The position numbers and the translations under genes were made by a program. 53,544 nt of DNA from a bacterium HR15 (GTDB lineage Bacteria; Armatimonadota; Fimbriimonadia; Fimbriimonadales; GBS-DC), in assembly GCA_002898555.1 (NCBI GenBank), contig BEHR01000028.1, positions 1 through 53,544 on the forward strand. The letters run 5' to 3'. Positions 1-53,544 of this stretch are shown in pieces (position 1 is the stretch's first letter; each line of letters opens with the position of its first letter). Below the pieces are notes generated by a model. That model was given only the letters and a program-made list of their open reading frames with translations. It was not told the origin of the DNA and searched no databases.

Positions 1-111
1 CCGCTGCAACGGGCGCGTCTGCAGCTCGATCATCTTCTGGATGATCGCCTCGGTGTCGATACCCGACGCCAGTCCTGTAAAGTTGATCCCTGTGATACTC
101 CCTCCGATCAT
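1..111 (-). CDS. fliD: Flagellar cap protein FliD, N-terminal fragment (runs off the window)
   Basis: Only the first 37 codons lie in the window; the gene continues past base 1. The translated N-terminus contains GINFTGLASGIDTEAIIQKM, which matches the conserved start of FliD (hook-associated protein 2), the filament cap that folds exported flagellin at the flagellum tip. The ATG at 109-111 is preceded by GAGGGGG about 9 nt upstream, a good ribosome binding site. The identification rests on this short but very characteristic FliD N-terminal motif. It implies a motile organism and that a flagellar locus lies to the left. Confidence 0.8.
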   Translation of the reverse strand, partial: MIGGSITGINFTGLASGIDTEAIIQKMIELQTRPLQR

Positions 112-411
112 TCCCCTGATACCCCCTCATGCACCTACTCTGGCTTCTTGACCGATTATCGGCAACCCCGCCAGCAGACTGGACTCCTACTTTTGCGAGG
201 TTTGGCATGCCCAAACCCAGAAAGGGCGAACCGGGACTAAAGTCCCTACCGCCTGCCTGTAGGGATAGTTCATAATAAGGAGCGCTTCCCAGCATCGCCG
301 TTCTGAGTTGCAGAGGGCATGAGGTGCGACGATGCACACAGAAGACGCTTGGCGACAGTGGCTTTTAAGCCTACCTACTTACAAAAGGTGGCAGTTCTGT
401 ACAATCAGGGG
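112..411. other. Intergenic region with two small hairpins
   Basis: No convincing gene is visible here. Two short inverted repeats occur: GGTTTGG/CCAAACC near 199-217 and GGGACT/AGTCCC near 233-246. Either could be a remnant of a dispersed intergenic repeat. A 32-codon ATG reading frame starting near 332 has no ribosome binding site and no recognisable content, so I do not call it. Confidence 0.5.
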
Positions 412-417
412 TATAAT
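412..417 (+). promoter_or_regulatory. -10 element TATAAT of the PEP-CTERM gene
   Basis: Perfect TATAAT preceded by GGGG; no clear TTGACA 16-18 nt upstream. It lies about 60 nt before the start codon at 478, leaving a leader with a strong Shine-Dalgarno (GAGGAGG). It is one of many GG-TATAAT elements in this window. Confidence 0.6.
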
Positions 418-477
418 TACGCGGAGATAGCGCAAGCTTTGTGGAGAGTGTTCTGGAACGCTCAGAGGAGGTAAGCG

Positions 478-1578
478 ATGAAGAGACGGAAGGTATTGGT
501 GATGGGTGCTGTGGCGTTGATGGAGATCCTAGTGGGTGCAATGGTCTACGCGGACACACCGCACCTGTACTGGGTCGGTACCTTTGGAGGGAGTTCCAGT
601 GAGGCGCTGGGCGTTTCCGCGAACGGGGCCGTTGTCGGCTGGAGTTTCACGGCGAATGGACAGCGTCGAGGGTTACTTTGGACTCGCAATGGCGGCATCC
701 AAGACTTAGGGACCCTGGGCGGCAACATCAGTGAAGCGTATGCCATATCGCGGGATGGAAGCACGATTGTGGGTTACTCCAATACTGCAGATATCCGCTT
801 GCGTGCGGTGCGCTGGAGTTCCGATGGGCAAATCGCGGATTTGGGAGCAGCTTCGCCTGCACGAGCGAATGGCGTTTCCGCAGATGGGTCGGTGATCGTT
901 GGGCAGACGAACCTTGTACCGTTCCGCTGGACGGCAGCCACAGGAGTGCAGATACTTTCAGGGTTCCCTGCAGACTGGCATGGAAGCGCAGTAAGTGTTT
1001 CCGCTGACGGCGTTGCTGTGGTGGGATTTGTACGCCCTCCGCAAACTCTGTTCCGCGCGTTTCTCTGGCGAGACAATGTCTTACAAATCCTCCCTACATT
1101 TCACAACGGTTCGAACGCTTTTGCTATGGCAACCGATGTTTCGGACTCTACGCGGGTGATTGTAGGTCAAGCGAATACTGCCGATGGGCTTAATCGAGCT
1201 GTACGCTGGGTCGATGGGGTTATTGAGGATTTAGGCACCCTCGGTGGAAACAGCAGCGCGTGGTCAGTCAGTGCGGACGGAAGCCGCGTCGTCGGATCAT
1301 CTTTACACTTTCCGAGCCTGCAGGAGCGTGCCTTTTTGTGGACGGAAGCAACTGGAATGATTGATCTCAATGTAGCGTACGCGGCGCTATTACCACCCGG
1401 AGCCCGCTTAATACGGGCAACCGACATTTCCCCTGACGGGCGTTATATCGTCGGGATTGGCATCAATCCCGAAACGGGTATTCAAGAGGGGTTTCTTTTG
1501 GATACCATCCCTGAACCTGCCTCGCTATTTGTGTTGGGCGCGGGGCTGGTAGGGTTTATGCTGAGACGAAAGCCCTAA
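478..1578 (+). CDS. Secreted HAF-repeat protein with PEP-CTERM sorting signal
   Basis: A 366-residue protein with a signal peptide (MKRRK followed by a hydrophobic stretch ending near Ala-Asp-Thr). Several repeats of the HAF type follow, seen as recurring units such as DLGTLGG and SVSADGSRVVG that alternate short beta-strand blocks. The C-terminus carries IPEPASLFVLGAGLVGF followed by Arg-Arg-Lys, a textbook PEP-CTERM signal: Pro-Glu-Pro, transmembrane segment, basic tail. Known biology: such proteins are sorted by an exosortase and are often extracellular or surface associated; no exosortase gene is in this window. The start has a GAGGAGG site 6-7 nt upstream. HAF repeats have no established biochemical function, so the role is unknown. 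Confidence 0.85.
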   Translation: MKRRKVLVMGAVALMEILVGAMVYADTPHLYWVGTFGGSSSEALGVSANGAVVGWSFTANGQRRGLLWTRNGGIQDLGTLGGNISEAYAISRDGSTIVGYSNTADIRLRAVRWSSDGQIADLGAASPARANGVSADGSVIVGQTNLVPFRWTAATGVQILSGFPADWHGSAVSVSADGVAVVGFVRPPQTLFRAFLWRDNVLQILPTFHNGSNAFAMATDVSDSTRVIVGQANTADGLNRAVRWVDGVIEDLGTLGGNSSAWSVSADGSRVVGSSLHFPSLQERAFLWTEATGMIDLNVAYAALLPPGARLIRATDISPDGRYIVGIGINPETGIQEGFLLDTIPEPASLFVLGAGLVGFMLRRKP

Positions 1579-1583
1579 TCGTG

Positions 1584-1613
1584 GGGCGCAACAGCGGAGC
1601 AGCTGTTGCGCCC
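1584..1613. terminator. Bidirectional hairpin between convergent genes
   Basis: Perfect 12-bp stem GGGCGCAACAGC / GCTGTTGCGCCC with a 6-nt loop. It sits in the 42-bp gap between the stops of two convergent genes (1578 and 1621). There is no strong U-tract on either side, so termination is inferred from position and stem strength. Confidence 0.6.
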
Positions 1614-1620
1614 TACTCTC

Positions 1621-3648
1621 TTAGCAGCCCTCACCGAAGTGGAACAATACTTCCAACAGATCGGTGTCGTCTACAATACCGTCACCATTAGTATCGGGCG
1701 CCAGTTCCACACCTGTTTCCCCGAATGCCATCAGAACTGCCAGCAGGTCAGCGTCATTCACGCAGCCGTCGGTGGTTGCATCCCCTACGCGATATACGGG
1801 ATTCTTCACACGCAACTGCGCGGTGTCTCCGCGCGCCATAATAAGTGAGCGTCCCGTAGGTGTGAACACCATCGTGCGGATACCATTTGAGATTTCGTAA
1901 GGCGTCTCAAAAGCAACTGCCCCTGTTCGGGCGTCCACGAAGCGGAGTAGGTTCACTCGGTTGGCACTAACCGCGATGTAGCGTCCATCAGGGGTGAAGG
2001 CGAGGCAAACGGATCCTGTGCCGAGACTGCCCAGGGAGCGTGCAACCATGCTGGGAACCTCCAAAACGAAGCATGCACCGCTGTTCAGTCCCACAGCAAT
2101 TTGCTGCCCATTCGGGGCGAGCGACAGACTGTTAGGAATCGCATCGAACGGAGTGGATTGCGCCACTTGGGACAAGTCACTCACACGGAACAGGCGCACA
2201 CGCCGATCTTGACCGCCAATAGCCAACCACTGTTTATCAGTGGAGAGCCGCGCGGCATGGATCTGTAACCCTAGCGCAATGGCGCGGATCTGGGTACCTG
2301 TCTGAACAGACCAGAGCCGAATAAAACCATCGGCTCCCACTGAAAGCAGGGTCGAGCCATCACCCAGAAACGCGACGCACAGTACTGCTCCCAAACTACC
2401 CGTGAGTATCTGTTCGAGCGCGCCTGTCTCGGCGTTCCACAAACAGATTCGCGAGTCTTGTCCTCCTGTCGCTATGCGCGCTTCATCAGGCGAGATGGCG
2501 ACCGCTATCGCAGTCTGGGAATGTCCACCTTCAGGAGTTCGATAGATGCGCGCCCCAGTGCGTGCATCGCGCCGAGTCGCCCAACGGGGCGACTCGGCAG
2601 TGGCATACCACCTTCCCGATGGTGCGATTGCTATATCATAGGCGGCATCCATAAACTCACCCTTCACCATAAGTGTTTGCGTAGGCGTATGGTAGACCTC
2701 TATCGGAACTACACGCTCCATCGCCACCCAAGCACCATCAGGGCTGACGGCAAGACCGCTTGGAGAACCATATAGTGGGTTCAGATACACGCTACGCAGC
2801 AGCTGCCCATTGCTGGCTTGGCGGATACGCAGGGGATAGATGGTCTGGTTATTCTCTTGACCGTAGCCACCCGCAGCATACAAAATCTGACTGTCAGGTG
2901 AGAACGCCAATCCGCGATAGCTCGCAGCCTGATCCCAGTCGACAAATTGCGCACGCACTTGCCAAGTATCCGTCCGAATCAGGTAGGTTGTATTTCCCGT
3001 GGTGAAAGCGAGGGTACCGTTGTCAGGAGAGAATGCAATTGCCTCCAGCTGCAGACCATACGTAGGTGTAAAGCTGGCTATTCGGTTGCCTGTATCCACA
3101 TCGAAAACCCACAGATGCTGAGTGGCAGGCTCCCCCTCCATCGCGAGGTAGCGCCCATTTCGAGCAAGGGCAAATCGGCTGCTGGAACCGCTACGCTCAA
3201 ATAACAGGGCGCCTGTTGCCACATCCCATACCCGCACTCGATAGCCCATTACTGCGATTCGTTGCCCTGTGCCGTCAAATTCCAGTCCGCGCCCGTGATC
3301 TGGGGCAACGGAAAATGTCTGCCAAAGCGACCCATTTTGGATGTCCCAAACTCGTGCGATCCCATCTATGCCTAATGTCGCCAAATGGCGCCCGTCGGGA
3401 GAGAAACGGCAGTATCGGGCATTCGCAAAAAACGAGTATTTGGGAATCCAACCGGGTAGCTCGTATAGATAAACGACGCCGTCACCGACAGCTGCAAACA
3501 TCGAGCCGTCGGGTGAGAAGGTCGGGCTATTCGCATAGCTCGGATATCGACGCCATTCCACTGCAAGGACGTTCGATTGCGCGTAGCCACCACTCACAAC
3601 TACTATCGTCGCAGCAAACGCTGCATAGTAGCTCCACCTTGTATACAT
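1621..3648 (-). CDS. Secreted WD40-repeat protein with C-terminal dockerin-like domain
   Basis: 675 residues from ATG 3648, chosen because GGAGG lies 8 nt upstream and the N-terminus (MYTRWSYYAAFAATIVVVSG) is a good signal peptide; a longer frame to 3714 lacks both. Repeated WD40-like blades run from about residue 40 to 600, with motifs such as LAFSPDS, VAVSPDGAWVA, IATGGQDSRICLW and LLSVGADGFIRLW, giving one or two beta-propellers. The last about 55 residues form two EF-hand-like calcium loops (VNDADLL, DTNGDGIVDDTDLL) typical of type I dockerins, ending in FGEGC. Exported propellers of this kind usually bind partners; the dockerin may anchor the protein. A second protein with the same tail is at 23218..24054. 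Confidence 0.8.
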   Translation of the reverse strand: MYTRWSYYAAFAATIVVVSGGYAQSNVLAVEWRRYPSYANSPTFSPDGSMFAAVGDGVVYLYELPGWIPKYSFFANARYCRFSPDGRHLATLGIDGIARVWDIQNGSLWQTFSVAPDHGRGLEFDGTGQRIAVMGYRVRVWDVATGALLFERSGSSSRFALARNGRYLAMEGEPATQHLWVFDVDTGNRIASFTPTYGLQLEAIAFSPDNGTLAFTTGNTTYLIRTDTWQVRAQFVDWDQAASYRGLAFSPDSQILYAAGGYGQENNQTIYPLRIRQASNGQLLRSVYLNPLYGSPSGLAVSPDGAWVAMERVVPIEVYHTPTQTLMVKGEFMDAAYDIAIAPSGRWYATAESPRWATRRDARTGARIYRTPEGGHSQTAIAVAISPDEARIATGGQDSRICLWNAETGALEQILTGSLGAVLCVAFLGDGSTLLSVGADGFIRLWSVQTGTQIRAIALGLQIHAARLSTDKQWLAIGGQDRRVRLFRVSDLSQVAQSTPFDAIPNSLSLAPNGQQIAVGLNSGACFVLEVPSMVARSLGSLGTGSVCLAFTPDGRYIAVSANRVNLLRFVDARTGAVAFETPYEISNGIRTMVFTPTGRSLIMARGDTAQLRVKNPVYRVGDATTDGCVNDADLLAVLMAFGETGVELAPDTNGDGIVDDTDLLEVLFHFGEGC

Positions 3649-3700
3649 AACTTTACCTCCATTCAATCGAGTAGATATGCCTTGACGCACATCCACTAAT

Positions 3701-3706
3701 AGTATA
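3701..3706 (-). promoter_or_regulatory. -10 element TATACT of the WD40-dockerin gene
   Basis: On the minus strand the sequence reads GAGAGG-TATACT, about 53 nt before the start at 3648. No good -35 is visible. Confidence 0.45.
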
Positions 3707-3935
3707 CCTCTCAACCTTTTCGGATAGTTCCTCTTTCGCTAAGGGGTTGTCTATGAGATGGAATAGGGTACAGCTTGGCATGTTTTTTCCCCGAAATATA
3801 AGCCGTGTGGCAGCACCCATCAGCAGGTAAGCTCCTTAGAGAGCGCGGTATGCAAGAGGTGCTATCAGGTATTTTATACGCTGATTTGGTCAAAAGCAGG
3901 GTTGGGATTTTAAAGGGGTTTTATAGTCCCAGGGG
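3707..3935. other. Intergenic region between divergent genes
   Basis: About 340 bp separate the starts of the divergent WD40 and thioredoxin genes. Apart from the two -10 elements I see no gene, RNA motif or strong repeat. The part near 3880-3930 is A/T-richer than its surroundings. Confidence 0.4.
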
Positions 3936-3941
3936 TATAAT
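3936..3941 (+). promoter_or_regulatory. -10 element TATAAT of the TlpA-like gene
   Basis: AGGGG-TATAAT. It lies 9 nt before an in-frame ATG at 3951 and 45 nt before the preferred ATG at 3987. A leaderless start at 3951 is therefore possible in principle, but the ribosome binding site favours 3987. Confidence 0.55.
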
Positions 3942-3986
3942 CACGGTGCGATGGCGTGGATGCCATCGGAAATGGAGGTACAAACC

Positions 3987-5081
3987 ATGAAACGGTTCGG
4001 ATGGAGTATCGGGCTGTTGATGAGCCTTGTTCTGTCGTTCCCTGCCCAAGCGACGCTCAAAGAGGGCGATAAAGCACCGCCACTCAAAGTCGCGAAGTGG
4101 ATCAAGGGCAAACCAGTGCAGCGGTTCGAACCCGGCAAGGTCTATGTGGTCGAGTTCTGGGCAACTTGGTGCGGTCCCTGCCGTCAATCGATCCCGCATC
4201 TGACTGAACTTGCCAAGAAGTTCGCGGGCAAGGTGACCATTGTAGGCGTGAGTATCTGGGAGAACCCACGCAACAGCACCAGCGCTGACTATATGCCCCG
4301 CGTGGAGCAGTTCGTGCGCGAGATGGGCGACAAGATGAGCTACATCGTCGCGGTGGATGACCCCAAAGGCACGATGGCGCGTACTTGGATGGAGGCTGCA
4401 GGACAGAACGGTATCCCCACTGCCTTCGTCATCGACCAGCGTGGGCGCATCGTGTGGATCGGACACCCGATGGGCGAGCTGGAGCAGGTGCTGGAACAGG
4501 TTGTCGCGGGCAAGTTCAACTGGCAAAAGCACGCGCAGGCGCGTCAGGCGCGTGAGCGCGACGAGGCAGCCGTTATGCAACTTTTCCAACGCCTCGAAAA
4601 GCTGCGTCAACAGAAAAAGTACCAGGACGCCCTGAAGGAGCTGGAACAAGCGGAAAAACGCTACCCGGCTTACAAAGAGACCTTCGCGCTGATGCGCTAC
4701 GACTTCCTGTTGTATGTGGATGAACAGAAAGCCTACGCGCTTGCCCGCCAGCTGGCAAATGGCGAGTATAAGAACAACCCAAACGCGCTGAACATGCTGG
4801 CGTGGAGCATCGTGGAGGACAACGCGGAACGCCCGCTCAAATCGCCCGATTACGCGCTGGCGGTCGAAATCGCGCAGCGTGCTGTGCAGCTGACTCAGGA
4901 GAAAGATCCCTTCCTTCTGGATACGCTCGCCTATGCGCTGTTCAAGCAGGGCAAGGTAGAGGACGCCATCCGCTATCAGGAGAAGGCAGTTGCCCTGCTG
5001 AAGGAGCAGAGCGGTGTGCCTGACGAGATTCGGCGCGAGATCGAGGAGCGGTTAGAAAAGTTTCGCAAGGCGCGTCCCTAA
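3987..5081 (+). CDS. Exported thioredoxin-like (TlpA/AhpC-TSA type) protein with TPR-like C-terminus
   Basis: 364 residues from ATG 3987, preceded by GGAGG about 8 nt upstream and giving a clean signal peptide (MKRFGWSIGLLMSLVLSFPAQA). Residues about 25-180 form a thioredoxin fold with the redox motif WATWCGPC (Cys62, Cys65) and the cis-proline region GIPTAFVID. Residues about 185-364 are helical, rich in Glu, Lys and Gln, and contain TPR-like helices (DALKELEQAEKRY, DAIRYQEKAVALLK). Family knowledge: periplasmic TlpA-like proteins reduce disulfides, for instance during cytochrome c maturation or protein repair. The added TPR region suggests a protein partner. No cytochrome genes adjoin it, so the substrate is unknown. 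Confidence 0.8.
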   Translation: MKRFGWSIGLLMSLVLSFPAQATLKEGDKAPPLKVAKWIKGKPVQRFEPGKVYVVEFWATWCGPCRQSIPHLTELAKKFAGKVTIVGVSIWENPRNSTSADYMPRVEQFVREMGDKMSYIVAVDDPKGTMARTWMEAAGQNGIPTAFVIDQRGRIVWIGHPMGELEQVLEQVVAGKFNWQKHAQARQARERDEAAVMQLFQRLEKLRQQKKYQDALKELEQAEKRYPAYKETFALMRYDFLLYVDEQKAYALARQLANGEYKNNPNALNMLAWSIVEDNAERPLKSPDYALAVEIAQRAVQLTQEKDPFLLDTLAYALFKQGKVEDAIRYQEKAVALLKEQSGVPDEIRREIEERLEKFRKARP

Positions 5082-5112
5082 GAAGTAGGGGCAAATCCCT
5101 GTGGTCGCTCCT

Positions 5113-5643
5113 TTAAAACACCCATGGGGCGGTTTCAGGGTTCTGGCGCAGGGTCTCCCACTCCTCATCGCTGAGGGGTTGGGGACGGTCGCGTTCGGCA
5201 TCCACCGGACACAGGAAGCCGAACGGCTCCGTATACGGGTTTATCCAGCGGTGGGGGGTATCGGGTGGCACATAGATGAGATCGAACGGCTTCAGGTCGA
5301 ACACCCGCGTGCCTACCAGCGCTTTGCCGCGCCCGCGAATCACGACCACCAGATGCACATGGTGGTGCTTTTCGAGGCTGGAGTAGCCGCCCGGCTCGAT
5401 TTCGAAGTAGCGCAGAGCGAACTGCGCCGGCACGAGGGGTGGTCGCCCCAGCCCGTAGCGCTTGATGCCCTTCCAGCCCATCCCGCGAGCATCCCCCGCA
5501 TGCTCCTTATATTCACGGGCAAGGACGCCTGCCCACGCGAAAGCGTCGGCGTCGAAGGGCACATGCAGCTTCTCCAGCGCCACTTGCAACGCCTGTGCCA
5601 TCTGCTCCAGCTGGGATTCCAGGTCGGCTTTCTTTTCAGACAT
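5113..5643 (-). CDS. Single-domain cupin protein
   Basis: 176 residues from ATG 5643 (MSEKKADLESQ), just downstream of the M28 peptidase gene on the same strand (41-bp gap), so probably cotranscribed. The first about 45 residues are helical. The cupin barrel follows, with the first motif around KHHHVHLVVVIRGRGKALVG and the second around IYVPPDTPHRWINP, supplying His ligands for a metal. Small cupins of this kind include sugar-phosphate isomerases, dioxygenases and binding proteins; nothing in the sequence narrows this. The ribosome binding site is weak, consistent with translation coupled to the upstream gene. The longer frame to 5739 would overlap the peptidase and looks spurious. Confidence 0.7.
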   Translation of the reverse strand: MSEKKADLESQLEQMAQALQVALEKLHVPFDADAFAWAGVLAREYKEHAGDARGMGWKGIKRYGLGRPPLVPAQFALRYFEIEPGGYSSLEKHHHVHLVVVIRGRGKALVGTRVFDLKPFDLIYVPPDTPHRWINPYTEPFGFLCPVDAERDRPQPLSDEEWETLRQNPETAPWVF

Positions 5644-5684
5644 TTTCGGACAAGTCGAACGGGTTGAACCGGGTGAGCGGCGGG

Positions 5685-7268
5685 TTATTGCTGTGGCTTC
5701 ACGCGGGCAGGGCGTTCCTCCTGCTCCGCCAGCGTCCACACCAGCCCAAAAATCGTGCGCGTCACCTTCGCCATCTTCTCGAAATCGATCTTCTCCACTT
5801 GGTCGCTGGGACGGTGATAGTCCTCGTGCAGCCCGCTGAAGAAGAAGATCACCGGGATACCCTTGCTCGCATAGCTGTAGTGGTCACTGCGGTAGTAGAG
5901 CCTTTCTGGGTCGTTCGGGTCATCATAGCGCGGATTGAGGCGCAAATGTAAATACTGCGCATTGACCTGATCCAGCACCTTGCCCAGATCGGGGCTGGCG
6001 AGTCGGGGGCCGATAACATAGATTTCATCCGGTTCGGATAGGTCGGCATTCCGACGGCTCTGGTCGCCTGGCAATCGGCTGCGCCCAATCATATCGATAT
6101 TCACCTGAGCGATAATGTTTTGCAGGGGCACGGTGGGTTTCTCCGTGAATAGGCGCGATCCCCATAGCCCTTTCTCCTCGCCCACATGCCAGACAAAAAG
6201 CACCGAGCGCCTGGGACGTGCGCCATGGGCGAAGGCTTCCGCCATCTCCAGCAAGGCGACCGTGCCGGAGCCGTCATCATCTGCGCCATTGAAAATCACA
6301 TCCTCGCCGGGTTGACGGGGTGTGCCCATGCCCACATGGTCTAAGTGGGCGCCAACTGCCACATACTCGTTTTTCAGCACGGGGTCACGCCCCTCTACAA
6401 TCGCAATCACATTGCGAGCCTGCTCGCGCGTGGTTTCCACCGCTATCTCGATTTGCAACCGCTTACTGGCACGGAAGAGGAACGGCTCACCCGCTTCCCC
6501 CGCCTGGGCACGCTGGATCAGCTCCTCCGCGCTAACCTCCTCGCCCTGACAGAGCGCGTCGAGCAGCTCGCGCGAGGGGATGATCAACGGCAAGCCCGGC
6601 TCATCACGCTCCAGCTCCTCGACTACGAGCCGTCGCGCCCACATTCGGCTCTGCCTGTCCAGCCGAGTCATCAGAGCGGGGTCGATACGCAGAATAGCTT
6701 TGGCACCGCGTCGGCGTGCGTTCTCCTCCGGGCTGATCCAGCCCTCTCCCTCCGCGCGTTCCAGACCCACCTGTGCCACCGAGCGCGGAAAGCCGTTTAG
6801 CACGACCAGCACCTTCCCACGCACATCCAGCCCTTTGTAGGGATCGATGCTCTGCGCGTGGTTTGTCCAGCCGTAGCCCACATAAACGAGGGGCGCGGTC
6901 AGCGAGAGGGGTATGGCGCGTGCGATGAACCCCTCACCATAGCGAAACTCGCGTTCGCCCAGACGCACCACGCTCGACTCGGTCTTGACCCTATCCGTGC
7001 GAATGGTGAGCGCCTGATAATAGGTTCCGTTCTCGCCCCCCGGTTGCAGTCCCAGTCGCTTCAGGTGCGACACGAGGTACATCCCTGCCAGGTTCAGCCC
7101 GCGTGAGGGAGTGTCGCGCCCTTCCAGCGCGTCGGAGGCGATAAACTCCAGATGCGCCTGCAGGTCGGTCGGGGTGATGCTCTCTGCGCTGGTCATCCAT
7201 GCAGGGCGATCCGCCAGCGCAATGCCCATCAACAACAGCCAGAGCCAGAAAAAAGTTCGCCGTTTCAC
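5685..7268 (-). CDS. Secreted M28-family zinc aminopeptidase with PA domain
   Basis: 527 residues starting at GTG 7268, chosen because it opens a good signal peptide (VKRRTFFWLWLLLMGIALA) and lies 7 nt downstream of a TATAAT. Codons further upstream run into an intergenic repeat. The mature part contains a protease-associated insert (about residues 100-270) inside an M28 peptidase fold. Metal ligands are visible: GAHLDHVG, NGADDDGSG, HVGEEKGLWGS, DMIGR and YYRSDHYSYA. These match the two-zinc centre of M28 exopeptidases, which release N-terminal amino acids from peptides outside the cytoplasm. A cupin gene follows. There is no Shine-Dalgarno before the GTG, so the message may be leaderless. 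Confidence 0.85.
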   Translation of the reverse strand: MKRRTFFWLWLLLMGIALADRPAWMTSAESITPTDLQAHLEFIASDALEGRDTPSRGLNLAGMYLVSHLKRLGLQPGGENGTYYQALTIRTDRVKTESSVVRLGEREFRYGEGFIARAIPLSLTAPLVYVGYGWTNHAQSIDPYKGLDVRGKVLVVLNGFPRSVAQVGLERAEGEGWISPEENARRRGAKAILRIDPALMTRLDRQSRMWARRLVVEELERDEPGLPLIIPSRELLDALCQGEEVSAEELIQRAQAGEAGEPFLFRASKRLQIEIAVETTREQARNVIAIVEGRDPVLKNEYVAVGAHLDHVGMGTPRQPGEDVIFNGADDDGSGTVALLEMAEAFAHGARPRRSVLFVWHVGEEKGLWGSRLFTEKPTVPLQNIIAQVNIDMIGRSRLPGDQSRRNADLSEPDEIYVIGPRLASPDLGKVLDQVNAQYLHLRLNPRYDDPNDPERLYYRSDHYSYASKGIPVIFFFSGLHEDYHRPSDQVEKIDFEKMAKVTRTIFGLVWTLAEQEERPARVKPQQ

Positions 7269-7275
7269 AGCGGAG

Positions 7276-7281
7276 ATTATA
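7276..7281 (-). promoter_or_regulatory. -10 element TATAAT, leaderless type, of the M28 peptidase
   Basis: On the minus strand AAGGG-TATAAT is followed after exactly 7 nt by the GTG start. Transcription would begin at or next to the start codon. Confidence 0.6.
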
Positions 7282-7327
7282 CCCTTGCTCCTATTAGAGG
7301 GATACAGGGGTACGGTTGGAAATACGC

Positions 7328-7428
7328 TGGAGGGCGAGGCTTCTGTCGAGCCGTCACAATTTTCTTTTCCGACCCAGACGCAAAATTTTGTGGGAGTTTT
7401 TTCGGCTCGCCAAGAGGCTCGCCCTCCA
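7328..7428. repeat. Inverted pair of GGAGGGCGAGGC repeats around an A/T-rich core
   Basis: A 26-bp unit at 7328-7353 (beginning TGGAGGGCGAGGC) is repeated in inverted orientation at 7403-7428 (ending GCTCGCCCTCCA), 22 of 26 positions matching. Between them lies a degenerate copy of the A/T palindrome (7358-7394, GACCCAGACGCAAAATTTTG). The same 26-bp unit occurs at 19274-19402 and 36181-36236. It lies between the divergent peptidase and NurA-like genes. Confidence 0.7.
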
Positions 7429-7482
7429 AAGCTTTCTCTAAGCAAAGCAGGATTCCTCGCCGCTTGCCGAATCTAACTGTTG

Positions 7483-8520
7483 ATGACGCCCTTCCTGAAA
7501 AAAGTGGTGGAGTTCCTGCGCGAGAACCCCGATGGGGTTCGTGTGGTGCGCCGTCTCACCAGCGAGGACATTATAGAAGTGCCCGAAGAGGAGGGCTGGT
7601 CAGGCGACGCGATGCTGGTGCCTGAGCCAGAGCGCAAAGAGTTCGGCATCTATGAGGTGCCGCGCGGCAACCAGCCAACCGCCTTTACCCACTTCATCGA
7701 CGGCATCCAGCACTCGCAGCTACTGTACTATCTCTGTGTGGAGCAGGCGTTCCTGCCCGTAGTGTATGGCTACATCGCGGCGATGGTGCTGGAACGGCGT
7801 GAGCGCAACTTGCATCCCTGCGCGGACCTGCATGGGGACGAGGAAGCGCTCTATCTGCCTGCTCGCCTCATCAATATCCGCACCTTCCAGAAGCACGGCA
7901 TCATCATCCATGACACCTATGAGCGGGTGGAGGTGGAAACGGCTTCGTTCGCCAGCATGCTGCAGAAGGCGGGCGCAACCGTTGCGCGTATGCGCGACCA
8001 GCTGGAACGCAGGCTGGCGATGCAATGGATTGAGCGATATGGCGAACACCCCGACTGCTGGCTGCTGGTGGATGGCTCCATCTCCGACCTGATGCGCGAG
8101 CAGCAGACGCGCCGCTTTTTGCGCGTGGTGGGCGTTTCGAAGTCGCACCGCACCTCGTACCTGCGCCCTGACTGGATGCTGCAAGTGCTGAACATGCCCG
8201 CTGGCTATCGTAGCAGTGTGTTTCGCCCGCGCCGCCCGCAGGTGGAGGAGGTCTACAGCTGGTATTTGCGCCTGCGTTGGCAGGAGGGCGCCGCGCCCAC
8301 CTATGGACTGGTGCGCGTGGAGATGCCACCCACTCCCGAAACACTGGAACTGGTCGATAGAGTATCCGCATGGCTTTTGCAGGAGACGCGCCCGCTAAGC
8401 TTGCCTGACCCACGCTATGACCGCCTACTCTATCCGTTCCGAATGTGCGAGCATCACCTGCGTAGCCGTGCCCCCAGCCGCGTGCTTATCGAAACCGCTG
8501 TGGCGAATCTCAGTGTTTAG
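7483..8520 (+). CDS. NurA-domain-like protein (putative nuclease)
   Basis: 345 residues from ATG 7483. Family assignment is tentative. Features resembling NurA 5'-3' nucleases: an early FIDG motif (FTHFIDGIQHSQLL) followed by a block with VVYGYIAAMVLERRER, a central LLVDGSISD, the VVGVSKSHRTSYL segment, and a C-terminal block with RVEMPPTPETLELVDRV and later Pro/Leu/Tyr-rich residues. In NurA, spaced Asp and Lys residues of this kind coordinate manganese. NurA normally works with the HerA helicase in DNA end processing; no herA is nearby. No Shine-Dalgarno is evident. If not NurA, this is an uncharacterised soluble protein. Confidence 0.4.
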   Translation: MTPFLKKVVEFLRENPDGVRVVRRLTSEDIIEVPEEEGWSGDAMLVPEPERKEFGIYEVPRGNQPTAFTHFIDGIQHSQLLYYLCVEQAFLPVVYGYIAAMVLERRERNLHPCADLHGDEEALYLPARLINIRTFQKHGIIIHDTYERVEVETASFASMLQKAGATVARMRDQLERRLAMQWIERYGEHPDCWLLVDGSISDLMREQQTRRFLRVVGVSKSHRTSYLRPDWMLQVLNMPAGYRSSVFRPRRPQVEEVYSWYLRLRWQEGAAPTYGLVRVEMPPTPETLELVDRVSAWLLQETRPLSLPDPRYDRLLYPFRMCEHHLRSRAPSRVLIETAVANLSV

Positions 8521-8526
8521 TCATGG

Positions 8527-8532
8527 TATACT
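8527..8532 (+). promoter_or_regulatory. -10 element TATACT of the metallochaperone-kinase operon
   Basis: CATGG-TATACT, 22 nt before the ATG at 8555, with GGAGG between them. Confidence 0.5.
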
Positions 8533-8554
8533 CCTGCTTGGAGGATTATTGACG

Positions 8555-8794
8555 ATGGCGCAAAAGGTGGTGCGGGAATGGTTGGTTCCCGATATGACCT
8601 GTGATGGGTGCGTGCAGGCGATTCGGCGGTCGCTGAGCGGTCTGGCGGGCGTGGAACAGGTGGCGATTGAACTGAACACAAAGCGCGTGCAGGTGCAGTT
8701 CGACCCCACACAGATTCTGGCGGACGCGATCCAGCAGCGCATCGAGCAGGCGGGCTTCACGCCCCAGCCTGCACCCCCCACCGAAGGGGAGTGA
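8555..8794 (+). CDS. Small heavy-metal-associated (HMA) domain protein, CopZ-like
   Basis: 79 residues from ATG 8555, with GGAGG 10 nt upstream. It has a complete HMA ferredoxin-like fold: metal site DMTCDGC (Cys16, Cys19), then AIRRSLSGLAGVEQVAIELNTKRVQVQF and a final helix. In the family this loop binds Cu(I), and in some members other soft metals, for delivery to P-type ATPases or for buffering. Its stop overlaps the start of the following histidine kinase by 4 nt (GTGA), so the two are translationally coupled. A chaperone fused by operon to a two-component system suggests metal or redox sensing, which is an inference. Confidence 0.85.
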   Translation: MAQKVVREWLVPDMTCDGCVQAIRRSLSGLAGVEQVAIELNTKRVQVQFDPTQILADAIQQRIEQAGFTPQPAPPTEGE

Positions 8795-9951
8795 GCACGG
8801 TGGCGTCCCGAATTACACGCCAGTATCAGCGCTTCACGCGCGTCAACACCAGCGTCTGGCTGATCGTGGTAGCCGCCATCGCATGGGGCGTGGCACGCCA
8901 TGTACAGGGCACCCTTGATCTGACCTACGGACAGCTCGTCACGCTCGCGATTATGGGGGTGGTCTCAGCCATCGCGCGCACCTGGGTCGGCTTACGCGAT
9001 CCGCACATCATGTACTCCTTCACCATCCCCTTAGCGGTTTACGATATGCTTGTGATCTCGATCGCGGTAGCGATGACGGGCAAATACGCCAGCGAAGTGT
9101 GGCTGCTCTATCTGATGTTGCTCGTGTCGGAAGCCGCGGTGATGACCACGCCCGTGCTGTTCGTGATGGTGGGCGTCGCGGCGGTGGGCTATCTTTTAGC
9201 GTGCCAGCCACTGCCCTTAAGGCTATGGACAGACTTCGGCTACCGAGTGGCAACGATGGGACTGCTTCCCTGGCTGATCCATCAAGTGCATCGTACCCAC
9301 CTGGAATACCGCGCGGAGCTGGCGGAGCTGCGCGAGCAGGTCGAACTCAGCCGTGAACGGGAGCGCATCGCCCGCGAATTCCATGACGGGTTGGGTAGCA
9401 CGCTCGTCCAAGGGATTCTGAGGCTGGAACGCGCCTGCCGCCAGATGCACACGGCGAATGAACATGAATGCTCGTTGCAGGAGCAGATTCAGCTGCTGCG
9501 CACCGCGCTGGACGAAACGCGCCAAATTATTCAGCATCTGCAGGTCGACGAAAATGTCGACCTGTGCCAGCGTCTGCAGCAGCTGGCGAACCGCGCTGCA
9601 GAGCGACTGGGAGTGGGACTGCAGTTCGAATGCCCGCCATCACTGCCGACACTGACCCCCTTACAGACATTGATGCTGACGCGCGTGGTTCAGGAGGCAC
9701 TGAACAATATCATCAAGCACGCAAGCGGTGTGCGCACCATCCGGGTGGAGATCCAGTTGCAGGATAAGTTGCTTATTGGGCGAATCCGTGATGATGGGGC
9801 GGGCTTCGACCCGGCACGGGCGATTCAGGGGTGCGGCTTACACAATATGCAGGAGCGTATCGAGAGTCTGGGCGGGCACTTTCACCTCTCCAGCACGCCC
9901 GGTGAAGGCACTTGCATCGAGTTCAAAGTACCAATCGGAAGAGACCAATAA
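8791..9951 (+). CDS. NarL/DegS-type sensor histidine kinase with membrane N-terminus
   Basis: 386 residues from GTG 8791, overlapping the preceding gene by 4 nt. Residues about 20-165 hold four or five hydrophobic segments and no extracytoplasmic domain of any size, so the signal may be sensed in the membrane. A short coiled coil (LAELREQVELSRERERIAR) leads to the HisKA_3 dimerisation motif REFHDGLGSTLVQG (His198). A HATPase_c domain follows, with the N-box around VVQEALNNIIKHA, DDGAGFD, and GCGLHNMQERIESLGG. The response regulator 75 nt downstream is the evident partner. Between them lies an A/T palindrome repeat. Confidence 0.88.
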   Translation: MSTVASRITRQYQRFTRVNTSVWLIVVAAIAWGVARHVQGTLDLTYGQLVTLAIMGVVSAIARTWVGLRDPHIMYSFTIPLAVYDMLVISIAVAMTGKYASEVWLLYLMLLVSEAAVMTTPVLFVMVGVAAVGYLLACQPLPLRLWTDFGYRVATMGLLPWLIHQVHRTHLEYRAELAELREQVELSRERERIAREFHDGLGSTLVQGILRLERACRQMHTANEHECSLQEQIQLLRTALDETRQIIQHLQVDENVDLCQRLQQLANRAAERLGVGLQFECPPSLPTLTPLQTLMLTRVVQEALNNIIKHASGVRTIRVEIQLQDKLLIGRIRDDGAGFDPARAIQGCGLHNMQERIESLGGHFHLSSTPGEGTCIEFKVPIGRDQ

Positions 9952-10008
9952 ATTCTTGTCTTCGGGGTTGAAGGAAAAATTTTGCTCTGGGTCAGAGAAG
10001 AAATTTCA
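9947..10008. repeat. A/T-armed palindromic repeat between kinase and regulator genes
   Basis: A degenerate member of the palindrome family. It contains GAAGGAAAAATTTTG and the diagnostic GGGTCAGAG followed by A-rich and AAATTTC sequence. It fills the 75-bp gap between histidine kinase stop and response regulator start. Confidence 0.6.
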
Positions 10009-10026
10009 GCTGGGAGGGTAAATCCG

Positions 10027-10677
10027 ATGGAGATCGTGCGTTTGATCATAGCGGAAGATGAAGCGCCGCTGCGCGAGCATTTAGCAGAGATTTTGCAGAG
10101 CGAGGGCACGATTGACCTGCTCGGATGCGCTACCGATGGTGAGCAGGTGTTGCAACTTGCCATGCAGTTCGAACCCCATGTTGCGCTGATGGACATCAAG
10201 ATGCCTCGTATGAACGGCATCGAAGCGACTCGCCGCATTAAACAGGTGATGCCCCGTATCCAGGTGGTCATCTGGACGATCTATGCCGATGACCAGAATG
10301 TGTTCGAGGCGCTCAAGGCTGGTGCGATTGGCTATCTGCTTAAAGATAGCCCACCCAGCGAGATTGTGCAAGGTGTCCATGCAGCGGCGCGGGGCGAATC
10401 ACAACTGCATCCAGCGGTCGCTGCGCGCGTGATCCAGGAGTTCCAGCGCGTGCACACCGAGCATGCAAGAGCGTCGCACTTGCTGGCGGAGCTGACCGCG
10501 CGTGAACTCGATATTCTGCGCATGATCGCCCAAGGCAAGCGTAATAAGGAGATTGCGGACGCGCTCTTTATCACCGAAAAGACCGTCAAAAACTACATCT
10601 CCAACATCCTGTTCAAGTTGCAGGTGAACTCGCGCACGGAAGCGGCACTGCTCGCGGTGCGTCAAGGGCTGGTCTGA
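10027..10677 (+). CDS. NarL/FixJ-family response regulator
   Basis: 216 residues from ATG 10027, preceded by GGGAGGG. The receiver domain shows the acidic pair (IIAEDEAP), the phosphoacceptor Asp56 in HVALMDIKMP, and the conserved Lys in GYLLKDSPPSE. The C-terminal LuxR-type helix-turn-helix (about residues 150-212) contains LTARELDILRMIAQGKRNKEI and TVKNYISNILFKL, typical of NarL regulators that bind DNA as dimers after phosphorylation. It pairs with the kinase directly upstream. Targets are unknown; the HMA protein at the head of the operon is a candidate. Confidence 0.9.
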   Translation: MEIVRLIIAEDEAPLREHLAEILQSEGTIDLLGCATDGEQVLQLAMQFEPHVALMDIKMPRMNGIEATRRIKQVMPRIQVVIWTIYADDQNVFEALKAGAIGYLLKDSPPSEIVQGVHAAARGESQLHPAVAARVIQEFQRVHTEHARASHLLAELTARELDILRMIAQGKRNKEIADALFITEKTVKNYISNILFKLQVNSRTEAALLAVRQGLV

Positions 10678-10709
10678 ATTGCTTCACCGTTTCGCTCTTC
10701 ACTCAAGCA

Positions 10710-11642
10710 ATGCGTGCGACCTATCTTTCACTGCGACCGCTGGTGTTATGGCTTCAGGTGGAGCGACCATTGGACTGGCTCGCGCTTTTTGGTCGCGACG
10801 CCCCGCGCGAGCTGGAGATTGGTTTCGGCAACGGCGACTATCTGGTTGCCCGCGCCCGCCAACACCCAGAGCGCGACTTCATCGGCATCGAAATCGAGTG
10901 GGAAAGCGTGCAGCGCACCTTGCGACGCATCGCCCAAGCCGGGGTGAAGAATATACGCTTGTTGCTGGGCGATGCAACCCCCATCCTCTACCGCGCGATA
11001 GCTCCCGAATCGTTCATCCGTATCTATTCGCTTTTTCCATGCCCCTGGCCCAAAAAACGGCATCATAAATACCGACTGTTCAGCCAACGATTTTTGCAAC
11101 TACTCAACAGCCGCTTGCTGTCCGATGGCGAGGTGCAAGTGGTGACTGACCACGAGGAGTATTTCGGCTGGGTATTGAGCCAGATTACCGACACGGGTTT
11201 CACCGCCTTTGCTCGCACGCTGCCACCCAGCTTCGGCACCAAATATGAGCGCAAATGGCTGGCAAGCGGGCAACAGGTATTCTACGAGCTAACCCTGCGC
11301 CGTGTGGAACCCGTTGCTGTCCCGCTGAAGGAGGATGTGCCGATGGAAACCTACCGAGTGCCGCACTTTGACCCAGACCATCTGTCACTGCAGGATGTGG
11401 CGGAGGAGGTGCATGTGCATTTCAAAGAGGTGCTGTATGACCCACGCCGCCAGATTGGGATGGTGCGTGTGGTGGTCGTGGAGGATGATCTGACTCAGCA
11501 CTTCTGGATCGAGATTGTGCATACGCCCCAGGGCTGGCACATTCGCCCCGCGCCCGGTTGTGGCGTGATTCCAACGGTGGGCGTGCAGCGCGCACTGGAT
11601 CAGGTGCGCGATGCCTGTCTGGAAGCGGGGAATAGGGATTAG
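10710..11642 (+). CDS. trmB: tRNA (guanine-N7)-methyltransferase TrmB with about 110-residue C-terminal extension
   Basis: 310 residues. Residues 1-198 are TrmB: the SAM site LEIGFGNGDYL (35-45), EIEW (61-64), LLLGDA, and the tRNA-contacting segment FPCPWPKKRHHKYRL. This family makes m7G46 in the variable loop of tRNA. Residues about 200-310 form an extra domain beginning MPMETYRVPHF-like and containing HVHFKEVLYDPRRQIGMVRVVVVEDD, which I do not recognise. Long forms of TrmB are known in some thermophiles. In the E. coli enzyme the equivalent segment is FPDPW; here the functionally important Asp (E. coli 144) is Cys and Arg154 is Tyr. No Shine-Dalgarno is obvious, so the exact start is uncertain. 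Confidence 0.85.
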   Translation: MRATYLSLRPLVLWLQVERPLDWLALFGRDAPRELEIGFGNGDYLVARARQHPERDFIGIEIEWESVQRTLRRIAQAGVKNIRLLLGDATPILYRAIAPESFIRIYSLFPCPWPKKRHHKYRLFSQRFLQLLNSRLLSDGEVQVVTDHEEYFGWVLSQITDTGFTAFARTLPPSFGTKYERKWLASGQQVFYELTLRRVEPVAVPLKEDVPMETYRVPHFDPDHLSLQDVAEEVHVHFKEVLYDPRRQIGMVRVVVVEDDLTQHFWIEIVHTPQGWHIRPAPGCGVIPTVGVQRALDQVRDACLEAGNRD

Positions 11643-11647
11643 GCGTT

Positions 11648-11666
11648 TGAGACGCCTGAGACTCTG
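11648..11666 (+). repeat. 19-bp direct repeat, left copy, flanking the toxin-antitoxin pair
   Basis: TGAGACGCCTGAGACTCTG starts 6 nt after the trmB stop and is repeated exactly at 12544-12562. The two copies bracket the toxin-antitoxin cassette. Confidence 0.7.
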
Positions 11667-11706
11667 TTTAGGAAGCGAGCGGTTACCATCGCTCCTATGT
11701 CATACC

Positions 11707-12114
11707 TTACCAGATGACAGGCACAAGCCCACTCTGATGAATATTCTGATCCTTTGTAACTAATGGTACATCCAACGCTTTGGCGGTCGCCACGATGATT
11801 CTGTCTGGCATATCGGGAACACTGGTGCGCGGTATCTGAGGTAATATCTGTAATATCGACATGTCAAGAGGTACTAATACAAAAGGAAATTGCCAATGTT
11901 CACTAAAAAGCGTTACCACACTGCTCACAAAGCCTGATGGTATCCTTCCTTTTTCCTCAAGATATACAATTTCCACAATGCTGATTGCTGACACAGCGAG
12001 CAGATTCCCTTGCCGCCAATGATCATAAATAAATGCATGGGCAGGTGACGAGAGCTGTGGATCATCGGTTAGAAACCATACAAAAGCATGGGTATCTATC
12101 AACGCACTTATCAT
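11707..12114 (-). CDS. PIN-domain ribonuclease toxin (VapC type)
   Basis: 135 residues from ATG 12114, which overlaps the stop of the upstream antitoxin-like gene by 4 nt (ATGA). The PIN fold is shown by ALIDTHAFVWFL (first Asp), SAISIVEIVYLEEKG (Glu), PDMPDRIIVATAKAL (third acid) and LVTKDQNI (fourth Asp). All four acids that bind Mg/Mn in VapC-like RNases are present. In known systems such toxins cleave tRNA or rRNA unless bound by the partner. The next gene upstream on this strand is the presumed antitoxin. The cassette is enclosed by 19-bp direct repeats. Confidence 0.85.
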   Translation of the reverse strand: MISALIDTHAFVWFLTDDPQLSSPAHAFIYDHWRQGNLLAVSAISIVEIVYLEEKGRIPSGFVSSVVTLFSEHWQFPFVLVPLDMSILQILPQIPRTSVPDMPDRIIVATAKALDVPLVTKDQNIHQSGLVPVIW

Positions 12115-12488
12115 TCCGAACCTCGTACCCATTGGCGCCAGACTTCGCGGCGCGCCTCAACAAAATCTTCATAGGCAACGCTGAAGTTCCATAAGCGTGA
12201 AACCATGGAGGATGCCAGCATGGTCCGAACGGCAACATGGGAGGATTCGTCTTCGCTCTTTTTCATCAAGCTTTGAAGCTGCTGCATTAGCTGTTGGCGT
12301 CCCTCTAATGGGAGCTGGTTGAGGCGTTCCAGCCATGTGTAGAAGATTGGATCACGCCGAATGCGCCAGCGAGGGATTGGTTTACGCGTTGCGCCGTTTC
12401 TTGTGGATTGACGCAGACTGCGCAGTAAACGCTTCTGTATAGGGAAAGGCAGACGCATGATTCCTTCGAGTATCTTCTCTACGCTCAT
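12111..12488 (-). CDS. Putative antitoxin partner of the PIN-domain toxin
   Basis: 125 residues from ATG 12488; in-frame GTG codons at 12497 and 12500 are alternatives, and 12497 lies 6 nt after a TACACT element. The protein is helical and strongly charged, rich in Arg, Leu and Gln (for example RQQLMQQLQSLMKKSEDESS). It does not match a VapB, Phd or AbrB family that I recognise. Its role as antitoxin is inferred from its position, the 4-nt overlap with the PIN toxin and the lack of other neighbours. Its length exceeds that of most antitoxins. Confidence 0.55.
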   Translation of the reverse strand: MSVEKILEGIMRLPFPIQKRLLRSLRQSTRNGATRKPIPRWRIRRDPIFYTWLERLNQLPLEGRQQLMQQLQSLMKKSEDESSHVAVRTMLASSMVSRLWNFSVAYEDFVEARREVWRQWVRGSE

Positions 12489-12503
12489 TGCTTCCACCAC
12501 TAT

Positions 12504-12509
12504 AGTGTA
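12504..12509 (-). promoter_or_regulatory. -10 element TACACT of the toxin-antitoxin pair
   Basis: On the minus strand TTGGG-TACACT lies 6 nt before an in-frame GTG (12497) and 15 nt before ATG 12488. Confidence 0.35.
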
Positions 12510-12527
12510 CCCAAGTCCCCTCTATCC

Positions 12528-15500
12528 CTATGGATTTGGAGGATGAGACGCCTGAGACTCTGGGCTCGCAATTGTTTGGAGCAGCCATTCCACTGCTTTT
12601 TCTAATTGCGGGTCGCGCTCATTGAGCCAGTCCTCGGGCGACATCCATACAGCCACATCGGGCTTTTCTCCGTTGTTTTCCATGTTGGAGCCGTCTTTGC
12701 GGAACGCGCCCTGCTGCGGCATACGCGCGCTGGTGCCATCCACCAGCTCCAATCCCCATGTCCAGATAACATAGCCTGGCGTTTCCCAGCCGATGAGTTT
12801 TGCCAGTCCGCGTGCCCGCATTGCGTAGGGGAACATCTCCGCGTTGGAGAAGCTGCGCTCGTTCATCATCACCACCATCGGGATATTGAGCGCACCATAG
12901 GGGGCGGTTTCAGGGAGGCTATCGCGTGGCACATAAAAAGCGTAGGGCTTGCGTTCCAGCCAGTCGACGAGTGTGTCGGCAATATTGCCTCCCCCGTTGA
13001 AGCGCACATCGATAATCATCGCCTGCTTGTCCAAAGCGTACTCATAGAACTCGCGCTCGAAGCGGGTTTGGTTGCTTCCGCCCATCCCTGCGATATGCAC
13101 ATAGCCGATTTTGCCGCTGCTGCGCGTCTCCACAAAGCGTCGGGCGCGTTCGATGCGATTGCGATAATGGAGCTCGCTCCATTCGCCTCCACTGAGCGGC
13201 TTATATCTGACCACCCGCGCTCCCTCTTCAACGGGACGGCGGTTGACCAGAAACTCGAAGGTGCGGTCGCCTTTATCGTTGATGAGTTGCCACAGTTGCT
13301 GATCGGGGCGCACAGGTTCCCCGTTGATTTTCAGCACATACTCGCCCGGGTGGATGCGGGTTTCGGGGTAGGCGCCGGGCGCACCTTGCGGCACTTGCGC
13401 AACTTTCAGTCCTGGACCAGGGTAGCTGTAGTCGATGGTGAAGCCCAAATGGGGCGTGCTGGGGCTGCGGACACCGCCGGGGGCAGGTCCCACCTCGCTA
13501 TGCGACGCCTCCAGCTCGCCCACCATCATCTGCAGCACAAGGGCGAACTCCTCGCGTGTCTCCACCCCATTTAGCAGAGGCTCATAGCGCTGGCGGATCG
13601 CCACCCAGTCGCGCCCATGGAAAGCGGGGTCATAGAACCCACGCTCATAGGCACGCCAGAACTGCACGAACGCTGCCTTGCGCTCAGCGCGTGTATCCAC
13701 TTCCATATCAGCCTTGAAGTCGACCTTTTCCACTTTGTTGTTCGCGCCCAGATTCATCGTGTAGAGTTCACCGTTGCGAATGTAATAAAGCATTTTGCCA
13801 TCGGCAGACACGCGCAACGCCGCATGTCCCCCACCACTGGTCAGCCGCTTGCTCTCCTTGCCATCATAGGAGACCTGCCAGATATCGCCTTCGGAAAGGA
13901 AGTAAATCTTGCCGTCGCTGGCGATGGTAAGGTCGCCGTCGGGATTCTGCGCGAGGTGCCTTCGGATGCGTTGCTCAATACGCTCAAAATCGATCTTGAC
14001 CTCCACCGGCTCTTTGGGCTTTTCGAACCGGAGATCCATATCGTCGGTACGGGCAACCTCTTCGGTCAGCGGCAGGATGTAGAGTCCGTTCCCGTCGCGA
14101 TTGCTCTGGAAAAAGAGGTACTTGCCGTCGGGCGACCAGGTGGGCTGGCTGTGATAGGCGTTCAAGCGCGTGATATTGATCGGCTCACCCCCGTCAGCAG
14201 GCACGATCCAGAGGTTCCATGCCCGGTTTTTGCCACGCCGCTGGATGCAGAGCCACTTCATATCGGGCGACCAGGCGAAATCACCTCCTCCCAGCCCGTA
14301 CCAGTGCGTGCCCGGCTCATGCAAGATGCGCTTGATTTCGCCCGTTTCAAGGGTCAGCACATAGAGTCCACCGTCTGCACCCGAAACCCAGAAGCCCAGC
14401 TGCTTGCCGTCTGGCGAGAGCTTGAGGCGCGTCACATCCGCGGGCTGTTTCCAGAGTAGGCGCACCTGGAGCGTTTCCAGATCGAGCGCATAGAGTTGCT
14501 GGTAGTAGTTGCGGTCAGAAGTGAAGTAAAGCGTCTTCCCATCCTTTGACCAGACGAAGTCGGAGTCGTCGCCCGCCCAATCGGTGAGGCGTCGGGCGAA
14601 CTCCGCGTTGCGTTTCGCAGGGGTCTCTTTGGGCTTTTCGACGGCAATCGTCCAGATATCGCCGCGCAGCCCGAAGGCGAACTGTTTGCCATCGGGTGAT
14701 GGCTCAGCTTCCGAAACGCCACTGGTGAACACCTCGCGCCGGCGCGGGTTCTGGGATTCGTCCTGCGTGGCGTAGAGGGTGAGCTTCCGTGCTTCGCGCT
14801 GACCCGCTGGCAGCAGATAGAGATCGCCCTCATACTCAAAGGCGATATCACCCGTACGAGAAGCCACACTCGGATAGCGGATGCTGCCACCGGTGAAATG
14901 AGTGAGCTGCCGTTCACGCCCGCGCAGATCGATCAACCAGAGGTTCGGGGTGCGACGCGGATTATCCTTGAACAGGGGCAGCCGCTCGCCCAGCCGAGGC
15001 GAAGCAGGTGTCTCCTCGCCAATCGTCACGGTGAGCAGCATGTTGCCATCAGGCATCCATTGGGTCCATAGATGTTGGCGACGGTCATTCGTTAGGGCAC
15101 GCCGCTCCCCCGTGCCCAAATGCACCAACCACACCTGCATCGCGGCAGACCCTACATAGCGCGGGCGCCACCAGGGAAAACCATGTCGACCATAGACCAA
15201 CCATTGACCGTCGGGCGAAATCTGCGGGCTGTTGATCGCGTTGTAATCCTCCACGAGACGCTTGAACCGCCCCGTGCGCACATCCAGCTGCACCACCGAA
15301 GGGTTATTCGAATCATACGATGCGCTATAATAGAGATATCGCCCGTCGCGACTCCAGCTGCTGGGGATTTCCGCTTGGCTATGGAAGGTAAGCTGGCGAG
15401 GCGCACCGCCTGCAGCAGGCATAATAAAGATGTCCCAGTTGCCATTGCGCAGACTGGCAAAGGCGAGCCAATTGCCTTCCGGCGACCAAAGCGGATAGGC

Positions 15501-15743
15501 ATCGTATTCCACATGGCGGGTCAGGGGAATGGCGCGCCCCCCTTCTGCCGACGCAAGCCAGATGTCACCCCGATAGACAAACGCCACCTGCTTGCCATCA
15601 GGGCTGAGCGCGGGCATCCGTGCCCCTCGAATAGGCTCTGGTTGTGGTGGGGGCAGTTGCGCAGTTGCCAGCATGCATACAAACGGGAAGCACCCAAATG
15701 CCGTGAACCATCTCCATACGTGCATAAAGCAAGAGTTAGACAT
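12528..15743 (-). CDS. Exported tricorn-type protease (TolB-like propellers, PDZ, S41 peptidase)
   Basis: 1071 residues with a signal peptide (cleavage near LATAQ). The N-terminal two thirds are TolB/WD-like blades with repeated motifs such as PALSPDGKQVAFVYRGDIWL and LSPDGKQLGFWVSG, forming two propellers. A linker (about residues 640-720) precedes a PDZ-like region (PGAYPETRIHPGEYVLKINGEPV). The C-terminal S41 domain has GGGNIADTLVDWL and the nucleophile region NERSFSNAEMFPYAMR (Ser at about 966). Tricorn-like proteases degrade oligopeptides; this one is predicted outside the cytoplasm. The GGGAGG before ATG 15743 is only 1 nt away, unusually close. The last codons overlap one copy of the 19-bp repeat. 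Confidence 0.85.
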   Translation of the reverse strand: MSNSCFMHVWRWFTAFGCFPFVCMLATAQLPPPQPEPIRGARMPALSPDGKQVAFVYRGDIWLASAEGGRAIPLTRHVEYDAYPLWSPEGNWLAFASLRNGNWDIFIMPAAGGAPRQLTFHSQAEIPSSWSRDGRYLYYSASYDSNNPSVVQLDVRTGRFKRLVEDYNAINSPQISPDGQWLVYGRHGFPWWRPRYVGSAAMQVWLVHLGTGERRALTNDRRQHLWTQWMPDGNMLLTVTIGEETPASPRLGERLPLFKDNPRRTPNLWLIDLRGRERQLTHFTGGSIRYPSVASRTGDIAFEYEGDLYLLPAGQREARKLTLYATQDESQNPRRREVFTSGVSEAEPSPDGKQFAFGLRGDIWTIAVEKPKETPAKRNAEFARRLTDWAGDDSDFVWSKDGKTLYFTSDRNYYQQLYALDLETLQVRLLWKQPADVTRLKLSPDGKQLGFWVSGADGGLYVLTLETGEIKRILHEPGTHWYGLGGGDFAWSPDMKWLCIQRRGKNRAWNLWIVPADGGEPINITRLNAYHSQPTWSPDGKYLFFQSNRDGNGLYILPLTEEVARTDDMDLRFEKPKEPVEVKIDFERIEQRIRRHLAQNPDGDLTIASDGKIYFLSEGDIWQVSYDGKESKRLTSGGGHAALRVSADGKMLYYIRNGELYTMNLGANNKVEKVDFKADMEVDTRAERKAAFVQFWRAYERGFYDPAFHGRDWVAIRQRYEPLLNGVETREEFALVLQMMVGELEASHSEVGPAPGGVRSPSTPHLGFTIDYSYPGPGLKVAQVPQGAPGAYPETRIHPGEYVLKINGEPVRPDQQLWQLINDKGDRTFEFLVNRRPVEEGARVVRYKPLSGGEWSELHYRNRIERARRFVETRSSGKIGYVHIAGMGGSNQTRFEREFYEYALDKQAMIIDVRFNGGGNIADTLVDWLERKPYAFYVPRDSLPETAPYGALNIPMVVMMNERSFSNAEMFPYAMRARGLAKLIGWETPGYVIWTWGLELVDGTSARMPQQGAFRKDGSNMENNGEKPDVAVWMSPEDWLNERDPQLEKAVEWLLQTIASPESQASHPPNP
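12544..12562 (+). repeat. 19-bp direct repeat, right copy, flanking the toxin-antitoxin pair
   Basis: Exact copy of 11648-11666. It falls inside the last codons of the tricorn-type protease gene, encoding part of its Ser/Pro-rich tail. Confidence 0.7.
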
Positions 15744-15769
15744 GCCTCCCGATTTACCCTGCTTATCCT

Positions 15770-15832
15770 GAAAATTTTGCCGACTGGGTCGGAGAAAAAA
15801 TTTTTGTCCGCAGCGGGGTCAGAGAAAATTTC
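15770..15832. repeat. A/T-armed palindromic repeat between divergent genes
   Basis: Contains two partly overlapping copies of the family core: CTGGGTCGGAGAAAAAATTTT and GGGGTCAGAGAAAATTTC, bounded by GAAAATTTTG at the left. It lies between the protease (start 15743) and ceramidase (start 15925) genes, where both promoters must be. Confidence 0.65.
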
Positions 15833-15924
15833 ACGCTTTGACCGCTTTCTGAATCGCGTCGGGATCATGCAGGGAAAAAACCGCGCCTATCGAACGATTG
15901 TTCGACGCAGGAGGTGAGTTACTG

Positions 15925-17511
15925 ATGATGCGACAGATGGCACTTGCGCTAAGCGTTTTATTGGGCATCGCGGCATGGGCGCAGAATCTGGAGGCAGGAG
16001 CTGCGGCAAACAAGATTACTCCGAGCAAACAGGTCTACTTGGCAGGCTATTCGCCCAACCGCCCCAACACAGGGGGCGTCCACGACGATATTTGGGTGCG
16101 CGCTCTCGTGCTGCAGATTGGGCAGGAACGCATCGCCATCGCGGTGTGCGACCTGCTGGGGCTGCTGCGCGACGATGTGCAGCGAATCCGCCAGCGTGTC
16201 CGCTCCGTGCCACCTCATCGCGTGATTGTTGCCAGCACGCATGTGCACTCCGCCCCAGACACCATAGGGCTATGGGGACCGCAGCCGACCGTCTCTGGAC
16301 GCGATAACCACTATGTGGATTTCGTCGTCGAAACGGTTGCCCGCACCATCGACGAAGCTGCCAGTAAACTTCAGCCCGCCACCATCGGCTTCGCCAAGAC
16401 GCGCGTGGAAGGCATTTCCTACAACTATCGGGTGAAGGAGATCCTGGACCCGGAGGCAGCGATCTTGCAGGTGCGCAGCAAGGCAAACAATCAGCCCATC
16501 GCCACATTGACCAACTTCGCCTGCCACCCCGAAGTGCTAAACAACGACCAGCTCACTGCCGACTTCCCGAACTGGTTCTATCGCACGATCGAAGCCAATG
16601 GGGGCGGCGTGGCGATTTTTGCGAACGGCGCGCTGGGCGGTATGGTCTCGCCTGCCGAGAACCCGAATTATCAAGGCGAGAAAGGCAAGGACTGGGCACG
16701 CGCTGAACGGATGGGAACCTTGCTCGCCACCAAGACGCTGGAAGCGATCCGTAGCGCGAATTTCAGCGATCATGTGGTCTTCACCCATCGGCACCAGACC
16801 TTCACTGTCCCGTTGGAGAACGAGCGGTTCAAACAGGCGTTGGCAATAGGGGTCATCCCGAAGGGCGAATCGTTGCAGAACGACACGCTTACCACTGAGG
16901 CGCACCTCTTTCAGATTGGCGAGGCGGTATTTTTCACCATGCCGGGCGAAGTGCTGCCCAACATCGGCTTCCTGCTCAAGAAGCACCTCAGCGCGTATGG
17001 TGACCCTGTGTTCCTCATCGGGCTGGGCAACGACGAGCTGGGCTATATCCTCTGCGAGGAGGATTACTGGCTCGATCTTTACGAGTACGAGCGCAGCATG
17101 TCGGTCGGCTCCCAGATTGGGGAGAAACTCGTGGCAACCGCCAAACAACTCAGCGAGGGGTTGACCCCGCTGGCAAAAGGGACAGGAGGTGAGCGTGTGG
17201 CCCAGGTCGAAGCCGAACTGCAGAAATATGTGGGGCGGTTCCGTCCGGAGCGTGCGGGCGCGCTGAAGGCAACCTATCGGTTCCTGTTGGAGGGCGCGGG
17301 TGAATACTACCTCCGCATCGCCGAGGGCAAGGCGACCCTCAGCAAAGAGGGCAATCCTGCGGAGGTACAGGTCACCATCCGCGCGCCTGCCCAGGTGTTT
17401 ATCGAGATTATCACAGGCAAGCGCAACGCCCTGGACGCCTACAACACAGGAGAACTGCAAGTGGAGGGCGATATCGGACTGGCACAATACCTACTCTATG
17501 TGTTCGAGTAG
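15925..17511 (+). CDS. Neutral/alkaline ceramidase-like hydrolase fused to an SCP2-like domain
   Basis: 528 residues from ATG 15925, with GGAGGTGAG about 10 nt upstream. The signal peptide ends near AWAQ. Residues about 20-400 match the N-terminal neutral/alkaline ceramidase family: AAANKITPSKQVYLAGY, VASTHVHSAPDT with zinc-ligand His residues, FACHPEVL and ANGALGGMVSP. Residues about 415-528 resemble a sterol-carrier-protein-2 fold (AEVQVTIRAPAQVFIEIITG, ending VEGDIGLAQYLLYVF), a lipid-binding module. Known ceramidases hydrolyse the amide bond of ceramide, but many bacterial relatives have unknown substrates. The fusion suggests an amphipathic lipid substrate. A perfect terminator just downstream points the other way, for the cold-shock gene. 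Confidence 0.75.
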   Translation: MMRQMALALSVLLGIAAWAQNLEAGAAANKITPSKQVYLAGYSPNRPNTGGVHDDIWVRALVLQIGQERIAIAVCDLLGLLRDDVQRIRQRVRSVPPHRVIVASTHVHSAPDTIGLWGPQPTVSGRDNHYVDFVVETVARTIDEAASKLQPATIGFAKTRVEGISYNYRVKEILDPEAAILQVRSKANNQPIATLTNFACHPEVLNNDQLTADFPNWFYRTIEANGGGVAIFANGALGGMVSPAENPNYQGEKGKDWARAERMGTLLATKTLEAIRSANFSDHVVFTHRHQTFTVPLENERFKQALAIGVIPKGESLQNDTLTTEAHLFQIGEAVFFTMPGEVLPNIGFLLKKHLSAYGDPVFLIGLGNDELGYILCEEDYWLDLYEYERSMSVGSQIGEKLVATAKQLSEGLTPLAKGTGGERVAQVEAELQKYVGRFRPERAGALKATYRFLLEGAGEYYLRIAEGKATLSKEGNPAEVQVTIRAPAQVFIEIITGKRNALDAYNTGELQVEGDIGLAQYLLYVFE

Positions 17512-17512
17512 C

Positions 17513-17551
17513 CAAAAAAAAACCAGCGGGGAGTGCGTCTGCACTCCCCGC
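17513..17551 (-). terminator. Rho-independent terminator of the cold-shock gene
   Basis: On the minus strand a perfect 11-bp stem GCGGGGAGTGC/GCACTCCCCGC with a 4-nt loop is followed by a run of nine T. It lies 31 nt after the csp stop. It ends only 2 nt from the ceramidase stop, so it may serve both genes. Confidence 0.9.
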
Positions 17552-17581
17552 CTTCGGTCGCTCCGTCTTCAGACTGCTGAT

Positions 17582-17782
17582 TTACTTCGGGACAACATTG
17601 CGTGCCTGCAAGCCCTTCGGTCCTTGAACAACCTCGAACTCGACCGGCTGCCCCTCGTACAGCGTCCTGTGCCCCTGCATATTGATGGCAGTGTGGTGCA
17701 CAAAGACTTCACGACCGTCGTCGGCTACGATGAAGCCGTAGCCCTTCTGGTCGTTGAACCACTTAACTTTACCCGTGGTCAT
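17582..17782 (-). CDS. Cold-shock protein (CspA family)
   Basis: 66 residues from ATG 17782, with GGAGGATAGTG directly upstream as ribosome binding site. A single OB-fold cold-shock domain has both RNA-binding motifs: GKVKWFNDQKGYGFI (RNP1) and VFVHH (RNP2). These small proteins bind single-stranded RNA and DNA and melt RNA structure, often at low temperature or in stationary phase. The gene is monocistronic: a GGG-TATAAT promoter lies upstream, a leader of about 56 nt holds a hairpin, and a strong terminator lies downstream. Confidence 0.95.
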   Translation of the reverse strand: MTTGKVKWFNDQKGYGFIVADDGREVFVHHTAINMQGHRTLYEGQPVEFEVVQGPKGLQARNVVPK

Positions 17783-17802
17783 CACTATCCTCCTTCCGGG
17801 CG

Positions 17803-17824
17803 CAGATGGACGGGTGACCATCTG
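17803..17824 (-). promoter_or_regulatory. Hairpin in the cold-shock mRNA leader
   Basis: CAGATGG and CCATCTG pair (7 bp, 8-nt loop) in the leader, about 20 nt before the start codon. Leader structures of csp mRNAs control translation by temperature in E. coli; a similar role here is an inference. Confidence 0.45.
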
Positions 17825-17844
17825 TCCCGTTGTGATACATGGGT

Positions 17845-17850
17845 ATTATA
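17845..17850 (-). promoter_or_regulatory. -10 element TATAAT of the cold-shock gene
   Basis: On the minus strand ATAGGG-TATAAT. No TTGACA-like -35 is visible at 16-18 nt. Confidence 0.6.
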
Positions 17851-17935
17851 CCCTATCTGAATCGCGATTCCTGCATTTTGCAACCCCATGCGGGGAGATT
17901 TCGCGGTTTTTGGAGGGGATTTTATCGCGAGATGG

Positions 17936-18439
17936 CTATTGTGCGCCCCTGTGCGCTCGGAACGCGCACAGCCACTGCCCCTGGCAGGTCGCCTCGCCCC
18001 ACATGCCCTCGCCCACTTGCTGGAAAGTCTCTAAGGCACACTCATACTCCTCCTGTACACCGCGCCCGTGATCGAGGCGCACATAGTAGCGCAGATTTTC
18101 TGGAGCATAGTCGTACCAGTAGGGCACCAGCTCGCCTGTATGGATGTCCACCGCATAGCGGGCGACCACATACACATAGGGGAAGACTTGCACAGGCGCG
18201 CGGAAACGGTTGCGATGGAGCCATAAGCCGTAGCCGGAGGCGACACCAATCAGCAACGCACCCAATGCTGCCATGCCTAATGCGCCTCCGAATGCCAGCA
18301 TCAGGGGCGACTCACCTGTGCCTGCGAGCTGCGCGCCACCCATCAACCCCAGCGCAACCGCCAAAAAGCCGCCCAGCCCCAGCAGCATAAAGCCCACAAT
18401 AATCAGCAGGCTCATCCATTCCTGCATGCTGCGTCGCAC
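17936..18439 (-). CDS. Uncharacterised two-helix membrane protein
   Basis: 167 residues. Two long hydrophobic segments (about residues 9-36 and 46-72, the first LLIIVGFMLLGLGGFLAVAL) are separated by a short loop with GESP. A soluble C-terminal part of about 90 residues follows (VARYAVDIHTGELVPYWYDYAP ... YYVRLDHGRGVQEEYECA), rich in Tyr and acidic residues. The topology suggests both helices in the inner membrane with the tail on one side. I do not recognise the family. It lies 78 bp downstream of endonuclease V on the same strand; an alternative start is ATG 18427. Confidence 0.6.
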   Translation of the reverse strand: MRRSMQEWMSLLIIVGFMLLGLGGFLAVALGLMGGAQLAGTGESPLMLAFGGALGMAALGALLIGVASGYGLWLHRNRFRAPVQVFPYVYVVARYAVDIHTGELVPYWYDYAPENLRYYVRLDHGRGVQEEYECALETFQQVGEGMWGEATCQGQWLCAFRAHRGAQ

Positions 18440-18517
18440 GGCAGAATCCCCTCATCTATTTCGATTCGCGTGCGACCCGACAATCTCCTGCTGCAAAGTA
18501 GGAGATTGTGCGCCCCG

Positions 18518-19201
18518 TTATTCAAAGAGACTGGGCTGGCCGCTGTCCGCGACCACCTTCGCTCCGCCTGCTGCCAGATGGGCGAGGCGGGTAGGTTCGG
18601 GTAGGCGGTGATGGCGCACGCAGGTCAGCACGGTGTGAATCGCGCTCTCTAAGGAGATACGATGTCCAATCGAGACAAACAGTGGCGACTGACCTCGCTG
18701 CGTGCGCAGCACCGCGCCGATTACCTCCTCACCTTCTTTGAGGGGTGTCCATGCGCCCGGCTCATCCGGGGGTGGAGCGAAGTGTCCACACAGCCGCGAC
18801 TTGGCGCAGCCAATGGAGGGTTTGTCCAGATAGACACCTAAATGCGTCGCGATGCCCATCCGACGCGGGTGCGAGATCCCATGCCCATCGACCATCAGCA
18901 GATCAGGCGTGAAGTGCAATCTTGTAAGGGCTTCCAGCATCACTGGAGCTTCGCGAAATGCCAGCAAGCCCGGAATGTAGGGGAACTGCACGGGTCGCTC
19001 TGCAACCGCCTGGTCAAGGGGCGTCATGTCGGGATAGCGGACGGCGACCGCCGCGGCGCGTGCCACCGCACCACGAAAGCCCACATCCAGCCCCACAACG
19101 ATAGCCCCTTCTGCAGGCGGCGGACCGTCCAGAACAATCCGCTCACGCAACTGCTGCTGAATCGCAACCGCTTCCTCTGGAGTCACATCCCAACGTTGCA
19201 T
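18518..19201 (-). CDS. nfi: Endonuclease V (deoxyinosine 3'-endonuclease)
   Basis: 227 residues from ATG 19201, the start that matches the family N-terminus ([18 protein letters not shown]). Conserved elements: GLDVGFRG with the first catalytic Asp, [14 protein letters not shown] with the catalytic Glu, [23 protein letters not shown] with the second Asp, and GCAKSRL. Endonuclease V nicks DNA one nucleotide 3' of inosine and so starts repair of deaminated adenine, a common lesion at high temperature. The gene begins 13 nt from the edge of an inverted-repeat element, and its promoter is not obvious. Confidence 0.92.
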
Positions 19202-19213
19202 GGAACACCTTCG

Positions 19214-19465
19214 CCTTAGAGACTGTTTTAAGAATGGTAAGGGCAGACTGACGCGTCTACCCGAAACTCGCACTGGAGGGCGAGCGTCCCCGCAAGCCGA
19301 CATGCGTGGCGAAGACAGTCCTGTCCCAGCACGGCGTCGGTTGGAACGGCTCGGCGGGAGCCTCGCCCTCCAGATTCGGCTCGGCGGGAGCCTCGCCCTC
19401 CAAAATGCCTTAGCGTGAATGCCTGCTCGTCTCCTTGAACTCCAGTTTTTAAACGGTCTCTTAGG
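19214..19465. repeat. MITE-like element with terminal inverted repeats and internal GGAGGGCGAG repeats
   Basis: Imperfect 24-bp terminal inverted repeats (left 19214-19237, right 19442-19465, 19 of 24 matching; they begin CCTTAGAGAC and CCTAAGAGAC when read inward) enclose about 200 bp. Inside, the GC-rich 26-bp unit appears once forward (19274-19299) and twice, tandemly, in reverse (19347-19372 and 19377-19402). No coding capacity. It fills the 340-bp gap between endonuclease V and L25 genes. Confidence 0.6.
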
Positions 19466-19541
19466 AAAGGATAAAAATTTTGAGAATAAGCTTCCCTTGT
19501 TTACCCGTAAAGCGCAGCAAGGGGAGCTTTTCCACACAGGG

Positions 19542-20162
19542 TTAGCCTGTCTCGCTGGGGGGTGCTTCGGCGGTAATCTCCTCTGCGGCCGCTTCCTCCT
19601 CCACCGCCACCTTCGGTGCAGCAACGGTAGCGATTGTTTCTTCAGGATCGTCCAGCACCTGCACATTGGGTGGCAAGCTCAGGTCGCGCACATGGATCGA
19701 GTCGCCAAACTCTTTGAGCACGCTGAGATCCACCACAATGGCTTCGGGTATATCCTTTGGCAGGCAGCGGACGGTGAGCTTCTCGATGGGGTGGACGAGA
19801 ATACCGCCTGCGCGGACCGCGTCCGATTCCCCGACGAAGGCGATGGGCACTTCAGTCTCGATCGGCTCATCCATTGGCAACGCCCAAAGGCTCACATGGC
19901 GGATGCGGGCGGTAATTGGCTCGCGATCCACCTCGCGCAGCAAGGTCGAGACCCGTTGGCCGTCGAGTTCCACTTCAATCAGGTGTGTCGTGCCCGCCTC
20001 GTGAAGCACCCGCAGCAGCTCACGCTCGTGGAACTGCACAGGTTGCGATTGCCCTCTGCTGTCATAGAGTGCGCCTGGCACGATGCCGTTGCGCAGCAAG
20101 CGCCTCGCTTTTTTGCCAAGCAGGGTGCGCGGTTCCGCTTTCAAATGAAAGCTTTTCGTCAT
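19542..20162 (-). CDS. rplY: Ribosomal protein bL25, long CTC/TL5 type
   Basis: 206 residues from ATG 20162, with GGGAGGTG upstream. The N-terminal L25 domain ([28 protein letters not shown]) binds 5S rRNA. The C-terminal TL5/CTC domain (IPIAFVGES-like, [42 protein letters not shown]) and an acidic Glu/Ala-rich tail match the two-domain form, known from Thermus TL5 and Bacillus CTC. It follows rpoN on the same strand after 37 bp and may be cotranscribed with it. Confidence 0.92.
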
Positions 20163-20199
20163 CGGTTTCACCTCCCAGAGAAGCGAATGTGGGAATAGT

Positions 20200-21603
20200 T
20201 TACCCGATGAGGCGGGCGCGTTCACGCCAGCGTGAGGAGAGGATGCGGTGGCGATTGCGGTATTTGCTGACCGTGCGGCGGGCAATATGAATACCCATTT
20301 CGGCAAGTTTTTGGGCAATTTCAGCATCGGTTAAATAGTGCCCGCTACCCTCATGTTCTTCGATAAGCTGCTGAATCAGGAGAGCGACCCGATAGGAAGC
20401 GTCGAAGAAGATATCCAACGGCACCAGGGTGCCACAAGGCAGCTGCAGCCACTTGTTGCGCACCGCGCGCCCAACGGTGGAACGATGTAGTCCGGTTGCC
20501 TCCGCCAACTCCGCACGAGTCATCGGCTGCAGAAAGCGCGGATCGCCCGTGAACAGGAAAGGGAATTGGCGCTGTACCAGTACCTCCACGATGCGCTTGA
20601 GCGTCTGTTGCCGTTGTTGAAGCGCCTGCAGGAACATGCGGGCGCGACTCACATACTGAAAGATATGCTCGCGCTCCTCGCGCGTTGCATGGCTCCTTTG
20701 CTGACGCACCATCAGATACTGCTCGGCATAACTGGGGCTGAGCCGCACCATGTCAGGCGAGGGACCGCGCAGCTCCACAGCGAGCCCGGCGGGCTTCTTG
20801 TAGCGGATGATAATGTCAGGCTCAGGCGCGGAGTTCTCTTGTATGAACAGGTGGCTCTCATGGAAGCCTGCCGCCGGGTAGGGGGTCAGCTCCCGACGAA
20901 TGAATTGGAGCGCGTCTTGAACCGTTGCTTCATCGAGTTTAAGGCGTCGTGCTACCCGATCGAAACGGGCATGGGCGAAATCATCCCAAGCGTGCTTCAC
21001 TATCCGATAGGTAATCTGGGGCAGGTCAGACCACTCCCTGTTCCCCGACTCGCGCGTCAGGGCTTCCAATTGGAGCAGCAAGCACTCTTGTAGGGTGCGT
21101 GCGCCCACACCGGGCGGATCGCACTGCTGGAGCTGGTGCAGCACCTGTTCCACCACTTCAGGCGAGCAATTGAACTGGAGAGCCACTTCCTCAATATCGG
21201 TATTCAAGTAGCCCCGTTCGTCCAGCGATTCTGCCAAATACTCCGCAATAGGGTGTAGCTCACAGGGCAGGCTAAGCATCAGTTGCTCGCGCACATGCTC
21301 TTTGAACTCCAGTGGCGGTGCGGCAAGCCAGCTGTCGGTATCCGCCATCTCTTCGAAGCTCTCCTCGACTTCTTCCTCTGGTTCACTGGCTTCGAAGGAG
21401 ATCGAAACGGGCTGATGGGAAGGGAGGAAGGATTTGGCATCCTCGGTCAGCTCCAGCGCGGGATTTTCCTCCAGCTCTTGGGCAAGAAGCTGCTCCAGTT
21501 TCTCGATATCCAGTTCCAGCATATGTGCCAACAGCTTGAGTCCAGGACTTGCCTGCACCCCAACTTTGACTTGCGCTTTTGCTCCCACCCTTACTTGGCT
21601 CAT
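20200..21603 (-). CDS. rpoN: RNA polymerase sigma-54 factor
   Basis: 467 residues from ATG 21603, with GGAGG 7 nt upstream. The N-terminal activator-interacting region (LAHMLELDIEKLEQLLAQELEENPALEL) is less Gln-rich than usual. The core-binding region contains GYLNTDIEEVA and CDPPGVGARTLQECLLLQLEAL. The DNA-binding part includes MTRAELAEATGLHRSTVGRAVRNKW and the RpoN box ARRTVSKYRN near the C-terminus (consensus ARRTVAKYRE). Sigma-54 directs polymerase to -24/-12 promoters and requires AAA+ activators; I found neither an activator gene nor a convincing -24/-12 site here. Flagellar genes are frequent targets, and fliD lies at the window edge. Confidence 0.93.
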   Translation of the reverse strand: MSQVRVGAKAQVKVGVQASPGLKLLAHMLELDIEKLEQLLAQELEENPALELTEDAKSFLPSHQPVSISFEASEPEEEVEESFEEMADTDSWLAAPPLEFKEHVREQLMLSLPCELHPIAEYLAESLDERGYLNTDIEEVALQFNCSPEVVEQVLHQLQQCDPPGVGARTLQECLLLQLEALTRESGNREWSDLPQITYRIVKHAWDDFAHARFDRVARRLKLDEATVQDALQFIRRELTPYPAAGFHESHLFIQENSAPEPDIIIRYKKPAGLAVELRGPSPDMVRLSPSYAEQYLMVRQQRSHATREEREHIFQYVSRARMFLQALQQRQQTLKRIVEVLVQRQFPFLFTGDPRFLQPMTRAELAEATGLHRSTVGRAVRNKWLQLPCGTLVPLDIFFDASYRVALLIQQLIEEHEGSGHYLTDAEIAQKLAEMGIHIARRTVSKYRNRHRILSSRWRERARLIG

Positions 21604-21653
21604 GCGAACCTCCGCTCAGCAGACCCAAGGTCCACCCCATATTGCAGTCTGCG

Positions 21654-23069
21654 CTATGAAGCTTTATTCCACACTGGTTTGGATTCTCCTGCTGTTTTGT
21701 GGGGTGATTCGGATATGGAGGGCGATTCTGGCTCTGCGCAGACGCAATTGCGTCCCGCGGCTTTGGCACGGTAGAGCGCACGGTCAGCCGCTTCGATGAG
21801 TTGTTGACGGCTGGTCATCCAGGGCTGCAAAGTGGCCACACCGAAGCTGGCAGTGACGGGACGATGCCTCCACTCAGCTTCTTCGATGGCGCGACGCAGA
21901 CGCTCCGCCACCTGAACCGCCCCTTCCAGATTAGTGAAGGGGAGCGCTATGGCGAACTCCTCGCCACCATACCGTGCCACGAGGTCCGCGTCACGCGCTA
22001 AGTATTTCAAAATCTGTGCCACTTGCCGCAGCACCTCGTCCCCCGCTGGATGCCCGAAGGTGTCGTTGTACTGTTTGAAATGGTCCACATCGACCAGAAC
22101 CAGCGCGAGCGGCTGCGCGTAGCGTTTTGCCTCTATGAACCGTTGCTCCAGAAACTCTTGGAACGCGCGATGGTTAGGGATGCCCGTTAATCCGTCGGTC
22201 TGCGCGAGGCTTTGCAGATGGCGCTCGTATTGCACTCGATCGCTCACATCGACCACCGCGACAATGCCGCCCACGACTTCCCCTGCTGGGTTGCGCAGGG
22301 GGAATGCGCTGCGCACCACATGGATGACCCTCCCTGTGGCATCATAATCCTCCGATTCGATGCCATGCAATGCGCTGCCGCCCAGCACCATTTGCATCAG
22401 GCTTTGCATTCGCGTCGCAGATTCGCCTGTGAAGACGCGTTCGAACATCGAGCGGAACAGCACCTCCGTTTTCGGATAGCCGTAGAGTCGTTCCGCCGCC
22501 TGATTCCATTCGTGCAAAATGCCCTGCTCGTCAAAGGTGAAACAGGGGATTGGCAGGTTCTCGAATAGCTCCGAGAAGCGACGATTCGCGAACTCGATAA
22601 GGCGAAAGGAATGCTCCAACTGCTCTGCTTGGGAACGCAGTTCCTCATTTAGCTCCTGCAGTTGTCGCTTCTGCTCCTGCAAGTGTTGTTCAGCGTTGAG
22701 GATGCGTTGGGCGACGCGGAGGCGTGCGTGCAGCTCATCGGGAGCGACGGGTTTACATACGAAGTCGTCTGCGCCTGCTTCCAGCGCCGCGATGCGGTCC
22801 TCCTTCTGGTCGCGTGCAGTGAGCAGGATGATGTAGGTGTAGTTTTCCTGCAATTGCTCTCGCAGTCGGCGACAAAGTTCCAGCCCATCCATTTCGGGCA
22901 TCATCCAGTCGGTGATGACCAGGGGCACAGGCTGTTGCTGGTAGATCGCCCATGCTTGCTTGCCGTCATGGGCGACCTGCACTTCATAACCTGCTTGGCG
23001 CAGCAGCCGCTCTAACACGCGCGCTGCCACGCGGTCGTCCTCTGCCACCAATGCATGCTTATCCCACAT
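21654..23069 (-). CDS. Response regulator with PAS and GGDEF domains (probable diguanylate cyclase)
   Basis: 471 residues. The receiver domain (1-125) has ALVAEDDRVAARV, phosphoacceptor Asp in VITDWMMPEMDG, and Lys in FVCKPVAPDELHAR. A coiled coil (EQHLQEQKRQLQELNEELRS) leads to a PAS domain (about 175-290) with IPCFTFDEQGILHEWNQAA. The GGDEF domain follows (about 305-450), with LTGIPNHRAFQEFL and active site ARYGGEEF. The product-inhibition I-site RDAD is present five residues before GGEEF, so feedback by c-di-GMP is likely. It makes c-di-GMP from two GTP; an HD-GYP protein at 51798..53144 could degrade it. No clear Shine-Dalgarno. Confidence 0.88.
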   Translation of the reverse strand: MWDKHALVAEDDRVAARVLERLLRQAGYEVQVAHDGKQAWAIYQQQPVPLVITDWMMPEMDGLELCRRLREQLQENYTYIILLTARDQKEDRIAALEAGADDFVCKPVAPDELHARLRVAQRILNAEQHLQEQKRQLQELNEELRSQAEQLEHSFRLIEFANRRFSELFENLPIPCFTFDEQGILHEWNQAAERLYGYPKTEVLFRSMFERVFTGESATRMQSLMQMVLGGSALHGIESEDYDATGRVIHVVRSAFPLRNPAGEVVGGIVAVVDVSDRVQYERHLQSLAQTDGLTGIPNHRAFQEFLEQRFIEAKRYAQPLALVLVDVDHFKQYNDTFGHPAGDEVLRQVAQILKYLARDADLVARYGGEEFAIALPFTNLEGAVQVAERLRRAIEEAEWRHRPVTASFGVATLQPWMTSRQQLIEAADRALYRAKAAGRNCVCAEPESPSISESPHKTAGESKPVWNKAS

Positions 23070-23217
23070 CGTATCGTGGATGGTTATTCCATATTGAACG
23101 GGAGATTATGATGGGGAAGTTGGAGGCGTGTCGTCGATGGGCAAAAGGATGTCGTCGAGGCGTTAGCCTATTTGCCTCCTTTTATGCCATCCTTTAGGGT
23201 GATGGAGGTAGGAGGCG

Positions 23218-24054
23218 ATGCGAGCGATAGCAACTTGGATAGGGCTGATGAGCGTGTTGGCGTCGCTATGGGCGCAACAGAGTTATCAGGCGCGACCGAC
23301 CGATGATGTCTGGTACTATGACAATGCCTTCAATCCGGGCTTGACGGCGATTCTGCGCTGTTGGGGCGATGGCACTCATGCGGTGGATCCCACAGGGGCG
23401 CGTCCCGCGCTGAACTTTTCCTACTCGCTTGCTAAGTGGAGCCTTGCCTCGTTTCGGGCAGGGGTGAACTATCAGTTGCTGGAGGCGCGGCTTATCGTGA
23501 CGCAGACACAGCCGCCGGGCTACACGGCTGAAGAGGGCACGCAGTACCCGCTGGAGGCGCGCGACTTGAGCCACACGAACTTCAGCGAAGCTACATGGGA
23601 TTATAATGCCTCTGACAACCCCTACCCTGGCGCCACGATTTTCGGCACCGGTTCGATGGCCAACTACCGTCTCGACGCGCCCTTCGCTATTCCGATAGAC
23701 CTGCTCGCGAACGGCGATGCGTTCGAAACCTATTTCAATCAAGCGGTTAGCACCACAGGCGAACTGGGCATCGCCTTCGTTTCCACGATGAACCCGGCAC
23801 AGCAAGGCGGTACGCGCTTTTATCGGTTCTACTCACGCAATGATGCTGGTGGGCGCGGTCCCCTGCTGCAGCTGGTCTATCGTGTGGCAGGTGATGTGAA
23901 CGGCGATGGCTGTGCTGACGATGCCGATCTGCTCAGTGTGCTGTTTCACTTCGGTCAGACCGGGTCCGACCTGCCCGAGGATCTAAATCGCGACGGGATA
24001 GTAGACGACGCCGACCTCTTGATGGTGCTGTTCAATTTCGGCAATGGGTGCTGA
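23218..24054 (+). CDS. Secreted protein with DNRLRE-like region and C-terminal dockerin-like domain
   Basis: 278 residues from ATG 23218, with GGAGGCG upstream. Signal peptide through about residue 20 (SLWAQ). The central part (about 25-225) looks like a beta-sandwich of the DNRLRE type: [17 protein letters not shown] at the front, [15 protein letters not shown], and [21 protein letters not shown] before the tail. The last about 54 residues are two calcium loops ([17 protein letters not shown] and [17 protein letters not shown]) ending in FGNGC. The tail is closely related to that of the WD40 protein at 1621..3648, including Cys after the first loop and at the C-terminus. It is probably cell-surface or secreted; function unknown. 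Confidence 0.75.
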
Positions 24055-24064
24055 AACCTGACCA

Positions 24065-24108
24065 CAGAGGGCACGGAGCAAAACTCTCTGCGCACTCTGT
24101 GCCCTCTG
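24065..24108. repeat. Imperfect inverted repeat in a short intergenic gap
   Basis: CAGAGGGCACGGAG and CTCTGTGCCCTCTG can pair with one mismatch across a 16-nt loop. It may be a member of a dispersed repeat family or a terminator for the upstream gene; there is no U-tract. Confidence 0.55.
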
Positions 24109-24140
24109 GGGTGAACTCCTTAACAGGGAGATGGATCGTC

Positions 24141-24875
24141 ATGAAATATCGTGGCTTCACTTTGATTGAACTGCTGGTGGTGATTGCGATTATCGCGATT
24201 TTGGCGGCGATATTGTTTCCCGTGTTCGCGCAGGCGCGGGCGAAGGCGCGCCAGAACCAGTGCTTATCGAACCTGTGGCAGGTTGCCATCGCGGCGCAGC
24301 TCTATCTACAGGATTACGATGAGCGGTTCTTCCCTGCCTATTACATCGGGCAAGGGGGGCAAACTCAGCCGAATAATTACGGCTACTTTTTCTGGCCTTG
24401 GTTGCTGCGTCCCTATGCGAAGGCATTCAACCTCTTCTGGTGTCCCGACGAGCCGCCGAGCAACTGCCGCGAGGAGAGCCATCCCTATTTTGGCTATGTG
24501 TTCGGTCGATTCCCCGCTTGGGGCTATCACCAGCTCTTCTTTTCGCCAGGCATCGATTCCTACAACCCGACCGAGTACCCGTTTGAGGGTATTTCGCTCA
24601 GCAAGGTGCCGCGCCCTGCGGAGATTGTCTTGTTTGTCGAGAGCATCACCCTGGCGACCAGTGGACAGGGCAGTACCTGCACTGGCTACACGCAGTTGGG
24701 CTATGCGATGGTCTATCCACCCAGCTACTGGCAAGGCGAGCCGCCCCTGCGCCCGATGAGCTACGGGCACTGCTGGCGTCGCCACTTCGGACGCTTTGCC
24801 AATACCGCCTTTGCCGACGGGCATGTGAAACCGATGACCCTCGATGAGTTGCGCAACCCCTTCTATTGGGAATGA
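24141..24875 (+). CDS. Type IV pilin-like / DUF1559-type protein with prepilin signal
   Basis: 244 residues from ATG 24141. The prepilin N-terminal methylation motif is exact: [21 protein letters not shown] with Glu5, processed by PilD-type peptidase after Gly. The helix continues into [38 protein letters not shown]. The C-terminal domain ends with [12 protein letters not shown], the ADGH-type motif of prepilin-like proteins abundant in Planctomycetes and Armatimonadota. Such proteins are predicted components of pseudopili or type II secretion. It follows the dockerin gene and its 3' end overlaps the convergent Gfo/Idh gene by 13 nt. Confidence 0.85.
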
Positions 24876-25828
24876 AGTATCTGCTGCGCCATATATCCAA
24901 CTTCTGCGCTTACCATGCCGGTTGGGGGGCGATTCTCGCGGATGCAGCGCAGGAAATATTCGGCGGGGTTACGCTCGCCTTCAGGCAGGGGAGGTGGCTC
25001 CTCCCAACGAACGGCTTCGCCTTTACGATGGATGCGCAGTTTACCATCGAGAACCGTCGCGGTGGCGTCTGTGCCATAGATAATCGGGTTGCCGCTGCCA
25101 TCTGTGCCCACCTGTGACCATGTGGCTTCCAGCACTGCCGTGGCGCGTGGGTAGTGGAGCAGCAGAATCGCGTTATCGTCAGGCACGGGATAATCTTTGG
25201 TAAACACGCCGCGGACGCCATACACCCGTTCCGGCATGCCAAGCAGATAGGCGCTGAGCATCGCGCCATAGGAACCAAAGTCGATACTTGCGCCTCCTCC
25301 ATTCAGGTGAGCATCGTATAGCCAAGCAACGAAATAGGGATCACAGCCGATTTCGCGCGGTCCTGCATGCCCGATGCGGAAGCGCAGATGATAGATCTGC
25401 CCGAACTCGCCTGCACGCGCTCGCTCCACCAGTGCATAGAAAGCGGGGTTCCAACGCACGGGCCAATTGATCATGAGCATACGCCCCGTGGCATGGGCGG
25501 TTTCCAACATGGCAGATGCATCGGACAGCTCTGCTGCCATCGGCTTTTCCACCATCACATGGGAACCGCGTTGCATCGCCTCGATAGCAATTTGCGCGCT
25601 GGTGCGATTGTCGGCGGTGGCAAGCACCACATCGGGCGACTCACGCTCCAGCATCGTGCGCCAGTCGGTGTAGGCGCGAGCGAAGCGGGCGCGGGCACGC
25701 TCCAGCAATGGGGTGGCGTCTGCCACCGCCGTCATCTCTACCGTTGGTTGCTGCGCCCAGATATCGATCAAGCCCCACACATGCCCGTGGGTCAATCCTG
25801 CCACCGCAACGCGTATCTTATCACTCAT
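24863..25828 (-). CDS. Gfo/Idh/MocA-family NAD(P)-dependent oxidoreductase
   Basis: 321 residues from ATG 25828, with GAGGTGAACC just before it. The Rossmann N-terminus ([20 protein letters not shown]) has an unusual Thr-His-Gly instead of the common G-x-G-x-x-G/A ending. [11 protein letters not shown] carries the family Glu-Lys-Pro, and the C-terminal substrate domain contains [15 protein letters not shown]. The family oxidises or reduces sugars, inositols and related compounds. The substrate cannot be read from the sequence. Upstream lies a tandem pair of A/T palindromes and then purM. Confidence 0.85.
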
Positions 25829-25860
25829 GGTTCACCTCTCGCTGGCATAGGCATCCTAAA

Positions 25861-25953
25861 GTTTTTTCTCTGACCCAGCTGAGTACCCCAGAGAAAAAAT
25901 TTTTCCTGAAATTTTTTCTCTGACCCAGCTGAGTATCCCAGAGAAAAAATTTC
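25861..25953. repeat. Tandem pair of A/T-armed palindromes (best copies of the family)
   Basis: Two copies with a 50-bp period and one difference in the 41-bp core. The second (25908-25953) has perfect 15-nt arms, GAAATTTTTTCTCTG and CAGAGAAAAAATTTC, around a 16-nt centre containing ACCCAGCTGAGTA. The pair sits between the purM stop (25981) and the Gfo/Idh start (25828), both minus-strand genes. Confidence 0.85.
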
Positions 25954-25980
25954 ATCGGTTGGGGTGCGCTTGGCACTTGC

Positions 25981-27015
25981 TTAGATAATCTGCACCTCGC
26001 GTGGCCCACGCTGCACTTCGCCGAGGAGCCATGCCGCCTCGCCCACGCGCTGCAGGGCGTCCAGAATCTCGCTTGCACGCTCACGCGCCACAATCAGCAC
26101 GAAACCAATGCCCATATTGAACACGCGAAACATCTCTGCATCTGAGACATTGCCGTGCTGCTGAATCAGCCGAAAGAGGGGCGGCACTTCCCAGCTGCGG
26201 CGATCAATGGTGACGCGCATATCGCTGGGCAGCACGCGCGGAATGTTTTCATACAGTCCGCCGCCGGTGATGTGTGCCATCGCGTGAATAGCCCCTGTGT
26301 CCAACAGGGGATAGACCGCGTGGAAGTAGCTGCGGTGGGGCAGCAACAGGGCATCCCCCAACATCATGCCCACTTCGGGCAGGTACTCGTCCAGGCGCAG
26401 GTTCGCCAGTTCGAAGAGCACCTTGCGCGCGAGCGAGTAGCCGTTGGTATGCAAGCCATTCGAGGCGATGCCGATCACGGCGTCCCCTACATCCACACGC
26501 GCCGGGGTCGGAATCTGCGCACGCTCGGCGATGCCGATGATACAACCTGCCACATCGAGTTCGCCGGGCAAATAGACATCGGGCATCTCAGCAGTCTCAC
26601 CACCAATCAAAGCGATGCCATGCGCTTGACAAGCCTCCGCAGCCCCCTCCACCACCTGAATCAACGCCTCTGGCTCCAGTTTCGCCATCGCCAGATAGTC
26701 CAGAAAGAGCAGCGGGCGCGCCGCTTGCACCAGCAGGTCATTCACCCCATGCGTCACCACATCGTGCCCCAGCACCTTATAACTGTTCATCATGCGGGCG
26801 ACGCGCACCTTCGTGCCCACGCCATCGATGCTGGCGACCAGCACTGGCTCCTGATAGCCCACTGTCTCCAGGCGCATACAGCCTGCAAACGCGCCCAGCT
26901 CGGTCAGCACGGCGGGTGTAAAGGTGCGGTGCACGCTCTCCTTAATCTGCGTGAGTGCGCGGTTCATCGCGTCGATATCGACGCCCGCGTCCCGATAGGT
27001 GAACTCCCCTGCCAT
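25981..27015 (-). CDS. purM: Phosphoribosylformylglycinamidine cyclo-ligase (AIR synthetase)
   Basis: 344 residues from ATG 27015 (MAGEFTYRDAGVDIDAMNRA), the usual PurM start. Characteristic motifs: SIDGVGTKVRVA, HDVVTHGVNDLLVQAARPLLFLDYLA, LIGGETAEMPDVY, GIASNGLHTNGYSLAR and HITGGGLYENIPRVLP. It catalyses ATP-dependent ring closure of FGAM to aminoimidazole ribonucleotide in purine synthesis. The gene stands apart from other pur genes. The start is preceded, after 7 nt, by GG-TATACT and has no Shine-Dalgarno, so the mRNA is predicted to be leaderless. Confidence 0.95.
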   Translation of the reverse strand: MAGEFTYRDAGVDIDAMNRALTQIKESVHRTFTPAVLTELGAFAGCMRLETVGYQEPVLVASIDGVGTKVRVARMMNSYKVLGHDVVTHGVNDLLVQAARPLLFLDYLAMAKLEPEALIQVVEGAAEACQAHGIALIGGETAEMPDVYLPGELDVAGCIIGIAERAQIPTPARVDVGDAVIGIASNGLHTNGYSLARKVLFELANLRLDEYLPEVGMMLGDALLLPHRSYFHAVYPLLDTGAIHAMAHITGGGLYENIPRVLPSDMRVTIDRRSWEVPPLFRLIQQHGNVSDAEMFRVFNMGIGFVLIVARERASEILDALQRVGEAAWLLGEVQRGPREVQII

Positions 27016-27022
27016 GCCAGCG

Positions 27023-27028
27023 AGTATA
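27023..27028 (-). promoter_or_regulatory. -10 element TATACT, leaderless type, of purM
   Basis: On the minus strand CATGG-TATACT is followed after 7 nt by ATG 27015. Confidence 0.6.
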
Positions 27029-27038
27029 CCATGCAGCT

Positions 27039-27092
27039 GAAATCTTTCCTCTAATCCAGCTGCGCTCAAAATTTGCTTCAGAGAAAAATTTC
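27039..27092. repeat. Degenerate A/T-armed palindrome between purM and a divergent gene
   Basis: Outer arms GAAATC...CCTCT and CAGAGAAAAATTTC are recognisable; the centre is longer than in other copies. It lies 11 bp upstream of the purM -10. Confidence 0.55.
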
Positions 27093-27155
27093 AGCGGTCG
27101 CTTGCAAGGCAACGAAGTGCGGAGGGCAGTGATGCTTTGGGAATGGGCGATTCGG

Positions 27156-27161
27156 TATATT
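27156..27161 (+). promoter_or_regulatory. -10 element TATATT, leaderless type, of the SUMF1-like gene
   Basis: TTCGG-TATATT is followed after 6 nt by ATG 27168, which lacks a Shine-Dalgarno. Confidence 0.5.
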
Positions 27162-27167
27162 CGAAAC

Positions 27168-27977
27168 ATGCGACGCAATTGGCTATGGCTCTTTGTGCTA
27201 ATGGGCATGCTGGGTGCTGTGCCCGATGATAAGCCCAAAGCCTTCACCGAGCGACTGCCAGGCACCACTGTCCAGTTCGAGATGGTGCCGATTCCACCAG
27301 GCACCATCGAGATGCCTGACCCTGAAAACCCCGGCAAAACCATCACTGTTCAGGTGAAGCGTCTCTGGATAGGCAAAACCGAAGTGACTTGGGACGAGTA
27401 CGGCACTTACGCTTTCAATCGCGAGATTGCGGAGGAGGAGAAGCAGCGCGGTGCGGACGCCATCGCCAAGCCGAGCAAGCCCTATGGCGCGATCGATCGC
27501 GGCTATGGTTATGAGGGCAATCCCGCTATCGGCATGACTTATATGGCAGCGCAACGCTATTGCGAGTGGCTCAGCCGCATGACGGGCAAAAAGTATCGCC
27601 TGCCCACTGAGGCGGAGTGGGAATATGCCTGCCGCGCTGGCGTGTTGAAGCGCGAGCCTCTGCCCGCTGAGCAACTGCAGAAAATCGCCTGGTATCGCGA
27701 CAATTCGGGCAACAAGCCGCAGCCAGTGGGCAAGAAGTCACCCAATGCATGGGGCTTATACGATATGCTGGGCAATGTGATGGAGTGGTGTCAGGGGCTG
27801 GATGGCAAGCCGATTGCCTGCGGCGGCTCTTTCAAAGATCCAGCCGAAAAGGTGCATCCGGGCGCACGCGAGCGTCAGACACCCGACTGGAACATGACCG
27901 ACCCCCAATACCCCAAGAGCCGCTGGTGGCTCTCCGACGCGCCCTTCGTGGGCTTCCGAGTCGTGTGTGAGGAGTAG
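27168..27977 (+). CDS. Exported SUMF1 / formylglycine-generating-enzyme-like protein, probably non-catalytic
   Basis: 269 residues from ATG 27168, giving a signal peptide (MRRNWLWLFVLMGMLGAV). The SUMF1 (FGE-sulfatase) fold is clear: VPIPPGTIEM, KTEVTWDEY, MTYMAAQRYCEWLSRMTGKKYRLPTEAEWEYACRAG, NAWGLYDMLGNVMEWCQG, and the end FVGFRVVCEE. I do not see the paired active-site cysteines of true formylglycine-generating enzymes, and the usual RGGSW is CGGSF, so it is more likely a binding or structural member of the family. Partner unknown; no sulfatase is nearby. Confidence 0.8.
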   Translation: MRRNWLWLFVLMGMLGAVPDDKPKAFTERLPGTTVQFEMVPIPPGTIEMPDPENPGKTITVQVKRLWIGKTEVTWDEYGTYAFNREIAEEEKQRGADAIAKPSKPYGAIDRGYGYEGNPAIGMTYMAAQRYCEWLSRMTGKKYRLPTEAEWEYACRAGVLKREPLPAEQLQKIAWYRDNSGNKPQPVGKKSPNAWGLYDMLGNVMEWCQGLDGKPIACGGSFKDPAEKVHPGARERQTPDWNMTDPQYPKSRWWLSDAPFVGFRVVCEE

Positions 27978-28007
27978 GTTCACGGCACTTTTTAAGGGCT
28001 GATGCGG

Positions 28008-28013
28008 TATAAT
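28008..28013 (+). promoter_or_regulatory. -10 element TATAAT, probable ftsH promoter
   Basis: TGCGG-TATAAT, about 120 nt before the ftsH start. The predicted leader would contain the A/T palindrome at 28044-28093. Confidence 0.5.
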
Positions 28014-28043
28014 CCATATGGCAGCCAAGCGAGATAGTCGCGT

Positions 28044-28093
28044 GAAATTTTTCTCTGGGGTACTCAGCGCAGCTGGGTCAGAGAAAAAATTTT
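28044..28093 (+). repeat. A/T-armed palindrome in the probable ftsH leader
   Basis: Arms GAAATTTTTCTCTG and CAGAGAAAAAATTTT around a centre reading GGGTACTCAGCGCAGCTGGGT. The centre is the reverse orientation of the copies at 25861-25953 with about 4-5 nt inserted. It lies 41 bp upstream of the ftsH start. Confidence 0.75.
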
Positions 28094-28134
28094 AGGATAG
28101 GCACATATAACAAACTTGGTTCTATAGGAGGCGT

Positions 28135-30081
28135 ATGTTGAGCAAGAATGCACGCACTGTGTTGACCATCGTGGGGCTGGTGGTGATGGTGCTTCTGTTG
28201 ATGCAGTATTTGACCCACCTCCAGCCACATGGGGTACGCGAGTTGAGCTACACCGATCTGGTCAGTGAGGCGAAGAGCCAGACCATCGCGGAAGTAACGG
28301 TGCAAGGCGCACGCCTTACAGGCACTTTTAAGGACGGCTCGCGCTTCTATGCCACGCTCCCCCCGGAAGGCGAGGCACGCAACCAGCTCTATAAACTGCT
28401 GACCGAAGCCAATGTAAAGGTCAAGTTCTCGGAGGATAGCCGCGTGCCCGATTACTTGGGGCAGGTGCTGGGCGCGTTTGTGGTGTTGATTGTGGTGGTT
28501 GGGTTGTTTTATCTGTTGATTATGCGCACGGCACAGGCGGGCAACAATCAAGCGTTCTCGTTCGGCAAGGCACGCGCCCGTCGCTATAACGAGAGCATTC
28601 CGCGTGTGACCTTCGACGATGTAGCCGGTGTGGACGAGGCGAAGCAGGAGCTTGCCGAGATCGTGGATTATCTGAAAAACACACGCAAGTATCAGGCGCT
28701 GGGCGCGAAGATTCCCAAAGGCGTGCTGTTGCTCGGACCGCCAGGGTGTGGCAAAACGCTGCTGGCACGCGCGGTGGCGGGCGAGGCGGGCGTGCCCTTC
28801 TTCCACATCAGTGGCTCCGACTTCGTGGAGATGTTCGTCGGCGTGGGCGCAGCGCGTGTGCGCGACCTCTTCGAGAACGCCAAGGCGAACCGCCCTGCGC
28901 TCATCTTTATCGACGAGATCGACGCGGTGGGGCGACTGCGCGGTGCAGGACTGGGCGGTGGACATGACGAGCGAGAGCAAACACTCAACCAGTTGCTGGT
29001 CGAAATGGACGGTTTCGATCCCAATCTGGGCATTATTGTTATCGCCGCGACGAACCGCCCCGATATTTTAGACCCCGCCCTGCTCCGACCAGGACGCTTC
29101 GACCGCCATGTAGTGGTGGACCCGCCCGATGTGGAGGGACGACGCAAGATCCTGGAGGTGCATACGCGCGGCAAACCGCTGGGTCCCGATGTGGACTTAG
29201 ACCTCTTGGCGAAGCGCACGCCGGGCTTCACAGGCGCCGACCTCGCCAATTTGGTGAACGAAGCCGCGCTCATCGCTGCCCGACGCAATAAGACGCGCAT
29301 CACGATGGAGGACTTCGAAGAGGCAACCGACCGCGTTATTGCCGGCCCGCAACGACGTAACCGCGTGATCGATCAGCAGGAGCGCACGATGATTGCCTAT
29401 CACGAGGTGGGGCACGCCATCGTGGGCGAGATGTTGCCCAACGCAGACCCCGTGCATAAGATTTCCATCTTGCCACGCGGAATGGCACTGGGCTACACGG
29501 TGCAGATGCCCGAACGCGACCGCTACCTTTACACCAAAGCCGCGCTGCTGGATCGCATTACCGCGCTGCTGGGCGGGCGTGTGGCGGAGGAAATCGTGTT
29601 CGGTGAGGTGGGCACTGGGGCACAAGATGACCTCCGCCGCGCCACCGAAATCGCCCGCGCGATGGTCACCGAGTACGGCATGAGCGAGAAACTCGGGCCA
29701 CTTACCTTTGGGCGACGACATGGTAGCCCCTTCCTGGGGCGCGACCTGATGGAGGACCGCAACTACAGCGAACAAATCGCCTACGAAATCGATCAGGAGG
29801 TGCGCCACATCATCGAAACCTGCTACGAGCGGGCACGCCAAATCCTGCTCGAAAATCGGGACAAGATGGATCGGATCGCTCAGACGCTCTTGGAGCGAGA
29901 GAGCCTTACGCGCGAGGAGTTTCTCGCCCTGCTGCAGGGAGAAGCCCCTCAGGCAGACGAGGGTGCCTCTGCCCCTGCAGCCGCCTCGCCTGCGGACACG
30001 GAGCCTGCCCCCGAAAAAGATGACCTCGTAGAATCGCCCGCTCCGACCAAGCGGCTCAAACCGCGCGCTGCGCCCAGTTAA
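28135..30081 (+). CDS. ftsH: ATP-dependent zinc metalloprotease FtsH
   Basis: 648 residues, start supported by GGAGG 3-4 nt before ATG. Two transmembrane segments (about 8-26 and 109-131) frame a small periplasmic domain. The AAA+ domain has Walker A GPPGCGKT (201-208; Cys replaces the usual Thr), Walker B LIFIDEID and the second region of homology [17 protein letters not shown]. The peptidase zinc site is [12 protein letters not shown] (usual HEAGH) with the third ligand in [16 protein letters not shown]. The C-terminal tail is Ala/Pro/Glu-rich. FtsH degrades unassembled membrane proteins and short-lived regulators. The gene appears to have its own promoter. Confidence 0.96.
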
Positions 30082-30086
30082 ACGGG

Positions 30087-30092
30087 TATGAT
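30087..30092 (+). promoter_or_regulatory. -10 element TATGAT, leaderless type
   Basis: AACGGG-TATGAT is followed after exactly 7 nt by ATG 30100. It lies right after the ftsH stop. Confidence 0.5.
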
Positions 30093-30099
30093 ACTGCCG

Positions 30100-30957
30100 A
30101 TGAGGCAAGCAATGCTGTGTATGGGGATTCTCGCCTGGGTCGGGCTGCTCACAAGCTGCCACACCCCGCCTCCCACCACGGCCAGTGCGTCACGCCCCCC
30201 ATCGCCAAGCCTTTCTACTGAGCCACCCGCTCAGAAAAAGCCGATACCCATGTATACCTACCGCATCGTGAATACCTATCCACACGACCCGAAGGCGTTT
30301 ACGCAGGGACTGGTCTACTACAATGGCTATCTCTACGAAGGCACGGGGCTGGAAGGGCAGTCATCGTTGCGCAAAGTGGAGCTGCGTACCGGGCGTGTGT
30401 TGCAGATCAAAAAGCTCGCGCCCGAACTCTTTGGCGAGGGGATTACCCTCTGGCAAAACAAAATCTATCAGCTCACCTGGCACAACGGCATCTGCTTCGT
30501 ATATGAGCGCGATTCGTTCCGCTCCATCACCGAGTTTAGCTACACAGGCGAGGGATGGGGGCTGACCCATGACGGCAAGCACCTCATCATGAGCGATGGC
30601 TCCGACACTCTCACCTTCCGCGACCCCGATACCTTCGCTGTGGTCAAACGCTTGCAGGTCAAAGCCGATGGCGCCCCCGTGCGCAACTTGAACGAGCTGG
30701 AATATGTCGAAGGCGAAATCTATGCCAATGTGTGGCAGACCGATATGATTGCGCGTATCTCGCCCACCACGGGCGAAGTGGTCGGCTGGATTGACCTTTC
30801 GGGATTGCTGAGCGAGCGAGAGGCGCGCAACGCCGATGTGTTGAACGGCATCGCCTATGACCCTAAAGAGAAGCGGCTGTTCGTAACGGGTAAGCTTTGG
30901 CCCAAACTGTTCGAAATCGAACTGGTGCCGCTTCAAGAAAGTTCTGGCAATAAGTGA
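30100..30957 (+). CDS. Lipoprotein glutamine cyclotransferase (glutaminyl-peptide cyclotransferase, bacterial/plant type)
   Basis: 285 residues from ATG 30100. The N-terminus is a lipoprotein signal (MRQAMLCMGILAWVGLLTSC) with the lipobox cysteine at the end of LLTSC, followed by a Pro/Ser-rich linker. From about residue 50 the five-bladed propeller of the plant-type glutamine cyclotransferase family is clear: TYPHDPKAFTQGLVYYNGYLYEGTG, LAPELFGEGITLW, IYQLTWHNG, GEGWGLTHDGKHLIMSDGS, LNELEYVEGEIYANVWQTD and NGIAYDP. These enzymes form pyroglutamate at peptide N-termini. There is no Shine-Dalgarno; the -10 box is 7 nt upstream. Confidence 0.85.
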   Translation: MRQAMLCMGILAWVGLLTSCHTPPPTTASASRPPSPSLSTEPPAQKKPIPMYTYRIVNTYPHDPKAFTQGLVYYNGYLYEGTGLEGQSSLRKVELRTGRVLQIKKLAPELFGEGITLWQNKIYQLTWHNGICFVYERDSFRSITEFSYTGEGWGLTHDGKHLIMSDGSDTLTFRDPDTFAVVKRLQVKADGAPVRNLNELEYVEGEIYANVWQTDMIARISPTTGEVVGWIDLSGLLSEREARNADVLNGIAYDPKEKRLFVTGKLWPKLFEIELVPLQESSGNK

Positions 30958-31067
30958 ACGATCAAGCTGCCACCGACTTGCGCTCCCTCGCCCTCGGCTC
31001 GGTAGGCAGGATTTTTGTAACGAAACCGTTTGTGAAACACTCAAGACTCAATACGAGGTGAGAGACG

Positions 31068-31736
31068 ATGACCATTCTGCAAGAGAAGGATCGACAGGTG
31101 CTAAAGCAGCGATTGGCAGATTTGCCAAACAAGGTCAAGCTGGTCGTGTTCACCACGCAGCAGCAGCCCGAAACAAGCGAGCTGCTCTCTCAGATCGCGC
31201 AGGAGATTGTGGCGGTTTCGGGCGGCAAGGTGGTCATGGAACAGCACAGCTTGGAAGGTGAACCGGAGGTGGCGAAACAATATAACCTCGAACGCGCCCC
31301 CGCTCTTGTGGTACGTACCGAAGAGAAAGATTACGGCATCCGCTATATAGGCATTCCTGCAGGCTTTGAGTTTGCCTCACTGGTGGGTGCCATCGAGGAT
31401 GTGGGCAGGGGCGATGCGGGGCTTTCACCCGACAGTCGCCTGATGCTGGCGAACCTACGGCGTCCGGTACACATTCGCGTGTTCGTGACTTATGGCTGCC
31501 CTTACTGCCCGGCCGCGGTGCGCATGGCGTACAAGCTGGCGATGGCAAGCGACCTCATCACCGCTGAGGGGATTAGCAGCGAGGAGTTCCCCGATCTGGC
31601 GAACCAGTATCAGGTAATGGCGGTGCCGAAGGTGGTCATGAACGACAAGCACAGCTTCGAGGGCGCGCTTCCTGAACCGCAGTTTGTGCAGCAGGTGCTG
31701 CGCGCCGCCGCCAGCGGCTTGATTATTGTGCCCTGA
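31068..31736 (+). CDS. Two-domain protein disulfide oxidoreductase (PDO), glutaredoxin-like
   Basis: 222 residues from ATG 31068; GAGGTGAGAG lies upstream. Two thioredoxin folds in tandem. The C-terminal one has the active site YGCPYCPAA (Cys144, Cys147) and cis-Pro region VMAVPKVVMN. The N-terminal one has lost its CxxC; the equivalent segment is VFTTQQQPETSE, although its cis-Pro (ERAPALVV) remains. PDOs with this architecture are characteristic of thermophilic archaea and bacteria, where they form and shuffle intracellular disulfides. The loss of the first CxxC is known in some bacterial members. Confidence 0.85.
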   Translation: MTILQEKDRQVLKQRLADLPNKVKLVVFTTQQQPETSELLSQIAQEIVAVSGGKVVMEQHSLEGEPEVAKQYNLERAPALVVRTEEKDYGIRYIGIPAGFEFASLVGAIEDVGRGDAGLSPDSRLMLANLRRPVHIRVFVTYGCPYCPAAVRMAYKLAMASDLITAEGISSEEFPDLANQYQVMAVPKVVMNDKHSFEGALPEPQFVQQVLRAAASGLIIVP

Positions 31737-31759
31737 GATATGGGGTAATCTTTTTATAG

Positions 31760-32386
31760 ATGGGGATTACGCAGACGGGTAAAGGTGCGATTCGCAAACA
31801 GGTACAGTTGCCGCTGTCGGTGGCGTTCCGCATCAGCCTGCTGAACATTCGGGTGCGGTTCCTGCGCTCACTCATTACGGCAGCGGGCGTGATGTTGGGC
31901 ATCGCGCTTTTCACCGCGGTGCGCACGGCGAACCTCTACGCACCCCCAGTTGACCCCAGCGATCCCGTCGCGATGGAGACCGCCACACGCCAAGCTTGGT
32001 TGGTGGTGATGAGCTTGGTGCTATCTGCTGTGGGTATCACCAACTCGATGCTGATGGCGGTGGCGGAGCGGTTCCGCGAAATCGGCACAATGAAATGTCT
32101 TGGCGCCCTGGACTCGTTTATTGTGAAACTGTTCTTTATCGAGGCGGGCTTGATGGGCATCGTGGCGTCGCTGGTCGGCTTCCTGGTGGGCTGGGGTTTG
32201 GTCACGCTGATTAACTTGTTTCGGCTGGGTGCATCGATTTTTGGGGCGGTCAGCCCGCTCGCGTGGCTGGTGTTGGTGGGACAGGCGTTGGGGATTGGCG
32301 TGGTGCTGACTATCATTGCCACCATTCTGCCCGCCTACCGCGCAGCGAAGATGCCTCCCGCCGCCGCCCTCCGTGTGGAGGTGTAA
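31760..32386 (+). CDS. Short FtsX/MacB-type ABC transporter permease
   Basis: 208 residues with four hydrophobic segments. The FtsX core is clear: LVVMSLVLSAVGITNSMLMAVAERFREIGTMKCLGALDSFIV, then LFFIEAGLMGIVASLVGFLVGWG, and the ending AAKMPPAAALRVEV. The N-terminus (LNIRVRFLRSLITAAGVMLGIALFTAV) also matches the first helix of MacB-type permeases. The periplasmic domain of about 200 residues usually between them is reduced to about 20 (LYAPPVDPSDPVAMETATRQ). No ATPase gene adjoins. It could be a minimal permease or the result of an internal deletion. No Shine-Dalgarno. Confidence 0.75.
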   Translation: MGITQTGKGAIRKQVQLPLSVAFRISLLNIRVRFLRSLITAAGVMLGIALFTAVRTANLYAPPVDPSDPVAMETATRQAWLVVMSLVLSAVGITNSMLMAVAERFREIGTMKCLGALDSFIVKLFFIEAGLMGIVASLVGFLVGWGLVTLINLFRLGASIFGAVSPLAWLVLVGQALGIGVVLTIIATILPAYRAAKMPPAAALRVEV

Positions 32387-32405
32387 GATATCGTTAGTAG
32401 GCGCA

Positions 32406-33800
32406 TTACTCCTTATGCTCCTTTGCCAGTTGCACAAACTGGGTAAGATGCAGGAATCGCGGGGGGAAGTCGGTCAGCAGGTTGCCTGTGCTAAGCAGCT
32501 CACGAGCATATTTAAAGTAGGTTGACTCTTTTTCAGTTAGCAGGAAGTAGCGCTCGGTAAGCAATGCGGCTTGTCCCACTGTACCACATCCTGCAAACGG
32601 ATCAAACACGAGGTCACCTTTGTAGGAATAGAGCTGGATCACGCGTGTCGCCAGTTCCAACGGGAAGACCGCAGGATGCACCGGGTCCGAAGCAGGCGCA
32701 ATCTCCCAAACATTGGTCGGTTCATAGTCGCTTGTTACACGGCTCGCCTCTATCACGGACGGGTCATACTGACGCATGTTCCAGTCAATTAACTTATCCG
32801 TTGCCTTGCGGTAGACCATCACATACTCCACCACGGAGTTCGCTTTGTAGCCTAAGGGTTTGCGGTGCTGGAAGAAGCCACCGTTGCGGTTCTTCGCGCT
32901 GCCAGGCGGTTTGACCCAGATAATGTCGTCGATGAACTCGAACCCTATCTCGATAAGCCGTGGGTGAATATCAAAGGGGATGGCATAACGCCTGCTGGAA
33001 TGTTGACGGCTCATGCGCGGAATCAGCACAGGGGAGGTATTGAGGACAAAGAAGCGTCCCTCTTTGGTAATGCGATGCACTTCGCGAAACACTTGCACCA
33101 AAAACTCCAGATACTCCTCATAGCTGCGATAGAGCGTGTAGTCGCGTGCATTGTAGTAGGGTGGTGAGGTGAAGGTCAGATGCACCGATTCCGACGGCAC
33201 ATACGCCAGCATCTCCAACACATCCGCACATACGAACAGATTCTTGAGCCAATCAGGGCTCATCGGGTGGGGTAGCGAGTCGCTTTTTTCATGTTCTGCA
33301 CGGCTGAATTCATGTTGGATAACTGTGCGAATCAGTTCGTTAGGGTGTTCGGCAAGAGGGGCGAGCAATGATTGAACCTCTGGGTGGTCGCGAAAACAGA
33401 GCAGGGCGCGAATGACCTGCAGCACAACCTTTGGGTCGGGATCGCTGAGTAAGCTCCCGAGCAATGGAATGGCTTCAGGCAGGCGTAACCGACCGATAGC
33501 CGAGACCAACTCGCGGCGTACCCGCGTATTGCTCTCCTCGCGCACATGCTGAGCAAAAATCGGCAACAAGACAGGGTTCTCCAATCGTGATAACCCCTTC
33601 ACAGCACCTAAGCGCACTTCGGGATTGGGGTGATCAAGCAGCGCGAGCAGGGGGGCAGGGTCAAAATCGGGCGGCAACTTGCCCAGCCGGTCCAGTACCT
33701 GAAGCAGGATTCCATCGCTCTGCCGAGCGTCCAGCACCTTCCGAAAGAAGGTAATGTCCCGCTGACGCTTGGCTTGTTCAATCTGTTCACGCGTAATCAT
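32406..33800 (-). CDS. DNA methyltransferase (N4-cytosine/N6-adenine type) with N-terminal HEAT repeats
   Basis: 464 residues from ATG 33800, just 10 nt after the nnr stop. Residues about 45-165 form HEAT-like repeats (PLLALLDHPNPEVRLGAVKGL; AIPLLGSLLSDPDPKVVLQVI). From residue 180 the methyltransferase follows, with the catalytic motif TSPPYY (211-216) before the SAM motif DPFAGCGTVGQAA (about 400). This order is that of the beta class. IIWVKPPGSAKNRNGG and NVWEIAPA are also typical. No restriction endonuclease is adjacent, so it is an orphan or regulatory modification enzyme. The HEAT fusion may provide protein or DNA binding. The target sequence is unknown. Confidence 0.8.
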   Translation of the reverse strand: MITREQIEQAKRQRDITFFRKVLDARQSDGILLQVLDRLGKLPPDFDPAPLLALLDHPNPEVRLGAVKGLSRLENPVLLPIFAQHVREESNTRVRRELVSAIGRLRLPEAIPLLGSLLSDPDPKVVLQVIRALLCFRDHPEVQSLLAPLAEHPNELIRTVIQHEFSRAEHEKSDSLPHPMSPDWLKNLFVCADVLEMLAYVPSESVHLTFTSPPYYNARDYTLYRSYEEYLEFLVQVFREVHRITKEGRFFVLNTSPVLIPRMSRQHSSRRYAIPFDIHPRLIEIGFEFIDDIIWVKPPGSAKNRNGGFFQHRKPLGYKANSVVEYVMVYRKATDKLIDWNMRQYDPSVIEASRVTSDYEPTNVWEIAPASDPVHPAVFPLELATRVIQLYSYKGDLVFDPFAGCGTVGQAALLTERYFLLTEKESTYFKYARELLSTGNLLTDFPPRFLHLTQFVQLAKEHKE

Positions 33801-33810
33801 GCCCTTCTCT

Positions 33811-35409
33811 CTATTCGCAGTCAGCATCCTGGTTCCTGCCAAGACGGATTCGCTGTAGAGAAACGGCTCGGCTCCGGAGCGCATTTATAAGGGCGCGACT
33901 CAGTTCGTCGGCTGTATAGGGGGCATGTCCTTCGCAGGCGAGGGTCGCACCTGCGGCCGCATGCAGATATGCGCCTGCAAGGGCCGCTTCCCGCGGCGCT
34001 AATCCCTGCGCCAATAAACCCGCAATGGCACCTGTCAGCACATCGCCGGAACCGCCCGTTGCCAAACTTGGCTCCGCAAACGGCACAATCCATGTGTCTG
34101 AACCATCGGTGATGACGCTATACGCGCCTTTCAGCACTATGGTTGCCCCATAACGCTCATGGAGCAACGCGGCCACATTCAGGCGGTCTTCCTGCACCTG
34201 ATGCGTTGCAATCTGCAGCAAGCGTGCCGCCTCGCCCGGATGGGGCGTTAAGACGGTCCATGGAGGCAGAGGCACCTCGCCCCCCAACCGCGCCATCCAG
34301 TTCAAGCCATCCGCATCGATGACCAATGGACGCTCCCGTTGGCTCCAGAGCGAGAGCAGCTCTCCGATGGCGCTTTCGGTCGGTGCCAGCTGCCCCAGCC
34401 CTGGTCCGAGTGCCAGCACATCGTATCGTGCCCATCGCTCGCTGAGGTAGCGCACACCATCGCGTGTGAGCGCGCCTGTGTCGCCGTCTGGCAAGGGGAT
34501 GGTCATCAGTTCGGGATAGAAGCTGGCGACCTGGGGCTGAATGCGGGCGGGTGTTGCTACAGTTGCCAATCCTGCGCCCACACGCAGCGCGGAAATCCCT
34601 GCCAGAGCAGGCGCACCCACCATGCCGGGCGAACCACCCACCACCAGCACATGCCCGCGATGCCCCTTGTGCGCGTCGGGCGACCAAGCAGGCAACATCG
34701 CACCTATGTCTCTGGCGTTAAGCAATCGCGCTGCGCTTTGCAGGTCCGCCATGCGTCGGGGCACAATCCCAATCGGCACAGCCACCCACTTGCCCACGCA
34801 GCGCGGTCCCGCATTTTGAAAGAAGCCCAGTTTGGGCAGTGCCATCGTCACCGTGTAAGTGGCACGAATGGCAATACCCAGCTCGCGCCCTGTATCTGCA
34901 TCTAACCCGGAAGGGATATCGACCGCCACGATGGGACGCTCACTCTGATTCATCACCTCGATGAGCGTGCGGTACGGTTCGCGCACTTCACCTTGCAGCC
35001 CTGTGCCCAACAGGGCATCGACCAGCACCTCCTCCTCACGGAACAGTGCAGGGTCGGGGTTTGGAGGAATGGGCAGCGCGGGGATGTCGTAAGCGCGTAC
35101 TATGTGCCATTGCACGGCGGCATCGCCTGTGAACTCGCTGGGGTCCGTAGCAAGCCAGAGATGAACCGATGCGCCGGCTTCATGCAGGTAGCGAGCGACT
35201 ACCAGCCCGTCGCCTCCATTGTTGCCCTTGCCCACGATAATCGCGACACGGCGCCCTTGAATCGGGCTGAACCACTCACAGAGGTGGCGGAACACACCCT
35301 GCCCCGCCCGCTCCATCAGGATCAGGGAGGGTACGCCATCCTCTTCGATGGTCGCCCTGTCTAAGGCGCGCATCTCCGCAGCACTCACGATGGGTGTCCC
35401 CCAACGCAT
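33811..35409 (-). CDS. nnr: Bifunctional NAD(P)H-hydrate epimerase / ADP-dependent dehydratase
   Basis: 532 residues from ATG 35409 (MRWGTPIVSAAEMRALDRAT), the typical start; GAGGGGG lies 11-12 nt upstream. The N-terminal epimerase domain (about 1-215) has VGKGNNGGDGLVVARYLHEAG and VAVDIPSGLDADTG. The C-terminal ribokinase-like dehydratase (about 230-525) has GHRGHVLVVGGSPGMVGAPALAGISALRVGAG, VLTPHPGEAARLL, and the ATP/ADP loop ATGGSGDVLTGAIAGLLAQG. Together they repair hydrated NADH and NADPH, which form by heat or enzyme error. The DNA methyltransferase follows in the same operon. Confidence 0.93.
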   Translation of the reverse strand: MRWGTPIVSAAEMRALDRATIEEDGVPSLILMERAGQGVFRHLCEWFSPIQGRRVAIIVGKGNNGGDGLVVARYLHEAGASVHLWLATDPSEFTGDAAVQWHIVRAYDIPALPIPPNPDPALFREEEVLVDALLGTGLQGEVREPYRTLIEVMNQSERPIVAVDIPSGLDADTGRELGIAIRATYTVTMALPKLGFFQNAGPRCVGKWVAVPIGIVPRRMADLQSAARLLNARDIGAMLPAWSPDAHKGHRGHVLVVGGSPGMVGAPALAGISALRVGAGLATVATPARIQPQVASFYPELMTIPLPDGDTGALTRDGVRYLSERWARYDVLALGPGLGQLAPTESAIGELLSLWSQRERPLVIDADGLNWMARLGGEVPLPPWTVLTPHPGEAARLLQIATHQVQEDRLNVAALLHERYGATIVLKGAYSVITDGSDTWIVPFAEPSLATGGSGDVLTGAIAGLLAQGLAPREAALAGAYLHAAAGATLACEGHAPYTADELSRALINALRSRAVSLQRIRLGRNQDADCE

Positions 35410-35522
35410 AATTCCAAAATTCCCCCTCGGCTGCGTGTTTCCTTTCATGCGTCCTTCGCAAGCGGACAGCCAATGAGAAGGGCAGCGTCTATCACTGCCT
35501 CATCGCTTCGCGGTTGTTTGTG

Positions 35523-35558
35523 GGGTGATAGTAAACCTGCTTGAGTTGACTATCACCC
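35523..35558. repeat. Perfect 10-bp inverted repeat downstream of the cysteine-rich ORF
   Basis: GGGTGATAGT and ACTATCACCC, 16-nt loop. It lies 19 bp past the stop of the Cys-rich ORF on the minus strand. There is no U-tract, so it may be a weak terminator, an operator for nnr, or a small mobile repeat. Confidence 0.6.
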
Positions 35559-35576
35559 TTAAGGGCTATATATAGA

Positions 35577-35690
35577 CTACTTCCTGCCACAGCACTCTTC
35601 ACAGTCCGGGCATGGGCAGCAGTCTGGGCACGGGCAGCAATCCAGGCATGCCCCATGCTGCGTTAGCTGCAACAATTGGCTGGACCGCAT
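35577..35690 (-). CDS. Cysteine-rich metallothionein-like peptide (37 residues)
   Basis: This small ORF starts at ATG 35690 and ends at TAG 35577-35579. It encodes 37 residues with 10 cysteines, all in the C-terminal 24 residues. The core is a tandem repeat DCCPCPDCCPCPD followed by a Cys, EE, two Cys and GRK. The ATG is preceded by AAGGAGGTGAT with 5-6 nt spacing, a near-perfect ribosome binding site that would have no purpose otherwise. The first 28 nt overlap the end of the ArsR-family gene in another frame, so translation is likely coupled. Cys spacing of C-C-x-C type and the linkage to an SmtB-type regulator recall SmtB-SmtA metallothionein operons. The sequence is not one I recognise. 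Metal binding is an inference. Confidence 0.7.
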   Translation of the reverse strand: MRSSQLLQLTQHGACLDCCPCPDCCPCPDCEECCGRK

Positions 35691-36097
35691 GAGTCATCAC
35701 CTCCTTCGTTTTGGATTGGTGCAAATCGGAAGCCCATCACACAGCAATCCTCTACGCGATATTGCAGGCACTGCTGTAGACGGGCGGTATCGCGAGCGAT
35801 GCGCGGATCCATCGATAGATTGCTCTGCAGCATGGTAAGCAGTACATCCACAGGAACCACCCCTTGTGGGTGAAGGCGATAATAAATCCACTTACCACAC
35901 TGCCGTATTGCCACAAGACCCGCCTGCCGCAGCACCTGCAGGTGTGTGGAAAGTGTCGATTGCGGCACTTCCAGCGCATACACCAGCTCACACACGCACC
36001 ACTCACCCTGCTGCAACGCATGGAGAATGCGCAAGCGCATCGGCTCCGCTATCGCCTTCAGCGTTGTGGTCACTTGCTGCAGCCCAGTGATTTTCAT
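35663..36097 (-). CDS. ArsR/SmtB-family metal-responsive repressor
   Basis: 144 residues from ATG 36097. Winged helix: LKAIAEPMRLRILHALQQGEWCVCELVYALEVPQSTLSTHLQVLRQAGLVAIRQCGKWIYYRL. The ECVC-type site (Cys34, Cys36 in EWCVCEL) is the alpha-3 metal site of ArsR/CadC-like proteins, which binds As(III), Sb(III), Cd(II) or Pb(II). A tail of about 60 residues carries further cysteines (Cys118-119, Cys137, Cys142-143), unusual for the family. There is no Shine-Dalgarno, but a 20-bp palindrome overlaps the start codon and lies against the -10 box, as expected for autorepression. The Cys-rich ORF overlaps its 3' end. No arsB, arsC or P-type ATPase gene is present nearby. Confidence 0.9.
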   Translation of the reverse strand: MKITGLQQVTTTLKAIAEPMRLRILHALQQGEWCVCELVYALEVPQSTLSTHLQVLRQAGLVAIRQCGKWIYYRLHPQGVVPVDVLLTMLQSNLSMDPRIARDTARLQQCLQYRVEDCCVMGFRFAPIQNEGGDDSCGPANCCS

Positions 36098-36115
36098 ATC
36101 GGTAATTGCCGATAT
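36096..36115. promoter_or_regulatory. Operator-like palindrome overlapping the repressor start codon
   Basis: ATATCGGTAATTGCCGATAT: 7-bp arms ATATCGG/CCGATAT around TAATTG. It lies between the -10 box and the start codon, so binding of a dimeric repressor would block transcription. No second copy was found elsewhere in the window. Confidence 0.65.
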
Positions 36116-36143
36116 GATACTATGCTCAGGACGCTTTTGTCAA
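36114..36143 (-). promoter_or_regulatory. Sigma-70-type promoter of the repressor/Cys-rich operon
   Basis: -35 TTGACA at 36138-36143 (minus strand), 18-nt spacer, -10 TATCAT at 36114-36119. It is one of only three promoters here with a consensus -35. The edge of an inverted-repeat element lies 8 bp upstream. Confidence 0.75.
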
Positions 36144-36150
36144 GGCCCAA

Positions 36151-36460
36151 GGAGGGTGTTCGAAAATTCATGTGGCTCGCTGGAAGGTGAGGCTCCCGCC
36201 GAACCGAGATTGGAGGGCGAGGCTCCCGCCGAGCCGTTAAAGAATATGGGCATAGGTTTTTGAGAGCAGACGCGCAGGTTCGCCCCTCCACGCTGGGAGG
36301 CTCGCCTTCCACGCCCCTCGCCCTCTGGGAGAGGGTCTGGAGGTGAGGGTATGGGGCAGGCACGGAGGTCTGCCCATACACGCCAGGAGGCTCGCCCTCC
36401 AGTTGGGGCGATGGGTGAGCAGCGAGTGGCGAGTGGTGAGCGGATTTTCGAACACCCTCC
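36151..36460. repeat. 310-bp MITE-like element with perfect 17-bp terminal inverted repeats
   Basis: GGAGGGTGTTCGAAAAT (36151-36167) and its exact complement (36444-36460) bound the element. Inside are two tandem 26-bp GC-rich units (36181-36206 and 36211-36236, beginning TGGARGG), two partial inverted copies (near 36295-36311 and 36384-36401), and a GGGGCAGGC / GTCTGCCC segment. There is no open frame of note and no clear target-site duplication. This accounts for nearly all of the 418-bp gap between the ArsR gene and the tRNA. Confidence 0.75.
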
Positions 36461-36469
36461 CCCCACCCC

Positions 36470-36500
36470 TTGACAAACTCCCACCCCTATCGGGTATATA
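36470..36500 (+). promoter_or_regulatory. Promoter of the initiator tRNA gene
   Basis: TTGACA at 36470-36475 and GGG-TATATA at 36495-36500, with a somewhat long 19-nt spacer. The tRNA begins 16 nt further on. Confidence 0.7.
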
Positions 36501-36515
36501 TTAAGGCGCAAGCGA

Positions 36516-36592
<77 letters not shown>

Positions 36593-36707
36593 TTTTTTAT
36601 TCTCCCCTCATATCCCCAGGCGATACAGGAATCCCGCTCGCACACACAGGAGGTGTTATTCGCCTTTGGCAGTGGCTGTTGAAGCCTCTGCCCCGCTATA
36701 AGACGCG

Positions 36708-36740
36708 CCGCCCTCCCTGTTCGGGGAGGGCGGTTCTATT
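36708..36740 (+). terminator. Rho-independent terminator downstream of the tRNA
   Basis: Perfect 10-bp stem CCGCCCTCCC/GGGAGGGCGG, 6-nt loop, then TTCTATTTTT. It also lies directly past the ppa stop on the other strand and may act for both directions. Confidence 0.75.
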
Positions 36741-37254
36741 TTTGCAGAAATCGTGCATGGGCTTCCTGAATCAGGCGATGGGCTTCGTGAGCGGTGCGCC
36801 AGCCCAGCAGCGCGGTCGGCTTGCCCTCCAACTCTTTGTAAATCTCAAAGAAATGCTCGATCTCCCGCACCAGATGGGTGGGCAGGTCTGATAATTCGTG
36901 AACTTCCTCAAATCGCGGGTCGTGGGCAGGCACTGCCAGAATCTTTTCGTCTTCGCCTTTCTCATCGCGCATCACCAGCGTCGCGATGGGGCGCGCCATG
37001 ACCAGACAGCCCATAAAAGTCGGCTCTGTGACCAGCACAAGCGCATCTAAGGCGTCGCCATCCAGCGAGAGCGTCTGCGGAATAAATCCGTAATCGCCAG
37101 GATAATGCATCGGCGAGTACAGCACTCGATCCAACCGAAAGATGTTGAGATGGGGATCGTACTCGATCTTGTTGCGCGTGCCCTTGGGGATTTCAACCAC
37201 CACAGGCACGATCGCAGGTGCCTCTTGACCAATCGGCAGATGGTACAGGCTCAT
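36736..37254 (-). CDS. ppa: Soluble inorganic pyrophosphatase (family I)
   Basis: 172 residues. Family I signature: VVVEIPKGTRNKIEYD, YPGDYGFIPQTLSLDGDALDALVL with the metal-binding aspartates, and EDEKILAVPAHDPR. It hydrolyses pyrophosphate from biosynthesis. The ATG overlaps the argG stop by 4 nt (ATGA), so the two are co-translated: argininosuccinate synthase releases pyrophosphate, which this enzyme would remove. The phosphofructokinase at 50020..51093 may use the same pool. Confidence 0.95.
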   Translation of the reverse strand: MSLYHLPIGQEAPAIVPVVVEIPKGTRNKIEYDPHLNIFRLDRVLYSPMHYPGDYGFIPQTLSLDGDALDALVLVTEPTFMGCLVMARPIATLVMRDEKGEDEKILAVPAHDPRFEEVHELSDLPTHLVREIEHFFEIYKELEGKPTALLGWRTAHEAHRLIQEAHARFLQK

Positions 37255-38456
37255 CGCTCCCCTCGCCGTTGTTTGAGCTGATAGTAGAGCCGAGCAGGCA
37301 ATCCGTGGGCTTTCACTGCGCCACTCATCTCCGACTGGTTGAAATCGTGTGTGTCAAAGGAGGCGAGCGCTTCATCATAGAGCGCCCACGGGCTGGTGCG
37401 GGCAACCACTGCGGCGCTGCCTTTGAACAGGCGCAGTGTCACTGTGCCTGTCACACGCTCCTGTACCTTGTTGATGAACGCTTCCAGCGACTCTTTGAAC
37501 GGGTCGAGCCACAGTCCGGCGTAGGCAAGCTCCGCCCATGCCCGATCTGCCTGCGCTTTGAAGCGCAGCTCGTCGCGTGCACAGACCAGCGCTTCGAGGG
37601 CACGATGTGCGGTAATCAGAACGATGGCTGCGGGGCATTCATAGTTTTCGCGCACTTTCAGCCCAATCATGCGGTCTTCCATCATATCGATTCGCCCAAC
37701 GCCGTGCATGCCCGCCATCTCATTCAGGGTTTGAATCAGCGCAAGCGGTTCCATGCGTTGCCCGTCCAGAGCCATGGGTGTACCCTGCTCAAACTCGATG
37801 GTCAGCATTTGTGGCGTGTTGGGGGCATCCTGCGGGTTGCGCGTCCAGCGGTAGATCTCCTCAGGAGGTACATAGTTGGGGTCTTCGAGCAGCCCGCCTT
37901 CGATGGAGCGTCCCCATAGGTTCTCGTCGATGCTCCAGATTTTGTCTGTACTTTGATGGATGGGGATGCCGCGTGCCCGCGCGTACTCGATTTCTTCGCT
38001 GCGTGTCAAGTTGCGCTCGCGCATAGGGGCGATTATCGGCACATGGGGCATCAGCGTGCGCATAATGAACTCCAGACGGAACTGGTCGTTGCCCTTGCCT
38101 GTGCAGCCGTGTACGAAGGCGTCCACGCGCGGGAGCTGTTGCGCAATCTCGACGGCTTTGAGCGCAATCAGCGGGCGTGCAATCGCGGTGCTGAGCGGAT
38201 AGCCCTGATAGTCGGCGTTTGCCTTGACCGCAGGGACACAATAGTCGCGAGCGAACTCGGCGCGTGCATCCACCGTGTAATGCTCCGTGCCGAGCAGGCG
38301 GGCGCGCTCCTCCGCGTCCGCGATATCCTCGCGTGGCTGACCCACATCGACCGTAACGGTCACGACCTGCTCGAAACCATACTCCTCGCGCAGCAGCGGG
38401 ATGCACACGGTGGTGTCCAACCCGCCTGAATAGACCAGAACAGCCGTTTTTGCCAT
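37251..38456 (-). CDS. argG: Argininosuccinate synthase
   Basis: 401 residues from ATG 38456 (MAKTAVLVYSGGLDTTVCIP). The N-type ATP pyrophosphatase motif YSGGLDT and HGCTGKGNDQFRLE are diagnostic, as are GRSIEGGLLEDP and GVGRIDMMEDRMIGLKVRENYE. It joins citrulline and aspartate with ATP cleavage to AMP and pyrophosphate in arginine synthesis. It is the first gene of an argG-ppa pair with a 4-nt overlap. The start lies 12 nt after TATAAT and has no Shine-Dalgarno, so its leader is at most a few nucleotides. Confidence 0.96.
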   Translation of the reverse strand: MAKTAVLVYSGGLDTTVCIPLLREEYGFEQVVTVTVDVGQPREDIADAEERARLLGTEHYTVDARAEFARDYCVPAVKANADYQGYPLSTAIARPLIALKAVEIAQQLPRVDAFVHGCTGKGNDQFRLEFIMRTLMPHVPIIAPMRERNLTRSEEIEYARARGIPIHQSTDKIWSIDENLWGRSIEGGLLEDPNYVPPEEIYRWTRNPQDAPNTPQMLTIEFEQGTPMALDGQRMEPLALIQTLNEMAGMHGVGRIDMMEDRMIGLKVRENYECPAAIVLITAHRALEALVCARDELRFKAQADRAWAELAYAGLWLDPFKESLEAFINKVQERVTGTVTLRLFKGSAAVVARTSPWALYDEALASFDTHDFNQSEMSGAVKAHGLPARLYYQLKQRRGER

Positions 38457-38468
38457 AGCGATGGCGAA

Positions 38469-38474
38469 ATTATA
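38469..38474 (-). promoter_or_regulatory. -10 element TATAAT of argG-ppa
   Basis: On the minus strand TACGG-TATAAT, 12 nt before the ATG; predicted leader about 5 nt. It is back-to-back with the promoter of the divergent Uma2 gene. Confidence 0.55.
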
Positions 38475-38484
38475 CCGTATGGGG

Positions 38485-38490
38485 TACAAT
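38485..38490 (+). promoter_or_regulatory. -10 element TACAAT of the Uma2 gene
   Basis: ATGGGG-TACAAT, 16 nt before ATG 38507. Confidence 0.45.
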
Positions 38491-38506
38491 CGTGGTCGGT
38501 GAGAAC

Positions 38507-39124
38507 ATGGCGCTGCCGACACCATTGCAAGAGTCGCCGCTGTTAGGTCAGGAGCCGCTACCGCCTGTACCTCGCTTAAAAATCACGCGCGAGATGTATC
38601 GCCGTATGGCGGAACTCGGCTTGTTTGAGGGCAAGCGGGTGGAGTTGATCGAAGGGGAGGTGATAGAGATGTCTCCTGTCAGTCCACGGCACTTCGCATC
38701 GGGCGACCGTATTCAGCGACTGTTCAACACGATTTTTCACGAGGGCTTTTGGGTGCGCTTCCAGGGACCGCTTACGCTGGGCGAGAGCGAGCCAGAACCA
38801 GACATCGCGGTTGTACCGGGCACGCCGGAGTCCTACGAGGAGGCGCATCCGACCACGGCGGTCTTGGTCGTGGAAATCGCAGATGCCTCGCTGCATTACG
38901 ACCGTACCTACAAGCTGAGCCTGTACGCCCGCGCGGGTATCCCTGAATACTGGATTGTGAACCTGAAGGAGCGCGTGCTGGAGGTCTACCGCAATCCTAT
39001 CCCCTTAGGGGAAACCATGTTTGGGCATGGCTATAAGTTGCGCGAGATTCTGCGTCCCGGTGAAACGGTGCATCCGCTTGCCAAGCCCGATGCAGCAATC
39101 GCTGTGAGCGAGCTATTGCCATAG
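38507..39124 (+). CDS. Uma2-family (DUF820) restriction-endonuclease-fold protein
   Basis: 205 residues from ATG 38507. Motifs of the Uma2 family: ITREMYRRMAELGLFEGKRVELIEGEVIEMSPVSPRHFAS, LTLGESEPEPDIAVVPG, and TAVLVVEIADASLHYDRTYKLSLYARAGIPEYWIVNLKERVLEVYRNP. The Asp in PDIAVV and the Glu in VVEIAD are the PD-(D/E)xK metal ligands. The family is hugely expanded in cyanobacteria and similar bacteria; many copies behave like transposon-linked or defence-linked nucleases, but function is unproven. It is 65 bp before the S55-propeller gene. Confidence 0.85.
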   Translation: MALPTPLQESPLLGQEPLPPVPRLKITREMYRRMAELGLFEGKRVELIEGEVIEMSPVSPRHFASGDRIQRLFNTIFHEGFWVRFQGPLTLGESEPEPDIAVVPGTPESYEEAHPTTAVLVVEIADASLHYDRTYKLSLYARAGIPEYWIVNLKERVLEVYRNPIPLGETMFGHGYKLREILRPGETVHPLAKPDAAIAVSELLP

Positions 39125-39189
39125 AAATGGCTGCAGGAAAGGATACATCGCCAGCGAACTTGTTCCCAAGAGGGAGGTTCGATGCGACG

Positions 39190-42100
39190 ATGCGAAGATG
39201 GACGGGCTGGCTTGGGTTAATCTTATTGTGCGCCACTTTGAAAGCACAGACGCCTGAAATCGCCTCGATGCTGCGCGATGCGTTCCCCGTGTCGCAGCTG
39301 AAGCCCGGCATGAAGGGCTATGGGTTGACTGTGTTCAAGGGCACGCAGATCGAGCGGTTCGAAGTGGAAGTGGTCGGCGTGCTGGAGAATGCGAACTTTG
39401 GGCGACCGCTGGTGCTGATTAAAATGAAGGGTGGTCCCATCACGGGGCGTCAGGCGAATATTATCGCGGGCATGAGTGGCAGCCCCGTTTTTATTCAGGG
39501 CAAGATTTTGGGCGCTGTGGCTTACGGATTTGCTTTTCCCCGCGAGCCACACGGTCTGGTGACCCCGTTGGAGGACATGCTGACCACTTTTGATCCGCGC
39601 CTGAATCGGCAGTCGGCGCGTTTGACCACGACGCGGGTGGTGCATCGTTCGGTTCGCTTGGCGGGTCGGCTTTATGCGGGGGTGCATATCGGACCAAACC
39701 CGCCTACGGCTCCGAATCTGGCATGGGCACGCCCGTTAATGACACCCGTGATGGTCAGCGGTCTTTCTGCACGCGGATTGGAACGGCTGCGCAAAAAGCT
39801 GGAGCCGTATGGGCTGATGCCGGTGATGGCGCCAGGTGGCGCGGGCAAGCCGATTAGGGTCCAGTTTGAGCCGGGCGCGGCGTTTGGCGTAGCGCTGGCA
39901 ACCGGCGATATCGATCTCACTGCGATTGGCACGCTGACCTATCGCAAAGGCAACTATGTGCTGGCGTTTGGGCATCCCTTCTTTGGCGCGGGTGAGGTAG
40001 AGATGCCCGTCACCGCCGCGGAGATTATCGATGTGTTCCCCTCGTATCTTGCCTCGTTCAAGCTGGGCAATCGGGCACAAACGCTGGGGACTCTGTATCA
40101 TGATGGCGCGTTCGCGGTGGCAGGGCAGCTGGGGCGCAACGCCCACATGATGCCCATTCGCATGCGGATCACCAATGCGCAAACCGGCGTCACGCGCACC
40201 TATCGCTGCGAGTTTTTCCGCCATTCGCTTCTAACCCCTCAGTTCATTGGTATTGCTGTGTCCGAGTTTATTGGACGAACCTACTTCGCATTAGGTGATG
40301 CGACCGTAACGGTGCGCTGGACCCTCAAAACGCAACCCTATGGCGAGATTCGCTACGAGAACCGCCTGTTTAGTGACGCCCTTGCGGAGGACACCGTGCT
40401 GCAGGATCTGAGCTATGTGCTTGGGTTGCTGCAGGGCGCACCCGATCGCAAAGTGGAACTGGAGGGGTTGGAGATGGAAGTGGTCATTCAGCCCGGTCGC
40501 CACACGGCATTTATTGAGCGACTCACGACCGACAAGGGTGCATACCGACCGGGTGAAACCGTTCGTGCGACGGTATGGGTACGCCCTGTGCATGCCCCTT
40601 CGGCTCTGAGGCCTTATACTTTCACCTTCCGCATCCCCTATGATGCGACCTCTGGACGCTACACTTTGCAGGTCGCTTCGGGTGGGGAAGTCGCCGGTGC
40701 GCCCACTGGGCTGCCGATGGGTTTGGTGCGCGTGTTGATGGGTGGTGGAGTTGGCGGAACCCCCACCACGGCGCAGATGCTGCGCGAGTTCCAGCGGCGC
40801 GAGCGCAATCATCAACTCGTGGCGACCCTCACCTTGCAGGCGATGGGCGCCACGGTGCAGGGGGAGCCACTTTATCAGATGCCGCCGCTGATGCGCGAGA
40901 TATTGACCATCCCCCGCGCCTCCGGCATTCAACCTGAACCCGATCAGATGAAGCAGGTGCTTTCCACCGAGTGGGTGCTGCAAGGGTCGCAGATGCTCTT
41001 TCTAACGGTGCTGCCACCGGAGGAAGGTGAAGGCGTTCTATTGGGTGCGCCCAGCCTGCCCTCCGGTGCGATCATGCCACCTCCTATGCCCTCGGGGGTG
41101 CCCGGTGAGACGGAGGGATTCAGTGAAGAGGTCTCCTTCGAGTCGGACATGACCGAGATGTCCGAGATATCCACGCAGGTGGAACGCATCGCGGCGGAAT
41201 CGCCCAGCTTGTCCGAGCAACCCCCTTCGGAGGTTCCGCGCAAGCGCGAAACACCTGTCAGCCGCGCTCCGAAACGCTGGGAGCTGACCGATTTCCGTCG
41301 GTTAAGTCGTGGCAAGATGGAGGGGGTCGCCATAGACACTTATGGCGTGTTGCAGCCTGCTCCGCGCCCTCAACCCCTTACTCGCCTCGAAGTGGACTAC
41401 ATCTGGTGCCTTGCACGCGATTCACAGGGCAATCTCTATGCCGGTGGGGGCGTTCCTGCACGTCTTGTGGTTGTCAATCCTGATGGAACAGTTCAGCGCA
41501 CTTTGAACTTGCCCGGTCTCATGGTGACCGCATCCGCTGTTGCTCCTGACAACACGCTCTATGTTGGCGTTTCACCGGAGGGCACCATTCACCGCCTTAA
41601 AAATGGGCATTTGGAGTTGGTCGCTCGGACGGGTGCGCGCTATATCAATGCCCTGCTGGCGACCGGGTCAAGGCTCTACATCGCGACGGGTGTGCCTGCT
41701 CGTCTGCTCGTGTGGGATGGAAACGCTTTGCATGAAGCCTTACGCTCCGATGAGGCGCATTTCACCGCGCTGGCGCGCGATTCAGCGAGCAACCTCTATG
41801 TGGGCACTTCGGAACGAGGGCTAATTTATCGCCTGTCACCGCCTGGGTTCGCCGGCGTGATTGCTGATATGCGCGAGCCAACAGTCAGTGCGCTTGCCTG
41901 CGATGCGCATGGCAATCTTTATATCGGCACGATGCCCGCAGGCAATCTCTATCGCCTTTCGCCCGATGGTGCGCTGAAACCGCTTCATCCGCAGGGCAGG
42001 CTCAGCGTTCGTGCGCTTTTGGTGAATGAAGACAGCCTTTACGCGCTCAGTGCCGACAGCCTCTACCACATGCGCTGCAGCGGGTCAGACGAGCCGCTTG

Positions 42101-43464
42101 CTCTGCTGGTGCGCCAGCCGTTGGAACTGGTGTGCGCCGCGGGGAGCATGCCCCTTATACTCGCCTCTGCCCATGAGGCGCAGCTATGGCGCTTGCAGAG
42201 GGATGATCCAAGTGGTAAGTCGCAGGCGGGTGTTTACCTCTCGCCTGTGTTGGATGCTGGTCAGCAGGCACGCTGGGGCATGATTCGCTGGAGCGCGCTC
42301 GCTCCTGAAGGCGCACAGGTGGAGATTCAGACCCGTTCAGGCAACACGCGCGAACCCGATTCGAGCTGGAGCGCGTGGTCTGCACCCTGTACCAACCCTG
42401 AGGGCAGCCCTATTCTCAGCCCGCCTGCACGGTTTTTGCAGGTGCGCGTGCGTCTTTCAGGCAATCCTGCGCCGGAGGTGCGCGCGCTCACGCTGACCTA
42501 TGTTCCCGTTAATCGCCCGCCTGAGGTACAGCTCACCACGCCCCAGCCCTACGCCGTCTGGAGCGATAAGCAGACCATCCGCTGGACGGCACGCGACCCC
42601 GACGGTGACACGCTGCACTTCGAGGTGGAAATCTCCAGCGACGGCGGCAAAAGCTGGCAGAAGCTCAAAGATTTGAATCAGTCGAGCGGGTCAAGCAGCT
42701 CTGACCAGTCTGACCTGTCCGATTCAGCAAAAATGATGCAGGACCTGAAGCAGGTGCTGGCAAGCTCGCCCGACATCCCGGCGGAGGTGCGTGCCCAGAT
42801 CGAGCAGCAGGCGCCGGAGTTGATTCAGCAGATGCAAGCCGCGATGAAGCGGTTGCCAACGGCCTTACCCACCGCACCCTCCACCCCTGTGGAGCCAACC
42901 TTGCCTGTCGCTCCGCGCCAGATGGAGTGGGACACCACCAAGACACCCGACGGCGCCTACCTCTTGCGCCTCAAGGCGAGTGACCGACCCGCCTCGCCCA
43001 CTGACTATGCCGAGGTCTACACACCGCCCGTGCCCGTCATCATCTGCAACACGCCGCCTGTCCTCTCTGTGCGCCCAGATCGCCTGAAAATCAATGAGGA
43101 CCGCACCGTGGAGCTGAGTGGCTACGCCCTGCAAGTGTTCAGCCCTACGGCAAGCCAGCCTGCCCCATCTGACAAGTCGGATAAACGCGACCGCGCTAAC
43201 ACACGCATCCCACATCACAGCGTGCCTATTGTCGGCGTGCAGTACCGTATCGACAAAGGCGAATGGTTCAGCGCGGAGCCATTGAACGGGCTGTTTGACA
43301 GCGCGTTCGAGATGTTTCGCCTGAAAACGGAGCCGCTGGAGCCGGGCGAGCATACACTTACCATCAAAGCCTTTAACGCGGCGGGCAAAAGCGTCGAACA
43401 GGAGCTGAAGGTCAATCTCCCTGCGCAGCCGGAGGGGAAAGGCGATGCCCCATCCACCCGATAA
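39190..43464 (+). CDS. Giant exported SpoIVB-type (S55) peptidase with beta-propeller and Ig-like regions
   Basis: 1424 residues from ATG 39190, giving a signal peptide (MRRWTGWLGLILLCATLKAQ). Residues about 25-310 resemble the SpoIVB S55 peptidase: LKPGMKGYGLTVFKG, QANIIAGMSGSPVF (probable nucleophile Ser98), GAVAYGF and AFGHPFFGAGEVEMPVTAAEIIDVFPS. About 420-560 is a beta-rich domain. About 700-1010 is a propeller with repeated ARDSQGNLYAGG, APDNTLYVGVSPEGTIHRL and ACDAHGNLYIGTMPAGNLYRLSPDG. A fibronectin/Ig-like part (PEVQLTTPQPYAVWSDKQTI) follows, interrupted by a helical Ser/Gln-rich insert. The small NDH-2 gene overlaps its end by 20 nt. Target unknown. Confidence 0.8.
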   Translation: MRRWTGWLGLILLCATLKAQTPEIASMLRDAFPVSQLKPGMKGYGLTVFKGTQIERFEVEVVGVLENANFGRPLVLIKMKGGPITGRQANIIAGMSGSPVFIQGKILGAVAYGFAFPREPHGLVTPLEDMLTTFDPRLNRQSARLTTTRVVHRSVRLAGRLYAGVHIGPNPPTAPNLAWARPLMTPVMVSGLSARGLERLRKKLEPYGLMPVMAPGGAGKPIRVQFEPGAAFGVALATGDIDLTAIGTLTYRKGNYVLAFGHPFFGAGEVEMPVTAAEIIDVFPSYLASFKLGNRAQTLGTLYHDGAFAVAGQLGRNAHMMPIRMRITNAQTGVTRTYRCEFFRHSLLTPQFIGIAVSEFIGRTYFALGDATVTVRWTLKTQPYGEIRYENRLFSDALAEDTVLQDLSYVLGLLQGAPDRKVELEGLEMEVVIQPGRHTAFIERLTTDKGAYRPGETVRATVWVRPVHAPSALRPYTFTFRIPYDATSGRYTLQVASGGEVAGAPTGLPMGLVRVLMGGGVGGTPTTAQMLREFQRRERNHQLVATLTLQAMGATVQGEPLYQMPPLMREILTIPRASGIQPEPDQMKQVLSTEWVLQGSQMLFLTVLPPEEGEGVLLGAPSLPSGAIMPPPMPSGVPGETEGFSEEVSFESDMTEMSEISTQVERIAAESPSLSEQPPSEVPRKRETPVSRAPKRWELTDFRRLSRGKMEGVAIDTYGVLQPAPRPQPLTRLEVDYIWCLARDSQGNLYAGGGVPARLVVVNPDGTVQRTLNLPGLMVTASAVAPDNTLYVGVSPEGTIHRLKNGHLELVARTGARYINALLATGSRLYIATGVPARLLVWDGNALHEALRSDEAHFTALARDSASNLYVGTSERGLIYRLSPPGFAGVIADMREPTVSALACDAHGNLYIGTMPAGNLYRLSPDGALKPLHPQGRLSVRALLVNEDSLYALSADSLYHMRCSGSDEPLALLVRQPLELVCAAGSMPLILASAHEAQLWRLQRDDPSGKSQAGVYLSPVLDAGQQARWGMIRWSALAPEGAQVEIQTRSGNTREPDSSWSAWSAPCTNPEGSPILSPPARFLQVRVRLSGNPAPEVRALTLTYVPVNRPPEVQLTTPQPYAVWSDKQTIRWTARDPDGDTLHFEVEISSDGGKSWQKLKDLNQSSGSSSSDQSDLSDSAKMMQDLKQVLASSPDIPAEVRAQIEQQAPELIQQMQAAMKRLPTALPTAPSTPVEPTLPVAPRQMEWDTTKTPDGAYLLRLKASDRPASPTDYAEVYTPPVPVIICNTPPVLSVRPDRLKINEDRTVELSGYALQVFSPTASQPAPSDKSDKRDRANTRIPHHSVPIVGVQYRIDKGEWFSAEPLNGLFDSAFEMFRLKTEPLEPGEHTLTIKAFNAAGKSVEQELKVNLPAQPEGKGDAPSTR

Positions 43465-44803
43465 CTCAGTACGCCCCCATGTGGTGATTATTGGCGGCGG
43501 TTTCGGCGGATTGCAAGCGGCTAAGGGGTTGCGCAACGCCCCTGTCGAGGTCACGCTCATCGACAGGCGCAACTTCCACTTGTTTCAGCCGCTGCTCTAC
43601 CAGGTGGCAACGGGTGGGTTAGGACCCGCGGAGATAGCCGTGCCACTGCGTGCCCTGTTCAAATACCAGCGCAATATTCGCGTGCTGAACGCGGAAGTGG
43701 TGGCGATCGACCCCCAGCAGCAGCGGGTACATCTGGACGATGATGAAGCGATTCCCTACGACTATCTCATCGTGGCGGCGGGGGCAAGCTATCACTATTT
43801 TGGGCATGATGAATGGGCAAAGCATGCACCCGGCTTGAAAACCATCGAAGACGCTCAAGAGATCCGGCGGCGTGTGCTGCTCGCGCTGGAGCATGCCGAG
43901 CGTGAGAGCGACCCACAGCGCCAGCAAGCGTGGCTGACCTTCGTGATTGTCGGAGGAGGTCCCACAGGCGTTGAGCTGGCGGGTGCGCTGGCGGAGCTGG
44001 TGCATGCGACGGTGCGCGGTGAATTCCGCCGATTTGATCCTGCCAAAGCACGCCTGCTATTGCTGGAGGGTGGACCGCGTCTGCTGCCAACTTATCCTCC
44101 CGACCTGAGCGCGAACGCGCACCAGTCGCTGAGGCGATTAGGCGTCGAGGTCGTTACGAACGCGCTGGTGAACCATGTGGATGCACAGGGGGTTCAATAT
44201 ACCCATCAGGGCGAGTCGGTGTGGGTGGAGGCGCGGACGGTGCTGTGGGCAGCAGGCGTGCGCGCCGCCCCACTGGCGGAGCAGCTTGCCCAACGCACCA
44301 ACGCGCCCACCGATAAGGTCGGTAGGCTCATCGTGGAACCAGACCTTTCGCTGCCCGGCTATCCGAACCTCTTTGTGATAGGGGACCTCGCCCACTATGC
44401 GCATCAGACGGGTTCCCCTCTGCCCGGTGTGGCGCCCGTTGCCCTGCAGCAGGGCAGCTATGTGGCGCGGGTCATTCGTGAGCGGCTGCACGGGCGACAA
44501 CCGCGTCCCTTCCGCTACAAAGATAAGGGCGATGCTGCCGTCATCGGGCGCAAAGCGGCTGTCATCAAAATTGGCAGGCTGCATCTGACGGGTTTCATTG
44601 CCTGGCTCGGCTGGCTTTTTATCCACCTGCTTTATTTGGTGGGCTTCGAGAACAAGCTGCTCGTGATGATCCAGTGGGCATGGAACTATTTCACGCGCAA
44701 TCGGCGCGCGCGACTCATCCTTTATTGCTATGGGACGCCACCACACGCCCCCGAATCGCGTATAATATCTTCTGGCGAAGACGCCAGGAGGGAACAACGA
44801 TGA
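43445..44803 (+). CDS. ndh: Type II NADH:quinone oxidoreductase (NDH-2) family protein
   Basis: 452 residues from ATG 43445, with GAGGGGAAAGGCG upstream; the start overlaps the previous gene by 20 nt. Two dinucleotide folds: [18 protein letters not shown] for FAD and [21 protein letters not shown] for NADH. Also present are [23 protein letters not shown], the NDH-2 motif ending GD in [13 protein letters not shown], and [12 protein letters not shown]. The C-terminus has a hydrophobic helix ([22 protein letters not shown]) for membrane attachment. It feeds electrons from NADH to quinone without pumping protons. The tail of about 30 residues overlaps the promoter and ribosome site of the next gene. 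Confidence 0.92.
44761..44766 (+). promoter_or_regulatory. -10 element TATAAT and leader hairpin of the mutase gene
   Basis: GCG-TATAAT within the last codons of ndh. A CTGGCG/CGCCAG hairpin follows in the leader and ends against the GGAGGG ribosome binding site of the mutase gene. Confidence 0.45.
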
Positions 44804-46413
44804 GCCAGCAACTCATTACGGAACGCAAGGCACGGTTCGAATCGCTGTCGGGCATCGAAATTAAACGCTATTACACGCCCGATGATATCGCAGATCTGGA
44901 CTATCGGCGCGACCTGGGCAATCCGGGCGAATATCCGTTCACACGCGGACTTTATGACACAGGTTATCGCACCAAGCTTTGGACAATCCGTCAATTTTCG
45001 GGCTTTGCAACCCCCGAAGAGACCAACCAGCGGTACAAGTACCTCATCGCGCAGGGGCAGACAGGGCTATCGGTAGCGTTCGACCTGCCGACGCTGATGG
45101 GTGTCGATCCAGATGACCCTGAAGCGGAAGGTGAAGTCGGTAAGTGTGGGGTCAGTGTCGCTTCGCTTCGAGATATGGAGATTTTGTTTGACGGCATCGA
45201 TTTGGGTGCAATCACCACCTCGATGACCATCAATGCCCCCGCGATCATCATTTGGGCGATGTATCTCGCGGTTGCTGAAAAGCAGGGGGTGCCGCTGGAA
45301 AAGCTCTCTGGCACGATTCAGAATGACATTCTCAAAGAGTTCATTGCCCAGAAGGAATGGATTTTTCCACCCGAGCCACACATGAAGCTCATCGTGGACA
45401 CGGTGGAGTTCGGTTGCCAACATGTACCGAAGTGGCATCCCATTAGTATCAGCGGTTATCACATTCGCGAGGCAGGCTCCACCGCCGTTCAGGAGCTGGC
45501 ATTCACCTTAGCCGATGGCTTTGAGTATGTGCGCTGGTGTCTTGACCGCGGGTTGGACATCGACGAGTTCGCCCCGAAGTTGTCATTCTTCTTCAATGCC
45601 CATATCGATTTCTTTGAGGAGATAGGCAAGTTTCGTGCGGCGCGTCGAATTTGGGCGCAGGAGATGCGCGAGACTTTTGGTGCGAAGAATCCGCGCTCGT
45701 GGTGGTTGCGCTTCCACACGCAAACAGCAGGTTGTTCTCTCACGATGCAGCAGCCCTATGTAAACATCATTCGCTCCACCATTGAGGCGTTGGCAGCGGT
45801 GCTGGGTGGCACCCAGTCGCTGCATGTGAACTCGTTTGACGAGGCGTGGGCGCTGCCCACCGAGGAAGCGGCGTTGCTCTCGCTGCGCACGCAGCAGGTG
45901 ATTGCCGAAGAGACGGGTGTTGCGCATACCGTCGACCCGCTGGGTGGCGCGTACTTCGTGGAATGGATGACCAACAAGATGGAAGAGGGCGCCCGTGAAT
46001 ATTTCCGCCGTATCGAGCAACAGGGTGGCGTCATTCCTGCCATCAAAAGCGGCTTCTTCCAGCAGGAGATTGCCGATGCGGCCTATCACTTTCAGCGCAG
46101 GGTGGAGACGCGCGACTTTATCTGGGTCGGCGTCAATGAATATGTGATGGAGCAGGAGCCAATCCCGTTTCGCATTCTCAAAATCCCAGAGGAGACGCGC
46201 GAGAAGCAGCTGCAGCGCATGAAGGCACTGCGTCGCGAGCGGGATAACCGTCTGGTGGCACAGGCGTTGCGCGATTTGCAAGCTGCCGCACGGCGCGAGG
46301 AGAACCTGATGCCGCCCATTCTCACCGCGGTAAAAGCCTATGCGACGCTGGGCGAAATCGTGAATGCGCTGAAGGAGGTGTACGGGGTATACACCGAGGC
46401 GTTGGTCATCTAA
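44800..46413 (+). CDS. Cobalamin-dependent acyl-CoA mutase, large subunit (isobutyryl-CoA mutase-like residues)
   Basis: 537 residues from ATG 44800 (GGAGGG 6 nt upstream; ATGA overlap with ndh). This is the TIM-barrel substrate domain of the methylmalonyl-CoA mutase family: [58 protein letters not shown] (catalytic His221). The B12-binding domain is absent, so a separate small subunit is required; none is in the window. At the two specificity positions (Tyr89 and Arg207 in Propionibacterium methylmalonyl-CoA mutase) this protein has Phe66 and Gln184. Phe plus Gln is the isobutyryl-CoA mutase pattern, so annotation as methylmalonyl-CoA mutase would probably be wrong. It would interconvert isobutyryl- and butyryl-CoA. 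Confidence 0.85.
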
Positions 46414-46448
46414 AGCAGGGCTTCAGGCAGGGTACACCCCTGTAATGG

Positions 46449-46640
46449 GTGACGAAAAGGACCGATCGGGGCATTGTGCGTGGCTCGGTGATCGAGCTGG
46501 ACGAACCCTTCGAACTGCCAGGGGGCACGCGCATCCGAGTCGAAATTGCATCTGAAGAAAAGGGCTGCAGGTGGAGGACCGAACACAGCCATGAGAAGCG
46601 ACAGGCGCGGGAGGCTAAAAGGCCTCTATGTGATTACTGA
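46449..46640 (+). CDS. Small antitoxin-like protein (AF2212/DUF104-like N-terminus), possibly degraded
   Basis: 63 residues from GTG 46449. The N-terminal half GIVRGSVIELDEPFELPGGT matches the small AF2212-like antitoxin family (consensus of the type V-x-G-V-I-E-L-x-E-P-L-x-L-P-x-G). The C-terminal half (GCRWRTEHSHEKRQAREAKR) does not and is in overlap with the first 50 nt of thiE. It may be a real short gene or a remnant whose end was lost. No toxin gene is adjacent. There is no good ribosome binding site. Confidence 0.4.
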   Translation: MTKRTDRGIVRGSVIELDEPFELPGGTRIRVEIASEEKGCRWRTEHSHEKRQAREAKRPLCDY

Positions 46641-47247
46641 CCCGCGACTGGGTGGGGGTCATATCCAGGGGGCACGCGCTGCGCTGCAAGGCGGCGCACG
46701 AATCATCCAGCTGCGCGATAAAGAGGCAACCACGCGCCAACTAATAGAGTATGCCCATGCGCTGCGCACCCTCACCCGCGAATATAATGCCCTGCTGATT
46801 ATTAACGACCGCCTCGATGTGGCACTTGCCGTCGAAGCGGATGGTGTGCATCTGGGTCAAGACGACATGCCTGTTCTGCTGGCGCGGCGCGTAGCGGGCG
46901 AGGAGTTGATTATCGGCGTCTCGGCTGAAACTGTTGACGAGGCGATACGCGCCGAGGTGGAGGGAGCAGACTATCTAGGCGTGGGCCCCATGTTCACCAC
47001 GGCGACCAAACCCGACGCGGGCATGCCTATCGGTCCCGAACGCCTACGCGAAATCAAGCAGCATGTCTCCATTCCGGTGTTCGGTATTGGGGGGATCACG
47101 CTGGGAAACGCGGCACAAGTGCTTCAGGCAGGCGCAGATGGTCTTTGTGTGATCTCCGCTATTCTCGATGCGCCCAATCCGATGGAGACGACCCAGCAGT
47201 TTATCACGCTGCTTTCGATGCACCCTCACACGCCCCATCGGAAATAG
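46591..47247 (+). CDS. thiE: Thiamine-phosphate synthase
   Basis: 218 residues from ATG 46591. ThiE TIM barrel: GLYVITDPRLGGG, GGARIIQLRDKEA, LLIINDRLDVALAVEADGVHLGQDDMP, IIGVSAET, ADYLGVGPMFTTATKPDAG, IPVFGIGGI and GADGLCVISAIL. It joins the pyrimidine and thiazole phosphates to thiamine phosphate. No TPP riboswitch is recognisable upstream and no other thi gene adjoins. GGAGG lies 13 nt before the ATG, rather far. The 3' end overlaps the convergent zinc-ribbon gene by 22 nt. Confidence 0.93.
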   Translation: MRSDRRGRLKGLYVITDPRLGGGHIQGARAALQGGARIIQLRDKEATTRQLIEYAHALRTLTREYNALLIINDRLDVALAVEADGVHLGQDDMPVLLARRVAGEELIIGVSAETVDEAIRAEVEGADYLGVGPMFTTATKPDAGMPIGPERLREIKQHVSIPVFGIGGITLGNAAQVLQAGADGLCVISAILDAPNPMETTQQFITLLSMHPHTPHRK

Positions 47248-47501
47248 TGATACATCACATAGAGCAGGTAAATGCCGCTCAGGAACGCCAGTGCGAACAC
47301 ACCGATCAGCCAGCGGGCATTCTCGGCAAACAGCAAGTTGAACAGTAGGATGAAATAGAGCATCGCGGTGACCGCCATCGTCAGATAGAGCCGCTTTGCG
47401 TGTGGGTTAGGCGGGCGCACCGGATTGCGGCAGACCGGGCACTCGGTCGTTTCGGACGCGTTTGGATCCAGCTCAGCTCCACAGTGCGGGCAGGTGCGCA
47501 T
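47226..47501 (-). CDS. Small zinc-ribbon membrane protein
   Basis: 91 residues. An N-terminal zinc ribbon with two CxxC knuckles (TCPHCGAELDP and ECPVCRNPV) is followed by a basic linker and two hydrophobic helices (about 40-60, LTMAVTAMLYFILLFNLLFA, and 64-85, WLIGVFALAFLSGIYLLYVMY). Proteins of this layout are common and uncharacterised. It starts 8 nt after the aldo/keto reductase stop on the same strand, so is probably cotranscribed, and its end overlaps convergent thiE by 22 nt. Confidence 0.7.
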   Translation of the reverse strand: MRTCPHCGAELDPNASETTECPVCRNPVRPPNPHAKRLYLTMAVTAMLYFILLFNLLFAENARWLIGVFALAFLSGIYLLYVMYHYFRWGV

Positions 47502-47509
47502 GGTTTTCT

Positions 47510-48358
47510 CTATGGCCAGGTGTGATACACTTCGGCGATTTCGCGCGTGAGCGGGCGAGCGCGTTCCTCCAACGCTTTCATCTGCTCCGCGCTGAGCGGT
47601 TTGAACTCGCGTGCGATTTGCACCAGCTGGCGCAATTGCTCGCGATTACCGGGCACAATCACGGCGGTATGTACTGGATAACTCAGCGCGTAGCGAAATG
47701 CCTCCTGCGCGCTCAGCTTGTTCTCACCCACCAGTCGTCCGATGCCCATCACCTTCATCACCGCCATGCCCACCTTGTGTTTCTGCGCCACGGGCAGGAA
47801 ATGGCGAATAAACGAGCGGGCATGGTATGCCTCTGTGGGGTTGAGGGGAAAAAGCACCATATCGAAGGGGAACCGTTCCAGCATTTGGCTCAGCACTTGC
47901 GGGTCGTTATGCCCCGATACGCCGATGAAGCGGGCTAATTTCTGCGCCTTCGCTTTTTCGAAGGCTTTGATGGCACCGTTGCTGGTGAAGATGCGCTCCA
48001 CATCCTGTGGATAGGAAACATGATGCACGATCCACTGGTCGAGGCGGTCGGTGCGCAGCCGCTTGAGGCTGTTTTCGAGGTCGCGCATCGCGCCGTCGTA
48101 GTCGCGTTTGTCGCTCTTGGTGCTAAGGTAGACGCGCTCGCGTCGCCCCTGAATCGCCTCGCCAAAGAAATCCTCACTGGCACGATAGATGGTCGCCGTG
48201 TCCAGATAGTAAATTCCCGATTCGATGGCTTCCTGGATGAGGGCGACTGCCTCTTTGCGGTTGTTGGGGTCTGCTAATGCCCAGGCACCGCCCAGTGAGA
48301 GGATGGGCATTTGCACACCCGTCTTGCCGAAAGTGCGCTTCGGTATCTCTTTTTGCAT
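47510..48358 (-). CDS. Aldo/keto reductase family protein
   Basis: 282 residues from ATG 48358, with GGAGGGCAAACC just upstream. TIM barrel with family motifs: RTFGKTGVQMPILSLGGA, YYLDTATIYRASEDFFGEAIQ with catalytic Asp and Tyr, LSTKSDKRDYD with Lys, and LRTDRLDQWIVHHVSYP with His. The C-terminal part (VIVPGNREQLRQLVQIA) binds the NADPH phosphate region. Many bacterial members lack known substrates. Its leader starts with a GC-rich hairpin. Confidence 0.85.
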   Translation of the reverse strand: MQKEIPKRTFGKTGVQMPILSLGGAWALADPNNRKEAVALIQEAIESGIYYLDTATIYRASEDFFGEAIQGRRERVYLSTKSDKRDYDGAMRDLENSLKRLRTDRLDQWIVHHVSYPQDVERIFTSNGAIKAFEKAKAQKLARFIGVSGHNDPQVLSQMLERFPFDMVLFPLNPTEAYHARSFIRHFLPVAQKHKVGMAVMKVMGIGRLVGENKLSAQEAFRYALSYPVHTAVIVPGNREQLRQLVQIAREFKPLSAEQMKALEERARPLTREIAEVYHTWP

Positions 48359-48409
48359 TGGTTTGCCCTCCTGAAGACGAACATGAGGGGGCCATACTGC
48401 CCCCGTCGA

Positions 48410-48415
48410 AGCATA
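48410..48415 (-). promoter_or_regulatory. -10 element TATGCT and GC-rich leader hairpin of the aldo/keto reductase gene
   Basis: On the minus strand TCGGG-TATGCT, about 50 nt before ATG 48358. A 6-bp hairpin GGGGGC/GCCCCC at 48387-48404 would form near the 5' end of the message. Confidence 0.4.
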
Positions 48416-48562
48416 CCCGAATCGCGAGGCTAAATTTGCTGGGACACTGCGTCGTCCCTAAGGCTGTTCGAAAAAATCTGCTAAGCGTCTGGAGGGCGTG
48501 TAGGGGCAGGCCTGCGTGCCTGCTCTTTGAAAAGGGGAGTTCTCGAATGCCTTCGTCGCCCC

Positions 48563-48590
48563 TTGACAACAGCAATATTTCGGGTATAAT
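48563..48590 (+). promoter_or_regulatory. Strong sigma-70-type promoter of the outer-membrane protein gene
   Basis: TTGACA at 48563-48568, 16-nt spacer, CGGG-TATAAT at 48585-48590. This is the best consensus promoter in the window. It suits an abundant membrane protein. Confidence 0.85.
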
Positions 48591-48621
48591 AAGCGTCACA
48601 TTCTACACAAGGAGGGTCTCT

Positions 48622-49149
48622 ATGATGATGCACAAGGGAATGCTGTGGCTTATCGCGATTGCTGTGGCGGGAACGCTGACCCTGGCAACGCCGGTCCGTG
48701 CGCAAGAGACGAAAGCACAGGGCTTCACGGTGTCGGTGGGCGCGTTTTTCCCGTCCAAGAAAGCGGTGCGTGATGCAACCCAGGATGTTTGGTTCTCGGC
48801 GGATATTACCTATACCTTCCAGACCAGCGAGCCGACCGAGTCTGGCTACTACTATGACCTGGGCGTGTTCGTCGGCTTTTATGGTTCCGGCGATGTGCGC
48901 AACATCCCTGTCGGTTTGAGCTTCACTGGCTACCTTAATGAACAGTTCTTCTACCGCGCCACTGCCGGCGTTGGTTTTGCCCGCCGCCTCAATAACGACG
49001 ATAAGACTGGCTTTGCCTGGTCAATTGGCTTCGGCTACAACTTCAACGCGGGCACAACCCCGATTGCCCTCTTCGTGGGCTACAGCGGACAGACGGGCAC
49101 CAGCGACGAGCATAACGGGTTCACCGCGATGCTGCAGTTCAAGTTCTGA
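48622..49149 (+). CDS. Small outer-membrane beta-barrel-like protein
   Basis: 175 residues from ATG 48622, with AAGGAGGG 5-6 nt upstream. Signal peptide ends at VRAQ. The mature part consists of alternating hydrophobic/polar strands typical of an 8-stranded barrel (FTVSVGAFFPS, VWFSADITYTF, YYYDLGVFVGFYG, NIPVGLSFTGYL, FFYRATAGVGFARR, FAWSIGFGYNF, IALFVGYSG, FTAMLQFKF). It ends in Phe, the usual recognition signal for outer-membrane insertion. This argues for a diderm envelope. Consensus promoter upstream and hairpin terminator downstream make it monocistronic. It could equally be a periplasm-exposed surface barrel of unknown function. Confidence 0.75.
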   Translation: MMMHKGMLWLIAIAVAGTLTLATPVRAQETKAQGFTVSVGAFFPSKKAVRDATQDVWFSADITYTFQTSEPTESGYYYDLGVFVGFYGSGDVRNIPVGLSFTGYLNEQFFYRATAGVGFARRLNNDDKTGFAWSIGFGYNFNAGTTPIALFVGYSGQTGTSDEHNGFTAMLQFKF

Positions 49150-49173
49150 GCCGAAAATCATGCGCCGCCCAAA

Positions 49174-49209
49174 AAATCCCCCCGCCGGGGTCCCCCGGTG
49201 GGGGGATTT
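49174..49209 (+). terminator. Terminator of the outer-membrane protein gene
   Basis: AAATCCCCCC and GGGGGGATTT arms with a further CCGG/CCGG pairing inside; 25 nt after the stop. The A/T base of the stem supplies a short U-tract. Confidence 0.75.
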
Positions 49210-49320
49210 GCTACATGAGGAAGGAAGGTTACTCTCCATTCGTTATAGACTCAAATAGATGCCAAAACCGGACAAGCGATGCTGAACTCTCGTAAAGAGA
49301 CGGGCGTCTAATCCTATAAG

Positions 49321-49929
49321 ATGGTTTGCTGGAGGCGCGCGTTTACGCTTACCGAACTGCTCGTGGTCATCGCCCTGTTGACCGTGCTGACGGCGCTCTT
49401 GTTGCCGGTTTACACTCTTTCGCGTCGGGGTGCGCAGCGTACGGTCTGTATCTCCCACTTGCGCCAGATTGGGTTAGCCGTACGGATGTATCGCGATGAT
49501 TATGGGGAATTGCCTCCTTATCTGTCGGCGGTGCGTATCTATTTGAACGAGGATGGGGTGTTTGTTTGTCCTGTTGATCCCTTGCAGGGGCAGCATCGAG
49601 TGGAGGCGACGATCGGCGACGCTTTTCGGCTGGAGGGCAACCACTACCTGCCGAGTGGTGTGAGTTATACCTATGTGCCCAATTGGGCGATTGCGCGGCA
49701 GCTGGGTTGGTGGCAACCTGGTCCACCTTATGGTGAGGGCAAGTGGGGCGAACTGACCCCTCTTTCGGAATGCCACTGGCACTGGGCACGCCAATTTAAC
49801 CCTGCTTGGCAGCGTGACCGCATCACGCAGGCGCGCGGCTGGATTTTGATTCTGACTCTCAACGGTGCGGTGCGCAAGATTCGTGCGGAGATACCTCCTG
49901 AAAGCTTCTCGCCTGCCGATTATCGTTAG
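49321..49929 (+). CDS. Prepilin-type N-terminal methylation protein
   Basis: 202 residues. The N-terminus RRAFTLTELLVVIALLTVLTALLLPVY is a prepilin signal with Glu5. The segment RTVCISHLRQIGLAVRMYRDDYGELPPYL matches the pseudopilin-like family seen at 24141..24875. The C-terminal part (FVCPVDP, SYTYVPNW, HWHWARQFNP) is unlike the other copy and lacks the ADGH motif. No Shine-Dalgarno precedes the ATG, but TCTAAT lies 8 nt upstream, so this may be another leaderless gene. Confidence 0.75.
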   Translation: MVCWRRAFTLTELLVVIALLTVLTALLLPVYTLSRRGAQRTVCISHLRQIGLAVRMYRDDYGELPPYLSAVRIYLNEDGVFVCPVDPLQGQHRVEATIGDAFRLEGNHYLPSGVSYTYVPNWAIARQLGWWQPGPPYGEGKWGELTPLSECHWHWARQFNPAWQRDRITQARGWILILTLNGAVRKIRAEIPPESFSPADYR

Positions 49930-49966
49930 TTGCTTGGGAGTGGGCACTCTGGGCGCATGCATGCGG

Positions 49967-49972
49967 TAAAAT
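49967..49972 (+). promoter_or_regulatory. -10 element TAAAAT of the phosphofructokinase gene
   Basis: TGCGG-TAAAAT, about 47 nt before the start at 50020; the leader contains GGAGGAGG. Confidence 0.4.
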
Positions 49973-50019
49973 AGAAAGGAAGCCCCGATCGCACGGGAGA
50001 TTCGGAGGAGGCGAGAGTG

Positions 50020-51093
50020 ATGCGTGTTGGTATTTTGACAGGTGGGGGCGATTGCCCCGGTCTCAATCCCGCGATACGGGGCGCAACGCTGCGCCTGATA
50101 CGCGACGGTCATACGCCCATCGGCATCCAGCACGGCTGGCGCGGGCTGGTGGAAGGGTTGACCGTGCCTCTCAGTGTTGAGCGCGTGGACGAAATCATTC
50201 GGGAGGGTGGCACGATTCTGGGCACCTCCCGCACGAACCCGTTCAAGCAGGAAGGCGACCTGCAGCGATTGCTGGACAACTATCGTGCGCTGCAGCTGGA
50301 CGCGCTGATTGCCATCGGCGGGGAGGACACGCTGGGCGTCGCCAACCGCCTGCATAAAGAACATGGACTTCCTATTGTGGGCGTGCCCAAAACGATGGAT
50401 AACGACCTAAGCGGCACCGATTTCACCTTTGGCTTCGACAGCGCGGTCTCAGTGGCGGTGGAGGCGATGGATCGCTTGCGCGATACTGCCAAATCGCATG
50501 CGCGGGTAATTGTGCTGGAGGTGATGGGGCGGCACGCTGGCTGGGTCGCGCTCTATGCGGGTATCGGCGGTGGTGCTGACTGGATTTTGATCCCCGAAGT
50601 GCCTATTGATTTGAACGAGATGTGCGACTATTTGCGCCAGCTGTACGCCAGTGGCAAGCGTTACGCGCTGGTGGTCGTGTCGGAGGGGGTGGAGTTGCCC
50701 TTTGAACATGATGGTGTGCCCATCGCGACGGACGATTTCGGGCATCCCGTGTTGCGAGAGCGTGCGGTCGGCGCGCGGATCGCCCACAAAATCGAGGAGA
50801 TGACCGGCTTCGAGACGCGCTATGCTGTGATTGGGCATATCCAGCGTGGCGGACCGCCGACCGTGTTCGACCGGGTGTTGGCGACGCGCTTGGCGTTGAA
50901 GGCCGCGGAGCTGGTGCATGAGCGGCGTTTCGGGCTGGTGGCGGCGTTGCGTGGTACAGAGATTGTGGCGGTACCGTTGGAGGAGGTGGTGCGTGCCCCG
51001 AAGTTAGTACCGCGTGAGTTCTACGAGCAGGCGCGTCAAATCTTTCAGCGGATACAGTACCAACCCCACCCAGAGGGCAGCCGAGCGCCGTAA
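50020..51093 (+). CDS. 6-phosphofructokinase, probably pyrophosphate-dependent
   Basis: 357 residues from ATG 50020 (GGAGGAGGCGAGAG upstream). Family motifs: GILTGGGDCPGLNPAIRG, GGTILGTSRTNPF, IAIGGEDTLGVA, VGVPKTMDNDL (catalytic Asp), EVMGRHAGWVAL and GHIQRGGPP. Two residues decide the phosphate donor: in ATP enzymes the E. coli positions 104 and 124 are Gly; here they are Asp (GGED, residue 103) and Lys (PKTMDND, residue 124), as in pyrophosphate-dependent enzymes of the Amycolatopsis type. Reversible PPi-linked glycolysis is therefore predicted. The last 90 bp overlap the convergent HD-type gene. Confidence 0.9.
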   Translation: MRVGILTGGGDCPGLNPAIRGATLRLIRDGHTPIGIQHGWRGLVEGLTVPLSVERVDEIIREGGTILGTSRTNPFKQEGDLQRLLDNYRALQLDALIAIGGEDTLGVANRLHKEHGLPIVGVPKTMDNDLSGTDFTFGFDSAVSVAVEAMDRLRDTAKSHARVIVLEVMGRHAGWVALYAGIGGGADWILIPEVPIDLNEMCDYLRQLYASGKRYALVVVSEGVELPFEHDGVPIATDDFGHPVLRERAVGARIAHKIEEMTGFETRYAVIGHIQRGGPPTVFDRVLATRLALKAAELVHERRFGLVAALRGTEIVAVPLEEVVRAPKLVPREFYEQARQIFQRIQYQPHPEGSRAP

Positions 51094-51720
51094 AGGTGCC
51101 CAGTTTTCCAGCGGATGTGCCTGAAGCGCTGCCTCAATCGCTTGCACCACTTGAGGGTGGTAGCGTGTGCCTGCTCCGGTTTGCAGGGCACTTAGCGCTG
51201 CCCCGTAGCCCGCGTGATGAGCTATTTCCATCAGGTCACTGAGCGCGGCGAGCAGATGCGCACTGAGCGGAGCATCGGGCTGCACGGCATACTCCACATG
51301 GTGCAGTCGCACGAGGGGAGCCACGGCGCTCAGCCCTGGAATCTGCTCCACAATGGCTGCCCCAATCTCGACATGGCGTGCCAGTGTAAGTTGCTCCATC
51401 GGGGAAAGCGGGGTGGGTTTGTTCAGCAAAGCGTAGGGGATGGCGACCATGCCAATATCGCGCAGGTAGGCTGCCAGTTCGAGCCGTTTGCGCTCTTCGC
51501 CTTCGATGCCAAGCCGTGCGCTCACAGTGAGCGCGAGCCGTACGAGCAGATCCGTATCGCCATAGCGTCCCTGCGTGCGTAGCTCGATCGCTTTCGCGAA
51601 CGCCCGCAAACTCTGGCAACGCCAGCGATGGAACTGCGCGGGCAAAAAGACGAAGGCATAATAGCCCAACGCGCCTACCGAAACCAGTACAATGCTCAGA
51701 CCAATCCCGAAAGTATCCAT
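51004..51720 (-). CDS. Degenerate HD-GYP-like membrane protein
   Basis: 238 residues from ATG 51720. One N-terminal transmembrane helix (IGLSIVLVSVGALGYYAFVFLP) is followed by an HD-GYP-like helical domain. The sequence resembles the neighbour at 51798..53144, but the catalytic residues are altered: the HD of LLHDLGK is replaced in YLRDIGMVAIP, and the HHE-x-x-D-G-x-GYP motif is reduced to LHHVEYAV. It is therefore probably not a phosphodiesterase and may act as a binding or signalling partner. It overlaps pfk antisense by 90 bp. Confidence 0.65.
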   Translation of the reverse strand: MDTFGIGLSIVLVSVGALGYYAFVFLPAQFHRWRCQSLRAFAKAIELRTQGRYGDTDLLVRLALTVSARLGIEGEERKRLELAAYLRDIGMVAIPYALLNKPTPLSPMEQLTLARHVEIGAAIVEQIPGLSAVAPLVRLHHVEYAVQPDAPLSAHLLAALSDLMEIAHHAGYGAALSALQTGAGTRYHPQVVQAIEAALQAHPLENWAPLRRSAALWVGLVLYPLKDLTRLLVELTRY

Positions 51721-51797
51721 AATCCATTTTAGGCGAATGGTAAGTAGCGAGTAGTGAATAGAATCGACTCGCTGCTCGCCTACCATGTTACACCTCG

Positions 51798-53144
51798 CTA
51801 CTCACTCCTCGCCACCCGCATGGTTCGCGATAACGGCAACCATTCCTGCACGACCTGTTCGAACACCGAGACCACGGTTGGATCGAACTGCGTGCCTGCA
51901 CCGCGTCGAAGCTCCTTCAGAGCATCTTCGATGCTCAAGGCACGCCGATACTGACGCTGCTGGCTGGGCGCTTCGCCGCCAATCATTGCGTCGAAGGCGT
52001 CTACCACTGCGATGATACGTGCCTCCAGGGGGATCTGGTCGCCTTGCAATCCATAGGGGTAGCCTTTGCCGTCAGGGCGCTCATGATGATAGGCGATCCA
52101 GGGCACAATTGGGTTCAGAAAGGGCACACTGATTAAAATTTCCGCGCCCAGTTGCGGGTGGCGTTGCACCTGTTCCCACTCGCGTGGCGTGAGCCTGCCG
52201 GGCTTATTGAGAATGCGTTCATCCAGCACGGTTTTGCCTAAATCGTGTAGCAGTGCAGCCTCGTAGACCAGTTCACAGCGTTCGGGTGGCAATCCCAGCC
52301 GCTCCGCCACCTTGCGTCCCCACTGCGCCACCCGCTGCAGGTGTCCTCCCGTGTATGGATGTGCCCGCTGGATGAGGAAGCCGAGACTGCGGACAGTTTG
52401 ATGATACAGCTCATGCTGCCGCGTGTAGAGGATAAACGCCTGTCGCAGTGCGAGATAGGGTGCAAGCACCGCCAGTAAACCGGTGAAGCCGTACAGGTGC
52501 AGCATCGCCATCAGCAGCAGACTGAGCGGGAATGTCGGCAAAGTTTCGCGGGGAAGATTCAGCAGCGATTCGTGCAGCACCCAGCGCAAGCGCACACCCT
52601 CCGCCAACGCCACCGTGATCGACACCAGAAAGGTATTGATGAGGCTATACATGACCAGCGTACTTAGTAGGATAAGCGCCGCGCTTAGAGGAGAAGCGAG
52701 GGCGCTTTCTATTGGACTGATGCCCGCGATGGGATGCCATGCGCCTGCCCCGGCGGCGCACAGCACGCTCTGCGCGGTATTGAGCCAGACCCAGCGCAAA
52801 CGGGACTGTTTGAGGCGGGCAGTGAGAAGCCCTGCCCCAAAGGTGACCAGGGCATCGAGCCATGCCCCCAACTGCCAGCCATACAGCAGGATGACCGCTG
52901 TCACGATGGGGGTGCTGACACTCATCCAGATGCCGCGATCGGTGTAGCCGTACCAGAGGGGGTAGCGAATGAGCAGCAGTTCTGCCAATAGCGCAACCAA
53001 TCCCAGTCCCAGCAGCAGGAGCAAATGCCCACTCTGCTGAATGGGACTACCCGCTACTGTCAAAATAACCAATGCCGCGGCGGAAAGCAGTCCGCTCCAG
53101 AGGCGGTACCGTTTCCGCAATTGTCCTCTTCGCTCAGATGACAT
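51798..53144 (-). CDS. Membrane HD-GYP-domain protein (probable c-di-GMP phosphodiesterase)
   Basis: 448 residues from ATG 53144, with GAGGAG upstream. Residues about 15-240 contain six or more hydrophobic helices (for example LLLLLGLGLVALLAELLLI and ALILLSTLVMYSLINTFLV), as in MASE-type sensors. The HD-GYP domain (about 255-425) is complete: HTGGHLQRVAQW-like start YTGGHLQRVAQWG, ALLHDLGKTVLDERILNKPG, RHPQLGAEIL, AYHHERPDGKGYPYGLQGDQIPLEARIIAVVDAFDAM. It hydrolyses c-di-GMP. With the GGDEF protein at 21654..23069 it supplies both sides of c-di-GMP turnover in this window. A degenerate paralogue lies immediately downstream. Confidence 0.88.
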   Translation of the reverse strand: MSSERRGQLRKRYRLWSGLLSAAALVILTVAGSPIQQSGHLLLLLGLGLVALLAELLLIRYPLWYGYTDRGIWMSVSTPIVTAVILLYGWQLGAWLDALVTFGAGLLTARLKQSRLRWVWLNTAQSVLCAAGAGAWHPIAGISPIESALASPLSAALILLSTLVMYSLINTFLVSITVALAEGVRLRWVLHESLLNLPRETLPTFPLSLLLMAMLHLYGFTGLLAVLAPYLALRQAFILYTRQHELYHQTVRSLGFLIQRAHPYTGGHLQRVAQWGRKVAERLGLPPERCELVYEAALLHDLGKTVLDERILNKPGRLTPREWEQVQRHPQLGAEILISVPFLNPIVPWIAYHHERPDGKGYPYGLQGDQIPLEARIIAVVDAFDAMIGGEAPSQQRQYRRALSIEDALKELRRGAGTQFDPTVVSVFEQVVQEWLPLSRTMRVARSE

Positions 53145-53206
53145 CGCGCACTCCTCATTTCTTTTCAGGCAGGCGGAGCGCATCCGCGCCTTTCACAGAT
53201 TGCCGC

Positions 53207-53350
53207 TTAGAGGTTCGGCAGGTTCACCTGCGCTTGTTGTACCTCACGCTCCAGCGGGTCATCCCAGCGGTGCGGGTAGTAGACCAGCTTCGCGCTGGCA
53301 ACCGCCATCATGCCAACGAGCGCAGTCATCAGAACGAGCCATCGCTTCAT
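53207..53350 (-). CDS. Small exported peptide of unknown function
   Basis: 47 residues from ATG 53350, with AGGAGGG 7 nt upstream. The first about 23 residues are a signal peptide (MKRWLVLMTALVGMMAVASA). The mature part is about 25 residues: KLVYYPHRWDDPLEREVQQA and a short end. The strong ribosome site and clean signal peptide support a real gene. It lies 62 bp upstream of the HD-GYP gene on the same strand and may be its leader or partner. No known family. Confidence 0.6.
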   Translation of the reverse strand: MKRWLVLMTALVGMMAVASAKLVYYPHRWDDPLEREVQQAQVNLPNL

Positions 53351-53455
53351 CTGCTGTCCCTCCTGTTCAGGATGATCAGCCGCTCGGTTCCGCTTCGCTT
53401 CTGCGCTCGCGCCTGCCTGACGGGGCGCATCCACGGGCTATGCGCCCCCGTTGCG

Positions 53456-53544
53456 GGCAGACACAGGGGTCTGCCCCTACATCGTTTTGGATAGGCAGAC
53501 ACAGGGGTCTGCCCCTACATCGTTTTGGATAGGCAGACACAGGG
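53456..53544. repeat. Tandem 38-bp repeat running off the window end
   Basis: Two exact full copies (53456-53493, 53494-53531) and the first 13 nt of a third. Each unit holds the inverted repeat GGCAGAC/GTCTGCC around ACAGGG. Whole units, including the ATCGTTTTGGATA linker, are identical, so this is not a CRISPR array. Confidence 0.85.

Follow-up and report, generated by a model that had tools for sequence, protein, structure and literature searches.

Short palindromes of bacterium HR15, probably mobile, are nested in one another and in older repeats

Bacterial MITEs are short elements with terminal inverted repeats and no coding capacity. Other short bacterial palindromes include the GTAG/CGTC-tagged REPs, whose stem-loop has the tetranucleotide GTAG or CGTC, unpaired, at one of its ends; dimers of these REPs are reported to lie in some cases within other palindromes and in others in frame within genes (Di Nocera et al. 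2013, PMC3733652). Rickettsia palindromic elements (RPE) insert in frame into existing ORFs and add a peptide to the product (PMC3767692, PMC3733652). In the organelles of Volvox carteri, hairpins of about 50 nt, AT-rich in the mtDNA, lie mostly in noncoding DNA in both orientations and are commonly inserted into each other, forming larger elements (PMC2670323). Nested palindromes are already known, from Volvox organelles and, at one level, from bacterial REPs; those of the algal organelles had been noted without a mechanism.

The palindromes described here come from the draft genome of bacterium HR15 (3.04 Mb, 72 contigs), and our starting point was one of its contigs, C28, whose 53,544 nucleotides are the window of this analysis. 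The initial annotation of the window had described a family of A/T-armed palindromes defined by a tandem pair, and this family is real. The pair was located, its two copies being 94% identical at a spacing of 50, and the second copy folds into a 15-bp hairpin (-11.5 kcal/mol as DNA, z -5.6). The 17-mer TTTTTCTCTGACCCAGC was matched six times in the window with at most 3 mismatches, with 0.06 matches expected from shuffles, and the 13-mer AAATTTTTCTCTG twelve times with at most 2 mismatches, with 0.59 expected. All the other sites listed in that annotation hold members as well; copies occur in both orientations, and central insertions are present, the inserted piece being another palindrome, whole or as a remnant (Table 1).

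Table 1. Palindrome modules and host palindromes located in the window.
Feature	Position	Strand	Remark
F-family palindrome (GGAGGGCGAGG...CTCGCCCTCC)	about 7327-7429		Host of C remnant
C half-module and CAAAATTTTG remnant	7357-7390	+	Within F palindrome 7327-7429
A half, then CAAAATTTT remnant	9973-10008	-	Just upstream of gene starting near 10027
A half enclosing a second, hybrid A/B half and CAAAATTTT remnant	15770-15833	-	Right halves deleted
A module, tandem copy 1, 48 nt	25857-25904	+	TGAAAT-ended type, here TAAAGT; arms around GACCCAGCTGAGTACCCC
A module, tandem copy 2, 48 nt	25907-25954	+	
Decayed A module and remnant of inner CAAAATTT-ended module	27038-27093	+	Read against module consensus
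A module, intact	28042-28094	-	Orientation opposite to tandem pair
D-family palindrome without insertion	36340-36385	-	Empty version of the loop occupied by C elsewhere

The stretches around the matches revealed at least three related sister modules of about 48-53 bp, namely A (the palindrome of the initial annotation), B and C. They have a common core, GACCC...GGGTACCCC, and different self-complementary arms of 15-17 bp (TTTTTTCTCTG in A, TTTTCTTCTCCG in B and TTTTCTTTTCCG in C). The A modules are of two types: those ending in TGAAAT are usually outermost and lie in unique DNA, with unique flanks for most copies, and those ending in CAAAAT, the ends also found in B and C, are usually nested. 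TGAAAT-ended copies are preceded by CC, with C at position -1 in 28 and at -2 in 23 of 31 copies, and a G stands at +4 in 23 of the 31. Tandem arrays are common, with periods of 50, 55 and 105.

The initial annotation had suggested a genome-wide search, and had named a total of only a few copies as the outcome that would speak against a dispersed family. With at most 3 mismatches the arm TTTTTCTCTGACCCAGCTG had 117 matches in the 3.04 Mb genome, and the arm of B/C had 114; the reversed control of each had none. The copy number is underestimated, since contigs C14, C32, C34 and C39 (at their ends) and the stretches L099, L100 and L101 break off inside palindrome arrays, and the presence of such arrays at contig ends indicates that the palindromes break the assembly. 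No convincing copy of the A arm was found in 60 relatives, near-matches to the A, B and C arms in relatives were scattered and stayed at control level, and no match to the modules was found in viral contigs, plasmids or phages. The sole match in contigs of another genome, a Clostridiaceae MAG, was rejected as a chance AT-rich match. Among the genomes searched, the A, B and C modules are thus confined to one. All copies come from this one draft genome, and empty sites were judged against relatives at the level of the family, with no congener among them.

Nesting was scored by treating the arms as brackets. Perfectly balanced clusters made up 51 of the 103, and 22 of these were nested to a depth of 2 or more, the deepest being the fourfold A(B(C(A))) at C26:51345-51488. 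A triple nest forms one long hairpin of -52.8 kcal/mol as DNA (z -11.9). Nesting is reciprocal among the modules, and guests are found in both orientations, even within the same host. A module was never found directly inside one of its own family in balanced form: this combination accounted for 0 of 40 balanced nestings against 13.9 expected by permutation, the minimum of 20,000 permutations being 4, and for 0 of 37 against 13.2 when nestings were collapsed by locus. Adjacent A-A half-modules occur twice, unbalanced, and the likely cases, one of which is at 15770-15833 in the window, have hybrid arms.

The modules also have hosts of other families. The D palindrome, GTAGGGGCAGACC..CGTGTCTGCCCC, begins with GTAGGGGC and belongs to a GTAG-tagged, REP-like family that is present in 14 of 17 genomes of the same family, which makes it the older repeat. 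Its loop, CGTG/TCTGCCC, is intact at some loci, and at about 16-18 others C is inserted at the very bond marked by the slash, so that the intact loci are paralogous empty sites. Different nesting depths occur in this same D site, and no palindromic loop insertions were seen in the D repeats of same-family relatives. In the window, D is also found at 53456-53544, where tandem copies run off the contig end. The F family (GGAGGGCGAGGCTCCCGCCGAGCC), with 155 matches in the genome and none in 30 relatives, occurs in the window at 7327-7430, 19273-19404 and 36180-36403. Its repeats are often in tandem at 30-nt spacing and sometimes flank composites of D and C.

Gene context was explored in 483 kb of stretches centred on the matches, 83% of which is coding; genes were called by a home-made hexamer score and not by a standard gene finder. 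The family had been described as confined to intergenic DNA. This is correct within the window and fails genome-wide, where 9 of 119 sampled sites overlap called genes (about 8 of them credibly) and 110 lie outside; the sequence is far from being as common in genes as outside them, an outcome that had been named as contrary to the initial description. Intergenic sites fall into codirectional, divergent and convergent intervals in proportions close to intergenic length, and for many copies the nearest start codon is no more than 100 bp away. Relative to codirectional flanking genes, TGAAAT-ended A modules were in the opposite orientation in 21 cases and in the same orientation in 9. This orientation, together with the CC flank, may come from a preference for CCTCC, to which Shine-Dalgarno sites are complementary.

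In a few cases a copy is placed in frame within a protein gene. In a DUF1080-like gene a nested insert adds 51 codons, which 15 orthologues from the family lack. A nested palindrome has likewise given argC (C46:4625-5767) 26 codons that 12 orthologues do not have. Insertion of the modules as DNA is established by the empty sites that the relatives keep at these in-gene copies, as well as by the paralogous empty sites of D. For a copy in an amidase gene (C53) the alignment provided no usable empty site, the relatives being only ~43% identical. Elsewhere, a peptide chain release factor gene appears to take its last codons and its stop from an A module at C26:38098-38150.

The flanks and arms were further analyzed for traces of the insertion process. 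Direct repeats of 3-8 bp were in no excess over permuted flanks, a test that is blind to duplications of 0-2 bp. Complementarity of the unique flanks around outer elements was not above permutation (mean 4.23 vs 4.00 permuted, sd 0.21). As these flanks are not generally self-complementary, insertion into just any hairpin was rejected, and the apex preference is demonstrated for known palindrome families only. Changes in the arms were one-sided in the two best-sampled groups, with 42 single-arm and 0 compensated changes in TGAAAT-ended A and 17 and 0 in C, so these copies decay freely and their pairing is not kept by selection. In the small groups of B and CAAAAT-ended A, 4 and 8 cells had changed on both arms, partly at subtype ends.

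Taken together, we favor, with a probability of roughly 0.7, a model in which non-autonomous mobile palindromes were amplified in one lineage, with the apex of other palindromes as their preferred site of insertion. The mobility proposed in the initial annotation is in line with the copy number, the restriction to one genome, the nesting and the orthologous empty sites of two in-gene copies. As the results above show, modules A, B and C insert as DNA in either orientation, mostly between genes, without target duplications of at least 3 bp and very often exactly at the apex of another module or of an older D repeat. Repeated insertion produces nested hairpins up to four modules deep. The remnant structures suggest that these nests are afterwards expanded or eroded through local tandem duplication and through deletion between AAAATTTT repeats situated at the module ends. 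Judging by position, the target may be the loop that a hairpin or cruciform exposes as single-stranded DNA. An enzyme that transfers strands and acts in trans would have carried out the insertions and would be lost from the assembly or unrecognized in it, and the absence of target duplications would fit an enzyme of the HUH/Y1 type. One could go further and propose a transposition system that prefers hairpin apexes, excludes its own family in balanced form and is moved by a yet unrecognized enzyme; we put this forward as a tentative idea.

A linked TnpA-REP had been suggested as a transposase to look for and was rejected. The sole Y1-type protein of the genome (contig C10; L104, around 34510-34848; 251 aa) joins a Y1_Tnp domain to a sigma-70 region 4 domain, and its gene is flanked by a HIT-like gene on one side and one for a Der/EngA-like GTPase on the other. 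Its HUH position reads PNQVN, with both histidines lost, and that of relatives reads MPNQVH, which is half degenerate. No palindrome was present within the 9.5 kb examined around this gene. The search for a mobilizer covered the Y1, IS110 and serine resolvase families and recovered none; IS110 and serine resolvase had no match in the genome.

Apparent loop targeting would also result if a few composites had formed once and then spread as units, by recombination or on a larger carrier such as an F/D composite. Beyond D, many copies of D with C inside continue into common flanks, CTCCCAGCGTGTAGGGG ... TCTGCCCAAAAACCC, and some have F repeats on either side, so part of this nesting may indeed have spread as a ready-made composite. 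As an account of the whole it is unlikely, since at least five host-guest family combinations exist, in both relative orientations and also outside D, since the same D site is filled to different depths, and since most TGAAAT-ended A copies have flanks of their own. An account with no transposition step at all, in which template switching during replication and slippage grow hairpins or swap their centres in place, would agree with the lack of target duplications, with the arms of A, B and C differing coordinately on both sides, and with the tandem arrays and CAAAATTTTG remnants, which resemble slippage events. We hold it to be quite improbable: the centres of different hosts repeatedly hold distinct modules, in either orientation, and genes that have no insert in the relatives have gained whole modules, both of which require the insertion of sequence from elsewhere.

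The same copies could also be regulatory elements under selection, either transcribed hairpins (terminators, attenuators or mRNA stabilizers) or protein-binding sites. The strong intergenic bias, the very stable fold of the triple nest, the many copies close to start codons and the orientation bias of A speak for such a role. Against it, in the two best-sampled groups no arm mutation is matched by a compensating one, the different kinds of intergenic interval are used roughly as expected, some copies are inside genes, Rfam gave no match in the window except a tRNA, and the palindromes are absent from relatives that retain the same genes. A regulatory role is thus very unlikely to explain the family, and the selected RNA hairpin raised in the initial annotation found no support in the arm changes or in the mixed positions relative to genes.

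Compared with the described systems, the palindromes of HR15 are closest in behavior to those of Volvox carteri, but the latter belong to algal organelles and have different sequences and loops; in-gene copies and self-exclusion, both found here, are not given for them in the available part of the published account (PMC2670323). Within bacteria, the closest are the tagged REPs, REPIN/RAYT systems and RPE. The tagged REPs are likewise short, high-copy, lineage-specific and mostly intergenic, and the arm matches and site counts given above agree with these features. Modules A, B and C, however, lack a GTAG or CGTC tag, have symmetric TGAAAT or CAAAAT ends and are nested at multiple levels, and only the separate D repeat of this genome resembles a GTAG REP (PMC3733652). 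Like REPIN/RAYT systems, they are non-autonomous inverted-repeat mobile units with extragenic bias, but no RAYT is flanked by elements and the sole Y1-like protein is without the catalytic HUH histidines (PMC3116915). The in-frame inserts in the pre-existing ORFs of argC and the DUF1080-like gene recall RPE (PMC3767692), with which the modules are not known to share sequence; in HR15 most copies are outside genes, and those within them are few. The short terminal inverted repeats (15-17 bp) and the lack of coding capacity are those of MITEs; unlike these, the modules are not flanked by target-site duplications of at least 3 bp. A search of the Y1, IS110 and serine resolvase families turned up no parent insertion sequence. 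As a REP is excluded by the tag and the RAYT and a classical MITE by the target duplication, we rate the modules as a new family, and no named family with the same sequence was found, as the initial annotation had also stated. Against the open-access literature, the deep reciprocal nesting and the self-exclusion look new.

A bacterium with deep nesting, empty sites and a strict pattern of module entry is a tractable system for studying how hairpin DNA attracts insertion. It also bears on the spread of elements with no evident transposase, and on the tolerance of in-frame inserts in enzymes such as ArgC.

In addition to the families described above, a palindrome half, CAAAATTACCCTCCCCAACCA, adjoins C modules at C15:60032, C36:4813 and C3:52620, and probably represents a fourth related family.
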